A stretch of DNA of 58,033 bases. It comes from Candidatus Adiutrix sp. (GTDB lineage: Bacteria; Desulfobacterota; Desulfarculia; Adiutricales; Adiutricaceae). Below the pieces are notes generated by a model. That model was not told the DNA's origin and did not search any database. It worked only from the letters and a program-made list of their open reading frames with translations. The translations under genes were made by a program, and so were the position numbers. Location: contig JAISJK010000083.1 of assembly GCA_031261565.1 (NCBI GenBank), positions 1 through 58,033 of the forward strand, in the 5' to 3' direction. Shown one piece after another: positions 1 through 58,033 of this stretch; within the stretch, counting starts at the first letter, position 1, and each line of letters begins with the position of its first letter.

Positions 1-177
1 ACGATTTTTTTGGCGGCCAGCTCCGGCAAACACAAACTTTGAATATTAAGCCGACTTTTCGGTACAGTGACTTTTAGCGAGGCCATCATTTTGGGGATGC
101 TTTTGATCGGCGTCATCGGCAAATTCATGGATGACGCCGTCAAATTCATGGTTAAAAAATTGATCCGGTGGACTTGA
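1..177 (+). pseudogene. 3' end of ABC transporter permease (TauC/SsuC-like), truncated by the window start and containing an in-frame TGA at 40-42
   Basis: Frame 1 reads TIFLAASSGKHKL*ILSRLFGTVTFSEAIILGMLLIGVIGKFMDDAVKFMVKKLIRWT*, resembling the C-terminus of BPD_transp_1 permeases of the taurine/nitrate family on both sides of the TGA. Confidence 0.45.
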
Positions 178-953
178 AGACGGCCATGGCCGAAATCATT
201 AAAATCTCAGGGTTGAGCAAGAGCTTTGAGCGCGATGGCCAGCGGCTGGACGTGCTTAACGATATAACCCTGGGCATTGAAGAGGGGCAGATCGTCTCCA
301 TCATCGGCGGGAGCGGCTGCGGCAAAAGCACCCTCCTGCGCATTTTGGCCGGGCTGGATACCGGCTACGCGGGCCAGGCCCTATTTGAGGGCCGGGCCAT
401 TGCCGGGCCCACCCGCAAAATTGGCTTTATTTTTCAGGATCACCGCCTTCTGCCCTGGCTGACGGTGGAGGAAAATATGCGTTTCAGCCTGCCGGAGGGC
501 GAGCCGGACAAAGACGGCGTCATCAAAAAATATATTGACCTGGTGGGTCTGAAAGGCTTTGAAAAATCGTATCCCAAGCAACTTTCCGGGGGCATGGCCC
601 AGCGGGTCGCGGTGGCCCGGGCCCTGGCCAACCGGCCGGACACCCTCCTGCTGGATGAGCCCTTCGGCGCTTTGGACGCCATCACCAAAATACATCTGCA
701 GGAAGAGCTTTTATCCATCTGGAACCGCGACCCGGTGACCATGGTTCTGGTGACCCACGACATTGACGAGGCCATCTATCTAGGCCACCGGGTGGTGGTC
801 ATGACCCCCCGCCCGGGCCGTATCAAAAAAATACACGATGTCGAGCTGGGCCGGCCCAAAAGCCGCACCAGCTCCTCGTTCGTCAAGATCAGAGAAGTCA
901 TCTACAAAGAGTTTTTCGCGGAAACCGATCTGCCCTTTGCTTATACCATTTGA
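168..953 (+). CDS. ABC transporter ATP-binding protein, nitrate/taurine/sulfonate (TauB/SsuB/NrtD) type
   Basis: Walker A GGSGCGKST, signature LSGGMAQRVAVARAL, Walker B LLLDEPFGALD; overlaps the permease stop. Confidence 0.92.
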   Translation: MDLKTAMAEIIKISGLSKSFERDGQRLDVLNDITLGIEEGQIVSIIGGSGCGKSTLLRILAGLDTGYAGQALFEGRAIAGPTRKIGFIFQDHRLLPWLTVEENMRFSLPEGEPDKDGVIKKYIDLVGLKGFEKSYPKQLSGGMAQRVAVARALANRPDTLLLDEPFGALDAITKIHLQEELLSIWNRDPVTMVLVTHDIDEAIYLGHRVVVMTPRPGRIKKIHDVELGRPKSRTSSSFVKIREVIYKEFFAETDLPFAYTI

Positions 954-971
954 ATTTAAAGGAGTTTTCTT

Positions 972-3449
972 ATGCGGAGCGCTAGCGTGCTGTCCCCCCA
1001 GGAAATCAGAATTCAGGCGGAACTGAAGATTGCGCCGGGCCCGGAGGAGGCCGCCGGGCGCGCGCTGACCATCCTGAAAAGAATAAAGCAGTCCAAGCCG
1101 GTCATCGACATTGAGCGCGGGCTCTATTTCACCGAGTCGTTCCGGCGCACCGAGGGCCAGCCGCTGATCCTGCGCTGGTCGGAGGCCCTCTTGCATTACG
1201 CCCGCCGGTCCACGGTTTATATTGACGATGACCAGTTGATCGTGGGCCGGAGCGGCCAGCCGGGGCGCTATGGCATCCTCTATCCCGAGCTGGACGGCAA
1301 CCAGCTGGGCGCGGCTCTGGACAAGCTGCCCGAGCGGGCCTATTCCCCCTTTAATATTTCCGAGGAGGACGCGCGGATCATCAAAGAAGAGATCGCCCCA
1401 TACTGGCGGGGCAAAACTTTTCACGAGGATCTGGCCCAGGCCCTCACCCCGGAGACCTTCCGCCTGACCTACAACAGTGATCTGTCCTCCCGCTTCATCG
1501 TCAACGAAACCGCTTCCTTCCGCTCGTCCATCCAGTGGGTGCATGATTATGAAATAGTCCTGACCCGGGGTTTTTCCGGAATCAGGGCCGAAGCCGCCGC
1601 CAAACTGGCGGCCCTGGACGAAAACAGCCCCCTGGATTACACTGAAAAGCGCCCCTTTTGGCAGGCGGTCATCAATGTCAGCGAGGCCATCATCCTCTGG
1701 GCCGAACGCCACGCCGAGGCGGCGGAGGAGCTGGCTGCGGCCGAGCCCCATCCCGTCCGCCGGGCCGAGCTGGAGCAGATCGCCCAAATCTGCCGCCGGG
1801 TGCCCGCCCATCCGGCCCGGTCGTTCCGCGAGGCGCTTCAGGCCCAGTGGTTCGTGCAGATGTTCTCCCGCGTCGAGCAGAAAACCGGCACGGTCATATC
1901 CAACGGCCGGATGGATCAATATCTCTACCCCTACTATAGGCGGGACAAAGAGGCTGGCCTCCTGACCGACGACGAGGCCCAGGAGCTGTTCGAGTGCGTG
2001 TGGGCGGCCATGGCCCAGTTCATCGACCTGTATCTCTCGGAGACCGGCGGGGCCATCAACGAGGGCTACGCCCACTGGGAGGCGGTGACCGTGGGCGGCC
2101 AGACCCCGGACGGGCAGGACGCCGTCAACGAGCTGACCTATATCCTGCTGAAATCCAAGCGGGAATTTCCATTGAATTACCCTGATCTGGCCGCCCGGAT
2201 TCACACCCGTAGCCCCAGGCGCTATCTGCACGAGGTGGCCGAAACAATCAAGGAGGGCTCCGGCTTCCCCAAGCTGATCAATGACGAAGAGGTCGTGCCT
2301 CTGCTGCTGGCCAAAGGCGCCTCCTTTGCCGAGGCCTATGACTACAGCGTCTCCGGCTGCTCGGAGTGCCGGATGCCCAACCGCGACACCTACACCAGCC
2401 CCTGCGCTTACATCAACTTTGCCGCCGCGCTGGAGATGGTGATCTACAACGGCCGGATGTTGAAATACGGTGACGAAGCCATTGGCTTGGCGACCGGGGA
2501 ACTGGAGAGTTTTCAGACCTTCGATGATTTTTTCGAGGCCTATCTGCGGCAGCAGACCTATTTTCTGAAACACGCCTTCATCCAGCAGCACGAGATAATC
2601 CGTCTGCGGGCCCGGCATTTCGCCACGCCGCTGGGCTCCAGCCTGCACCGCCTCTGCCGCGCCAGTTGCCTCGACCTGCACCAGCCGGTCATTCCCGGGG
2701 GGATCGACCTGGGTTATTTTGAATATATCGGCTACGGCACGGTGGTGGATTCGCTGGCGGCCATCAGGGCCAATGTCTTTGAGGAAGGCCGCTTCACCCT
2801 GACCGAGCTCCGGGAGGCCATGGCCCACAATTTCGAGGGCTACGAGGTCATCAGGGCCTACCAGAAAAACGCCCCCAGCTACGGCAACAACGACCCCCGG
2901 GCCGACGAGATTGGCCGGCGTCTTGATCGCACCGCCCAGGAATTCGCGGGGAAATATTCCCGGGAACTGGGGGTCAGGCTGGATTTGCGCTATGTGCCGT
3001 TTACCTCGCATGTGCCCTTCGGCAAAGTGGTCAGCGCCTCCCCCAACGGACGGCTGGCCTTCACCCCCCTGTCCGACGGCTCCAGCGCCTCCCAGGGAGC
3101 GGATGTGCACGGCCCGACTGCGGTGCTGCTGTCCAACTTCGCCACCAAAAACCAGGATCGCAGCGAGCACGCCTCCCGCCTGTTGAACGTCAAGCTCAGC
3201 CCGGCCTGCGTCAAGGGCGCGGCAGGCACCGAAAAACTGGTGCGTTTTATCGAGGGCTGGCGCGATTTGAAGCTGTGGCACATTCAGTTTAATGTGCTGA
3301 ACCGGGAAACGCTGCTGGCCGCCCAGGCCGAGCCGGATAAATACCGCAACCTCCTGGTGCGCATCGCCGGCTACAGCGCCTATTTCACCGAGCTGACCCA
3401 GGATCTGCAAAACGACATCATTGCCCGCACCCAGCATGAGGCCCTGTGA
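972..3449 (+). CDS. Glycyl radical enzyme, sulfo-lyase (IslA/HpsG-like) candidate
   Basis: C-terminal glycyl radical motif VRIAGYSAYF (Gly800), active-site Cys motif SGCSEC (Cys463, Glu465), adjacent activase; RBS aaaggag upstream. Confidence 0.93.
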   Translation: MRSASVLSPQEIRIQAELKIAPGPEEAAGRALTILKRIKQSKPVIDIERGLYFTESFRRTEGQPLILRWSEALLHYARRSTVYIDDDQLIVGRSGQPGRYGILYPELDGNQLGAALDKLPERAYSPFNISEEDARIIKEEIAPYWRGKTFHEDLAQALTPETFRLTYNSDLSSRFIVNETASFRSSIQWVHDYEIVLTRGFSGIRAEAAAKLAALDENSPLDYTEKRPFWQAVINVSEAIILWAERHAEAAEELAAAEPHPVRRAELEQIAQICRRVPAHPARSFREALQAQWFVQMFSRVEQKTGTVISNGRMDQYLYPYYRRDKEAGLLTDDEAQELFECVWAAMAQFIDLYLSETGGAINEGYAHWEAVTVGGQTPDGQDAVNELTYILLKSKREFPLNYPDLAARIHTRSPRRYLHEVAETIKEGSGFPKLINDEEVVPLLLAKGASFAEAYDYSVSGCSECRMPNRDTYTSPCAYINFAAALEMVIYNGRMLKYGDEAIGLATGELESFQTFDDFFEAYLRQQTYFLKHAFIQQHEIIRLRARHFATPLGSSLHRLCRASCLDLHQPVIPGGIDLGYFEYIGYGTVVDSLAAIRANVFEEGRFTLTELREAMAHNFEGYEVIRAYQKNAPSYGNNDPRADEIGRRLDRTAQEFAGKYSRELGVRLDLRYVPFTSHVPFGKVVSASPNGRLAFTPLSDGSSASQGADVHGPTAVLLSNFATKNQDRSEHASRLLNVKLSPACVKGAAGTEKLVRFIEGWRDLKLWHIQFNVLNRETLLAAQAEPDKYRNLLVRIAGYSAYFTELTQDLQNDIIARTQHEAL

Positions 3450-4339
3450 GCCGCTCGGCGGTCGTTTACAATATTCAGCGCTATTCGCTGCATGACGGCC
3501 CGGGCATCCGCACCGTGGTTTTCTTCAAGGGGTGCCCGCTGCGCTGCCGCTGGTGCTGCAACCCCGAGTCGCAAAATCCGCAGCCGGAAATAGCCTGCGC
3601 CGCCTCCCGGTGCCTGGGCCAAAGCGTCTGCGGCTTATGCGCCGGGGCCTGCCCCCGCCAGGCCCTGAACTTCGGGGCGGACGGCCGGGCGGAGATTGAC
3701 CGGGCCCTCTGCGTGAACTGCCTGAAATGCGCCGAGGTCTGCCCCTCAGCCGCGCTCCGGATCGAAGGCCGGGAAACCCTGATTTCCGAAATACTGGATA
3801 CCGTGGAAGAGGACGCGGTTTTTTATCGTGGCGGGGGCGGGCTGACCGTCAGCGGGGGTGAGCCCTTTTTTCAGGGCGAGGCCCTGATTGAACTGTTGCG
3901 CGAAGCCAGGCTTCGCAAAATCAACACCGCCCTCGAAACCTGCGGCCTGGCCGATTACCATCTGGTGGCCCGGGCGGCCGCGCTTCTGGACATGGTCATC
4001 TATGACCTGAAGTCAATGGACAGCCTTAGCCATCAGCGTTTCACCGGGCAGGGCAATGAGCTGATTCTGGACAATTTCCGCCGCCTGGGCGCGGATTTTC
4101 CCGCCCTGCCCAAGCTGGCGCGCACCCCGGTAATTCCCGGCTTTAACGACACGGCCCCGGCCCTTTCGGCCATTGCGGCTTTTATAGCCGGCCAGCCGGG
4201 AGCGGCTTTCGAGGCCCTGCCCTACCACCGCTTCGGCGCGGGCAAATACGCCCTCCTGGGCCGCGATTACCCGGACTTTCCCCCATTCGACTCGGCGGTC
4301 ATGGAAAAAATAGTTGACATAGCCGCCAGATTTGGCTAA
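3446..4339 (+). CDS. Glycyl radical enzyme activating enzyme (radical SAM with two ferredoxin-type clusters)
   Basis: GCPLRCRWCCNPE (CxxxCxxC), CxxC ferredoxin-like motifs CGLCAGACP and CVNCLKCAEVCP, GGGLTVSGGEP; overlaps the GRE stop. Confidence 0.95.
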   Translation: MSRSAVVYNIQRYSLHDGPGIRTVVFFKGCPLRCRWCCNPESQNPQPEIACAASRCLGQSVCGLCAGACPRQALNFGADGRAEIDRALCVNCLKCAEVCPSAALRIEGRETLISEILDTVEEDAVFYRGGGGLTVSGGEPFFQGEALIELLREARLRKINTALETCGLADYHLVARAAALLDMVIYDLKSMDSLSHQRFTGQGNELILDNFRRLGADFPALPKLARTPVIPGFNDTAPALSAIAAFIAGQPGAAFEALPYHRFGAGKYALLGRDYPDFPPFDSAVMEKIVDIAARFG

Positions 4340-4381
4340 ATTAATAAGATAAATTGTAACTCTCTGCTGATCAATGATATT

Positions 4382-4417
4382 GAAGGCCGAAGTAATTAAC
4401 TTCGGCCTTCTTTTTTT
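4382..4417 (+). terminator. Intrinsic terminator between the GRE/activase unit and the NifB-like gene
   Basis: Perfect 12-bp stem GAAGGCCGAAGT-AATTA-ACTTCGGCCTTC followed by TTTTTTT. Confidence 0.9.
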
Positions 4418-4449
4418 ATTCTCAAACGAGGTTGAGGGCCCCTGTGGTT

Positions 4450-5298
4450 ATGAAGAATCATCCCTGCTTCAGCGGCGAATGCCGGCCAACGACCGGCCGA
4501 ATCCATCTGCCGGTCAGCCCCAGCTGCAACATCCGCTGCCGCTTCTGCGCCCGGGGGCTTTCCCCGGATTTGGCCCGGCCCGGCCAGGCGGCCAAACTGG
4601 TCACCCCCAGGGAAGCCATGGGCATTTTAGACCGGGCCATGCTGATTTGCCCCGACCTTAAAGTCGCCGGCGTGGCCGGTCCGGGCGACCCCCTGGCCAG
4701 CCCCCACGCGGTTGAAACCTTGGGGCTGATTCATCAAAAATATCCTCAGCTGATAAATTGCCTCAGCACCAATGGCCTGGCCCTGGCGGATTATCTGCCG
4801 GCCCTAATGGCGGCCGGCGTCCAAAGCCTGACGGTGACGGTCAACGCGGTTGACCCTGGAATTTTAACCCAATTGTGCGCCGGCATCGTTTGGGAAGGGG
4901 CTGACCTGGGCGGCTATGAAGGTTGCGCATTTTTGATCGCCTCGCAGCGGGAGGGGATCAGGCGGGCCCGGGCCAGCGGCTTAAACATCAAGATAAATAT
5001 GGTCGTGGCACCGGAAATAAACGGCCGCCATGTCGGCCAGGTGGCCCGGGCTGCGGCTGACTGGGGGGCCGCTTTCATCAACCTGATTCCCCTGCTGCCG
5101 GCCGGGGAGCTTTCCGGCGCGGCCCGCCCCGGGCCTGAATATATGGAAGAGGCCAATGAGGTGGCCGGGCGGCATTTACCGCCCCTGCGCCACTGCCGCC
5201 GCTGCCGGGCGGATGCCTGCGGCGTTCCAGGCCAGAGCGATTTCGCCCGGGAACTTTATCAGGATTGGGGCCCGGTGGAGACCTTTTCTCATGGCTGA
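4450..5298 (+). CDS. NifB-like radical SAM cofactor maturase (radical SAM domain only, no fused NifX domain)
   Basis: NHPCFSGECR...RIHLPVSPSCNIRCRFCARG, GVAGPGDPLASP, C-terminal HCRRCRADACG: hallmark NifB motifs. Start ambiguous (TTG 4432, GTG 4444 or ATG 4450). Confidence 0.88.
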   Translation: MKNHPCFSGECRPTTGRIHLPVSPSCNIRCRFCARGLSPDLARPGQAAKLVTPREAMGILDRAMLICPDLKVAGVAGPGDPLASPHAVETLGLIHQKYPQLINCLSTNGLALADYLPALMAAGVQSLTVTVNAVDPGILTQLCAGIVWEGADLGGYEGCAFLIASQREGIRRARASGLNIKINMVVAPEINGRHVGQVARAAADWGAAFINLIPLLPAGELSGAARPGPEYMEEANEVAGRHLPPLRHCRRCRADACGVPGQSDFARELYQDWGPVETFSHG

Positions 5299-5653
5299 TA
5301 TTTTCTCCAGCCGGCCGGGGCGGGTGGCCGTGGCCACTGAAGACGGGGTCATGATTGATTGCTGCTTTGGCCGGGCCCGGGCCTATCACATTTACGAGGC
5401 CAACGCCCGGGCCGATGGATACCATTTTATGGAAATCCGCCCCAGCCCGATCCCCTGCCGCGATCAGGATCATGACCCGGAAACGCTCAACCGGGCCATT
5501 GAGCTTTTGGCCGACTGCCAGCTGGTGCTGGCCGGCAAAATTGGCCCGGAAGCCATTCGGCGGCTGGAAGCCAGGGGCATCCCCGCTCTGGCGGTCAGTC
5601 TCTCAATGGCCGAAGCCTTTAAAAGATTGAACAAGCGCAAAAATGTAAGGTGA
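5291..5653 (+). CDS. NifX/NafY-like (dinitrogenase iron-molybdenum cofactor biosynthesis family) protein
   Basis: RVAVATEDGVMIDCCFGRARAYHIYEA...CQLVLAGKIGPEAIRRLEARGIPALAV; ATG overlaps the NifB-like stop. Confidence 0.82.
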   Translation: MADIFSSRPGRVAVATEDGVMIDCCFGRARAYHIYEANARADGYHFMEIRPSPIPCRDQDHDPETLNRAIELLADCQLVLAGKIGPEAIRRLEARGIPALAVSLSMAEAFKRLNKRKNVR

Positions 5654-5665
5654 CCAGAGAATAAA

Positions 5666-6541
5666 ATGGGTAAAAATATCAAACAAATCGCCATTTACGG
5701 GAAAGGCGGCATCGGCAAGTCGACCACCTCCTCCAACCTCAGCGCGGCCTTGGCCAGGCTGGGGTATCGTGTTTTGCAGGTGGGCTGCGACCCCAAAAGC
5801 GACTCCACCAACACCCTGCGCGGCGGCCAATATATCCCCACCGTCCTGGATACTCTGAGGGAAAAAGGCAAGGTCGCGGCCAACGAGATAATTTTTGAGG
5901 GCTTTGGGGGGGTCTATTGCGTCGAGGCCGGCGGCCCGGCCCCTGGCGTTGGCTGCGCCGGCCGGGGCATCATCACTGCGGTGGAGCAGCTGAAACGATT
6001 GCAGGTCTTTGAAGAATTAAAGATCGATGTGGTTCTCTATGATGTTCTGGGCGATGTGGTCTGCGGCGGTTTCGCCGTGCCCATTCGGGAGGGCATTGCC
6101 CAGCATGTTTTCACGGTCGCTTCATCCGACTTCATGGCTCTCTACGCGGCCAACAATCTCTTTGCGGGTATCCAGAAATACAGCGCCGCCGGCGGGGCTC
6201 TGCTGGGCGGAGTCATCGCCAACTCCATCAGCGCTCCCTACGCCAAAGCCATTGTCGATGATTTCGCCCAAAAGACCAAAACCAAAATTATTGAACATGT
6301 GCCGCGCTCCGTGACCGTCTCCCAGGCCGAGCTCCAAGGCAAAACAGTCATTGAGGCGGCCCCCGATTCAGACCAGGCCAGGGTTTATCTGAGCCTGGCC
6401 AAAAAAATATCAAAACACCATAAATCAACCACTCCGGCTCCCCTGGCCATCGCTGATTTACGCGAGTGGGCCTCCAAATGGGGGCGGGAACTCCTGCGGA
6501 TGGAGAGCGGAGAAATCAGCTCCCAAGCCGCCGGGATTTAA
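5666..6541 (+). CDS. NifH-like nitrogenase reductase (Fe protein) homolog
   Basis: [18 protein letters not shown]-loop, GVGCAGRGI and [18 protein letters not shown] ([4Fe-4S] ligand cysteines). Confidence 0.93.
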
Positions 6542-6553
6542 AAGGAGTCTTTC

Positions 6554-8026
6554 ATGAGTTATCTAGATCAGCGGGTGCCGCCCAAGCGGGAAGATCGCCA
6601 CGCGGATACCTGTCTGGCCTATGGCGGCACCATCTGCGGCGCCCAAAAACCGGGCCGGGTCTGCGCTCTGACCGCAGGAGCCGACCGGGCTTTTACCCAG
6701 GGCTCCATCTGCCCTCTCCTGCCGGCCATGGGCATTATGAGCAGCCTGCCGGACACGGTGGTGTTGATGCACGGGGCGGTGGGCTGCGGGAGTTGCGCCC
6801 ACGGCAATAACGGCAATGTCCGGGCCGGCCATGCCGCCCGCAGCGGCCAACCGGTCGATGCCCTCTGGCTGTCAACCGCGCTGAATGAAATTGATGTGGT
6901 TTCCGGAGGTGATGAAAAGCTGGCCAGAGCCATTGAAGAGATAGAGGCCGCCCATCATCCCAAGGCCATTTTCGTGGTTTCAGGCTGCCTGCCCGGCATC
7001 ATCGGCGATGATCTAGACGCTGTGGCCGCCAGGGTGCAGCCCAAAATCGCCGCTAAAATATTGCCGGTGCACTGCGAGGGCTTTAAATCGCGGTTTATGG
7101 CCACGGCCTATGACGTCATTTACCACGCCCTGGGCCGAAACCTCCTGCCGGCCCCGACTAAAAAACAGCCGCGGGAAAAGACGACCATCAACATTATGAC
7201 CGTCGGCTCCATGGGCCGGGTCGATGAGCTGGAGCTGGAGCGTCTGGTGAAAGAGCTGGGCCTGAAGGCCAATTTCTTTCCGGTCTTCTCCGACCCGGAC
7301 AGCCTGCCCCGGGCGGCCCGGGCGGCCCTGTCCGTCAGCACCTGCCCGACTCACGACGACTATTTTCTCATTCATTTAAAAGAAAAATACGGCGTGCCCT
7401 ATATCATTCGCCATATGCCCATCGGCATCGCCAACACCAGCCGGTGGCTCAGCGATATTGGCCAGCATTTCGGGCTGGGGCCTCAAGCGGCTGCTCTGGC
7501 TCAAGCCGAAGAAAAAGAGCTGGAAAAAGCTTTGGATGATTTTCGGCCTCTCTTCCAAGGCAAGCGGGTTTTTCTTTCCGCCGGCGAATACCGCTCCCTG
7601 GCCACCGCCTCGTTGCTGCGGGAGCTTGGCTTTGAGATAGCCGGCATCCGCTCTTTTCACTATGATGAATTCGCCGATGTCGAAATAGAAAAGTTGCGCC
7701 GGGAGGGTCAGGATTTTTCCTGGAGCGTGGCCAATGTCCAGCCTTTTGAGGAAGCCAACCTTTTAAAGCGCATCAAGCCCGATCTCTTTCTCGGCCACTG
7801 GCACGGCAACAACAATGCCGCGCGCCTGGGCATCCCGACCCAGGTCATCTACAACACCGGCTTCGGCTACATCGGCTACCGGGGCGCCTATGACCTGGCC
7901 AGGCGTCTAGATCGCAAACTCAAAAATACGGCCTTTACCGACCGCCTCGGGCGTTACGCCGGGCTGCCCTACCAAAAATCCTGGTATAGGCGCGAGCCGT
8001 TTTCCCTGATTCGATCCCGGGCCTGA
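6554..8026 (+). CDS. NifD-like nitrogenase-family alpha subunit (not canonical NifD)
   Basis: Cys53, HGAVGCGSC (Cys78), VVSGCLPGIIGDD (Cys145) as P-cluster ligands; STCPTHDDYFLIHLKEKYG (Cys264) aligned to the FeMo-co Cys275 region; VHCEGFKS conserved. Confidence 0.9.
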   Translation: MSYLDQRVPPKREDRHADTCLAYGGTICGAQKPGRVCALTAGADRAFTQGSICPLLPAMGIMSSLPDTVVLMHGAVGCGSCAHGNNGNVRAGHAARSGQPVDALWLSTALNEIDVVSGGDEKLARAIEEIEAAHHPKAIFVVSGCLPGIIGDDLDAVAARVQPKIAAKILPVHCEGFKSRFMATAYDVIYHALGRNLLPAPTKKQPREKTTINIMTVGSMGRVDELELERLVKELGLKANFFPVFSDPDSLPRAARAALSVSTCPTHDDYFLIHLKEKYGVPYIIRHMPIGIANTSRWLSDIGQHFGLGPQAAALAQAEEKELEKALDDFRPLFQGKRVFLSAGEYRSLATASLLRELGFEIAGIRSFHYDEFADVEIEKLRREGQDFSWSVANVQPFEEANLLKRIKPDLFLGHWHGNNNAARLGIPTQVIYNTGFGYIGYRGAYDLARRLDRKLKNTAFTDRLGRYAGLPYQKSWYRREPFSLIRSRA

Positions 8027-8037
8027 GAGAGCCTATT

Positions 8038-9372
8038 ATGAGTACCGCTATTGAACGACCCCGCTGGACCTGCGCTTTGGGCGGCGCTTTGGCCGCCGCC
8101 GCCGCCCTGCCCCGCACGGTGCCCATCATCCATGCCGGCCCTGGCTGCGCCGCCAACTTCGCCTGGACTCAAAACGGGGCCTCCGGCCTCCAGGTGGGCG
8201 GGCCTTGCGCCGCCCTGGCCTTTCCCGGCACCAATCTTCAGGAAAATGAAGTCGTTTTCGGCGGCGCGGAGCGGCTGGATGAGGAAATTGAGCAAACCCT
8301 CAAAATCATGGACGGCGATTTATATTTCGTGCTGACCGGGTGCGTGCCCGAAGTCATCGGCGATGACGTGGACAGCGTGGTGCGTAAATACGCCCACCGG
8401 GGCGTGGCCATCACTTCGGCCTCAACCGCCGGCTTTAAAGGCAATTCCTATTTCGGCTATGAAGAAGTGCTCAAAACGCTGTTTGCCAAAGTGCTTAAAA
8501 CCAAACCGGGCCGGCGGGAAAAGACGGTCAATGTCTGGGGCCTGCCGCCCATGATGGACGTATTTTGGAAGGGCAATCTGGCCGGGGTCAAAGACCTCCT
8601 GGGGCTTTTGGGCTATAGAGCCAACGTCTTTTTTGGCCCGGGCGCCAGCCTTGAAGAAATCGAAAACGCGGCCGGGGCGGAACTGAACATCGTGCTGTCC
8701 GATGTTTACGGCCTGGAAGCGGCCCGGCTGTTTAAAAAAATTCATGGGGTGGACTTCATCAGCCTTCCCCCGCCCTTCGGCGCCGCCGCCTCGGATCGCT
8801 TTCTCAAGCTGGCGGGGCGGCGCCTGGGCCTGCCGGCCCGGAAAATATCGGAAATCATCAAGCGGGAGGGCCGCCGCCATTACGAATTTCTCGAGCCCCT
8901 GATTGACGTGTATAACGATATGGAAGGGCAGCGCTACGCCATCGTCATCGGCGACGTCAACTATGGCTGCGCCGTCGCCGATTTTCTCACCGATGATCTG
9001 GGCTGGCTGGCGGATCTGGTTTTCGTCACCGACGACCTGAGCGACGATGAGCGGGCCAGCCTGGATAAAGCCAGATCGGCCAGGGCCCGGCCCCGCCCGG
9101 AGATCATCTATGAGAGCCGCGCCGGGGCTATCGCCGAAAAAATAGACGGCCGTTGGCGGCCATCGTCGACCAAATACCATAACAGCCGCCGGCCGGCCTT
9201 TGTGGCCGGCAGTTCCCTGGATCGCGCTCTGGCCGTCTCCCTGGGCGCCCCCCATTTAAGCCTATCCTTCCCGGTTTCCAACCGGGCGGTGTTAAACCGG
9301 GGCTATACCGGATATGACGGAGGTCTGCGGCTCATGGAAGATGTTATCAGCTCAGCCATCCTGATGAGATGA
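8038..9372 (+). CDS. NifK-like nitrogenase-family beta subunit
   Basis: RWTCALGGAL...IIHAGPGCAANF and VLTGCVPEVIGDDVDSV match NifK P-cluster cysteine motifs; directly follows the NifD-like gene. Confidence 0.88.
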   Translation: MSTAIERPRWTCALGGALAAAAALPRTVPIIHAGPGCAANFAWTQNGASGLQVGGPCAALAFPGTNLQENEVVFGGAERLDEEIEQTLKIMDGDLYFVLTGCVPEVIGDDVDSVVRKYAHRGVAITSASTAGFKGNSYFGYEEVLKTLFAKVLKTKPGRREKTVNVWGLPPMMDVFWKGNLAGVKDLLGLLGYRANVFFGPGASLEEIENAAGAELNIVLSDVYGLEAARLFKKIHGVDFISLPPPFGAAASDRFLKLAGRRLGLPARKISEIIKREGRRHYEFLEPLIDVYNDMEGQRYAIVIGDVNYGCAVADFLTDDLGWLADLVFVTDDLSDDERASLDKARSARARPRPEIIYESRAGAIAEKIDGRWRPSSTKYHNSRRPAFVAGSSLDRALAVSLGAPHLSLSFPVSNRAVLNRGYTGYDGGLRLMEDVISSAILMR

Positions 9373-9394
9373 CGAAGCAGCCGAGGTCCAATTA

Positions 9395-10345
9395 ATGGAT
9401 AGATTAAAACAGTGGCGGCCGCTAGGGGCCATTATTCTGGCCCTGGCTCTGGATAAATATCTGCCGGACAGCTCGCAGCACCCGCCGGTGGAGGAGCCCT
9501 ATTTAACCTATGCCCTCATCCTGCTGGCCCTTATTTTCGGCCTGGCCCCTCTGAGCCGCCGATTTTCCGCCGCGTTCAGCGAAAAAATAAAAGAGAAGGC
9601 CGATTTTTACGCCGTCTTTTTTTTATTTCTGAACCTGTGGAATGTGGTCACCAAGAAATATTGCCTCCTCCCGGCCATATTTTTCCCCAACCCGGATCGC
9701 ATTTTGAGCGTCTTAGTTGAAGATTACCACTATTTGTTCGTTGATTGCCTGGGGTCTTCAGCCAAACTGCTGCTACTGGGTTTCGTCAGCGGAGCCGCAG
9801 TGGGTCTGCTCACCGGCATCGCGGTGGGGTTCAGCAAAAAGGCGGCTTACTGGGTCAACCCCATCATCAGGATTCTCGGCCCCATGCCCCCCACCGCCTG
9901 GATACCGATTGTCCTGGTGGCTTTCCCCTCCACTTTCCAGGGCGCGGTTTTCCTCATCGCCCTGTCGGTCTGGTTTCCCACGACCATCATGACGGCCAGC
10001 GGCATCCTCAACGTCCAAAACGCTTTTTTTGAAGTCGCCAGCACTTTGGGGGCCGGCCGGTCTTACCAGATTTTTCACGTTGGTATTCCAGCGGCCATGC
10101 CTTTCATCTTCATCGGCATTTTTACGGGCGCCTGCGCCTCTTTCATCACCCTCATGACCGCCGAGATGGTGGGCGTCAAAAACGGCATCGGCTGGTATAT
10201 AAACTGGCAGCGGCAGATGCTCTCCTATGCCAATGTCTATGCCGGGCTAATTATTATCGCCCTGAGTTTTTATTCTTTGATCACCCTCCTTTTTAAAATG
10301 CGCGACCATGTCCTGGTCTGGCAAAAGGGCGTGATTAAATGGTAG
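9395..10345 (+). CDS. ABC transporter permease, TauC/SsuC/NrtB-like, with N-terminal extension
   Basis: Multi-TM protein with GILNVQNAFFEVASTLGAGRSYQIFHVGIPAAMPFIFIGI EAA-type loop and ITLMTAEMVGVKNGIGWYI. Confidence 0.88.
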   Translation: MDRLKQWRPLGAIILALALDKYLPDSSQHPPVEEPYLTYALILLALIFGLAPLSRRFSAAFSEKIKEKADFYAVFFLFLNLWNVVTKKYCLLPAIFFPNPDRILSVLVEDYHYLFVDCLGSSAKLLLLGFVSGAAVGLLTGIAVGFSKKAAYWVNPIIRILGPMPPTAWIPIVLVAFPSTFQGAVFLIALSVWFPTTIMTASGILNVQNAFFEVASTLGAGRSYQIFHVGIPAAMPFIFIGIFTGACASFITLMTAEMVGVKNGIGWYINWQRQMLSYANVYAGLIIIALSFYSLITLLFKMRDHVLVWQKGVIKW

Positions 10346-11121
10346 CCGGGCAAATCAGAATCGAGGATGTGGTTAAAATATTCCGGCATCACGATGGCCA
10401 GGAAACCAGGGCCCTCTCCGGAATCGATTTCACTGTGGAGGCCGGAGAATTCGTCTCCCTCATCGGGCCCTCCGGCTGCGGGAAGTCCACCCTGCTCCGT
10501 CTCATCGCCGGCCTGGAAGAGGCCAATTCCGGCGCTCTATACCTGGACGGCCAAAAAATCACCCGGCCGGACGCCCAAAGAGGCCTGGTTTTTCAAAACC
10601 CCTACCTTTTCCCCTGGCTGACGGTGCAGGCCAATGTGTCCTTTGGCCTGAAAGCCCGCAAAGTTTACCGGGAAAAGAAAGACGAGGTGAAAAAGTTTTT
10701 GCATCTGGTTGGTCTGAAGGATTTCGGGCAGGTCTATCCCCACCAGCTCTCCGGGGGCATGGCCCAGAGGGCCAGCCTGGCCCGAGCCCTGATCAACCGC
10801 CCCAGAGTGCTGCTGCTGGACGAGCCCCTGGGGGCCCTGGACGCCTTTACCCGCATGAATATGCAGGATGAGATTCTGCGCATCCGCCAGGAGGAGCAAA
10901 TCACCATGATCATGGTCACCCATGACGTTGATGAAGCCATCTATCTCTCGGATCGGATAGTGATCATGACCCCGGGGCCGGCCAAGATCGAAACCGTTAA
11001 AAAGGTGCCCTTCCCGCGCCCCCGGGCCCGCAGCTACCCTGATTTTTTGCGCCTCAGGAGCGATATCCTGAATATCCTCAACTTCGGCGGCCACCTTGAG
11101 GAGCCGCCCTATCAAATCTAA
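10339..11121 (+). CDS. ABC transporter ATP-binding protein, nitrate/taurine/sulfonate type
   Basis: Walker A GPSGCGKST, LSGGMAQRASLARAL, LLLDEPLGALD; overlaps the permease stop. Confidence 0.93.
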   Translation: MVAGQIRIEDVVKIFRHHDGQETRALSGIDFTVEAGEFVSLIGPSGCGKSTLLRLIAGLEEANSGALYLDGQKITRPDAQRGLVFQNPYLFPWLTVQANVSFGLKARKVYREKKDEVKKFLHLVGLKDFGQVYPHQLSGGMAQRASLARALINRPRVLLLDEPLGALDAFTRMNMQDEILRIRQEEQITMIMVTHDVDEAIYLSDRIVIMTPGPAKIETVKKVPFPRPRARSYPDFLRLRSDILNILNFGGHLEEPPYQI

Positions 11122-11135
11122 GCCAAGGAGAAATT

Positions 11136-12134
11136 ATGAAGAAAATCATCATCGGTGCTCTGGCCCTCGCGGCCCTGACTCTGCTGCTCTCGTCTGACCA
11201 TCAGCTGCGGGCCGCTGAAGCCAAAAAATTGATTAAAGTCGGCTATACCGGCTCGCTTTGCGAAGGCCCCCTGCACATCGCCATTGAAAAAGGTTTTTTT
11301 GCCGAGGAAGGCCTGGAGGCCGAAGCCATCAGGCTGGCCCCGGGCACCAATTTCGAGGCCATCACCGCCGGCCAGATTGACGCCAGTTTCGGGCTTTTAG
11401 CCACCCTGATTCAGCCGCTCTCCAATGGTCTGCCGATCAAAATAACCACCGGTCTCCACACCGGTTGCGACAAAGTGCTCGTGCCGGCCGGCTCCAGCAT
11501 CAAAACTGCGGCTGATTTCAAAGGCAAGCGCATTGGCGTGCCCAGCCTGACCAGCAGCCCCATCATGTTCGCCAAGCGGGTGCTGGCCGCCGCCGGGGTC
11601 AAAGTCGGGGACAAGGATTCGGAAGTGGAATTCATCGTCTTTTCCAATGCGGAGTTGCCGCTGGCCCTGGAAAAAGGGGCGGTGGACTCCATTTCGGCCA
11701 ACGACCCCGTGGCCTCTCTGGCCGCCCATAAAAATGGGCTGACCATTCTGTTCGATTCCGCCAAAACTCCGCCCTACAATAACCAATATTGCTGCGCCGC
11801 CTATGTCAGCGCCAAACTGGCCGAAGCTGACCCCGACACAGCGGCCAGATATACGCGGGCCATGCAAAAAGCCGCCGCCTGGATTCAGAAAAACCAGGAT
11901 GAGACCGCCAAGATTCAGGTGGACAACCACTATGTGGCGGGCGACCCGGTTTTCAACGCCGGCGTTTTGAAGACTTTTAACTATATCCCCTCGGTCAAAG
12001 GCGCCTATGAGGCTTTCGGCACCACCGCCCAGGAATTGCAGAAAATCGGGGTGTTAGGGGAAAAGACCAATGTCAATGATCTGCAGAAAAACAGTTTCGC
12101 TTTTCTGGCCGGAGTGGAAGACAGCGTGAAATAG
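11136..12134 (+). CDS. ABC transporter substrate-binding protein, NrtA/SsuA/TauA-like (NMT1/THI5-like fold)
   Basis: Signal peptide; KVGYTGSLCEGPLHIAIEKGFFAEEGLEAEAI...GKRIGVPSLTSSP. Confidence 0.88.
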   Translation: MKKIIIGALALAALTLLLSSDHQLRAAEAKKLIKVGYTGSLCEGPLHIAIEKGFFAEEGLEAEAIRLAPGTNFEAITAGQIDASFGLLATLIQPLSNGLPIKITTGLHTGCDKVLVPAGSSIKTAADFKGKRIGVPSLTSSPIMFAKRVLAAAGVKVGDKDSEVEFIVFSNAELPLALEKGAVDSISANDPVASLAAHKNGLTILFDSAKTPPYNNQYCCAAYVSAKLAEADPDTAARYTRAMQKAAAWIQKNQDETAKIQVDNHYVAGDPVFNAGVLKTFNYIPSVKGAYEAFGTTAQELQKIGVLGEKTNVNDLQKNSFAFLAGVEDSVK

Positions 12135-12163
12135 CCGGCGGAACACATTTGTAACGAAAGCAA

Positions 12164-12191
12164 CCGGGGAGGCCACCTAGGGCCTCCCCGG
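12164..12191. terminator. Hairpin between convergent SBP and modA genes (probable bidirectional terminator, weak T tract)
   Basis: Perfect 11-bp inverted repeat CCGGGGAGGCC-ACCTAG-GGCCTCCCCGG. Confidence 0.6.
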
Positions 12192-12219
12192 CGTTACTGG
12201 CCCCGTATTTATGGGGGCT

Positions 12220-12978
12220 TCAGGGCAGGGTGTAGCCGTAGGAAAGGATAATGTCCCTGGCCTTGGGGCTTTTAAGGTAGTCGGCAAAGGCCTGGACGGC
12301 CGCGTTATTAGCCGCGCTTTTCAGGATAACCGCGTCCTGGATAATGGGTTTGTGGAGGTTGCCCGGCACCTGCCAGACCGAGCCTTTGGTGAGTTTGCCA
12401 TTGCGGCAGACCTGAGACCAGGCCACGAAGCCGATGTCGGCGTTGCCGCTGTCAACCAGCTGTAAAGTCTTGCCGATGTCATTGCCCGTGACGATTTTTT
12501 TGGCCTTTTGCAGAGGCTCCAGCAGATTCCAGGCTTTCAGCACCTCGTAAGCGGCCTTGCCGTAGGGGGCCAGATCAGGGTCGGCCACGGCCAGATACTT
12601 GAACTTGTCGGTCTTGAGAACCTCGCCCAGATCATCGACAAAGCCCTTTTGAGCCGACCACAGAGCCAGGGCCCCTTTGGCGTAGGTGAAGCGGCTGCCA
12701 GGTTTGGTCAGGCCATCCTTTTCCAGGTTTTTAGGCGTTTTGGTGTTGGCGGCCAGGAGGATGGAGAAAGGCGCGCCCTGGCGAATCTGGGTCTCAAAAC
12801 CGCCGGTGGGGCCAAAGATCAAAACAGCCCGGTGGCCGGTTCCCTTTTCAAAGGCGGCGGCAATGGCCTTGGACGGCTCGGTGAAATTGGCAGCCACGGC
12901 CACCTGAAATTCGTCAGCCTGCGCCAGGGCCGGCCAGATCAGAAAGACGGCAACCAACGCTAAAAGCAATTTTTTCAT
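12220..12978 (-). CDS. modA: Molybdate-type ABC transporter substrate-binding protein (ModA-like), orphan
   Basis: Signal peptide; VAVAANFTEPSKAIAAAFEKGTGHRAVLIFGPTGGFETQIRQGAPFSILLAA...LALWSAQKG...GKAAYEVL. Confidence 0.85.
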   Translation of the reverse strand: MKKLLLALVAVFLIWPALAQADEFQVAVAANFTEPSKAIAAAFEKGTGHRAVLIFGPTGGFETQIRQGAPFSILLAANTKTPKNLEKDGLTKPGSRFTYAKGALALWSAQKGFVDDLGEVLKTDKFKYLAVADPDLAPYGKAAYEVLKAWNLLEPLQKAKKIVTGNDIGKTLQLVDSGNADIGFVAWSQVCRNGKLTKGSVWQVPGNLHKPIIQDAVILKSAANNAAVQAFADYLKSPKARDIILSYGYTLP

Positions 12979-13177
12979 AATGTCCCCTTTTCGATAGTTT
13001 GATAATATTCAAGCTAAGGCTTGATCCTCGTCCATTGTGTCTTTGACGGTATATTTTCATCTAATCTTTCGTCAAGTTTGGCTAAAGTTTAAATCAGGTT
13101 CAAGGCTTCTGTCAAGCAAGTATTTTATATTCATCTCGGCTTTCCGGCTATTCTGGTCTGCACTTTGGAGAATTGCA

Positions 13178-13217
13178 AGGCACCCGGGCTGGTTTTAAAC
13201 CCGCCCGGGTGCCTTTT
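13178..13217 (+). terminator. Orphan intrinsic terminator on + strand
   Basis: 12-bp perfect stem AGGCACCCGGGC ... GCCCGGGTGCCT followed by TTTT; no + strand ORF upstream. Confidence 0.7.
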
Positions 13218-13250
13218 CATTCAGAGTCTGGGGTTAGAGATCTTCGCCGG

Positions 13251-13386
13251 TTATGATGCGGCGGCCCTTAACGGGGAGAGGGCTAGGCGAAAACCGAGAA
13301 AGTAGTCCCGGTAATCCGGGAGGACGCCGGCCCGGGCGGCCTTCCGGCCATTAGGCGGGAATGCCATCTCTTCAACGCCTGGCTGG
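13251..13386 (-). pseudogene. Probable remnant of a formylglycine-generating-enzyme/SUMF1-family C-terminus
   Basis: Minus strand reads FFKLFQPGVEEMAFPPNGRKAARAGVLPDYRDYFLGFRLALSPLRAAAS*, resembling the terminal ...GFRLALSP of SUMF1-family proteins; no intact upstream ORF. Confidence 0.4.
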
Positions 13387-13411
13387 AAGAGCTTGAAAAA
13401 TTAAGATAGTC

Positions 13412-13846
13412 TTATTTTTTTCCATTGTTAAAAAAATCGTTTTGGCCGCAGGAGTGGCGCACATTTTCCTTGAGGCCGTAATAAACCGGCACCCGGTCGG
13501 GGTTGTCGCCCAGGATGGTCACGACCACCCGCTTGCCTTTAATCCTGGTCAGGGTTACTTTTCGTTCCGGGTGATCGGCCAGCACATCGCTGTATTTGGA
13601 CAACTCAGAGTCGATGGCGGCTTTGTGAGCCGTGGTGGAAAGGCCGGTGGTGATCAGGAAGGCCACCTTGCGGTCATCGCTGACCAGCCGGACAATCCCC
13701 CCCTCGTCACTGACGCTCCACTTATCGGGCACATTTTCGGCCGTGAACAAATCAAAATCATATTTTTTGGCCAGGGCCGGAGATGAAGGAGCGGCGACCA
13801 GGATCAAAATGGCGAGCGAAATGAGAATTATTTTTCTGGATGACAT
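13412..13846 (-). CDS. Hypothetical exported protein
   Basis: MSSRKIILISLAILILVAAPSSPALAKK signal peptide; alternative start at 13876. Confidence 0.65.
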   Translation of the reverse strand: MSSRKIILISLAILILVAAPSSPALAKKYDFDLFTAENVPDKWSVSDEGGIVRLVSDDRKVAFLITTGLSTTAHKAAIDSELSKYSDVLADHPERKVTLTRIKGKRVVVTILGDNPDRVPVYYGLKENVRHSCGQNDFFNNGKK

Positions 13847-15891
13847 ATTTTCCCCTCCAATTTTTGGGTTGGCCATTCCGGAAAACGAAGGAAAATAGAT
13901 CGTATTTCGTCTTTGCTTTCAGCTAGAAAGCTCACGATATCGGGGTCAAAGTGTTTTCCCGATTCCGTGAACATATATTCCATGGCCCGGTCGAAACTCC
14001 ATGTTTCTTTGTAGCAACGGGGGGAGACCAGGGCATCGAAAACATCGGCGACGGCGGTAATACGGGCGGACAGGGGGATATCCTCTTCGGCCAGACGGCC
14101 ATTATCGTTGGCCCCGCAGTAGCCCAGGCCGTTCCATTTCTGGTGGTGGTGAAGAGCTATTTCTTTAGCCAGGCTAATGATGGGCTCATTTTCCCTGGCC
14201 AATAAAGAGGCGCCCAGGGCCGTATGGCTCCGCATAATGGTGAACTCGACCTCGGTTAGTTTGCCCGGCTTCTGAAGGATGGAATCGGTGATGCCCAATT
14301 TACCGAGATCGTGAAGCATGGCGGCCATATAAATATCTTTTTGCTCGTTTCTAATATCGCTGACCAGGCGGCCCATTTTAACCGCGTGGCCTTGAAAGAG
14401 CCGGGCGGCCATGGCACCGACGCGCTCAGCGTGGGGCCCGGTTTCCGTGGGGTCGCGCAAAGCGGCAAAGTTGATCATGCGGTTGATGTTCTGGTAGATG
14501 CTGTTGCGGACAACAGTATTGCGCTCAATGATGTTGGCCGCTTCGTTGACCAATTTTTTTAGGGGAAGCTCCAAATCATGAGGAAATGGAGCCGGCCGCC
14601 CGGTGACCGGATCCAGGCTGTTGATGAGCTGCAGGACTCCGATCAGGCTCCCGGTGTGGGCGAAAAAAGGGATGGTGAGCATGGATTGAGTGCGGTAGCC
14701 GGTGATATCGTCGAATTCCCGGTTGAAAGTGTAATGCTCCCCGGCCATATCATAAACATCTTTTATGTTGACCGTCAGACCGGTGAAGGCGGCGTAGCCG
14801 ACGATTGACTGGTGAGAGATGGGCAGGTTGGCCGCATCGAAAGTGTATTTAATCTTTGGGTTGGCCTCAAAAAGGGCCTCATTTTGAGTGTAGGCGAAGT
14901 AAAGGCTGCCATCGTCGTTTACCAGAAAAATTGTGCCGGCCTCAGCCCCGGTTAATTCTCTGGTTTTGGACAGAATTTGATTGATAATGACTTTTTCGTC
15001 AGCGCTGTTGGCCAGTTTGGACAAAAAAATATTCATCCAATTGCTCAATTGCGGCTTATTGAATACCTGATGAGCGTAATTAACCGGCAGAGTCAGATTT
15101 AAACCTTCCCTGGCCACATACCGAATTTGCCCGCTGTTGTTGTTGCGTTGCTGCGACAGTACTTGCTGCCAGGCATCCAGTTCCACATCAGTCATGGTGG
15201 CTGGATGGTTGGTCAGCACCAGGCGCGGCACTCCGGCCTTCTCGGCCAGATCCAGCCAGTGGCCATTGGCCACCACCGCCAGATCCACATCGGTCAGGAG
15301 TTCCAGACCCTGGCCGGCGGCGGAAAAGTCGCTGGTCTCATTAAAACCGGCGTAAAAAAACGCGCCTTCATTGCTGACCAGCCTGTAGGCCAGCCCCTGG
15401 CGGGAATGGTTGACCTGACAGGCGCGGACATTCGCTTTTTCGTGGCCGGGCAGGGAAACAACATCATTGGGGTCAAGCAGACGCCGGCTGGGGTTGTTTT
15501 GGCCTGAAAGCAGCGGAGTGGTGAAGATGTATTGATCAAGCCAGCTCTCCAGTTGTCTGGGAAGATAGAGATGCACTTTCCAGAGAGGGGAGTAGAGAAT
15601 GCTGTTGGAGGCGAGGCCCAGCAAATGGTGGGGGTTGCCGGTGAGGAATATATGGCACTCGCCGCTTTCGGGCAGGCCGGAGCAGGCATTGAGCAAGCCG
15701 GTGCCCGCATCGAAGAAAACCCGGCATTCGGAAAGCCGGGCCTCGACTATGGCTGTGTTTCCTCCGTAGAAAGCGGTTTCCGGCGAAAAATTAGGGACGT
15801 TTTCTCTGATGCCTCTAATTATTATTTCCATAAAATTAATCTCTTGCCAAAATTGCATCACTCTAGGCAGCCGACTTAAAGACAGCTTCAC
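13828..15891 (-). CDS. Multidomain protein: degenerate metallo-beta-lactamase-like N-terminus + GAF + HD-GYP-like phosphodiesterase domain
   Basis: GGNTAIVEARLSECRVFFDAGTGL (MBL-like), GAF region (GTIFLVNDDGSLYFAYTQN...GVLQLINS), AAMLHDLGKLGI...LHHHQKWNGLGYCG...ARITAVADVFDAL. True start may be internal (MEIIIRG...). Confidence 0.82.
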   Translation of the reverse strand: MKLSLSRLPRVMQFWQEINFMEIIIRGIRENVPNFSPETAFYGGNTAIVEARLSECRVFFDAGTGLLNACSGLPESGECHIFLTGNPHHLLGLASNSILYSPLWKVHLYLPRQLESWLDQYIFTTPLLSGQNNPSRRLLDPNDVVSLPGHEKANVRACQVNHSRQGLAYRLVSNEGAFFYAGFNETSDFSAAGQGLELLTDVDLAVVANGHWLDLAEKAGVPRLVLTNHPATMTDVELDAWQQVLSQQRNNNSGQIRYVAREGLNLTLPVNYAHQVFNKPQLSNWMNIFLSKLANSADEKVIINQILSKTRELTGAEAGTIFLVNDDGSLYFAYTQNEALFEANPKIKYTFDAANLPISHQSIVGYAAFTGLTVNIKDVYDMAGEHYTFNREFDDITGYRTQSMLTIPFFAHTGSLIGVLQLINSLDPVTGRPAPFPHDLELPLKKLVNEAANIIERNTVVRNSIYQNINRMINFAALRDPTETGPHAERVGAMAARLFQGHAVKMGRLVSDIRNEQKDIYMAAMLHDLGKLGITDSILQKPGKLTEVEFTIMRSHTALGASLLARENEPIISLAKEIALHHHQKWNGLGYCGANDNGRLAEEDIPLSARITAVADVFDALVSPRCYKETWSFDRAMEYMFTESGKHFDPDIVSFLAESKDEIRSIFLRFPEWPTQKLEGKICHPEK

Positions 15892-16061
15892 AATTTGATT
15901 TTAACACAAATTAAAGCCAATTTTCCAATTTTTGGCCGGAAAATAAGCGGAGGCTCCCTGAAGAGCGGGAGAGGGCGCCGCCGGCCCGGCTGATTTTAGT
16001 TGCCCCGGCCCCCGATTAATCATATAATGGAAGCAACTTTAACGATGAAAGGGAACCGCCC

Positions 16062-16274
16062 ATGAAGAAAACTATTTTAGCCCTGACCCTGACCCTGGCC
16101 CTGTGTTTGGCCGCCGTCCCGGTCTTCGCCGCTGGCGAGACCAGCCCGCCCGCGCCGACTCGTGATGACGAACCGGTCACCATACCAGCGCCAGATACTG
16201 ACAATACGGTCACCACCCCTCCCGTTGACGACCGGATGCCCGAGAAGGAACAGCCGGCTAAACCAGCCCAATAA
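16062..16274 (+). CDS. Small Pro/Thr/Asp-rich exported protein
   Basis: MKKTILALTLTLALCLAAVPVFAAG signal peptide, low-complexity mature part, followed by a terminator. Confidence 0.6.
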   Translation: MKKTILALTLTLALCLAAVPVFAAGETSPPAPTRDDEPVTIPAPDTDNTVTTPPVDDRMPEKEQPAKPAQ

Positions 16275-16293
16275 CTGCCTTTAACGCGATTTT

Positions 16294-16330
16294 AAGCCGC
16301 TTTTCCTGATTTCAGGTAAAGCGGCTTTTT
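16294..16330 (+). terminator. Intrinsic terminator
   Basis: AAGCCGCTTT...AAAGCGGCTT stem with inner CCTG/CAGG and T tract. Confidence 0.85.
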
Positions 16331-16380
16331 GATATTTTATTTTTAGAAGGAGTTGTGTGATAATGTTGCCCTGGCCCTCT

Positions 16381-17196
16381 TTAATGCCAGGGCGGCTTGG
16401 GCTGGGAAGTCATCTCAAACTCTTCCTGGCCGGGATAGTCGCTAAACTGCACCCTGACCCCCCAGATCGTCCAACTGGCCTTCATTTCCAGCAGCTTATA
16501 GGCTTCGCCCTGACAAAAGCCGGTGGCCACGAACCCTGAAGTCGGTTGCGAGGCGGCTATTTCCAGGTGAGTAATACCTGAGCAGTAGTCCGGCGGGGTC
16601 AGGCGGCCCATGAAATACTTAAATACCCGCGATTCCGGCCCGCTGTAATCCACATCAATATGCGGCCGGCGGCGGCGCAGCAAGTCCCGCTTGATATTCA
16701 GCAGGTCAGCCCGGATGATTTCCGGAGAATCTTCGGTATTCAGCCGCTTGAGGGCGGTCGGAGAGACCTGGCTCACCACTGCCGGCGTTGTCCGGCCCCA
16801 GCTCAGCACCAGGATAATGGCCAGCAGAGGCAGGCTCAGGAGAGCCAGGCCGATGTATTGACAGGCGGTCTCCGACAGAGCCGGAGCGGGAAAGACGATG
16901 ATCTCCCCCGGCTCAAAGTCTTCCAGCCCCTTGTCCGGCTGGCCGGCCCGATTTTTGTCTTTCAGGCGGTCAAGGAGCTTCTGGCTGGCCTCGTCCCGGC
17001 CCGGGCGGGTCGGGCTGGCCTGGGCGGTTGGCGGCTCCTGAAAGGGGCGGGCCAAGTCAACGGCCGCCTGGCCGCCCGGTTTGAGGAAAAAGCGATCCCG
17101 GCACTTGGGACAGCGGGCCCAGCCCCCGGCCGCCGGGATATGGTCATCGGGCACTTGCAGTTTGGCCTGGCAGCTCGGGCAGGTCAATTTTACCAT
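16381..17196 (-). CDS. MJ0042-type zinc-ribbon membrane protein of unknown function
   Basis: MVKLTCPSCQAKLQVPDDHIPAAGGWARCPKCRDRFFL, one TM segment, C-terminal unknown domain. Confidence 0.75.
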   Translation of the reverse strand: MVKLTCPSCQAKLQVPDDHIPAAGGWARCPKCRDRFFLKPGGQAAVDLARPFQEPPTAQASPTRPGRDEASQKLLDRLKDKNRAGQPDKGLEDFEPGEIIVFPAPALSETACQYIGLALLSLPLLAIILVLSWGRTTPAVVSQVSPTALKRLNTEDSPEIIRADLLNIKRDLLRRRRPHIDVDYSGPESRVFKYFMGRLTPPDYCSGITHLEIAASQPTSGFVATGFCQGEAYKLLEMKASWTIWGVRVQFSDYPGQEEFEMTSQPKPPWH

Positions 17197-17222
17197 GGAT
17201 CACCCTAGTATCACCTATTAAG

Positions 17223-17253
17223 GGGGAGCCGGCCTCTGGTCGGCCGGCTCCCC
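17223..17253. terminator. Strong hairpin downstream of the PilY1 operon (no clear T tract)
   Basis: 12-bp inverted repeat GGGGAGCCGGCC / GGCCGGCTCCCC. Confidence 0.5.
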
Positions 17254-17279
17254 TTACCTGTTTCAGCCTTCCCTGTTCC

Positions 17280-20200
17280 TTACAACAGGTCTTTAAACAG
17301 GAGATTATCGTCATCAGGCGCCTGGCCCTCCTTCAGGTCAAAGCCCAGATCCAAAACCTCCCGCCAGGAGATAAAGCCCACATCCGGCGGCTCGTCCACA
17401 TTGACCATGTTCCGGTTGGAGTTAAAGCTGGTGTTGCCGTAAACTGTGCCGGCCCCGGTTTTCAGCACCCAGGCCTCGGAGGCCATGCCCGCCCCGGAAT
17501 TTTTGACCCCGGTTATCCTGGTCTCCTTATGGCCGCTGGCCGTGGCCAGGGCCGATTCCTGAACCTCTTCAAAGCCGCCATAGCCGCCCATGTAGGGGGC
17601 CGGCAGGCCGGTGAACAGATCCACCACATTCAGGTAGCTCTGGCCGGAGGGGTCGCAGATATTATTCGAGGTCTGATAGCTGGTGAAGATCATATTCGAC
17701 CGGCCATTGGACAGCGCGTCTATCTTGGGCTGGGTGGTGACCACCTCAAAGACCGTCCGGCCCGGCCCCTTATAGTCAGGGTCGTCATTGAGCGCTTTCC
17801 AGCTCTCCAGTTTGCGCTTGTAACCGCGCACCGTGTCGTCCTTCAGGAGTTTGGTTCTGAGCGCAGAATATCCGGGCGCATTGGTCGCCGGCTCAATGGC
17901 ACCGCTGGGATAGACGGTAATCCCGCTGTTATCCAGAATCTGGTTGTCATTGGGTATTTCCGCGTAAGTCAAACCACCGGCGGCGGTGAGAATCTCCTTG
18001 AGGCCCCAGATGTATTGGTCGTGGTTGTTGCAGCAGTCTATAAATTCGCCGGTCTCGGGGTTCGGAGCCGTGGCCCCGCAGGGGATCAGATCCATGGTGC
18101 CCCAGACCCGGCCCGTCCCAAAGACCACCCAGATGTTGCCAAAGACATCATAAGCCGAGTTGACCGACCCGGTCACTGGTTTGTCGGTCTTGATCATCCG
18201 GGCCAGCTTCCACTGATCCGGCGTCAGGGGGGCGCCGGAAACAGCATGGGCCATCTGGAGGCGGTAAACCGCGCCGGTGTCTTTATCCAAAGTTCCGACT
18301 TTATCCCCGGAGGTCAGGCCCAGATAGACCACATGGTGGAACCATTCGGCGTCATCAGTTTTCTGACCGGTCACATTGGTGGCCAGGGGGGTGAAGGAGT
18401 AGTTAAAAAAGCTCTTGTCTTCGGTGACCACCAGGGGGTCATCATCCGAGTAATTTTCCGGGTGTTGGTCGCGATCCCTCACCAATTTCCCGGTCAGGGC
18501 GTCCAGCACGATCAGACGGGCCTTTTGGGTGCTGCGGCCCTCGTAGGCCCTGAGGGCGTTGACGGCATCGGGCACCATTTTTCCGCTTTGCAGGAAGTCG
18601 CTAGTGGGCCCGCTGGGCAGGACGGCATACCATTTATCCCCCTGGCGCACAATGGTGGGTGAGGCCGCCGACAGGCCCAGTTCCCCGGAGCTGTAGCGCC
18701 ACAGCAGTTTGGGCGTCTTTTCCGAATCGGTCACATCCAGGGCGAAAAACTCGGAGTAAGAGATACTGCCGTCGCCCAGCTCTATTGACCGGCCCCCCAG
18801 GCGCAGGCCGATGAGCATGATGGTGCGCCAGTTGGGGCCGTCTTTAATGTCCACAATGTAGGGCACCAAGTCCACAAAATAGCTGTGCTCATACAGTTTG
18901 CTGGCCAGCCACTGCAGATGGGGTAAGACCGAGGGGGGGACGTAGGCCCACAATTCCGCCCCCAGGGGGTGGGAGACGCCGAGGGGCGGATCCCGGGGGT
19001 CGTCTTCTTGATAGCCGGCCTGGCCATCAAACAGCGAGCCGAAATAGCCCAGGTTGACCGCGTGCAGCATACCGTCATTAGAGCCGAAATAGGTCACCTG
19101 ACGGCGCTGAGAGACCGCAGATTTGTAAGCCGCGTAACTCTTGTCCCCATAGAGAAGGTCATAATTATTCAGGGGCACGCCCACAATCAGCGGCTTGGAG
19201 TTGATGACATCGCCCAGACGCCAGACCCCCGAGGCGCCCCAGGGCAGGGTGGCCGTGCGGTTGCGGTATTTGGCCAAATCAGTGCCCCGGATATATTTAA
19301 TAATATCCCCGGCCTCGTCCACATCGGTCTGGGCCATCAGGGTCTTGAGGGCGGCTTTGTGGTCGCTGACAAAGGGATAATCTTTTATCTCAATACCGCC
19401 CGACCAGTCTGAGTTGCCGTCCGGGGCTATGGCGCCGTAGTAAGTGTAAATTTTGCGGTCATCCGCGTCCATGCTGGAAACCCGCTCGGCCGCGTTCCAG
19501 ACGGTCTTCAGGCCATCCAGGGATGTGTTGGCGGGCTTGCAGAGACTCAAGGTCGGGTAGCTGGTGTGGGGCGGGTGCACATCCGTAGGCAAGATCTGGC
19601 CGCCCAGGTTGTTGCCGTAGGGGTCGTGGCAGAGATAGATCGTGGGCATCCCGATCTCGCCCGAGGGCGGGGGGATCATATGCACAATCTTGTCGCCCTT
19701 TTCCCCGTCATAGGGGTAAGGTTTCCCGGCGTTGGCCGGGTCAGCGGCCCAGGCCGCTGCGCTGGGGACGGCCTTGATATCCAGTTTTCCGTTGAGGTTG
19801 GAGTCTTCCCGAAGGTTGCCCCACTTGTCCACAAACAGGCCGTAAACCGAGCCGACCCAGCTCAGTTTGTTCTCGGCGTTGACCGGATCCTGATATTCAG
19901 TGTAATACTGGGTCTGGATGGAGATGCCCCCGCCCAGCACCGTGTTGATGGAGGCCGAGTTGGCCGTGCCGGTGGCCACGCTGTTGGCGATGGCCTCAAA
20001 GGCCGCCCCGAGCTGCTCGGGCAACTCGCTCATATTCTCCACGCCAAAGTAGTTGTAGGGGTCGTCTTTCTTGGGCCCGGAGCCGCCCCGCTTCCATTCA
20101 AGGTCAACATCGGGTTTGCCGTTGCCGTTGCTGTCTTTAAAGCCGCCGTATTTGGCCGCCAGCCACAGGGGGTTGGGCAGCTTGGCGATCTGGGTGGCGC

Positions 20201-23200
20201 TGGTGTCAAACAGGAAGGAGCGCACCTGAACAAAACGGGGGTAGCTGTTATTGGTTGTCCCGGTGCCGCAGACCTGAGCCGGCGCGGGGCAGACAGCGCC
20301 GATGCAGTAGGCGGCGCTCTCCTGTGGGGTGAGCTGGTTTTGGTTGGTATAGCCGGAGAAGGGGCACTCCCAGGGGGTCAGCAGGGCATCCGACAGTTGA
20401 GTCGGGTTGGTATGCTTATACGGCAAACCAGCGCTGGCCGAACAACCTATTCCTGGCGGGTTATCGTTGCCGGTGCAACCAAAGTTGTAGTCCCCGGTCA
20501 AAACCGTGGGCGCAAAAGTCGCGTCCGCAAATTCCGCCGCGCCGTAGTAGTAGTAGTGGCCATCATAGCCGGCCTCAATGTAGGCCCCGGGGCGGGTTAC
20601 GCCGCTGATGGTGTAGCCGCCATGGCCAAACATGTTGACGGCCGAGCCCAGCGTGGCGTTTTGAATGGCCACCCCAACGATATTGTAGTTGGTGATGTCC
20701 AGGGGCTGGGGATTGGAGTTGGTGGCATCCTTGTAGGGATCCTTAAACGGGTAATAATATCCGCTGATATAATTGGCGGCGGTGGGGTTCTGCCTGGCCC
20801 TCCAGGCGGCAACGCAGGTTCTGGCCTGAGCGCTTTTATTGTCCGCGACCCGGCAGGTTCTTAGGGGGCCGCTGTTGATAAAAACCGGCTCAGTCTCGCG
20901 AAAGGCCTGCGGAGTGCTGCTGTCGGTCAGCATGATGATGTCAAAGTTGTTAAAAACATCCCGCTCCATGTTATTGCTGCCGCCGCCTTGAACCCAGGAT
21001 GGGGTGGTGCAGTATTCAAAGTTGGTGCCGAATTTGAGCCGGAAAGGTCGTTTATGGGCGTCAACCTCCCAAGAATCCACAAAAAAGTTCATGAGAGTCC
21101 GGAGCTTGGTGGCCTCAATATCCCGGGCCACGGTGATGGGCATGAGGGTCAGGTTGCGCTGCTCATCCACGGTGAGGGTGATATCCGGGAAGTTGCCGGG
21201 GATGCCCACGGCAAAAAGGTCAGCGGGCTTTTCCACATAAGCCCCCTCCGGGGTCTCGCCTTTGAGGTTAAAGATATCATGGGTGTGAGCGTAATAGGCC
21301 ACGGCCGACAGGCTGTAGCCGCCCTCCAGGCTGGGCTCGGAGGGGCAATGACCATTGATGTCCCTTAGGCCGTTGGCCAAAACATCCGGGGTGCAGGTGC
21401 CCCGGGGCTGGTGAGCATAAAAGAAATGCTTGCCGGACAAAGCGGTGGTCAATTTTTCCTGGTTGGTAATCAGATCCAGATAAGCGTCGATGCTGAAGGT
21501 GGCCGGCAGACCGCTGGCGCTGGGGATGGCCTTCAGCCTCGGGGCGGCGTTCAACTGGTTGGTGTTGGGAAAGGTATTGCGGTCGTGGTCGGTGAATATC
21601 TCGCTCAGGAGCAGGATAATCGGCTTGGGGCAGTTGAGCGCGTCCACCCCCAGGTTCGGCCGGGCCGCCTTGCTCCAATCGGCAATCACAGGAAGCTGGG
21701 AGCTGTTGGTGGGACTGTCATAGAGCGGAACCGCAACTTCACCGGCGCCCGGCGAATAATTGGTGGTGGGGGCCAAGCCCGTGCCGTCCAGGTTGCGGGC
21801 CAGATAGCGCACGGCCTCGAAAACCATCTCCCCCAGGGGGTTGCCGGCCTGGGTGCCGTCTGTGTAACTGGAGCCATTTTGGTTAGTCATGTAACCAGGG
21901 TAGCCGGTAATGGTGAAGCGATCGATGGTGTCGATCAGGCCCGGCCTTTTAATGGTGCCGTTAGTGTAGTTGACGTAGTTGTTAAAGGGCTGGATATGGT
22001 GCCGGACAACCCCGCCCTCCCAGCGGGTGGTGCTCTGCATGGTGCCGGTCAGCAGGCCAAAATACATATCGCCGGTTTCCCCGTATTTCTGCAACAGGCC
22101 GATGGGCTTGTAACTGGCGCCATAATTCCGGCAGTCTTCATTGAGGCCCAGATTGTTCTTGTCGCAGACCTGCACCCGGGCGATGAAGCGCCGGGCGGCC
22201 TGGTTGGCCGGTTTTTTGGCGTAGCCCGTGGTGGCGAAAGCCCGGCCGCCCGGGCCATAGAGCAGGTTGTTGTCATCGGGCAGCGAACCGCCGCCGTGAT
22301 CCCCGACCCAGTCCCAGATGCGCACCGGCGTTTTATAGGCCGGGTGCCAGTTGCTGGAGGGGACATCGGCCGCCACCATGAACAGCGGGTCGGCTGATTT
22401 GGTGCGGGCCGTATATGGAGCGAAGTTGTTGATGTTGCCGGTGTAGTGGGAGCTACGGCACCAGAAGTGCAGGGTATTGGGTTTCGGCCGGATGTAGCCG
22501 GTAAAGCTGGGGATGTCATACCAGGGGGAAGATTTGGCGTAACTAAACCAGAGGTTGTCGGCCGGCAGTTCCCCGCCCCAGTTATGGGCGTTGGCCGGCA
22601 GGTAGGAGGTCAGCTCCAATACCGTCTGGGCGGCTGTGTCAGTGCGGCGCTTGCCGCCGTAAAGCACCTTGCGGATGGCGTCAATGCGGCTGGTGGTGGC
22701 GAAATTGAGCCAGTTGCCGTGCCACTGGCCCTGCCCATCCACCGTGGCCTTAGTGCGGTCGCAGACGCCGTGTTTATCTGTGCGCGGCACCCGGATGCCG
22801 GCGTTCCGGTAGTCGCTGCCGTTGATTTTTTTGCTCCGGCTACTGATCTCGGGCGGCACCAGGGCCTCAAGCTGGTCGGCCGTCTGGGTTTTATCAGTCG
22901 GCCCGACCCGCTTGAACATGGTCTCGTCATGTTCATAGCAGGAGTCGGAATCAAAATAGCCCACATAGGTGATGTCCGGGTTAAAGCCGATATCAATAAT
23001 CCCATCCCCGTCCAGGTCGGTCAGGCCATTGTAGGCCGGGTAAAACAGCTTCCAGTCCCGCTCCACCACCATCATCACCTGGGGGATGGTGCGGCCCTGC
23101 AGCCAGAAGGGGGTGGCCATATAATTGTCTATATCAGCGGCCCTGGCCGCCGGAGCCAAAATCATCATCAGCAGACCGGCCCAGGCCGATAACCTTAAAT

Positions 23201-23207
23201 TTTTCAT
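17280..23207 (-). CDS. pilY1: PilY1/PilC-like type IV pilus biogenesis/adhesin protein (~1975 aa)
   Basis: Signal peptide MKNLRLSAWAGLLMMILAPAARA; DLDGDGIIDIGFNPD Ca-binding-like motif; beta-propeller region TYFGSNDGMLHAVNLG...; follows minor pilin genes. Confidence 0.88.
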   Translation of the reverse strand: MKNLRLSAWAGLLMMILAPAARAADIDNYMATPFWLQGRTIPQVMMVVERDWKLFYPAYNGLTDLDGDGIIDIGFNPDITYVGYFDSDSCYEHDETMFKRVGPTDKTQTADQLEALVPPEISSRSKKINGSDYRNAGIRVPRTDKHGVCDRTKATVDGQGQWHGNWLNFATTSRIDAIRKVLYGGKRRTDTAAQTVLELTSYLPANAHNWGGELPADNLWFSYAKSSPWYDIPSFTGYIRPKPNTLHFWCRSSHYTGNINNFAPYTARTKSADPLFMVAADVPSSNWHPAYKTPVRIWDWVGDHGGGSLPDDNNLLYGPGGRAFATTGYAKKPANQAARRFIARVQVCDKNNLGLNEDCRNYGASYKPIGLLQKYGETGDMYFGLLTGTMQSTTRWEGGVVRHHIQPFNNYVNYTNGTIKRPGLIDTIDRFTITGYPGYMTNQNGSSYTDGTQAGNPLGEMVFEAVRYLARNLDGTGLAPTTNYSPGAGEVAVPLYDSPTNSSQLPVIADWSKAARPNLGVDALNCPKPIILLLSEIFTDHDRNTFPNTNQLNAAPRLKAIPSASGLPATFSIDAYLDLITNQEKLTTALSGKHFFYAHQPRGTCTPDVLANGLRDINGHCPSEPSLEGGYSLSAVAYYAHTHDIFNLKGETPEGAYVEKPADLFAVGIPGNFPDITLTVDEQRNLTLMPITVARDIEATKLRTLMNFFVDSWEVDAHKRPFRLKFGTNFEYCTTPSWVQGGGSNNMERDVFNNFDIIMLTDSSTPQAFRETEPVFINSGPLRTCRVADNKSAQARTCVAAWRARQNPTAANYISGYYYPFKDPYKDATNSNPQPLDITNYNIVGVAIQNATLGSAVNMFGHGGYTISGVTRPGAYIEAGYDGHYYYYGAAEFADATFAPTVLTGDYNFGCTGNDNPPGIGCSASAGLPYKHTNPTQLSDALLTPWECPFSGYTNQNQLTPQESAAYCIGAVCPAPAQVCGTGTTNNSYPRFVQVRSFLFDTSATQIAKLPNPLWLAAKYGGFKDSNGNGKPDVDLEWKRGGSGPKKDDPYNYFGVENMSELPEQLGAAFEAIANSVATGTANSASINTVLGGGISIQTQYYTEYQDPVNAENKLSWVGSVYGLFVDKWGNLREDSNLNGKLDIKAVPSAAAWAADPANAGKPYPYDGEKGDKIVHMIPPPSGEIGMPTIYLCHDPYGNNLGGQILPTDVHPPHTSYPTLSLCKPANTSLDGLKTVWNAAERVSSMDADDRKIYTYYGAIAPDGNSDWSGGIEIKDYPFVSDHKAALKTLMAQTDVDEAGDIIKYIRGTDLAKYRNRTATLPWGASGVWRLGDVINSKPLIVGVPLNNYDLLYGDKSYAAYKSAVSQRRQVTYFGSNDGMLHAVNLGYFGSLFDGQAGYQEDDPRDPPLGVSHPLGAELWAYVPPSVLPHLQWLASKLYEHSYFVDLVPYIVDIKDGPNWRTIMLIGLRLGGRSIELGDGSISYSEFFALDVTDSEKTPKLLWRYSSGELGLSAASPTIVRQGDKWYAVLPSGPTSDFLQSGKMVPDAVNALRAYEGRSTQKARLIVLDALTGKLVRDRDQHPENYSDDDPLVVTEDKSFFNYSFTPLATNVTGQKTDDAEWFHHVVYLGLTSGDKVGTLDKDTGAVYRLQMAHAVSGAPLTPDQWKLARMIKTDKPVTGSVNSAYDVFGNIWVVFGTGRVWGTMDLIPCGATAPNPETGEFIDCCNNHDQYIWGLKEILTAAGGLTYAEIPNDNQILDNSGITVYPSGAIEPATNAPGYSALRTKLLKDDTVRGYKRKLESWKALNDDPDYKGPGRTVFEVVTTQPKIDALSNGRSNMIFTSYQTSNNICDPSGQSYLNVVDLFTGLPAPYMGGYGGFEEVQESALATASGHKETRITGVKNSGAGMASEAWVLKTGAGTVYGNTSFNSNRNMVNVDEPPDVGFISWREVLDLGFDLKEGQAPDDDNLLFKDLL

Positions 23208-23232
23208 AACAACTCTCCTTATCCTGGCTGCC

Positions 23233-23982
23233 TTAATAGGCCAAATCTTTATAAATAGTGGTGATGACCGAATGAGTCGCCTGCTGGTTGCCGGTGTAAT
23301 AGTTGGCCGCGCTCTCATCGTCTTTATGGGCGCGGGTGACCCGGCCATCGGCGGTGACCACATAATAAATTTTGATATTGGTGCCGTCGCTGGGGTCGCC
23401 TTTGGATTCCCCGATGCTGCCGCCAACCCCCTCCCCGCTCATCGGGGTGCTGTTGCCGATGGTCGCGGTGGCCGTGCCAATGAGCTCCATCTTATCCTTA
23501 TTAGTCTTGTCCGTCTCATCAACGCGATAGACCTTGATAAAGGGCTCAATAACCTTGCCCTTCTTGGGGTTACTGCTCGAGTCATGGCTGAAGGCCGCAT
23601 CAGTGGCCGCCAGGTAACGATCTTTAATTGACTGAATGGTGGTCACCTCGCCAATACCCGGCAGCTTGTTTTTTTGAAAGCAGTCAGTCGATTGGCAGGT
23701 GACGACCTTGAAAAGACCATCCTGATTTTTATCCAGAGGGGCTTTAATTTCCGTGGCGTCAAACTCTTTAGCCAGTTGCCTGGTCAGCATCAGGGCAATG
23801 GCCAAAGTGGAGTCGGCCCGGTTAAAAGCCTCCTGCCCCACGGCGTTATTGCTGGTTATGTTCAGCTCGGTTCTGGTGTTGACCATGATCGAGGCCCCCA
23901 GAAGGGCCATCAGAGTCAGAACCACCAGGGTAAACATCAAAACCGAGCCCTTGGGGTGTTTTTTTTCAATCCGGGCGCCCAT
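23233..23982 (-). CDS. PilX-like pilus assembly protein
   Basis: KGSVLMFTLVVLTLMALLGASIMVNTRTELNITSNNAVGQEAFNRADS, PilX N-terminal pattern. Confidence 0.8.
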   Translation of the reverse strand: MGARIEKKHPKGSVLMFTLVVLTLMALLGASIMVNTRTELNITSNNAVGQEAFNRADSTLAIALMLTRQLAKEFDATEIKAPLDKNQDGLFKVVTCQSTDCFQKNKLPGIGEVTTIQSIKDRYLAATDAAFSHDSSSNPKKGKVIEPFIKVYRVDETDKTNKDKMELIGTATATIGNSTPMSGEGVGGSIGESKGDPSDGTNIKIYYVVTADGRVTRAHKDDESAANYYTGNQQATHSVITTIYKDLAY

Positions 23983-23998
23983 ATAAATCATCCTCTCT

Positions 23999-24475
23999 TT
24001 AGTTGCTGCTATTCTCAAGGTCGAGAGTGGAAATAACAGTGCTGTAAGTCACCTTTTGTCTTTTGGTGTCGGCCGGCCACTCCACCTGGACGGCTACCTC
24101 TAAACTACTGGGCGTTGGCGATTTGGGCGTAATGGTGGTGGTGCGCCAGTAGCATTTGGCGTCTGACGAGCAGTCCGCAGGCGGGGTGGCCCCGGAGCAG
24201 ACTTCCCCCGCCTGGGTCACTTTGGTCGGGGTCGTGTTTTCCGACTGATCCACCGCGTTGAAAGCCAGGGTTCGGAGAGTTTCGGCGTGGGATTCAGCCA
24301 AAAAGGAGGCAATGGTCAGTTGGTGGGACCTGTTGCCCTGGGTCATGGTCGTGGCCTGGAGGTTTAAGGCGGCCAGACAGCCGATGGCCAGGAGGATCAT
24401 GGAGACCAGCAGCTCCACCAGGGTCATGCCCCTTGGCCCGGACAGGGAATTATTCAGCCTATTTTTCATTTTCAA
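23999..24475 (-). CDS. PilV-like prepilin
   Basis: GPRGMTLVELLVSMILLAIGCLAALNLQA class III prepilin signal. Confidence 0.82.
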   Translation of the reverse strand: MKMKNRLNNSLSGPRGMTLVELLVSMILLAIGCLAALNLQATTMTQGNRSHQLTIASFLAESHAETLRTLAFNAVDQSENTTPTKVTQAGEVCSGATPPADCSSDAKCYWRTTTITPKSPTPSSLEVAVQVEWPADTKRQKVTYSTVISTLDLENSSN

Positions 24476-25032
24476 CTCCCCTTGCGCAGAGTGATGCCGC
24501 CGGTCTTGAGATCGGGCTGGAGCTCCCAGGTGTTGGTCTTGATTTTCTCTGACTTAAACACCAGCACCCAGGGATCGTGAGAAGCCTTGAGCTGGCCGCC
24601 GGGGAAATAGACCGCCCAGAATAAACCAGCCGGGTTGCCCGCCAGGGGCGTGGATCCGGCGCCGGCGGTCACGGCCAGGCTGACGGGCAGGTCGCGGGCC
24701 GTCCCCTCAGCTCGGGACCAATCCACCAGGGCCCCGGTGGTGTCAAAATTGGCCGTGTCCAGCGCGGCCTGGCAGGGGTTCCTGACGCTGGTCACATGCG
24801 GCCGACAGTCAAGCGCCACCCGGGCCGGCCGGTTGGCGTGGGCGGCCATCAGCCGGGCCTGCTGGAGCAGAGTCTGGGTTGATTTGGCTGCGGCCCGCAA
24901 TTCATAGCGGGGCACTATGCTCATCAGGGCCGGCAGGGCCATCATGGCCAGCACGGCCATAATGGCCACCGCTACAATCATCTCCATCAGGGAAAAACCG
25001 GGCCGGGAACAAGAGATTTTTCGGAAAGGCAT
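24472..25032 (-). CDS. FimT/GspH-like prepilin
   Basis: RPGFSLMEMIVAVAIMAVLAMMALPAL prepilin signal. Confidence 0.82.
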   Translation of the reverse strand: MPFRKISCSRPGFSLMEMIVAVAIMAVLAMMALPALMSIVPRYELRAAAKSTQTLLQQARLMAAHANRPARVALDCRPHVTSVRNPCQAALDTANFDTTGALVDWSRAEGTARDLPVSLAVTAGAGSTPLAGNPAGLFWAVYFPGGQLKASHDPWVLVFKSEKIKTNTWELQPDLKTGGITLRKGS

Positions 25033-25089
25033 GGCTTGATAACCTCAATTCAGCTTAATTTTGAAATCGGCCGGGACAGTGGCCCCGCC

Positions 25090-26286
25090 TCAGGGCTGTA
25101 ATTTCTCCGGCCCATAATTCCGCAACTGCACTGTCTCCGTCAAGACGCGCCGGGCATAGCCCTTTTCGCCGCTGGCGGTATGTTCCATCACTTCCAGCGG
25201 CTGGCCATTTTTATCCAGATTGCTTCGGTTTTCCGACCGGGTGACCACCGCCAGATCCACCGCCCTGACTAGCTGCGGAGAGCCGCCATCCAGAGTAGCT
25301 TCATTGATCACGTAGGTCGGCGGGGCCAGATCAGTCTTGCCGGCCTCATTAAAACGATAGGCCACCTGAAAATCCTCAATATTATGGGCCACCGGCACCC
25401 GGTGCTTGTCCCCGGCCTCCCCGACGCTCTCATCGTGATAATTGGCCATCAGGCGCAGGGTATCCCGATCCAGCTGGAAGGTGACGAAAGTGATGTCCCG
25501 GAGGTTATAAACACTGGAGCCGGCCGGAAAGGTCGGGGCAAAATCGCCGGGCAGGTGGGCCCCGGGCTTGAACCGCGATCCCAGGGTGATCTCGGTTTTG
25601 GCCGGCCCGACCATGATTTTGACGTCAGCGGTGGCCAAGCCGGGCTCCTCAAAGGGCACGGTGATCTCGGTGGCGGGGGTGGTGTCCACCTGAGCCTGGA
25701 CAATGACCGCCGTGGAGCCGCTAGCCACCGCTAAAATGTCGCCGTCATTCAAAGTCAGGCCATGGCGGACGCTATCCGTCAAAGTCAGCTTGTCATCGGC
25801 ACCCGGGGTGAAGTCAAGGGCCAACTGGCCCAGGGGGGTGGGGGCTTCAGCGTCGGTGTGAAAGACCGTCAGAGTGTCAGCCTCGTCGTCCGTGGCGCCG
25901 TTGGTGCCGTAAATCGGCCGAACCCCGAATTTGGCGGCCCCTTTGTATTTGAACCAGCCCGCCGCCTCCTGGGTCGTGCCGTCCAAAGTCGGGTCATAAA
26001 CGGCGGCCGGCACATAAATCTGGGCCATCTGCACCCCGATCAGCCCCAGGCCGCTGCCGGCCATACGCACATCCCGGGCCACCGTGTAGAGGGCAGCCCG
26101 CAGATTCTGGGTCTGGGTCAGCACTTCCTGCTGGCGGGCCTCATGGGTGGCCGTCACCTGGAAAAGGGTGAAAGCCGCGCCCACCACCACCACCATGATG
26201 ACCATGACCACCAGGAGCTCAACCAGAGAAAAGCCGGGTCTGCCCGGGTGGGGGTTTGGGTCGCGAGAATTAAATCTAGGGAACAT
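25090..26286 (-). CDS. PilW-like minor pilin
   Basis: RPGFSLVELLVVMVIMVVVVGAAFTLF; TQNLRAALYTVARDVRMAGSGLG. Confidence 0.82.
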   Translation of the reverse strand: MFPRFNSRDPNPHPGRPGFSLVELLVVMVIMVVVVGAAFTLFQVTATHEARQQEVLTQTQNLRAALYTVARDVRMAGSGLGLIGVQMAQIYVPAAVYDPTLDGTTQEAAGWFKYKGAAKFGVRPIYGTNGATDDEADTLTVFHTDAEAPTPLGQLALDFTPGADDKLTLTDSVRHGLTLNDGDILAVASGSTAVIVQAQVDTTPATEITVPFEEPGLATADVKIMVGPAKTEITLGSRFKPGAHLPGDFAPTFPAGSSVYNLRDITFVTFQLDRDTLRLMANYHDESVGEAGDKHRVPVAHNIEDFQVAYRFNEAGKTDLAPPTYVINEATLDGGSPQLVRAVDLAVVTRSENRSNLDKNGQPLEVMEHTASGEKGYARRVLTETVQLRNYGPEKLQP

Positions 26287-26358
26287 TATTAACCATCTCC
26301 CTGCTGAATAAATTTATGACCATGCCAAGCAATTTATGCAAATCAAAAGCCAAAAACA

Positions 26359-26383
26359 ATATTATAATTTTTTATTATAATAT
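26359..26383. repeat. AT-only inverted repeat
   Basis: ATATTATAAT-TTTTT-ATTATAATAT, 10-bp perfect arms. Confidence 0.8.
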
Positions 26384-26438
26384 CAATATATTATAAAAAA
26401 TAATCTTTACTTAAGAGGGCCATGGGCCGTTTTTTTTA

Positions 26439-26474
26439 TATTAAATTTTTTAATAGCTATTAAAAAATTTAATA
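26439..26474. repeat. 36-bp perfect palindrome in AT-rich intergenic region
   Basis: TATTAAATTTTTTAATAGCTATTAAAAAATTTAATA is self-complementary throughout. Confidence 0.9.
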
Positions 26475-26650
26475 GCTAATGAGCTTAACGGTGAGGCCTC
26501 CCCGCCTTTCCCCCATGGCCGGATTATGATATACTGCCTATAAATTTATAGTCATCCTCGGGTATTCCCGGATCTAAAGCCGCTTCCCGCCGTCTATATT
26601 CAAACCGTATAGGCGGTTGAGCGTTGACCAAAACTATGAGGTAAGCTTTT

Positions 26651-29600
26651 ATGACCGTTTCAGATAAAAGGCTCTTGGGCCGGCTGGCCCCGGCGGCTCT
26701 GGGATTGATCCTTCTGATGTTGCTGGCCCCGGCCGCCCCGGCCACCGGCCCTGATACCCCCCCTCTCAGCCCGGAGCAACTGGGCGGGCCGGAGCGGAAC
26801 CTGGTTTTTCTGGCCACGGACAAGCCCATTTATCAGCCGGGGGAGACCGTCTATCTCCGGGCCGTGGCCCTCCAGGCCGACACTTATTTCCCGGTCACCG
26901 GCCAGCCCGGCCCGGCCCTCTTCAAAATCACCGGCCCCCGGGACAACGAGCTGGAGACCCTGCCGGGCGAACTGGTGGACAGCACGGCCGGCGCGGCCTG
27001 GACTATCCCGGCCGGGACTCCCGGCGGCCGCTATCGGGCCGCAGCCTCCCTCGGAGGTTCCCCGGTCTCAGTCCGGCCATTTGAAATCCGGGCCTACCAG
27101 CCCCCCCGCCTGAAATCCCAGATAGACTTCCAGCGCGAAGGTTACGGCCCCGGCGATGTGGCCACGGCTGTCCTCACCGTCACCCGGGCCGAAGGCGGGA
27201 TCCCGGCCGGGGCCAAAATAACGGCCATCGCCAGGATTGACGGCCGAGAAGCGGCTAGAGTCGATAATCTCACGGTTGACCCTGAGGGCCGCTGCCAGGT
27301 CTCTTTCACCCTGCCTAAACCCCTGGAGCTGGGCGAGGGCACCCTGGCCCTGGCCATTGAAGACGGCGGGGTGGTGGAAACGGCCGCCAAGACCATTCCC
27401 ATCCTGCTCCAGACCCTTGATCTGGCCTTTTATCCCGAAGGCGGCGACCTGGTGGCTGGCCTCCCGGGGCGGGTTTATGTCCAGGCCCGGCGGCCGGACG
27501 GCAAACCGGCTGACCTGACCGGGGAGATTATCCGGGTGGACGCGGCCGGCCAATCACTGAGCGGCCCGGCGGTGGCCCAACTGGCCACCAGCCATGAGGG
27601 CCGGGGCTGGGTGGAATTCACCCCCAGCGGCCAGGAGCGCTATGCCCTGCGCCTGTCCCGGCCGGCCGGCCTGACCCGGCTGTTTCCCCTGCCCCTGACC
27701 CGAACCACCGGGGCCACCCTGCGCGCTGACCGGGATACTTATAAATTTGACGAGCCCATCACCCTCTCCATCCAGGCCACGCCGGACAGCGGCGCGGCCC
27801 AGGTGACCCTCTACCACCGGGAAAAACTGGTGACCCGAGCCGACCTCCAGGTCGGCCAGAGCCGCCAGGTCAGCCTCCAGCCCGGCGAGGCCGAGGGTGT
27901 CCTGATGGCCACGGTCTGGGCTAAAAACGGGCAGCCCCTGGCCGAGCGCCTGATTTTCCGCGAGCCTAAATTCAAGATACAGGTGGGCCTCACCGCCGAA
28001 GCCCTCCCGACCAGCTCAGCCCTGACGCCGGGGGGCAAGGTGCGCCTTAAGCTGGAAACCAAAGACGAAAGCGGCCGGCCGGTGGGGGCGGTGGTCGGCC
28101 TGGCCGTCAGCGATGACGCCACTTTGGAAATGGTGGAGCGGCGCGACCAGGCCCCCGGTCTGCCGGTCATGGTCTATCTGGAAAACGAGGTCAATGAGCT
28201 GGCCGACGCCCAGGTTTACTTTGACCCGGCCAACCCCCAGGCCGCCGGCGATATTGACCTGCTCCTGGCCACCCAGGGCTGGCGCCGCTTTTTGCTGGTC
28301 AGGCTGGACGAGGCTCTGAAGATCGACCCCGAGGGTGTCCGCCGGGCCTTGGCCATCAGGCGCCCGGAGGTGAAGCCGGCGCCCATCCGGCCCCTCCTGA
28401 TGAGGGAAGGCGCGGTTTTAAACAAAGCCCAGGCCCCGGCGGCCGACCTGGTCGCGGCAGCAGATTTTGAAGCGGCGCCCAACGAAGCGGACGGAAACTA
28501 TCTGGTTCAAGACGAAAAGGCCGACCGGCTAGATCAGGCCCTGGCCGGGCCGGCGGCGGCTGAAAAGAGAATCTGGCCGGCCCCCAGGCCGCCCAAACCA
28601 GCGGTCATTGGCTTGCGCCAATACGCCCACCAGGCCCGGCCCGGCCGCCAGCCTGGGGATCGGCAGGATTTTACGGAAACCATCTTCTGGCACGCCGGCC
28701 TGCGCACCAGCCCCCGCGACGGCTCAGCCGTGGTGGAGTTTGACCTCTCGGACAGCGTCACCACCTTCCGCGTCCGGGCTGACGCCCTGGGTGCCAATGG
28801 CGCTCTGGGCCAGGCCGGGGCCGAAATCGTCTCCCTGGAGCCCTTCTACGCCGAGGTCAAACTGCCTCCGGCGGCCGTGGCCGGCGATCACCTGAAAGTC
28901 CCGGTCACCCTGGTCAACTCCACCGGCCAAGGCCTGGAGCGGCCCGGCCTCCTCGTCCAGTCGGACGAGCTGAAAATATCTCCGGTCAAAGTTCCCGCCC
29001 GGCTGGCCCCCGGCGGGCGCGAGCGAATCCTGGCCGAGCTGGCCCCGGAGCGGGCCGGGGCGGCCCGGCTGACTCTCAAGGCCGCAGCCGGGCCCTACGC
29101 CGACACGGTCAGCCGCAACCTGACCGTGCTGCCGCGCGGTTTCCCGGTGAGCCAGACCGCTTCCGGGCTGCTGGGGCCGGATCAGCCTTTCAGCTGGTCA
29201 GTGACCCTGGCCCAGGATCTGACCCCGGGCAGCCTCTCGACCGAGGCCAAGGTCTATCCCACGCCCCTGGCCAATCTGGAGGAGGCCTTAAACGCCCTCC
29301 TGCGCCAGCCCCACGGCTGCTTTGAGCAGACCAGCTCCACCAGCTACCCCCTGGTCATGGCCCAGCAGTATTTTCTGAGCCACACCGGCGTTGACCCGGA
29401 CAAGATCAAGCGGGCTGAGGAACTGCTCAAAGACAGCTATCAGCAGCTGGTCAGCTTTGAGTCGCCCCAAAAGGGCTATGAATGGTTTGGCCAGGATCCC
29501 GGCCACGAGGCCCTGACCGCCTATGGTCTGATGCAGTTTAAGGAAATGCGGGCGGTTCGGCCGGTGGACGAGGCCATGATCGGCCGCACCCAGAAGTGGC

Positions 29601-30739
29601 TGATGGATCGCCGGGATGGCCAGGGCGGCTTTAAGCGCAACGAGCAGGCCCTGGATACCTTTGGCGGGGCGCCGGCCCCCTTGACCAACCTTTATATCCT
29701 CTGGACTCTCCTCGAATCGGGCCAGAAGCCGGAGAGTCTGAAAGCGGAGCTGGAAGCGGCCCGAACCATCCTGGCCGAAACTAAAGACGCCTATCTCCTG
29801 TCGCTGGGGGCCAATATCTTCTATCTGGCCGATGAGGGCCAGACGGCCCAGGCGGCGGCCCGGGCCCTGGCGGCGGCCCAGGCCGAGGACGGGCGCCTGC
29901 CCGGGGCGGAGACCTCCATCACCCGCTCCGGCGGCCTGTCCCTGGAGATCGAAACCACCTCTCTGGCCATTATCGCCTGGCTGCGCCTGGGCGAGACCTA
30001 CACCGGCCCGGTGGAAAAAGCCATGAAATGGCTCTTTGAAAACTGCCAGGCCGGGCGGTTTGGCTCGACCCAGTCCACCATCCTGGCCTTGAAAGCCATC
30101 AACGCCTATGACCAGGCCCGCTCCCGGCCCCTGGCCCCGGGTTCGGTGCAACTGGTGATTGACGGCCAGCCCTTTGGCCGCCCCCTGCCCTTTGACCAGC
30201 AAACCAAAGGGGCTCTGGAGCTGCCCGATTTCGCGGCCAAACTCGCGCCGGGCCAGCACCGGCTGGAGCTGGCCATGACCGGCGGTTCCCCGATGCCCTT
30301 CACCCTCAATATTGGCTATAACACCTCCCGGCCGGAGAGCAGCCCGGAGTGCCCCTTACGCCTGTCCACCAGCCTTTCCCGCCGCCAGGTTAAGGAGGGC
30401 GAGCCGGTTGATCTGTCGGTGGGCCTGTCCGCCCAGGGGGCGGAAGTGCCCCTGCCCCTGGCCGTCATCGGGCTGCCGGCCGGCCTAGCGCCCCGCCATG
30501 AGCGGCTGAAGGAGATGGTGGCCGCCGGCCAGGTGGCCGCCTATGATATCAAGGGGCGGGAGTTGACCCTCTATTGGCGGAATCTGAAAGGCGATGGCCG
30601 GATTGACCTGACCATCCCCCTGACTGCGGAAATCCCCGGCCGCTATACGGCCCCGGCCTCCCGGGCCTATGGCTATTATCTGGATGAACACAAAGACTGG
30701 CAGGCCGGGGAGAGCCTGGAAATATCGCCGCTGAAATGA
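26651..30739 (+). CDS. Bacterial alpha-2-macroglobulin family protein
   Basis: Signal-like N-terminus; TDKPIYQPGETVYLRAVA (MG2); thioester motif PHGCFEQ (codons 29318-29329). Confidence 0.92.
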   Translation: MTVSDKRLLGRLAPAALGLILLMLLAPAAPATGPDTPPLSPEQLGGPERNLVFLATDKPIYQPGETVYLRAVALQADTYFPVTGQPGPALFKITGPRDNELETLPGELVDSTAGAAWTIPAGTPGGRYRAAASLGGSPVSVRPFEIRAYQPPRLKSQIDFQREGYGPGDVATAVLTVTRAEGGIPAGAKITAIARIDGREAARVDNLTVDPEGRCQVSFTLPKPLELGEGTLALAIEDGGVVETAAKTIPILLQTLDLAFYPEGGDLVAGLPGRVYVQARRPDGKPADLTGEIIRVDAAGQSLSGPAVAQLATSHEGRGWVEFTPSGQERYALRLSRPAGLTRLFPLPLTRTTGATLRADRDTYKFDEPITLSIQATPDSGAAQVTLYHREKLVTRADLQVGQSRQVSLQPGEAEGVLMATVWAKNGQPLAERLIFREPKFKIQVGLTAEALPTSSALTPGGKVRLKLETKDESGRPVGAVVGLAVSDDATLEMVERRDQAPGLPVMVYLENEVNELADAQVYFDPANPQAAGDIDLLLATQGWRRFLLVRLDEALKIDPEGVRRALAIRRPEVKPAPIRPLLMREGAVLNKAQAPAADLVAAADFEAAPNEADGNYLVQDEKADRLDQALAGPAAAEKRIWPAPRPPKPAVIGLRQYAHQARPGRQPGDRQDFTETIFWHAGLRTSPRDGSAVVEFDLSDSVTTFRVRADALGANGALGQAGAEIVSLEPFYAEVKLPPAAVAGDHLKVPVTLVNSTGQGLERPGLLVQSDELKISPVKVPARLAPGGRERILAELAPERAGAARLTLKAAAGPYADTVSRNLTVLPRGFPVSQTASGLLGPDQPFSWSVTLAQDLTPGSLSTEAKVYPTPLANLEEALNALLRQPHGCFEQTSSTSYPLVMAQQYFLSHTGVDPDKIKRAEELLKDSYQQLVSFESPQKGYEWFGQDPGHEALTAYGLMQFKEMRAVRPVDEAMIGRTQKWLMDRRDGQGGFKRNEQALDTFGGAPAPLTNLYILWTLLESGQKPESLKAELEAARTILAETKDAYLLSLGANIFYLADEGQTAQAAARALAAAQAEDGRLPGAETSITRSGGLSLEIETTSLAIIAWLRLGETYTGPVEKAMKWLFENCQAGRFGSTQSTILALKAINAYDQARSRPLAPGSVQLVIDGQPFGRPLPFDQQTKGALELPDFAAKLAPGQHRLELAMTGGSPMPFTLNIGYNTSRPESSPECPLRLSTSLSRRQVKEGEPVDLSVGLSAQGAEVPLPLAVIGLPAGLAPRHERLKEMVAAGQVAAYDIKGRELTLYWRNLKGDGRIDLTIPLTAEIPGRYTAPASRAYGYYLDEHKDWQAGESLEISPLK

Positions 30740-30795
30740 CCATCGACACCAGCCGGATTTTGCGCTAAAATAGGGATTTTTCAGACGAGGCACTC

Positions 30796-32211
30796 ATGAC
30801 TTTGAAACTGCATAACACTAAAACCGGCGAGCTGGAGGAGTTTAAACCTCTGATCGGGGGGCGGGTCGGGCTCTACGCCTGCGGCCCCACCGTCTATGAC
30901 CACGCCCATGTGGGCCACGCCCGGGCCACGGCCGCTTTTGACATTCTGGTGCGCCACCTGAAAGCCGCCGGGCTGGCCGTGACCTATGTCCGCAACTACA
31001 CTGATGTGGATGACAAAATCATCCGGCGGGCCAAAGAAAAAAATATCGACTGGCAGAGCCTGGCCCGGACTTATATTGACAGCTTTGATGAAGACATGCG
31101 GGCCATAAATTGCCTCTCGCCCGATCATACCCCCAAAGCCACCGAATATATTGAAGAAATGATCAAGGATATCCAGGCCATCATCAGCCGGAATCTGGCC
31201 TATGAGCTGGAGGGCGATGTCTATTTCGATGTCGGGGCCTACCACCAATACGGCCGTCTCTCCCACCGCGACCTGAGCGAGCAGGAGGCCGGGGCCCGGG
31301 TGGCCCTGGACGACCGCAAACATGGCCCGGCCGATTTCGCCCTGTGGAAAGCGGCCAAACCCGGCGAGCCCTCCTGGCCCAGCCCCTGGGGCCAGGGCCG
31401 CCCGGGCTGGCACATTGAATGCTCGACCATGAGCGACCGCCTGCTGGGGGCCGAGTTTGACATCCACGGCGGCGGGCAGGATTTGATCTTTCCCCACCAC
31501 GAAAACGAGCTGGCCCAGTCCGGGGCCCTGGGCCGCCCCATGGCCCGGATCTGGATCCACAACGGCTTTGTGCGGTTAAACAACGAAAAAATGTCCAAAT
31601 CCCTGGGCAACTTCTTCACGGTCAAAGACGTGCTGAAAAAGTTCGACGGCGAGGCCCTGCGCTTTCTCCTGGTTTCCCACCACTACCGGGGCCCGCTGGA
31701 CTTTTCCGACGAGGCCCTGCGCGAGGCGGAAAAAGCTCTGGAGCGGATTTACCGGGCCCTGGCCGGGGCTGAGGAACTGATGGGCGACCGCCAGTCTCTG
31801 GCTTTTAAAATGGATCTGATCCAGGATTACCAGGGCCGCTTTCAGGCGGCCCTGGATGACGACCTGAACACGGCCAAAGCTCTGGGCGTGGTTTTTGACC
31901 TGGTGCGGGATATCAATAAGGCCGTCAGCGCCGGCGACCTGGCCAGAACCGCCGCCGGCTACGCCGGGCTGAAACTGATGGGCGACCACCTGGGCCTCTG
32001 GCAGCGGGAGCCGGCTGAGTTTTTCGCGGCCCTGGCCCAGCACCGGCCTCAGTCGCTCTCCTCCGGAGAAATCGAAAATTTGGTGGCCGCCCGCCAGGCC
32101 GCCCGCCAGGCCAAAAACTGGGCCGAGGCCGACCGCCTCCGCGATGAGCTGGCTGGCCAGGGCGTGATCCTGGAGGACAAAGCCGGGGCCACCACCTGGA
32201 AATACACCTGA
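30796..32211 (+). CDS. cysS: Cysteinyl-tRNA synthetase
   Basis: CGPTVYDHAHVGHAR, GWHIECSTMS, KMSKSLGN. Confidence 0.97.
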   Translation: MTLKLHNTKTGELEEFKPLIGGRVGLYACGPTVYDHAHVGHARATAAFDILVRHLKAAGLAVTYVRNYTDVDDKIIRRAKEKNIDWQSLARTYIDSFDEDMRAINCLSPDHTPKATEYIEEMIKDIQAIISRNLAYELEGDVYFDVGAYHQYGRLSHRDLSEQEAGARVALDDRKHGPADFALWKAAKPGEPSWPSPWGQGRPGWHIECSTMSDRLLGAEFDIHGGGQDLIFPHHENELAQSGALGRPMARIWIHNGFVRLNNEKMSKSLGNFFTVKDVLKKFDGEALRFLLVSHHYRGPLDFSDEALREAEKALERIYRALAGAEELMGDRQSLAFKMDLIQDYQGRFQAALDDDLNTAKALGVVFDLVRDINKAVSAGDLARTAAGYAGLKLMGDHLGLWQREPAEFFAALAQHRPQSLSSGEIENLVAARQAARQAKNWAEADRLRDELAGQGVILEDKAGATTWKYT

Positions 32212-32223
32212 AATTTTTGAGCC

Positions 32224-34233
32224 GTGACCGCCCCCCGTCAATTTGAGCTGGTCAGCGATTACCAGCCCCAGGGCGATCAGCCCGAGGCCATCCAGACACT
32301 GGTGGCCAACCTGCGCGACGGGGCTCCGGCCCAGGTGCTTCTGGGGGTGACCGGCTCGGGCAAAACCTTCACCATGGCCAATGTGGTGGCCCAGATCAAC
32401 CAGCCCACCCTGGTGCTGGCCCCCAACAAGACCCTGGCCGCCCAGCTCTACGGCGAGTTTAAAGGCTTTTTTCCCAAAAACGCCGTCGAGTATTTTGTCT
32501 CCTATTACGACTACTACCAGCCCGAAGCCTACATCCCCCAGTCCGACACATTTATTGAGAAAGACAGCCAGATCAACGAAGTCATCGACCGCCTGCGCCA
32601 CTCGGCCACCCGGGCCCTCTTTGACCGCAACGATGTGCTGATTGTGGCCTCGGTCTCCTGCATTTACGGCCTGGGCTCGCCCGAGGCCTATTACGGGCTG
32701 ATGCTCCATCTGGAAACCGGGGTGGATCGAACCCTCGACAACATCCTGGCCAAGCTGGTGGAGATGCAATACGAGCGCAACGACTACGACTTTCACCGGG
32801 GCACTTTCCGGGTCAGGGGCGATGTGCTGGAAATTTTCCCGGCCTATGAGGAAAACGAGGCCGTGCGGGTGGAATTTTTCGGCGACACCGTGGAGAGCCT
32901 GTCGCAGATTGACCCCCTGCGCGGGGAAGTCAGAAAAAAAATGGCTGAAGTCTTTATCTACCCCGGCAGCCATTACGCCAGCTCCCGGGAAAATCTGGAC
33001 AGAGCTAGGGTGGCCATCAGCCAGGAGCTGGAAGAGCGGCTCGATGCCCTCTATAAAGAGAATAAAATCCTGGAGGCCCAGCGCCTGACCCAGCGCACCA
33101 ATTTCGACCTGGAGATGATGAAGGAGCTGGGCTGGTGCCACGGCATTGAAAATTATTCCCGGCTCCTGACCGGGCGGTCTCCGGGCCAGCCGCCGCCGAC
33201 TCTGCTCGATTATTTCCCCAAGGAATTTCTGATGATCGTTGACGAGAGCCACATTGCTATGCCCCAGGTGCGGGCCATGTGGCACGGCGACCGCAGCCGC
33301 AAGACCACCCTGGTCAATTTCGGCTTTCGCCTGCCCTCGGCCCTGGACAACCGCCCCCTGACTTTTGAGGAATTCCAGGGCCGCCTGTCCCAGGTCATCT
33401 ATGTCTCGGCCACTCCGGCCGAATATGAGCTGGAGCAGTCGGCCGGACTGATCACCGAGCAGGTCATCCGGCCCACCGGCCTGATTGACCCGCCCATCAC
33501 CGTCAAGCCGGCCACCGGCCAGGTGGACGACCTCTACGGGGAAATCAAAAAGCGGGTCGCCCGCCGCGAGCGCACCCTGGTGACCACCCTGACCAAGCGC
33601 ATGGCCGAAGATCTGACCGAATACCTGACCGAACACGGCCTCAAGGCCCGCTACCTCCACTCGGATGTCAAAACCTTTGAACGGGTGGAGATTCTGCGGG
33701 ATTTGCGCCTGGGGGAATTTGATGTGCTGATCGGCATCAACCTGCTGCGGGAGGGGCTGGATCTGCCGGAAGTCTCGCTGGTGGCCATTCTCGACGCCGA
33801 TAAAGAGGGTTTTCTGCGCTCGGCCCGCTCCCTGATCCAGACCTGCGGCCGGGCGGCCCGCAACGCCGGGGGCCAGGTCATCCTCTACGGCGATAAAATC
33901 ACCCCGGCCATGGCCGAGGCCCGGCGGGAAACCGAGCGGCGCCGGGCCAAGCAGACGGCCTACAACCAGGCTAAAGGCATCACCCCGGCCACCATTAAAA
34001 AGAATATCAGCGACCTGGTCAACTCGGTCTGGGAGCGGGATTACGCCCCCCTGCCGGAGACCAAAAGGCCCAAGGACGACCCCACGGCCATCCCGCCCGA
34101 TGAGATCCCCAAAATTCTCAAGGCCCTCAAGAAGGAGATGAAGGCGGCGGCCGACGAGCTGGATTACGAAAAAGCCGCCCGCATCCGCGACAAAATCAAA
34201 GCCCTCGACGGAGCCTATCTGTCAGCCGGCTGA
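32224..34233 (+). CDS. uvrB: Excinuclease ABC subunit B
   Basis: [26 protein letters not shown] beta-hairpin, C-terminal UVR motif; GTG start. Confidence 0.97.
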
Positions 34234-35250
34234 CCGGCCCCTGGCCCGGGCCATAAAATCCTGATAAGTCTGAACATCCTCACAGGAGCCAACAATCAGG
34301 GGCACCCGCTGGTGTATTTCCGTGGGCTGAATTTCCAGCACACGCTCAGAGCCGGTGGTGGCCAGGCCGCCGGCCTGCTCACAGATGAAAGACATGGGGT
34401 TGGCCTCGCACATGAGACGGAGCTTGCCCCGGGGCTTGTGGGGGTCGCGCAGGTCGGCCGGGTAGAGGAAAATGCCGCCATAGAGCAGGTTGCGGTGGAA
34501 ATCAGCCACCAGGGAGCCGATGTAACGGCTGGTGTAAGGTTTGGCGTGCCCGGCCTCGGGGTCTTTCAGCCAGTCGATATAGTTGCGGGTGCCCTCGTCC
34601 CAGTAGCGGTAGTTGGACTCGTTGGTCGAGTAAATCTTGCCCCGGCTGGGTATCCTGATGCTGGGGTGGGAGAGGAGGAATTCGCCCACGCTGGCGTCCA
34701 GGGTAAAGCCGTGGACGCCATAGCCGGTGGAATAGACCAGCATGCAGGAGGAGCCGTAGATGATGTAGCCGGCGGCCACCTGGCGCATACCCTGCTGCAG
34801 GGCGTCCTGAAGACCGGCGTCCATTTCCGGGGGGGTGACCCGGCGGTAGATGGAAAAGATGGTGCCGATGGAGACATTGGCGTCAATGTTGGAGCTGCCG
34901 TCCAGGGGGTCGAAATGAACCAGGTAGTTGCCCCGTTTAAACTGGCGGGGGATTTCTATCAGGTCGGCCTCCTCCTCGGAAATCAGGGTGCAGACTTCGC
35001 CGGAGGACCACAGGAGGCTTTTCAAAGCCTGGTTGGCTATCTCGTCAAGCTTTTGCACCTCCTCGCCCTGAACATTGATGCTCCCGGCCCGGCCCAGCAC
35101 ATCCACCAGCCCGGCCTTGGCCACATCGCGCTGCACCACCTTGGCCGCCACGACAATGGCCATCAGGAGACGGGTAAAGGCGCCGGTGGCCCCCGGATTG
35201 AGCTTTTGATTTGACAGGATGTGATCAAAAATGGTGACGCCGATATCCAT
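34222..35250 (-). CDS. fbp: Class I fructose-1,6-bisphosphatase
   Basis: [27 protein letters not shown]; alternative start 35271; 3' end overlaps uvrB. Confidence 0.95.
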
Positions 35251-35397
35251 AGACACCCCCTCCTGATTCAATTAGCCGATTTTTTTGATTTTAGCACACT
35301 AGAGCGCCCCTTGGCAAATAATCCGGCGGGAAAAGCGGCTTGACCTCGGGGCCGGTTATGGGTTAGTATGCTTTGGATATAACAGGTTAGTTAAGGC

Positions 35398-35871
35398 ATG
35401 ATAAAAAAAGAAAAAGAAGCGGTCAAAGTTATTTGTCAGAATAAAAAGGCCCGTCATGATTATGAGCTGGGCGACCGCTATGAGGCCGGACTGGTTCTGA
35501 CCGGCACCGAGGTCAAAAGCCTGCGGCTGGGCAAGGCCAACCTGACTGACGCCTATGTCAGCCTCCACCAGGGCGAGGCCTATCTGACCGGCCTCCACAT
35601 CAGCCCCTACCCCTGGGCCCACTTCGGCAATCATGAGCCTCTCCGTCGGCGCAAGCTGCTCCTGCACCGCCAGGAGCTGAAAAAGCTTTACGGCCGGCTC
35701 AACGAGCATGGCTACAGCCTGATTCCCCTGCGGCTATATTTTAAAGAGGGCCTGGCCAAGGCCGAGCTGGCCCTGGCCCGGGGCAAAAAAAAGCACGACA
35801 AGCGCCAGGCCCTGAAAGAGGCCGACGCCAAACGGGAAATGGCCCGAGTTTTGCGTGAGACCCACAAATAA
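35398..35871 (+). CDS. smpB: SsrA-binding protein
   Basis: NKKARHDYELGDRYEAGLVLTGTEVKSLR...ALARGKKKHDKRQ. Confidence 0.96.
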   Translation: MIKKEKEAVKVICQNKKARHDYELGDRYEAGLVLTGTEVKSLRLGKANLTDAYVSLHQGEAYLTGLHISPYPWAHFGNHEPLRRRKLLLHRQELKKLYGRLNEHGYSLIPLRLYFKEGLAKAELALARGKKKHDKRQALKEADAKREMARVLRETHK

Positions 35872-35899
35872 TTATCACTATTTTTAATGGAGCGACTAA

Positions 35900-36478
35900 T
35901 TGAAAAACAAAACACGTTTTCTGGTTTTCGTGGACGAGGCCAACATCACCCGGGCCGCCTCCAAAAATTTCCGGCGCAATTTTGACTGGATCCGCTTTCG
36001 GGATTACCTGGAAAAAGAAGTCGGGGCCGACCGGGAACTGGTGGAAATGGTCATCTATGTGGGGCTGCCCCCGGCCACCCCGGAGTGGATAGACAAGCGG
36101 GAGGCCAAGCGCCACTACATCCACTGGCTGCGCAGCCAGGGCTTCCTGGTCTATGAAAAAAGCGGCCAGCAGCGGCCCAACGGCTGGTATAAGGCCAACG
36201 TGGACGTCATCATGGCCATTGACGCCATGGATTTAAGCATGCGCATCCGGCCCGATCTGGTCACCCTGGTCACCGGCGATGCTGATTTCGCCCACCTGGC
36301 CCTGACCATCCGTCGCGAGGGCATTAAGGTGGAAGTGGCCTCGGTGCCCCAGACCCTGTCCTCGGAGCTGAAAACCTCGGCCTCCAGCCTGGTGGATTTA
36401 AGCGCCCTCTTTATGACTTTCGAGCCCTTTGAATTTGGCGAGGCCGACCCGGTCACCACCAGTGAGGATTTCTATTGA
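35900..36478 (+). CDS. NYN-domain (LabA-like PIN-fold) protein
   Basis: RFLVFVDEANITRAA...KANVDVIMAIDAMD...LVTLVTGDADFAHLALTIRREGIKVEV; TTG start. Confidence 0.85.
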   Translation: MKNKTRFLVFVDEANITRAASKNFRRNFDWIRFRDYLEKEVGADRELVEMVIYVGLPPATPEWIDKREAKRHYIHWLRSQGFLVYEKSGQQRPNGWYKANVDVIMAIDAMDLSMRIRPDLVTLVTGDADFAHLALTIRREGIKVEVASVPQTLSSELKTSASSLVDLSALFMTFEPFEFGEADPVTTSEDFY

Positions 36479-37326
36479 TCTGGATGCCCGGCCCCTGGCT
36501 GGGGCCGGTCTATGACTGGCTGGGGCTTTTTTTCGAGCCCCTCTTCCTGCGCCGGGCCGCCTTGGCCCTCCTGTTGCTGACCCCGGTCAGCGCCGCCGCC
36601 GGGGTGCTGGTGGTCAATCAGCGGCTGGCCTTTTTCGCCGATGCCGTGGGCCATTCCGTCTTTTTCGGGGTGGCCCTGGCTCTGCTTTTGAATGTGGCCG
36701 AGCAACCGGTCATCCTGGCCACCGGCCTGGTTATCGGCCTCCTGGTCATCTATCTCTCCCGCCACAGCCGCCTGGCCGCCGACACGGTCATCGGCCTGGT
36801 TTTTTCCGGAACCATCGCCCTGGGGCTGGCCATTGTCAGCCGCCACCCGGCCACCGCCAGGGGCCTGTCCCGTTTTTTCCTGGGCGACATTCTGACCCTG
36901 GCTGACAGCGATATCCTGACCCTGGCCTTTTTAGCCGTCCTGGCCGCCCTCTTCCTCTATTTTTTCTACAACCGCCTGACCCTGGCCTCCCTCTCCCCGG
37001 TGCTGGCCCGCAACCGGGGCACCAGGGCAGACAGCCTGGCCCCCTACGCCTTCGGCGCTTTTCTGGCCCTGGTGGTCACTCTGGGCGTCCGCTCAGTGGG
37101 GGTGCTGCTGGTCACCGCCCTCCTGGTGGCCCCGGCCGCCGCCGCCCGCAACTGGGCCGCCTCGGCCTCGGCCATGTTCCGGCTGGCGGTGATCATCTCC
37201 CTCATCTCCGGCCAGTTGGGGCTCTGGCTCTCCACCCGGCCGCAGATCAACACGGCCACCGGGGCCACTGTGGTGCTGGTGGCCGTGGCCGTCTTTATCC
37301 TGTCTCACTTTTCCCGAAGGCGGTAG
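36475..37326 (+). CDS. ZnuB/MntB-like metal ABC transporter permease (orphan)
   Basis: ABC-3 family multi-TM pattern: FFADAVGHSVFFGVALALLL...GVRSVGVLLVTALLVAPAAAA. Confidence 0.82.
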   Translation: MIWMPGPWLGPVYDWLGLFFEPLFLRRAALALLLLTPVSAAAGVLVVNQRLAFFADAVGHSVFFGVALALLLNVAEQPVILATGLVIGLLVIYLSRHSRLAADTVIGLVFSGTIALGLAIVSRHPATARGLSRFFLGDILTLADSDILTLAFLAVLAALFLYFFYNRLTLASLSPVLARNRGTRADSLAPYAFGAFLALVVTLGVRSVGVLLVTALLVAPAAAARNWAASASAMFRLAVIISLISGQLGLWLSTRPQINTATGATVVLVAVAVFILSHFSRRR

Positions 37327-37355
37327 CTGTAGCCCGCCCAAATATTGCGCTCCGT

Positions 37356-38234
37356 TTAAAACTGGTCAATTTTTACCACCAGGCCCTCCAGGGCCAGGCA
37401 GCCGGTTTCTTCATACTCGGGGCGGTTTAGGGAAAAGAGGTAGGCCCGCTCGCTGACGGCGGCCTGGAGGTGGATCAGCACGTGGGTTTTAAACTGTTCC
37501 GGGCTGATGCGGTTCAGCACGGTCAGGGAGGGAGAGTTGGCCCCGATGGACGCGTTTAAGGCCGGATTTTTAAAAAACCTGGCCTCCGGCCGCTCCAGAA
37601 GGGGCATCAACTCCACCTGCCCGGCCGGCACCGAGCCCAAAAGATGGATGTAAGCCGCCCGGCTGAAACCCGTCCGCCCCACCGGCCTGACCGTCATCCG
37701 GCCCGCGTCGTCAAAATCCATTTCCTTGTAGTTGCTGCCCAATGACCAGGAAGCCAGTTTCAGATTCTGATTGATGGCCACATCCAAAAGGCCCAGGCGC
37801 ACATTCTTCAGGGGGAAGGGGGCCGTGCCGGAGGAAAGGCCGGCCGCGCCGCCCCCAGCCCAGGCGCAGTCGGCCACCAGCCGATCCAGATAAGCCGTGG
37901 CCAGACGATCCTCCCGGGCCGCCTGGGCGGCCAGTTCCCGCTCCAGAGCCAGACTCTTCTGATAGGCGGCCCGGGGCCGGCGGGCCACAAAGCTCTTGCG
38001 CAGGCGGCGAAAACCAGCCGGGTTCTTATCCAGATTCAGGGCTTCAAAAGCCAGATTCAATTCCACGGCCCGGTCAATCGTCTCCGATCGGGGACGCCGC
38101 CGAACCACATCCGGGTGAACCGTCTTCTGCAAAGCCCGATACATGGATTTCAGCACCGAAAAAAGAGCCTTCTCCGGCAGCGAGCCCACCATTTCCGGAG
38201 TCAGGCCAAAGATTTCAAAGGGATTTCTGGCCAT
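37356..38234 (-). CDS. Divergent J-domain-containing protein of unknown function
   Basis: FEIFGLTPEMV...LKSMYRALQKTVHPDVVRRRP...AVELNLAFEALN, HPD present. Confidence 0.65.
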   Translation of the reverse strand: MARNPFEIFGLTPEMVGSLPEKALFSVLKSMYRALQKTVHPDVVRRRPRSETIDRAVELNLAFEALNLDKNPAGFRRLRKSFVARRPRAAYQKSLALERELAAQAAREDRLATAYLDRLVADCAWAGGGAAGLSSGTAPFPLKNVRLGLLDVAINQNLKLASWSLGSNYKEMDFDDAGRMTVRPVGRTGFSRAAYIHLLGSVPAGQVELMPLLERPEARFFKNPALNASIGANSPSLTVLNRISPEQFKTHVLIHLQAAVSERAYLFSLNRPEYEETGCLALEGLVVKIDQF

Positions 38235-39011
38235 TCAACGCTTGTTGGTCACCGCCAGCCTGGCCAGGGTGACCTCATGGCAACTGTGGGCGATGATGGG
38301 GCTCAGGGTGATGTGGCCGTTGCGGATATGAGCCACATCAGTGGAGAAGCCGGCCTGATCATCAGCCGTGACCATCTCCTGGGAGAGATCGCGCAGCCGC
38401 TGGTAGGAAACCGAGCCGTCATCATTGGGCTCGCCCTCAAAATAATCATCGGACGGGGCTATTTGGGGCCGAGTCCAGAACCAGTCGTTACGGCCGGTGG
38501 AGAGGCGGTCGGGGATGTTCAGATTGACGGCCGTCCCCAGGGGCATATTCCAGGAGCTGAAATTATCGACCACCGCCAGGAGGACATGCACCGCCCTCTT
38601 CCAGTCATAATCGTCGGCCCGCTCCACGGAAGCGGCCAGAGCCGGATAGCCGGCCGCCGCCGCCTCCAGGGCCGCGCCCACGGTGCCGGAGTAGTTGATG
38701 TCAAAGCCCAGGTTGAGGTCGTCATTGATGCCGCTGATGACCATATCCACCGGATCCCTGGCCAGGGCCGAAAAGCCCAGCCGGGCGCAATCGGCCGGGG
38801 TGCCCTGGACGGCAAAGCCCAGAGCCCCGTCGGGCAGGGCCAGGGGGGTCGCTTTGAGGCGGGTGCGCAAGGTAACCGAGTGGGAGGCGGCGCTACGCTG
38901 CCCGTCCGGGGCGCAGACCGTCACCTGGTGACCCCGCTCTTTTAAAGCCGCGTAAGCGGCCAGCAGGCCCGGCGCGGTCAGGCCGTCATCATTGGTCAGT
39001 AGAATATGCAA
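38235..39011 (-). CDS. surE: 5'/3'-nucleotidase SurE
   Basis: MHILLTNDDGLTAPGL...APDGQRSAASHSVTL...GTPADCARLG. Confidence 0.95.
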   Translation of the reverse strand: MHILLTNDDGLTAPGLLAAYAALKERGHQVTVCAPDGQRSAASHSVTLRTRLKATPLALPDGALGFAVQGTPADCARLGFSALARDPVDMVISGINDDLNLGFDINYSGTVGAALEAAAAGYPALAASVERADDYDWKRAVHVLLAVVDNFSSWNMPLGTAVNLNIPDRLSTGRNDWFWTRPQIAPSDDYFEGEPNDDGSVSYQRLRDLSQEMVTADDQAGFSTDVAHIRNGHITLSPIIAHSCHEVTLARLAVTNKR

Positions 39012-39128
39012 GCATCACCCCTCATCCCGTCAATTTATTCATTGACAATTATACCGCATTCAGAGAGGAAATTAAAGCCGCTCTTATTTCTTGAAGCCCG
39101 GAGCGGGCTGGAGTATAATCTTAAGATT

Positions 39129-42128
39129 ATGAGCCAGGTTAAGCCAAAAAAACTGAAAATAAGCATTATCGCCTATTTTGTGGTCACCAATATCGCCTTT
39201 GGCCTCCTTGGCTTTGGCGGGGTCGCCTATAATTTTTTCTGGCAGATCAGCGATCTCAATGTGGAAAAGCTGGGCCTGACCGTCTCCTTCCGGGCCGAGG
39301 CCATTTCGGAGTGGCTGCGGGGGGCCCTGGCCGCCACAGCCAATTCCGCCCACCAGCCCCGGGCCCAAAAAGCGCTGCTACATTATTACCAGGGCGAGAT
39401 CACCCGCGCGGCCCTGGTTGAGACCACTCGGCAAAATCTCACCCTGGCCAACCTCCAAAACAGCGACCTAAACGGTATGATCCGTCTGGATCGCGATGGC
39501 CGCCAGGTCATCCAGCGCGGACGGGAGATACCGCCAGAGTTTTGGTCGGCCTTCAACCCCGGGCCAGATCAGCGCCGGCCCCTGGTCAAGGCGTTTAGCC
39601 AGCCGGAGGGCAAATCGCTGATCCTGATTTACACGCCCATCACCAGCCCCGCCGGCGAGCCCCTGGGCCTGGATATCGCCAGCCTGGACACTGAGCCGGC
39701 CCGGCAGCTCCTGCTTTTCGGCCATGATTTTGGCTTGGAGGCCCAGACCTATCTGACCGCCAGCCAGGACGGACAGTATCTCCTGATCGAGGCCGGCGGG
39801 CCGGAACGGCCTCAAACCCTGCCTCCTGAAATCAGCTCAGCCCTCCGCCAGGCCCGTGAGGCCGGGGAGCTGTTCTTCAAAACCGAAACTTGGATCTGCG
39901 CCCTAGGGCAGGTAACTGAGGCCGACTGGCAGATCCTGATATCCACCGACAACCAGAATCTTTATCAGCCGGTTCTCACCCAGATTAAACGCACCACCCA
40001 GTCTTTCCTGATTTTCTTTAGCCTAGCCCTGGTCGGCCTGTGGTTCCTGGCTTTGAAACCGCTCACCAGCGAGGTGAGTAAAACCACCGGAGCTCTGGAA
40101 GACGAGGTGGAACAGGCGGCCGGGAAGTTGGTGAAAGAAGCGGAGGGCCGAAAGAAAACCGAGACCCGACTGGTGGTGGCCACCCACCGGGCCATAGTGG
40201 CCAAGCAGGCCAAGAGCCAGTTTCTGGCCAACTTGAGCCACGAAATCCGCACGCCCATGAACGCGGTGATCGGCATGACCGATCTGACCCTGTTCACCGA
40301 CCTGACCGATGAGCAGCTGTCCTATCTCACGGAAGTCAAAAAAGCGGCGGCGGTGCTCCTGGAGCAGATCAACAACCTTCTGGATCTTTCCAAGCTGGAA
40401 GATGGCCTGATGGTCATGGAAAGAAGTGATTTCAGTCTGCTGAGCCTGCTGAAACAACTGGCCCGCATTTATGAACCCCTGGCCCTGGATAAAAAACTGT
40501 CTTTCACCTGGCAGCTTGACCCGCGACTCAGCGACTGGCGGCTGGGCGATCAGTTCCGGGTGCGCCAGGCCCTGAATTTCCTGCTGGAGAACGCTTTTAA
40601 ATTCACCGCCTCCGGCGGGGTTGAGCTTCTGGTGCAACCCGGCGGCGGTCGGGATGACTCAGTCAGTTTTAGAGTTAAAGACAGCGGGGTGGGCATTGAC
40701 CCCCAGCGGTTGCCCGATATCTTTGACCCCTTTGTCCAGGCTGACGGCTCGCTGACCAGAACCAGCGGCGGCTCGGGCATGGGCCTGGCCGTCACCAAAA
40801 GACTGGTTGAGCTGATGGGCGGCTCCATCACCGTGGAATCCGCTCTCAATCAGGGTAGCACTTTCCAATTCACCATTGACCTGCCCCCGGCCCTCGGCCG
40901 CCGCGCTGAATCACCGACCACGGCTGATCGGCCCTCGCCTTTGACCACCCTTGAATTGAAGGGCCTGGTGGCCGTGATCGCCGATGATAACGAGGTTAAC
41001 CGGACTGTCCTCCAGGGCTACCTGGCCCACTGGGGCCTCTACTCCCACGCTTTCGCCACTGGCCTGGCCGCTTTAAATTTCCTAAGCGATAGCCCAGGGC
41101 TCAAGCCTGATATTTTCATCATGGATGTGAGGATGCCGGGTCTGACCGCCCTGGAACTGGCTGAGCGGCTGAAAGATAAATCCCCCGCCACCCCGCTAAT
41201 TTTCCTGACCTCGGAGGAGGCCGGTCTGGTGGCGGATTTTCAGGCGGCCGATGACCGCCAGACCGTGACCCTGGGGAAACCTGTGCATAGGGAAACTCTG
41301 CGCGACTGCCTGGCCCACCTCCTGGCCAAAGGAGCGGAGGCCAAAAAAAAGCCGGAAAAGTTGACGAAAACGGAAAAACCGTGCAAAATACTGGTCGTAG
41401 ATGATAACCAGCTGAATCGTAAGCTGGCCGCGACCCTGCTGACCAAACGCGGGCACTCGGTCGATCAGGCCGAAAATGGGCAGCAAGCCCTTGATTCCAT
41501 TTCCACCGTAAAATATGATATGGTGCTGATGGATATTCAAATGCCGGTGATGGATGGTCTGACCGCTGTCCGCCACATCAGGGCTGACCCGGCCAAATAC
41601 GGCCTGAACCTGCCGGTGGTGGCTATGACCGCCCACGCCCTGCCCGGGGATCAGGAAACTTTTGTCAATGCCGGCATGACCGGCTATGTCTCCAAGCCTT
41701 TTAAACCTCAAGAACTGATAGCGGCCGCCGAACAGTCCAGTTCCCGCCCGCCGACCAACCAAAATGACAACGGAGGAAATATTGTGGCTGCTGAACTGGA
41801 TCGCGCCGCTATTCTGGAAAACTTCATGGATGATGAAGAGCTGCTCTTTGAAAGCATTGACCTGTTTCTGGAGCGTATCAGCGAGCGCATGGAAAATCTC
41901 AAAAAGACGGTGGAGGCCAAAGATCCTGATCTCTTCATGCCCGAAGCTCATACCATCAAGGGTATGATCGGCATTTTTTCCACCAAAGAGGCTTTTGAGA
42001 GCTCCAAAAAGCTGGAAATGAAAGGCCGGGCCAAGGACATAAACGGCATTGAGGCTGATTTTAAAACCCTGGAAAACGATCTGGCCGCCCTGGTCACGGC
42101 CCTGCGCACCTGGCGCGCCGGTAGCTGA
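39129..42128 (+). CDS. Hybrid sensor histidine kinase with two receiver domains and a C-terminal Hpt domain
   Basis: LANLSHEIRTPMNAVIGM H-box, HATPase (GGSGMGLAVTKRLVELMGG), REC1 IMDVRMPG, REC2 LVVDDNQLNR/LMDIQMPVMDG, Hpt AHTIKGM. Confidence 0.93.
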   Translation: MSQVKPKKLKISIIAYFVVTNIAFGLLGFGGVAYNFFWQISDLNVEKLGLTVSFRAEAISEWLRGALAATANSAHQPRAQKALLHYYQGEITRAALVETTRQNLTLANLQNSDLNGMIRLDRDGRQVIQRGREIPPEFWSAFNPGPDQRRPLVKAFSQPEGKSLILIYTPITSPAGEPLGLDIASLDTEPARQLLLFGHDFGLEAQTYLTASQDGQYLLIEAGGPERPQTLPPEISSALRQAREAGELFFKTETWICALGQVTEADWQILISTDNQNLYQPVLTQIKRTTQSFLIFFSLALVGLWFLALKPLTSEVSKTTGALEDEVEQAAGKLVKEAEGRKKTETRLVVATHRAIVAKQAKSQFLANLSHEIRTPMNAVIGMTDLTLFTDLTDEQLSYLTEVKKAAAVLLEQINNLLDLSKLEDGLMVMERSDFSLLSLLKQLARIYEPLALDKKLSFTWQLDPRLSDWRLGDQFRVRQALNFLLENAFKFTASGGVELLVQPGGGRDDSVSFRVKDSGVGIDPQRLPDIFDPFVQADGSLTRTSGGSGMGLAVTKRLVELMGGSITVESALNQGSTFQFTIDLPPALGRRAESPTTADRPSPLTTLELKGLVAVIADDNEVNRTVLQGYLAHWGLYSHAFATGLAALNFLSDSPGLKPDIFIMDVRMPGLTALELAERLKDKSPATPLIFLTSEEAGLVADFQAADDRQTVTLGKPVHRETLRDCLAHLLAKGAEAKKKPEKLTKTEKPCKILVVDDNQLNRKLAATLLTKRGHSVDQAENGQQALDSISTVKYDMVLMDIQMPVMDGLTAVRHIRADPAKYGLNLPVVAMTAHALPGDQETFVNAGMTGYVSKPFKPQELIAAAEQSSSRPPTNQNDNGGNIVAAELDRAAILENFMDDEELLFESIDLFLERISERMENLKKTVEAKDPDLFMPEAHTIKGMIGIFSTKEAFESSKKLEMKGRAKDINGIEADFKTLENDLAALVTALRTWRAGS

Positions 42129-42161
42129 AGCCTGAAAGCAGCCCGCCTTTAGACAGCGATA

Positions 42162-44624
42162 ATGACCACTTGGTTGGCCCAGGTGGCGGTGGAGGCGGCC
42201 GTCACCGGGTTTTACACCTACCTGACGCCGCCGGAACTGGCTGACGCTCTAGAAATCGGACAGACGGTGCTGGTGCCGCTGGGAACCAGAGCGGTGATTG
42301 GCTATGTGCTGGATCTGAAGCAGTCGGACGGCCCGCCCTCGCCCCGTCTCAAACCCATCATCGAAATCATCCGGCCGGAACCGCTGTTCGGCCCTTCCCT
42401 GGCCCGTCTGATCAGTTTCATCTCCCATTACTATTTCTACCCGCCCGGCCTGTGCGCCAAAGAAATTCTGCCCGGCGGTCTGTCGCCCTCCCTTCAGAAA
42501 GTCGCTCTCCTGACCGATGTCGCCGGCCCAACCCCGCTGATCGGGGCCGAGGCCGAGTTGCTGGATCGCCTGAAGGCCGCCCCGGAAGGGCTGCCGGTGA
42601 CGGGGCTGAACCAGGAGGGTTTCAGCCCGGCCCTGAAGAAACTGATCGCCGCCGGCCGGGTGGCTTTCCGCCAGACCCTGGCTGGGCGGGGGGGGAAACC
42701 CGCTGGCCAGTGGTGGCTGGGCCCCGCCGCCGAGTTCCCAGCCGACCCGCCTCGTCTGGGGCCCAAGGAGCGATCATTGTGGGCCATGATGCAGGGCGGC
42801 CCGCCCCGGCCCCTGACCTATTACGCCACTTATCTGAAAAACCCGCTAAATCAGGCCCGCAGTCTGGCGGCCAAGGGGCTGGCTGTTTTGAGCCAGCGCG
42901 ATATTTTTCGAGATGATCCCGGCCGGGCCATTTATGCCCCCCCCCAGCCGGCTCCCACCCCCACCGCCCAGCAGTCGGTGGCCCTGGCAGCCATTGACCA
43001 GGCCCTGGAAGCCAAAAATTATCAAGGCTTTCTGCTCTTTGGGGTGACCGGTAGCGGCAAGACCGAGGTCTATCTGCAGGCTGCGGAGAAGACCCTGGCC
43101 GGGGGGCGGGAAGTCCTGTGGCTGGCCCCGGAAATCGCTCTGACCCTGGGCCTGGAGGGCCGTTTAAAGAGCCGTTTTTCCGAGGAAAAGGTGGCGGTGC
43201 TCCACTCGGGGCTGACCACGGCCCAGCGCCACGACCAGTGGCTGCGCATCCGGCGGGGGCTGGCCCCCATTGTGCTTGGCGCCCGCAGCGCTGTCTTCGC
43301 CCCCCTGGAGCATATTGGTCTGGTGGTGGTGGATGAGGAGCACGACTGGGCCTACAAGCAGGATGATGGGCTGCGCTACAACGGCCGCGACCTGGCCCGG
43401 CGGCGGGCGGCCGAGGCCGGGGCGGCTCTGGTGCTGGGCTCGGCCACGCCGTCATTCGAGAGTTATCAGGCCGCTCTGGACGGCCGTCTGACCCTGCTGA
43501 AAATGACCAGCCGACCGGGCCGGGCCGTGCTGCCGGAAGTGGAGCTCATCGACCAGGGGGCCGAGCCCTCTCGCCGACGGGAGGCCCTGAGCCCGCTGCT
43601 CAAAAAGCGCCTGGGCGACACCCTGGCCCGGGGCGAGCAGGCCCTCCTGTTCATTAACCGCCGGGGCCTGGCCAATCTGCCCATGTGCCTCAAGTGCGGC
43701 GAGGTGCTCAAGTGCCCCCACTGCAGCCGCAGCCTGACTCTACATGGGCCTGAGATCCAGGGTGAGCAGTTTTTCGCCCACGCCGAGCTCGGCCCGCACC
43801 AGGTGCTGATTTGCCACTCCTGCGGCTACCGGGCCCACCCGCCTCAGGCCTGCCCGGCCTGTTTTTCCCCCATTTTCCGCTATTTCGGGGTGGGCACTGA
43901 AAAACTGCTGGAACTGGCTGAAAAAGCTTTCCCCGAGATTCGGGGCAGTCGCCTGGACACTGACTCGGCCCGTCTAAAGGGCAGCTTGCAAAAAATCCTG
44001 GGCGGGTTTGCCCGGGGCGAGGCCAACCTGCTGGTGGGCACCCAGATGGCGGCCAAAGGCCACGATTTCCCCAATCTGACCCTGGTGGGGGTGGTGGACG
44101 CCGATTTGGGCTTAAATCTGCCTGACTTCCGGGCGGCCGAGCGCACCTTTCAACTGCTCAGTCAGGTTTCCGGCCGGGCTGGCCGGGCTGACCGGCCCGG
44201 AACCGTGCTGATCCAGACCCTGACGCCCGGGCACCCGGTGCTCCAGGCTGTGGCCGACCACGATTACGAGTCGTTTTTCACCTCGGAAATCGCTGTCCGG
44301 CGCGAATTGGGCTACCCACCTTTTCGTCGGCTGGCTCTAATTCACCTAAGCGGCCCGGACGAGCCGGAGCTGGTCAGGCTGGCCGAAAAGGCCCGAACCC
44401 TGGGCCGGCCCCTGGCTGAGGAGTGGGCGGGGTTGCAATTAATGGGCCCGGTGCCTTCCCCCCTGGCCCGCCTCAAAGACCGTTTCCGCTACCAGTTTCT
44501 GATCCGAGCCGACAGCGTGGCCCGGCGCCATCAGTTTCTGGAAAAATGGCTGCCCATCACCCGATCTTTATTGCCGGCCGGGATCCGGTTGACCGTGGAT
44601 ATCGATCCCTATAACCTTATGTAA
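42162..44624 (+). CDS. priA: Primosomal protein N' (replication restart helicase)
   Basis: [24 protein letters not shown], zinc-binding CLKCGEVLKCPHCSRSLTLH, helicase motifs. Confidence 0.96.
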   Translation: MTTWLAQVAVEAAVTGFYTYLTPPELADALEIGQTVLVPLGTRAVIGYVLDLKQSDGPPSPRLKPIIEIIRPEPLFGPSLARLISFISHYYFYPPGLCAKEILPGGLSPSLQKVALLTDVAGPTPLIGAEAELLDRLKAAPEGLPVTGLNQEGFSPALKKLIAAGRVAFRQTLAGRGGKPAGQWWLGPAAEFPADPPRLGPKERSLWAMMQGGPPRPLTYYATYLKNPLNQARSLAAKGLAVLSQRDIFRDDPGRAIYAPPQPAPTPTAQQSVALAAIDQALEAKNYQGFLLFGVTGSGKTEVYLQAAEKTLAGGREVLWLAPEIALTLGLEGRLKSRFSEEKVAVLHSGLTTAQRHDQWLRIRRGLAPIVLGARSAVFAPLEHIGLVVVDEEHDWAYKQDDGLRYNGRDLARRRAAEAGAALVLGSATPSFESYQAALDGRLTLLKMTSRPGRAVLPEVELIDQGAEPSRRREALSPLLKKRLGDTLARGEQALLFINRRGLANLPMCLKCGEVLKCPHCSRSLTLHGPEIQGEQFFAHAELGPHQVLICHSCGYRAHPPQACPACFSPIFRYFGVGTEKLLELAEKAFPEIRGSRLDTDSARLKGSLQKILGGFARGEANLLVGTQMAAKGHDFPNLTLVGVVDADLGLNLPDFRAAERTFQLLSQVSGRAGRADRPGTVLIQTLTPGHPVLQAVADHDYESFFTSEIAVRRELGYPPFRRLALIHLSGPDEPELVRLAEKARTLGRPLAEEWAGLQLMGPVPSPLARLKDRFRYQFLIRADSVARRHQFLEKWLPITRSLLPAGIRLTVDIDPYNLM

Positions 44625-44636
44625 CGAGATAAAATA

Positions 44637-45554
44637 ATGATTAAAACGTCTGTTTTAAAGGCCTGGTGGCAGGCGGCCCGGCCGCCCTTTTACGTGGCCA
44701 CCCTCATCCCCCTCAGCCTGGGCTTCACCGCTGCGCTCAAACTCACCGGCTCCGGCCGCTGGGGACTTTTCGCTTTAATCCTCTTCGGCTCCTTTGTCAT
44801 CCATCTGGCCACCAACCTGGCCAATGATCTGTTTGACCATATCCAGGGGGTTGACGATGGCCCCAATATCGGCGGCTCCCGGGTCATCCAGGAGGGCAAG
44901 ATCACCCCCCGATCTCTAAAACTGGCCCTGGCGGCTCTCTACAGTCTCGGCCTGGTGGCGGCCCTGCTGATCATCCATATCTCCGGGCAAAAAATGCTCT
45001 GGGCTCTGATTATCTTCGCCGCCCTGTCCAGCTTTTTCTACGTGGCCCCGCCGGTCAAATACGGCCACCGGGCCCTGGGCGAACTCTTTGTCTTCCTCAA
45101 TATGGGCCTAATCATGACCGCCGGCACTTTCTGGGCCCTGACCAGCCAGCCCTGGGCTGACCCCTTGAGCCTCCGGGTGCTGGCCCTGGCCCTGCCAGTG
45201 GCCTTTATGGTGGCTGGCATCCTCTATTACCAGAGCCTGCCGGAAATCGACACCGACCTGGCCGCCGGGAAGCACACCCTGGCCAACCGGCTGGGCCGCA
45301 GCCGGGCCGCCTTGGTCTTCGGCCTCTGGTGGCCCCTGGTCTGGCTCCTGATGCTCAACCTTTGGCTGGCCGGTCTGGCCGCCTGGCCGGCCGCTCTGGG
45401 GCCGCTGACCGCCCCCCTTCACCTGGCGGCCGTCAAAAAAATCAGGGCGGCCGGCCAGGACGACTGGCTGGGGCTTGACGCTCACGGCCACCTGATCCGC
45501 AAGCTCTACTTTGCCAATGGCCTCCTCCTGATCCTGGCCGTAGCCCTGAACTAA
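44637..45554 (+). CDS. UbiA-family prenyltransferase, MenA-like
   Basis: NLANDLFDHIQGVDD (NDxxD), YYQSLPEIDTDLAAGKHTLANRLG. Confidence 0.85.
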   Translation: MIKTSVLKAWWQAARPPFYVATLIPLSLGFTAALKLTGSGRWGLFALILFGSFVIHLATNLANDLFDHIQGVDDGPNIGGSRVIQEGKITPRSLKLALAALYSLGLVAALLIIHISGQKMLWALIIFAALSSFFYVAPPVKYGHRALGELFVFLNMGLIMTAGTFWALTSQPWADPLSLRVLALALPVAFMVAGILYYQSLPEIDTDLAAGKHTLANRLGRSRAALVFGLWWPLVWLLMLNLWLAGLAAWPAALGPLTAPLHLAAVKKIRAAGQDDWLGLDAHGHLIRKLYFANGLLLILAVALN

Positions 45555-45578
45555 TTTCCAAAAAAAAGAATCCGGCGC

Positions 45579-45606
45579 TTGACATGCCTCGGACAATGGT
45601 TATATT
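45579..45606 (+). promoter_or_regulatory. Sigma70-type promoter of groESL
   Basis: TTGACA (45579-45584), 16-nt spacer, TATATT (45601-45606). Confidence 0.75.
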
Positions 45607-45614
45607 TTTACCCG

Positions 45615-45641
45615 TTAGCAGACTGGCATTGAGAGTGCTAA
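45615..45641 (+). promoter_or_regulatory. CIRCE element (HrcA operator) with imperfect left arm
   Basis: TTAGCAGAC-TGGCATTGA-GAGTGCTAA vs TTAGCACTC-N9-GAGTGCTAA, just downstream of the -10 box. Confidence 0.85.
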
Positions 45642-45703
45642 TTTTTCAGCCCCGGTTTTCTGAGGCTTAATCTGAGAGAAGCATTGCGAAAGGAGCAATC
45701 AAC

Positions 45704-45994
45704 ATGAACGTTCGTCCTTTGTCGGACCGCGTCCTGGTCAAGCGCCTGGATGAAGAAGAAAAAACTAAAGGCGGCATTATCATTCCCGACACCGCCAAGG
45801 AAAAGCCGCAGCAAGGCCGGGTCGTGGCCATTGGCGATGGTAAACTTCTAGATAACGGCAACCGCGTTCAACCGGCGGTCAAAGTCGGCGAAGTGGTTCT
45901 CTTCGGCAAATATTCCGGCACGGAAATCAAAGTCGATGGTGAGGAATACCTGATTCTGCGCGAAGACGACATCTTTGGCGTTTTCGGCCAATAA
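45704..45994 (+). CDS. groES: Co-chaperonin GroES
   Basis: [38 protein letters not shown]. Confidence 0.98.
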
Positions 45995-46016
45995 CCGTTA
46001 TTACAGAAAGTTTTAA

Positions 46017-47687
<1,671 letters not shown>

Positions 47688-47715
47688 GATCGCCCCGTCT
47701 TTTAGCCGATATTCC

Positions 47716-47754
47716 AACGGCCGGGCCAGCCAACTGCTGGCCTGGCCGTTTTTT
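47716..47754 (+). terminator. groESL intrinsic terminator
   Basis: 15-bp stem AACGGCCGGGCCAGC/GCTGGCCTGGCCGTT (one G-U), loop CAACT, T tract. Confidence 0.9.
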
Positions 47755-47763
47755 ATATCCCTA

Positions 47764-49164
47764 TCAGCACCGCCTCTTTAAGAGCCGGAAACCGGCATAA
47801 ACCAAGATCACCCAAATGGGCACGGCCACCACAGCTCTGACCATGCCTAAATCAGGGGTGGCCATCGCGCCCACGATAAAGAGGGTGGTCGCCAGACATA
47901 GATAATTGCTGAAAGGATACCCTGGGGACGGGAAGATGGTTCGATGCTGGTGATTGATCATATATTGCCTGAATTTCAAGTGGGCCAGGCTGATCATGGC
48001 CCAGTTGATGACCAGGGCGGCCACCACCACGCTCATGGCCACCTGGAAGGCGTCAATCCAGGCCGGCAGGAAGTAGTTGAGAGGCACCACCAAAAAAGTC
48101 AGGACGCCCGAGAGGAGCATGGCCGGGCCAGGCACACCCCGGCTGTCTGTTTTATTGAACAATTTAGGCGCATTGCCCTGAAGGGCCAAACCGTAGAGCA
48201 TCCGGCTATTGCAATAGACGCAACTGTTGTAGACCGACAGAGCGGCCGTCAGCACCACGAAATTAAGAGTTCCGGCGACCGCCTTGAAACCGATGCGGTC
48301 AAAAATCATGACGAAGGGGCTGTCGGTGGGATGCAAATTGCTCCAGTGATACAGCGACAGCAAAACAACCAAAATACCGATGTAGAAACACAAGATGCGG
48401 TAAATGACCTGATTGACCGCCTGCGGAATAACCTCCTGCGGGTTGTCGGCCTCGGCGGCGGTTATGCCGATCAGTTCCAGGCCGCCAAAGGCGAAGGTTA
48501 TGATCGGCACAGCCAGGAGCAAACCTTTCAAACCATTGGGAAAGAACCCGCCATAGGCCGGATCGCCGGCGTGTTCGCCTGTTGTGGGAGTTTGCCATAA
48601 ATTTTTTAACCCGGAGCCGGGGGCCAGCTCAGGATTCAGTAAAAGGATATAGGCGCCGATACAGATCATGGAGGCTAGAGCGGCCAGCTTGATAATGGCG
48701 AACCAGAATTCCATCTCCCCAAAAGCCTTGACCGTGGCCAGATTGATGGCGTTGATAAGCACAAAAAAAATGAGCGCGGAGACCCAGGTAGCCAGACCGG
48801 GAAACCAGTATTGCATATAAGCGGCCACGGCCGTCAATTCGGACACGGCTACCATAACGTAGAGAATCCAGTAATTCCAGCCAGCCAAAAACCCCGGAAA
48901 TTCACCCCAATATTTATAGGCGAAATAGCTGAAGGATCCGGCTTTAGGCTCCTCGGTATCCATTTCACCCAATTGGCGCATGATCAAAAAGGCCAGCAGA
49001 CCGGCCAGGGCGTAACCTAGGATGACTGAGGGTCCAGCCACAAAAATGGCCCCGCCCGTGCCCAAAAACAAACCGGTGCCTACAGCGCCACCCAAGGCAA
49101 TGAGTTGGATGTGACGATTTTTCAGCCCCCGTTTCAGGCTCCCTTCCTGAACTTCTCTAATCAT
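47764..49164 (-). CDS. APC-family amino acid permease
   Basis: LKNRHIQLIALGGAVGTGLFLGTGGAIFVAGPSVILGYALAGL. Confidence 0.92.
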   Translation of the reverse strand: MIREVQEGSLKRGLKNRHIQLIALGGAVGTGLFLGTGGAIFVAGPSVILGYALAGLLAFLIMRQLGEMDTEEPKAGSFSYFAYKYWGEFPGFLAGWNYWILYVMVAVSELTAVAAYMQYWFPGLATWVSALIFFVLINAINLATVKAFGEMEFWFAIIKLAALASMICIGAYILLLNPELAPGSGLKNLWQTPTTGEHAGDPAYGGFFPNGLKGLLLAVPIITFAFGGLELIGITAAEADNPQEVIPQAVNQVIYRILCFYIGILVVLLSLYHWSNLHPTDSPFVMIFDRIGFKAVAGTLNFVVLTAALSVYNSCVYCNSRMLYGLALQGNAPKLFNKTDSRGVPGPAMLLSGVLTFLVVPLNYFLPAWIDAFQVAMSVVVAALVINWAMISLAHLKFRQYMINHQHRTIFPSPGYPFSNYLCLATTLFIVGAMATPDLGMVRAVVAVPIWVILVYAGFRLLKRRC

Positions 49165-49173
49165 GAACCCTGC

Positions 49174-49443
49174 TTATTGTATTTTTTTTTGAGTTTTCCT
49201 GGGCAGATATTTTTTAAGCGCTTTCGCCAGTTGATCCGGACAGGAAGTCGCCCGGCGACCGCACTTTATCCCCGCCAAAAGCTCCACAACTTCAGCAATA
49301 TTGCGGCCCTCAGCGAGGCGGGCCAAACCCTGCAGATTGCCGTCGCACCCCTTCTCAAAGTGGATATCGTGAACGACATCACCGTCTATTTCAAATTCTA
49401 TATGGGTTGAGCAAACCTTTTTGGGTGAATATGTATGCTTCAT
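49174..49443 (-). CDS. TSCPD-domain protein
   Basis: VCSTHIEFEIDGDVVHDIHFEKGCDGNLQGLARL...GIKCGRRATSCPDQLAKAL. Confidence 0.88.
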   Translation of the reverse strand: MKHTYSPKKVCSTHIEFEIDGDVVHDIHFEKGCDGNLQGLARLAEGRNIAEVVELLAGIKCGRRATSCPDQLAKALKKYLPRKTQKKIQ

Positions 49444-49455
49444 TATGACACCTGG

Positions 49456-49734
49456 CTATCTTTCGGCACCGCCGGATTCCGCCCTGTTATCCGCATTGTT
49501 ATCCGCCGGCCCTGTCCATTTATAGTCGCGCTTCAACTGCTGATCATCTCGGTAATCCGAGCGTTCATCCTGTCGGTCATCCTGGTGGCGGGGTTGATGA
49601 GACTGTTCTGGATCGGCCTGATGATAGCCAGGGCCCTGCCACTGCTCCTCAGCCAGGGCCACCCCATTACCGCCAAGGCCAGGAACCATTAAGAACATTA
49701 AAGTAAACGCGATAATAGGCAAACAATAATTCAT
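49456..49734 (-). CDS. Small exported, highly hydrophilic (Asp/His/Gln/Arg-rich) protein
   Basis: MNYCLPIIAFTLMFLMVPGLGGNGVALAEE signal peptide then charged low-complexity tail. Confidence 0.55.
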   Translation of the reverse strand: MNYCLPIIAFTLMFLMVPGLGGNGVALAEEQWQGPGYHQADPEQSHQPRHQDDRQDERSDYRDDQQLKRDYKWTGPADNNADNRAESGGAER

Positions 49735-49858
49735 GATTTTAAACCTTTCAAAACAACCTGGATTCCCTCCATCTGCTGAAATAATGAAATAACTCCACCT
49801 TGAAATTTTTAGGGACAAGCCCTATTATTGGGCGGGTATGCAAATGTTAAGGTTAAAT

Positions 49859-49934
49859 TGGTGGGCGGTAAGGGATTTGAACCCTTGACTCCCAGCTTGT
49901 AAGGCTGATACTCTAGCCGCTGAGTTAACCGCCC
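49859..49934 (-). tRNA. tRNA-Val(UAC), 3' CCA encoded
   Basis: GGGCGGTTAACTCAGCGGCTAGAGTATCAGCCTTACAAGCTGGGAGTCAAGGGTTCAAATCCCTTACCGCCCACCA; 7-bp acceptor stem, anticodon loop CTTACAA, GGTTCAAATC T-arm. Confidence 0.95.
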
Positions 49935-49991
49935 AGAAATTAATGAATTAATATACAATAAACTGGCTCAGGAAAGCAATAGAGGCCCCTA

Positions 49992-51263
49992 ATGGAATTT
50001 CTAAAATCGGCCAGGGCGCGCACGATAGCCGCCACCAGAGAAATGCGGCGGACGGTGGCCGAGATCATTGAGGAGGTTCAGGCCAATGGCGATGAGGCTA
50101 TCCGGCGTTACAACCGAAAATTTGACGGCTGTGACCGGCCGGCCCTCCGGGTCAGCCGTGAGGAAACAGAGACGGCCTATCGAGAGGTTTCCGGGAGCGA
50201 TCTGGCTGATTTGCGCCAGGCCGCTCACAATATTCGACAGTTTGCCGAGGCCCAAAAAGCCACCCTCACCAGCCTGCCGGCTGTCTCCCCGATCCCTGGC
50301 CTGACCATTGGCCACCGGGTCATTCCCGTCCGCTCCTGTTGCGGCTATGTGCCCGGCGGTGGCTACCCCCTGTATTCCACGGCCCTGATGCTGGCCATTC
50401 CGGCCCAAGTGGCCGGGGTTCCCAGAGTGACGGCTTGCTCCCCGGCCCTGAAAGGCAGTTCTCGTATCCACCCCAAAACCCTGGTGGCCCTCGACTTGGC
50501 TGGGGTGGATGAAATTTACGTGGTGGGAGGGGCTCAGGCCGTGGCCGCCTTTTCTTTCGGCACTGAGCAGATCCGGCCGGTGGATTTGATCGTCGGCCCG
50601 GGCAACAGCTATGTCACCGAGGCCAAGCGCCAGTGTTACGGCCAGGTGGGCATTGACTTTGTGGCCGGCCCCAGCGAAATTATGGTCATTGCCGACCACA
50701 CCGCCGACCCGGAGGTCATCGCTGCGGATCTCCTGGCCCAAAGCGAGCATGATCTCCTGGCCCAGGGCCTGTTGGTGACCATTGACCGCGCTTTGGGCCG
50801 GCTGGTGCTGGAGGCGGTGGAGAGACAACTGACCACACTGGCCACGGCCGCCATCGCCCGCCGCTCCTGGGCTGATTATGGAGAGGTGGCTGTTGCGGAC
50901 AACCTGGAGGAGGTCGTGGCCTACGCCAATGACCGCGCCCCGGAACATCTGGAAATACAGGTGGAGGACAACGAAACCCTGGCCGGGCGGCTCTATAATT
51001 ACGGCTCTCTGTTTATCGGCCAATACTCGGCCGAGGTCTTCGGGGATTACGCCTCCGGCCCCAATCACGCCCTGCCCACTCTGCGGGCCGCCCGCTACAC
51101 CGGCGGGGTCTGGGTGGGCACTTTTTTAAAAACCTGCACCCACCAGACGCTAGACCGGGAGGCCCTCCCGGCTCTGGCCCCCCTGGTGGCCCGCCTGGCC
51201 CGGGGGGAAGGTCTGGTCGCCCACGCCCTGGCCGCCGAGCTCCGCCTGAAAAAATTTAAATAA
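49992..51263 (+). CDS. hisD: Histidinol dehydrogenase
   Basis: CGYVPGGGYPLYSTALMLAIPAQVAGVPRV, GPSEIMVIADHTADPEVIAADLLAQSEHD. Confidence 0.96.
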   Translation: MEFLKSARARTIAATREMRRTVAEIIEEVQANGDEAIRRYNRKFDGCDRPALRVSREETETAYREVSGSDLADLRQAAHNIRQFAEAQKATLTSLPAVSPIPGLTIGHRVIPVRSCCGYVPGGGYPLYSTALMLAIPAQVAGVPRVTACSPALKGSSRIHPKTLVALDLAGVDEIYVVGGAQAVAAFSFGTEQIRPVDLIVGPGNSYVTEAKRQCYGQVGIDFVAGPSEIMVIADHTADPEVIAADLLAQSEHDLLAQGLLVTIDRALGRLVLEAVERQLTTLATAAIARRSWADYGEVAVADNLEEVVAYANDRAPEHLEIQVEDNETLAGRLYNYGSLFIGQYSAEVFGDYASGPNHALPTLRAARYTGGVWVGTFLKTCTHQTLDREALPALAPLVARLARGEGLVAHALAAELRLKKFK

Positions 51264-51327
51264 CAGCCTTTTATGGAGTTGTGTTATGATCAGAATTAAG
51301 ATTTTTTAGCCACCGGAGAAAATATTT

Positions 51328-51840
51328 ATGTTGGGTCTTTTATCGGAAAAAAAATTCTATAACGCTTTAACCGAGATGAGGAAGGCGCTGGAGGTGTCCA
51401 TGGAGCTGGGCATGGCCGGCCTGGACGAACGCTTTCAAAAAAACGAACGCCAGGAGCGCCGCAACCGGGCGGCCCTGGAAAATATGATTGACGAGCACGA
51501 AACCATGCTGGGAATTTTACGGCAACTTTTGGAGCAGTCCCCGCCCACGGCCGCGCTGTTATCTTTCGCGGAAAGTTTCGCCCTCTGGCGGCTGGCCGCC
51601 CCTCCCGCCAAGGAATTTGAGATTCTGGCCGACAAGCTTGACGCCCTTTTGAATATCTTTGGCCTGAAACTGATTTCAGAAACAGGGGTGCCCTTTGACC
51701 CGGCCAGCCATGAGGCCTGTCACGTCCGCTTTGACCCGGAGCAGCCTGAAAATTCTGTCCTGGAAATCATCCAGCCCGGCTTCGTTTCACAGGGAAGAGT
51801 TCTGCGCTACGCGACCGTGGTGGTGAACCGCCATGATTGA
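51328..51840 (+). CDS. Divergent GrpE-like nucleotide exchange factor
   Basis: C-terminal VPFDPASHEACHVRF...NSVLEIIQPGFVSQGRVLRYATVVVNR matches the GrpE C-terminal pattern. Confidence 0.75.
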   Translation: MLGLLSEKKFYNALTEMRKALEVSMELGMAGLDERFQKNERQERRNRAALENMIDEHETMLGILRQLLEQSPPTAALLSFAESFALWRLAAPPAKEFEILADKLDALLNIFGLKLISETGVPFDPASHEACHVRFDPEQPENSVLEIIQPGFVSQGRVLRYATVVVNRHD

Positions 51841-52219
51841 ATCAGCCTACGAAACATTGCGGGTCTCCCGCCAAGCCGGGCCGGAGGAGGTGCGCCGCGC
51901 CTTTGTGCGCCTGGTGCGCCGCTATCCACCGGAACATTTCCCCGAGAAATTTTCCCAAATTCATGACGCCTATCGCCAGTTGAGCCTTGATGACGCTTCC
52001 ATCACGGATATCATCAACAAGGTTTCGATAATGAAAACACCAGTGGAACTGGCCGGCTTCCTCTGGGGCGACCGCAGAGAGCTAAAATTCACCGGAGAAG
52101 CCGTCGAGCTGGAGGATCTGGAGCCTCTTTTATCGGCCCGGCCGAAGACCGCCGAGTTGGATCAAATTTTGGAGACCATTGATGTCTCGACAATCAAATG
52201 GAGAAGAGGGCCACAATGA
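51833..52219 (+). CDS. J-domain-like protein with HPD replaced by PPE
   Basis: ESAYETLRVSRQAGPEEVRRAFVRLVRRYPPEHFPEKFSQIHDAYRQLSLDD. Confidence 0.7.
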   Translation: MIESAYETLRVSRQAGPEEVRRAFVRLVRRYPPEHFPEKFSQIHDAYRQLSLDDASITDIINKVSIMKTPVELAGFLWGDRRELKFTGEAVELEDLEPLLSARPKTAELDQILETIDVSTIKWRRGPQ

Positions 52220-53943
52220 GCGAGCAAATTTACGGCATAGACCTGGGAACCACCAATTCCTGCCTATCTGTGCTGTCGGGCGGCCAACCCAGGGTTCTGC
52301 CCATAGACGGCAACGGCCTAGTGCCCTCCGTGGTTAGCCTGGACGGGGCGGAACTGCTGGTCGGACGCCGGGCCTGGAACCGGGCCGCCGCTTTTCCGGA
52401 ACAAACCATCAAGTCGGTCAAACGCCTGATGGGCAGCAATGAAAAATTGCGTCTCGGTGAAAAGACCTACCAGCCTGAAGACGTGTCGGCCATGATTCTG
52501 GGTTATTTGCGCGATGAAGCTGAACGGCTGGAGGGCCTGAAGGTCAGGCGGGTGGTCATCACCGTGCCGGCCTATTTCAGCGATGCCCAAAGGCGGGCCA
52601 CCATCGAGGCTGGGCAGAAGGCCGGGCTGACCGTGGAGCGCATCATCAATGAGCCCACGGCCGCCGCCCTGTTTTACGACCAGCTCCGGGTGAGCGGTCA
52701 GGACAGTCAGGATGGAGAAGGCCGCTGGAAATATGCCCTGGTCTATGATCTGGGCGGCGGCACTTTTGACGTCTCTATTTTACGTCTCAGCGAAATAATA
52801 GAAGTCCTGGCCAGCACCGGCGACACCCATCTCGGCGGGGACGACTTCGATGCCCGCCTGACCAGTCGCCTCTTGGAGACCATCCGCGAGGGCGGAGGGC
52901 CTGATCTTTCCCAATACCGGCCGGCTGTGGCCCGGCTGACCGCCGAGGCGGAAAAAGCCAAGATAATATTGTCGCAAAAGGGCACGGTTCACATTGCTGA
53001 GGCCCACATACCCACGCCGGACGGCCGCCCAGTGACCGTGGAAACAGACATATCCCGGGGCGAATTTGAAGAGATGACCGCCTATCTCCTGGAGAGAACC
53101 ACCGATTTCGTGGGAAAAGCCCTTGATGAAGCCGGGATCCGCGCCTCGGACATCGACCGGGTGCTGCTGGTCGGCGGCATGACCCGCATGCCGGCGGTGG
53201 GCCAGAGGCTGAACGCCATTTTCGGCCAGGCCCAAAGGCCGGTGGTGGATCCTGATCTCAGCGTGGTCAGAGGCGCAGCCATTCAGGGGGCTATCATCAC
53301 CGGTGAAAATATTGAGCAAATTCTTCTGGATGTGACCGCGCATACCCTGGGACTGTCCGCCTTAAATGCGCGCACCGGCAACCTGGATTGCGTCCCCATC
53401 ATCCCCCGCAACACACCCATCCCGGCCGTCCGCTCCCGCCTCTTCGCCACCACGATGGAAAACCAGAAAAAGGTGGAGCTGAAAGTCTATCAGGGCGAGG
53501 CGATTGATCCAGACCAAAATGTTTTGATCGGCGCATCTTTTCTGGAGCTGGCCCGGGCCGAGGCCCACTGCCCGATAGAGGTGGAATATTCCTACGACCT
53601 CAACGGCATGGTGCACATGGTGGCCGAGCAGAAGGGCTACAGCCGCCGGACTGAGGTTCGTTTCGACAGCCGCAACCCCCAGGGGGATGACTTTCAGTCG
53701 CTAGACTTTCTGGATGATGATGATAACGATGATGGTCTTGAGCCAGCCTCCCCCAGCCGGGCCGGCGAAGGAATCAATTTCATCACCCGGCGGGCGCGCA
53801 CCCTGTTGGAAAAAATATCAAAGGAGGAAAATCAGGCGGTGCTGGCCAGCCTGCTGGAAAGATACGAACAGGCCCTGGCCAACGACTCGGCTGACCTTGA
53901 CGACCTTGAGGACGAGCTCTTGTCACTGATGGATGAAATTTAA
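52216..53943 (+). CDS. Hsp70/DnaK-family chaperone, shortened HscC-like variant
   Basis: YGIDLGTTNSCLSVL, RRVVITVPAYFSDAQRRATIEAGQKAGL, VYDLGGGTFDVSILRL, VLLVGGMTRMP; ~576 aa with acidic C-terminal region. Confidence 0.93.
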   Translation: MSEQIYGIDLGTTNSCLSVLSGGQPRVLPIDGNGLVPSVVSLDGAELLVGRRAWNRAAAFPEQTIKSVKRLMGSNEKLRLGEKTYQPEDVSAMILGYLRDEAERLEGLKVRRVVITVPAYFSDAQRRATIEAGQKAGLTVERIINEPTAAALFYDQLRVSGQDSQDGEGRWKYALVYDLGGGTFDVSILRLSEIIEVLASTGDTHLGGDDFDARLTSRLLETIREGGGPDLSQYRPAVARLTAEAEKAKIILSQKGTVHIAEAHIPTPDGRPVTVETDISRGEFEEMTAYLLERTTDFVGKALDEAGIRASDIDRVLLVGGMTRMPAVGQRLNAIFGQAQRPVVDPDLSVVRGAAIQGAIITGENIEQILLDVTAHTLGLSALNARTGNLDCVPIIPRNTPIPAVRSRLFATTMENQKKVELKVYQGEAIDPDQNVLIGASFLELARAEAHCPIEVEYSYDLNGMVHMVAEQKGYSRRTEVRFDSRNPQGDDFQSLDFLDDDDNDDGLEPASPSRAGEGINFITRRARTLLEKISKEENQAVLASLLERYEQALANDSADLDDLEDELLSLMDEI

Positions 53944-53951
53944 GGTGACGG

Positions 53952-56015
53952 ATGGCCAAAAAGAGCCGGAAGAATAAAAATAGCCCGCCGCGCAACCTCT
54001 CCCTCGGCGAGCGCTTGTCTGGACACTGGCGGGCAGGCAAGTGGGAATCCTTTGTGGCCCTCTACCTGAGGAACCGGGCCGCCTCGGACATCACCCAAGG
54101 TGCGCCCCTCTTCGCCGATGCGTTGCACAACTGCCTGACCAGGGCGCTGTTCATCAACCGTGATTTCGAGACCGTCCAGGAATTCGCCGGCCTGATGCTG
54201 GCTGAAGATGGCTCCGGATCGGAGTGGGAGGCCCGGCGCGATTGCGCGCGGGTGGCCCTGGATTTCACCTCCATGCGCAACGGTGCCCGGATAGAGCCAT
54301 CCCCTCTCCTGGTCGAGACGGGGCTGGAAGAGCCCTACCGGACTCTGCGGGCCAGGTTGGTCAGTTTCGCCAAGGGCACCAACGCCGTGAAGAGAAAACG
54401 CGGACAGGACTTAAGCCCCCAGGCCGAACTCCTGAAAAAGCTATCCGCCCAGTTCAAGGCGCTGCCCAGGGCCAAGACTCTTACCCCCTACACCACTTTT
54501 TTGAAAATCGCTGAAACTCTTGCCCAACAGACAGCCGGGACGCCGGCCGCCAGGACGTTTCAGACCCTGAGATCCATAGCCGATCTTTTGCGCGATCTGG
54601 AAAAGCGGGGCAAAGCAGGCGGCCTCCTGCGGGAGCCAGGCGAACTGCTTAAACACCCGGCCTTCCTGGATCTGCCCCAGAGCCGGCCCCACCCGGCCAT
54701 CCTGGGTCTGTGGGCTTATTTCTGCAACCGGGGCGGCACCAAGTTTGGCCGGAACTGGGTGGTAGCCGCCCGCGTCCTGCAATTAAAATTCGCGCCGGAA
54801 TTGGCCCCGCAACTGGCCGCGCCTTTTAATGGTCTGACCTCTACCGGTCACGGCGCGAAACAACCGAGCTTGATTATGACTGTCTGCGGCAACGGCGAGG
54901 AAAACTGGTCGGATCACGAGCGCTACATCCTGGCCAACCTCGGCCTGAACAGCCTGGCCCACCAGGATGATTCGCTGTTCAAAAGCTCAACGGTTCCTCA
55001 ATGGCGGAAATGGTTCACGACCATAACCGAGGTGGGGCGTCAGTGGCGGCCGGAATCGCCCTGGTCAAAGCTGGCCCAGGAATGTTTTGAAAAAATAGTT
55101 TCCAGTGGTTCGGGCGAGGCCATTTTACAAAGTTTCAACCGGCTGGAGGTTCCCTTTGAAGGTCTGACGCCCCTTACTTTGGCCCGGTTAATCGCCAAAT
55201 ATCCGGATTGGGCCGGGCCTGTCCGCCAGGCCCTGAGTCACCGCCTGCCGCTGTCATTGAAAGCAGACGATACTGAGCAACTGGTGAAGGAGTTTGGAGA
55301 GAAGACGCCTAGCCCGGCGATCCTGGCGGGCCTGAGAGAACTCCTGGGGCCGGATAGTTATGCCCAGTTGTTGACCGCCTGGGTCGAGGCGGTGGTGGAG
55401 ACCTCCGCCATTGGCGTATATCGAGGCCATGGTTCCTCTGCTCTGACGTGGGACAATCTGACGGGGCGTTTACTGGAGATGATTGAAGAGGGGTTGCCTC
55501 AGGCCAGCCCCGTCAGGTGTTTCTGCCGCCTATGCCAGGGGGCGGGGCGCCGCCGCCTCAGCAATGAGGCGGGCCATATCTCAGCCCTGCTAGATGCTCT
55601 GGCCCAAACCCCCTCTGACCACCGAGGGTTCAGCGCCAACCTTTTCATGATGCTGACGGCCTGGCCACAGGCTGACCTGGCCTTGCTACTGAAACTGTTT
55701 ACTCTGGGCCTGCCCTTTTGGGGCCAAATTGATTTATGGTCGGAAGTGGCGGAGACCGTGAGCCAAGTCAAGGATGTGGAGAGGAGAAAAGCCATCGCCC
55801 GCAACATTGTGGCCACCCTGAAGTCTACCCCCAAAAAACAGCTGTCACCGGCCATGCGAGAGGCAATTAAATCGTTTGATATCCTGATGAAAGGCCAAAA
55901 ACTTTCTAAAAACATCGGCCTCAATCTGTTTGACGATCTGAGCGATCTAGGCGATCTGGACGATTTTTTTAAATATATCATGAAAAATATGAAAAAAAGA
56001 GCCCCAAAGAGGTAA
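53952..56015 (+). CDS. Hypothetical 687-aa, predicted helical protein, co-directional with Hsp70 module
   Basis: Intact ORF 9 bp after the Hsp70 stop; no recognised family motifs. Confidence 0.75.
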   Translation: MAKKSRKNKNSPPRNLSLGERLSGHWRAGKWESFVALYLRNRAASDITQGAPLFADALHNCLTRALFINRDFETVQEFAGLMLAEDGSGSEWEARRDCARVALDFTSMRNGARIEPSPLLVETGLEEPYRTLRARLVSFAKGTNAVKRKRGQDLSPQAELLKKLSAQFKALPRAKTLTPYTTFLKIAETLAQQTAGTPAARTFQTLRSIADLLRDLEKRGKAGGLLREPGELLKHPAFLDLPQSRPHPAILGLWAYFCNRGGTKFGRNWVVAARVLQLKFAPELAPQLAAPFNGLTSTGHGAKQPSLIMTVCGNGEENWSDHERYILANLGLNSLAHQDDSLFKSSTVPQWRKWFTTITEVGRQWRPESPWSKLAQECFEKIVSSGSGEAILQSFNRLEVPFEGLTPLTLARLIAKYPDWAGPVRQALSHRLPLSLKADDTEQLVKEFGEKTPSPAILAGLRELLGPDSYAQLLTAWVEAVVETSAIGVYRGHGSSALTWDNLTGRLLEMIEEGLPQASPVRCFCRLCQGAGRRRLSNEAGHISALLDALAQTPSDHRGFSANLFMMLTAWPQADLALLLKLFTLGLPFWGQIDLWSEVAETVSQVKDVERRKAIARNIVATLKSTPKKQLSPAMREAIKSFDILMKGQKLSKNIGLNLFDDLSDLGDLDDFFKYIMKNMKKRAPKR

Positions 56016-56030
56016 CCCCCCCCTTAAACC

Positions 56031-57365
56031 TCAGGCCCGCACCACATTGGGCGCGTCAGGGAAAACGCCCCGGGTGTCTATAATCAGGCGGGCGTGGGCG
56101 GCGATGAGGGATCGGTCAAAAGCGGCGTGAGCGGTGAGCATCAGCACAGCGTCAAACCGGGCCAGCGTTTCCCGGGTCAAGGGGGTGCTTTGGAGGTCAA
56201 AATGGCCCCGGCGCAGGTTGGGGAAGACCGGCACATGGGGGTCGCTGTAACTCAGGATCGCCCCCCGGCGGGCCAAAAGCTCCATCACCACCACCGAGGG
56301 CGACTCGCGCATATCATCCACATTCTTTTTATAGGCAATGCCCAAAATGAGCACTTTAGCCCCTTTGAGGGGCCGGCCTTTTTCATTGAGGGCGTGGATG
56401 AGCTTGTCCACCACCCACTGGGGCATGGCCTCATTGATCTCCCCGGCCAGTTCAATAAAGCGGGTGTGAACCCCATAACCCCGGGCTTTCCAGGTCAGAT
56501 AAAAGGGGTCAATGGGGATGCAGTGGCCGCCAATGCCCGGGCCGGGGTAAAAAGGGGTGAAACCAAAGGGCTTGGTGGCGGCAGCGTTGATGACCTCATA
56601 AATATCCAGACCCATGTTGTCGGCCACTATTTTCAGCTCATTGACCAGCCCGATGTTGACTGAGCGGTAGATATTTTCCAGTAGCTTGGTCAACTCGGCC
56701 GCCCGAGGCGAGCTGACCGGCACCATTTGGTGGATGACCTGACTGTAGAGAGCCAGCCCCACCCGCTGACAGGCCGGAGTTTGGCCGCCCAAAACTTTGG
56801 GAATATTGCGGGTGCCGAAGCTGGGGTTGGCTGGGTCTTCCCGCTCGGGCGAATAGACCAGAAAAAAATCCCGGCCGATGGTCAGCCCGCGCGCCTCAAT
56901 GGGCGGACGCAAGACCTCGTCGGTGGTGCCGGGATAAGTGGTGCTCTCCAGCGACAGCATCTGTCCAGCCCGCAGGTGAGGTAGCAGGCTTTCCAGCGTC
57001 CCGGTGACAAAGGACAAATCCGGCTCACGGTAGGCGGTCAGGGGCGTGGGGACGCAGATGATGATGGCCTCAGCGGCGGAAGCCCGGGCAAAGTCGGCCG
57101 TCACTTCCATCAGGCCGCCGTCAGCCATTGATTTGATGCGGCCACCGTCAATATGGGCGATATAGCTCTGCCCGGCCCGGAGACGGTCAATCTTGCTCCG
57201 GTCAACATCCAGCCCCAGCACTTTAAAGCCGGCCTCGGCAAAGGCCAAGATTAGGGGCAGGCCCACATAGCCCAGACCGACTATACCCACCACCGCTGAT
57301 TTAGCGGCCACTTTCCGCCTAAATTGCTCTTCGTGGGATAGGCCGGGGGGGGCTGGAGCGGGCAT
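56031..57365 (-). CDS. Nucleotide sugar dehydrogenase (UDP-GlcNAc 6-dehydrogenase, WbpA/WecC-like)
   Basis: [58 protein letters not shown]. Confidence 0.94.
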
Positions 57366-57378
57366 AGTTGTCTCCTCT

Positions 57379-58033
57379 TTAAATCTTGTCAGCCAAATCA
57401 GACAGGACGGTCTGGGCCACGCTCAGGCCGTCGGCCATGGCCCGCACCACCAGAGATGGCCCCAGGGCCGCGTCGCCGCAGGTGTAGACCCGCGGGGCCA
57501 GACGCCCGGCCGCATCCCGGGGCAGGCAGCCTCGCTGATCCGGGCTCAAGTCGAGGTCGCTGATCAGAGAGCCGCTCTCCACCCCGGTGAAACCCAGGGC
57601 CAGCAGCACCAGATCAGCCGGCTGGTTAAAATCAGAGCCGGCGACTGGCTCGGGGCGGATCAGGCGGCCGTTTTCCTCCAGCCACTTAACTTTTTGGCAA
57701 TGGATCTGCCCCACCCGGGTCAGGTCGCCGGTGGCCGGCACAAAGCCGACAGTGGAGACCGCCCAGAGCCGGTCAACGCCTTCCTCGTGGCTGCTGGTGG
57801 TTTTCAGAACCCGGGGCCACTCCGGCCAGGGGTTGGTGCTGGCCCTGGTCTCCGGCGGCTTGGGCATGATCTCCAGCTGGGTCACTTCCCGGGCGCCCTG
57901 GCGCCGGGCCGTGCCCACGCAGTCAGAGCCGGTGTCGCCACCGCCGATGACCACCACCCGGGCCCCTTTGGCGTTGAAGGCCGGAGGCAGCTCAGTCAAT
58001 TCCCTGGCCAAAACCCGATTCTGGGCTGAAAGG
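57379..58033 (-). CDS. gltD: Glutamate synthase small subunit (GltD-like), C-terminal part, truncated at window end
   Basis: [39 protein letters not shown]...[31 protein letters not shown]; reading frame continues to the window edge. Confidence 0.92.

Follow-up and report, generated by a model that had tools for sequence, protein, structure and literature searches.

A nitrogenase-like enzyme with an apparently differently held cofactor, encoded in a sulfonate-type operon of a termite-gut Candidatus Adiutrix

Among proteins of solved structure, the one described here, NflD, is closest to MarD, the D subunit of methylthio-alkane reductase (Mar, MarBHDK). The [Fe8S9C] cluster of Mar is held by Cys270 and His429, the latter in an extended loop that is absent from nitrogenase; Trp195 and Phe199 replace nitrogenase Gln191 and His195, there is no equivalent of His442 in its nitrogenase place, and N2 is not reduced (PMC12552129). 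Isethionate reductase (Isr) is encoded in Rhodobacter capsulatus by isrBHDK together with ssuCAB; IsrD has a single P-cluster cysteine and no equivalent of Cys275, and IsrB resembles NifB in its radical SAM motif only (PMC11423573). A further group of nitrogenase-like genes, group IV-A (NfaHDK), lies near type I mlp gene clusters (PMC10418091, PMC9147875). The role of this group is debated. Published work already ties it to sulfur: its genes are placed near sulfur methyltransferase clusters (PMC10418091), and a termite spirochete is reported to have group IV nifDK genes together with cysteine synthase (PMC13067680). One report, as cited in PMC9147875 and PMC11257099, has the group IV-A system of Endomicrobium proavitum supporting N2 fixation.

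The window, that is, the whole stretch of DNA analysed here, comprises 58,033 nucleotides from a termite-gut bacterium of the Candidatus Adiutrix lineage (assembly GCA_031261565.1, contig JAISJK010000083.1). It begins at base 1 of its contig (C20), and 1-167 precedes the first ABC ATPase gene; upstream genes, perhaps a permease and a binding protein, are therefore out of view. Eleven genes, all on the + strand and at most about 110 bases apart, occupy 168 to 12134 in the following order.

168..953, + strand: ABC ATPase of the sulfonate/nitrate/taurine type (SsuB-like copy 1); NCBIfam matches below equivalog cut-offs
972..3449, + strand: glycyl radical enzyme of the isethionate sulfite-lyase (IslA) type; structure matches, residues and NCBIfam
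3446..4339, + strand: radical-SAM glycyl radical enzyme activase; NCBIfam PFLE_PFLC, 300.6 bits (cut-off 174)
4450..5298, + strand: NifB-like radical SAM protein (NflB, B); TIGR01290 nifB, E 3.8e-61, below cut-off
5291..5653, + strand: NifX/NafY-type cofactor-carrier domain protein (X); Pfam Nitro_FeMo-Co, 55.5 bits
5666..6541, + strand: NifH-like reductase (NflH, H); TIGR01287 nifH, 401 bits (cut-off 394)
6554..8026, + strand: NifD-like catalytic (alpha) subunit (NflD, D); ORF, Pfam, phmmer, MAFFT and AlphaFold2 model
8038..9372, + strand: NifK-like subunit (NflK, K); closest solved chain MarK
9395..10345, + strand: Ssu/Tau-type ABC permease (SsuC); family matches, ortholog adjoining NflDK across the window subclade
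10339..11121, + strand: Ssu/Tau-type ABC ATPase (SsuB); family match below equivalog cut-offs
11136..12134, + strand: SsuA-family substrate-binding protein; NMT1 family, TIGR01728 SsuA_fam, 109.9 bits (cut-off 163.5, not reached)

NflD is read from an intact frame of 490 aa and matches Pfam Oxidored_nitro with 287 bits (cut-off 28.6); at 153.9 bits it misses the NCBIfam nifD equivalog cut-off of 653.55. NflB, whose start codon is uncertain (4432/4447/4450), carries all six NifB motifs (HPC, CxRP, CxxxCxxC, AGPG, TxTxN and CxxCRxDAxG). NflH has the P-loop and both [4Fe-4S] cysteine motifs, and NflK has Cys12, Cys37 and Cys102 at the P-cluster ligand positions. Besides NflDK, the operon holds no further component-1 genes. 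Contig C57 of the same genome has four of them, one of which (L074_7790) bears the Gln, His195 and His442 motifs of a true NifD. A separate canonical nif set (locus L074) is thus located on another contig. Because NflB has NifB-like motifs, because the operon lacks other component-1 genes and because a nif set resides elsewhere, an [Fe8S9C]-type cluster free of Mo and homocitrate, by analogy with Mar, would be the likeliest cofactor of NflD.

Among solved chains, the best phmmer match of NflD is MarD of Rhodospirillum rubrum (9fmg/9d9u, E 1.6e-64), and the best nitrogenase chain follows at E 2.3e-35; NflK is closest to MarK (E 6.3e-75). A sequence-only reading that preceded this analysis had compared NflD with Azotobacter NifD and had missed that Mar is the nearest solved relative. 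The superposition on Mar and NifDK structures that it proposed was carried out, at the level of overall fold, with an AlphaFold2 model (mean pLDDT 91.9): the top match is 9fmg_A (TM 0.86/0.90, rmsd 2.5 A), and NifD is more distant (about 0.73), with 22-25% identity between NflD and NifDs in the structure alignments.

The residues of NflD that bear on the metal clusters are as follows.

6710..6712, + strand: Cys53, P-cluster ligand position (NifD Cys62); invariant in 135/135 nitrogenase-like homologues
6785..6787, + strand: Cys78, P-cluster ligand position (NifD Cys88); invariant among nitrogenase-like homologues
6986..6988, + strand: Cys145, P-cluster ligand position (NifD Cys154); invariant among nitrogenase-like homologues
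7097..7111, + strand: Met182 to Tyr186, in place of NifD Gln191 and His195; alignments
7343..7360, + strand: Cys264-Pro-Thr-His-Asp-Asp, cofactor cysteine position and clade signature; class A conservation
7796..7798, + strand: His415, predicted second cofactor ligand, equivalent to MarD His429; alignment and conservation
7802..7804, + strand: His417, at the NifD K426 position; lineage-specific (17/101 of class A)
7850..7852, + strand: Tyr433, at the NifD His442 position; Phe in 56 and Tyr in 43 of the 101 class A sequences

Much of this had been proposed from the letters alone, and most of it stands. The motifs quoted for NflD (VHCEGFKSRFMATAY, STCPTHDDYFLIHLKEKYG, GIPTQVIYNT and HWHGNNNAAR) are all found in its translation, and the codons assigned to Met182 (7097-7099), Tyr186 (7109-7111), Cys264 (7343-7345) and Tyr433 (7850-7852) are correct. 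Both phmmer alignment to solved NifD chains and a MAFFT alignment of 137 homologues pair Gln191 with Met182, His195 with Tyr186, Cys275 with Cys264, and His442 with Tyr433. The loss of the three nitrogenase residues is thereby borne out, as is the retention of the P-cluster and cofactor cysteines (Cys53, Cys78, Cys145 and Cys264), all of which align with NifD ligands. NflD consequently resembles Mo-nitrogenase (NifHDK) in fold, P-cluster cysteines and the Cys275 equivalent, and differs from it at Gln191, His195 and His442.

The loss of His442 itself needs a different reading. That histidine is absent from its nitrogenase place; however, Mar holds its cluster by a histidine of another loop, so a lost His442 need not mean a lost histidine ligand. 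In NflD, His415 is paired with MarD His429 by MAFFT and likewise by hhalign with a Mar-type profile. It lies at a strand-to-helix junction of the AlphaFold2 model, is conserved in all 101 class A sequences and has an equivalent in 20 of the 21 Mar-type ones. It is reasoned from alignment and conservation that His442 has probably been replaced and not lost, with His415, in preference to Tyr433 or His417, as the likely ligand. The pairing of K426 with His417 was positionally right, but the residue to follow is the nearby invariant His415. Two other candidates for the ligand were dropped: His417, found in 17 of the 101 class A sequences, and Tyr433, since Phe stands there in more than half of them (56/101).

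The homologues come from two sources, 61 related genomes and a bacterial and archaeal genome scan (80 loci); in the alignment of 137 sequences three residue classes correspond to three clades. Class A (101 sequences, including NflD) has no insertion before His415, carries Tyr186 throughout and has the signature Cys264-x-Thr-His267-Asp268-Asp269, in which C264, H267 and D268 are each present in 101/101 and D269 in 98/101; position 267 is Leu in all Mar-type sequences. Position 182 varies within the class (Met 57, Trp 18, Val 14, Gln 8), and Met182 is therefore a local state. Class B (21 sequences, including MarD) has an Arg inserted before the His; all of its members have Trp in place of Gln191 and Phe in place of His195. 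In class C (13 sequences) the Arg position is taken by Cys and the His position by Pro. A profile-profile alignment of classes A and B pairs the same loop histidines, and each of the three classes forms one strongly supported group in a 46-sequence tree.

NflD is similar to Mar in its B-H-D-K operon, P-cluster and cofactor cysteines, loop I histidine and overall fold, and Gln191, His195 and His442 are lost in both. The equivalents of Mar Cys270 and of the P-cluster cysteines are all present. In contrast, Arg428 of the Arg428-His429 pair, a proposed hallmark of Mar, has an equivalent in 21/21 Mar-type and 0/101 class A sequences; Met182 and Tyr186 stand where MarD has Trp195 and Phe199; and the THDD after the cofactor cysteine, the Ssu-type importer and the IslA gene in the operon are features of the NflD side. 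The NflD clade is separate from that of MarD, and forcing NflD into the Mar group, a constraint picked after the first tree was seen, was rejected (AU p 0.000303). Membership of NflD in Mar is rejected by that tree result together with the missing Arg428, Trp195 and Phe199. A sulfonate-type ABC importer (here at 9395-12134) encoded next to nitrogenase-like genes is common to this locus and to Isr. IsrD lacks two P-cluster cysteines and the cofactor cysteine, whereas NflD keeps all four, and IsrB is not NifB-like, whereas NflB matches nifB with six motifs; membership in Isr is ruled out by the cysteine pattern.

NflD does not stand alone and is a member of a large multi-phylum clade, with class A hosts in Bacillota, Spirochaetota, Planctomycetota, Synergistota, Myxococcota and Thermodesulfobacteriota. 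It probably belongs to group IV-A of the literature. Paenibacillus and corrinoid-cluster-linked members fall within class A, and group IV-A is set beside class A by its published description. On that description, MtaA-type, corrinoid and RACo genes in class A loci are a shared trait, and the linkage to an Ssu importer and IslA is a difference, being absent from the portions of PMC10418091 and PMC9147875 that were drawn on.

The operon context of NflD is sulfur and not nitrogen. The first ATPase (168..953) has the SaoA, nitrate, taurine and sulfonate ATPases as its best NCBIfam matches. The permease, ATPase and binding protein at the other end are of the sulfonate/taurine type by family, with equivalog cut-offs not reached, and SsuCBA lies 3' of DK throughout the window subclade wherever the contig is long enough. 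The glycyl radical enzyme is nearest to isethionate sulfite-lyase: its best solved relatives are 5ymr (1182 bits) and IslA 7kq3 (61% identity), ahead of 6lon (1091 bits), and it passes the NCBIfam HpsG-type model (1442 bits, cut-off 1000). It keeps R189, Q193, W374, C468, E470, R678, F682 and G805 of IslA, among them all of the isethionate-binding residues as given in PMC8473560; at F682, where 6lon has Ile, it keeps Phe. The best equivalog match of the activase is HpsH-type (380 bits, below the cut-off of 430). The enzyme therefore agrees with isethionate sulfite-lyase IslAB in its binding residues and differs in being encoded in one run with nitrogenase-like genes. Close IslA-type homologues occur in 19 of the 61 related genomes, but beside Nfl genes such a gene was found, in a search of these genomes, only in the window, and it thus says little about the substrate of the clade. 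Were isethionate the substrate of IslA, the reductase might serve a different compound.

Across class A, a sulfur marker lies within 8.5 kb at 84 of the 101 loci, a raw count taken without a formal chance control; the remaining 17 have none within reach, and some of these are on short contigs. Counted in the same way, the neighbours are CysK (48 loci), the Ssu permease ortholog (35), an MtaA-type methyltransferase (25), a corrinoid protein (18), RACo activase (16) and MetY (10). In Gorillibacterium timonense (L119), for example, the order is B-X-H-CysK-K-D-SsuC-SsuB-SsuA. In the window subclade no CysK adjoins DK; in the window's genome, cysteine synthase is encoded on contig C111.

Since the cluster is apparently held differently from that of nitrogenase and the operon is of the sulfonate type, the enzyme is probably for C-S cleavage and not for N2 fixation. 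The explanation that we favour, as probable if not secure, is that NflDK is an uncharacterised group IV-A-type reductase, neither nitrogenase, Mar nor Isr, with an [Fe8S9C]-type cluster, bound through Cys264 and His415, at which C-S bonds of an organosulfur compound would be cleaved after import. The gene identities, ligand residues, clade and neighbourhood are read from the sequences, and the type of cluster, its ligation by His415, the reaction and the substrate are inferred. The Ssu-type importer would take up a polar organosulfur substrate, with a sulfonate as the likeliest candidate. NflB, aided by the NifX-like carrier, would build the cluster without Mo or homocitrate, and the cluster would be seated in the D subunit between Cys264 and loop I His415. 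NflH would pass ATP-driven electrons via a P-cluster bound by Cys53, Cys78 and Cys145 of D and Cys12, Cys37 and Cys102 of K; reductive C-S cleavage at the cluster would then supply sulfur for cysteine and methionine synthesis. In the window's genome the IslA-type lyase would offer a parallel route from sulfonate to sulfite. A bolder proposal, put forward tentatively, is that the whole clade may be a further functional kind of nitrogenase-cluster enzyme, one that would use ATP to desulfurise sulfonates, or polar organosulfur compounds akin to them, after their import, on a cluster of this kind, with the THDD residues near the substrate and the sulfur passed to cysteine synthase.

Two other sulfur chemistries have to be weighed. 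The NflD system could be a functional methylthio-alkane reductase with a slightly different pocket, releasing methanethiol from thioethers for methionine salvage. Mar is the closest solved relative and has the same B-H-D-K order, Trp occupies the Mar Trp195 position in 18/101 class A sequences, and corrinoid-methyltransferase genes, which PMC10418091 ties to methionine salvage, lie near 25/101 loci. We nevertheless find this rather unlikely: NflD falls outside the Mar clade (AU p 0.0003) and lacks Arg428, Trp195 and Phe199, a dedicated importer is conserved here although Mar substrates are volatile, and Mar-type paralogues adjoin clade members within one genome (L050-L054, L056), a pattern that points to separate functions. 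It is similarly doubtful that the system does the job of Isr by a different enzyme, with a sulfonate in and sulfite out. The arrangement is in principle that of R. capsulatus isrBHDK and ssuCAB (PMC11423573), and an IslA-type lyase sits in the same operon; that lyase, however, would make a second isethionate enzyme redundant, and NflD is not Isr by sequence, with its four cysteines and NifB-like protein kept (Isr features from PMC11423573).

Reduction of N2 by an alternative nitrogenase of the group IV-A type fits the retention of all cysteines needed for large clusters, and the diazotroph E. proavitum is reported to have no nif-like genes other than those of group IV-A (PMC9147875, PMC11257099). 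We consider it improbable for NflD, given the absent equivalents of Gln191, His195 and His442, the canonical nif set elsewhere in the genome, the sulfur-gene neighbours, and Mar, which has similar losses and does not reduce N2 (PMC12552129). The sequence-only reading had likewise argued for an altered or differently ligated cofactor and against N2 reduction; the former agrees with Mar, and the case against N2 reduction remains an analogy. Least probable of all, and hardly to be expected, is that NflDK is a maturation scaffold like NifEN and no catalyst. NifE gives the best NCBIfam match of D (178 bits, against a cut-off of 505), and NifB-like and NifX-like proteins are encoded alongside, yet fold and sequence group NflD with Mar and not with NifE, no second, catalytic DK pair in need of maturation is encoded in the operon, and the importer and sulfur genes suit a catalyst.

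If the C-S cleavage favoured here holds, it would add to Mar and nitrogenase a further example of how a nitrogenase-type cluster can be tuned, here towards C-S chemistry. Surveys of nif genes in termite guts and sediments would then call for caution, because genes of this kind can end up in the count of nitrogen fixers. The clade includes the named isolates Gorillibacterium timonense, Anaerocolumna aminovalerica, Geomonas edaphica and Sporobacter termitidis. The signature (Tyr186, CxTHDD and His415 without Arg) and the sulfur neighbourhoods occurring in named isolates make the question directly testable.

Several side observations follow. Directly past the operon, on the opposite strand, lies a gene for a modA-type molybdate-binding protein (12220-12978, - strand). 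Genomes of the related family have up to seven D-like matches each, and at L050, L051, L052, L053, L054 and L056 Mar-type and NflD-type DK pairs adjoin. A 76%-identical copy, in the same B-X-H-D-K-SsuCBA order, is present in a MAG named Planctomycetota (Nc350_bin215, L078), either by recent transfer or through a mis-binned contig. On contig C80 of the window's genome (G000; L157, L159), a sulfite reductase-family gene is clustered with ThiF/MoeB-like and cysteine synthase-like genes. The class C loci (L060 to L071, and L100 with D at 6014) keep all P-cluster cysteines and the cofactor cysteine, and their loop I has Cys-Pro (SCPFQG) in contrast to the Arg-His of the Mar type; one of them, L062, has an operon with an SsuA-family protein and several Ssu/Tau-type permeases.
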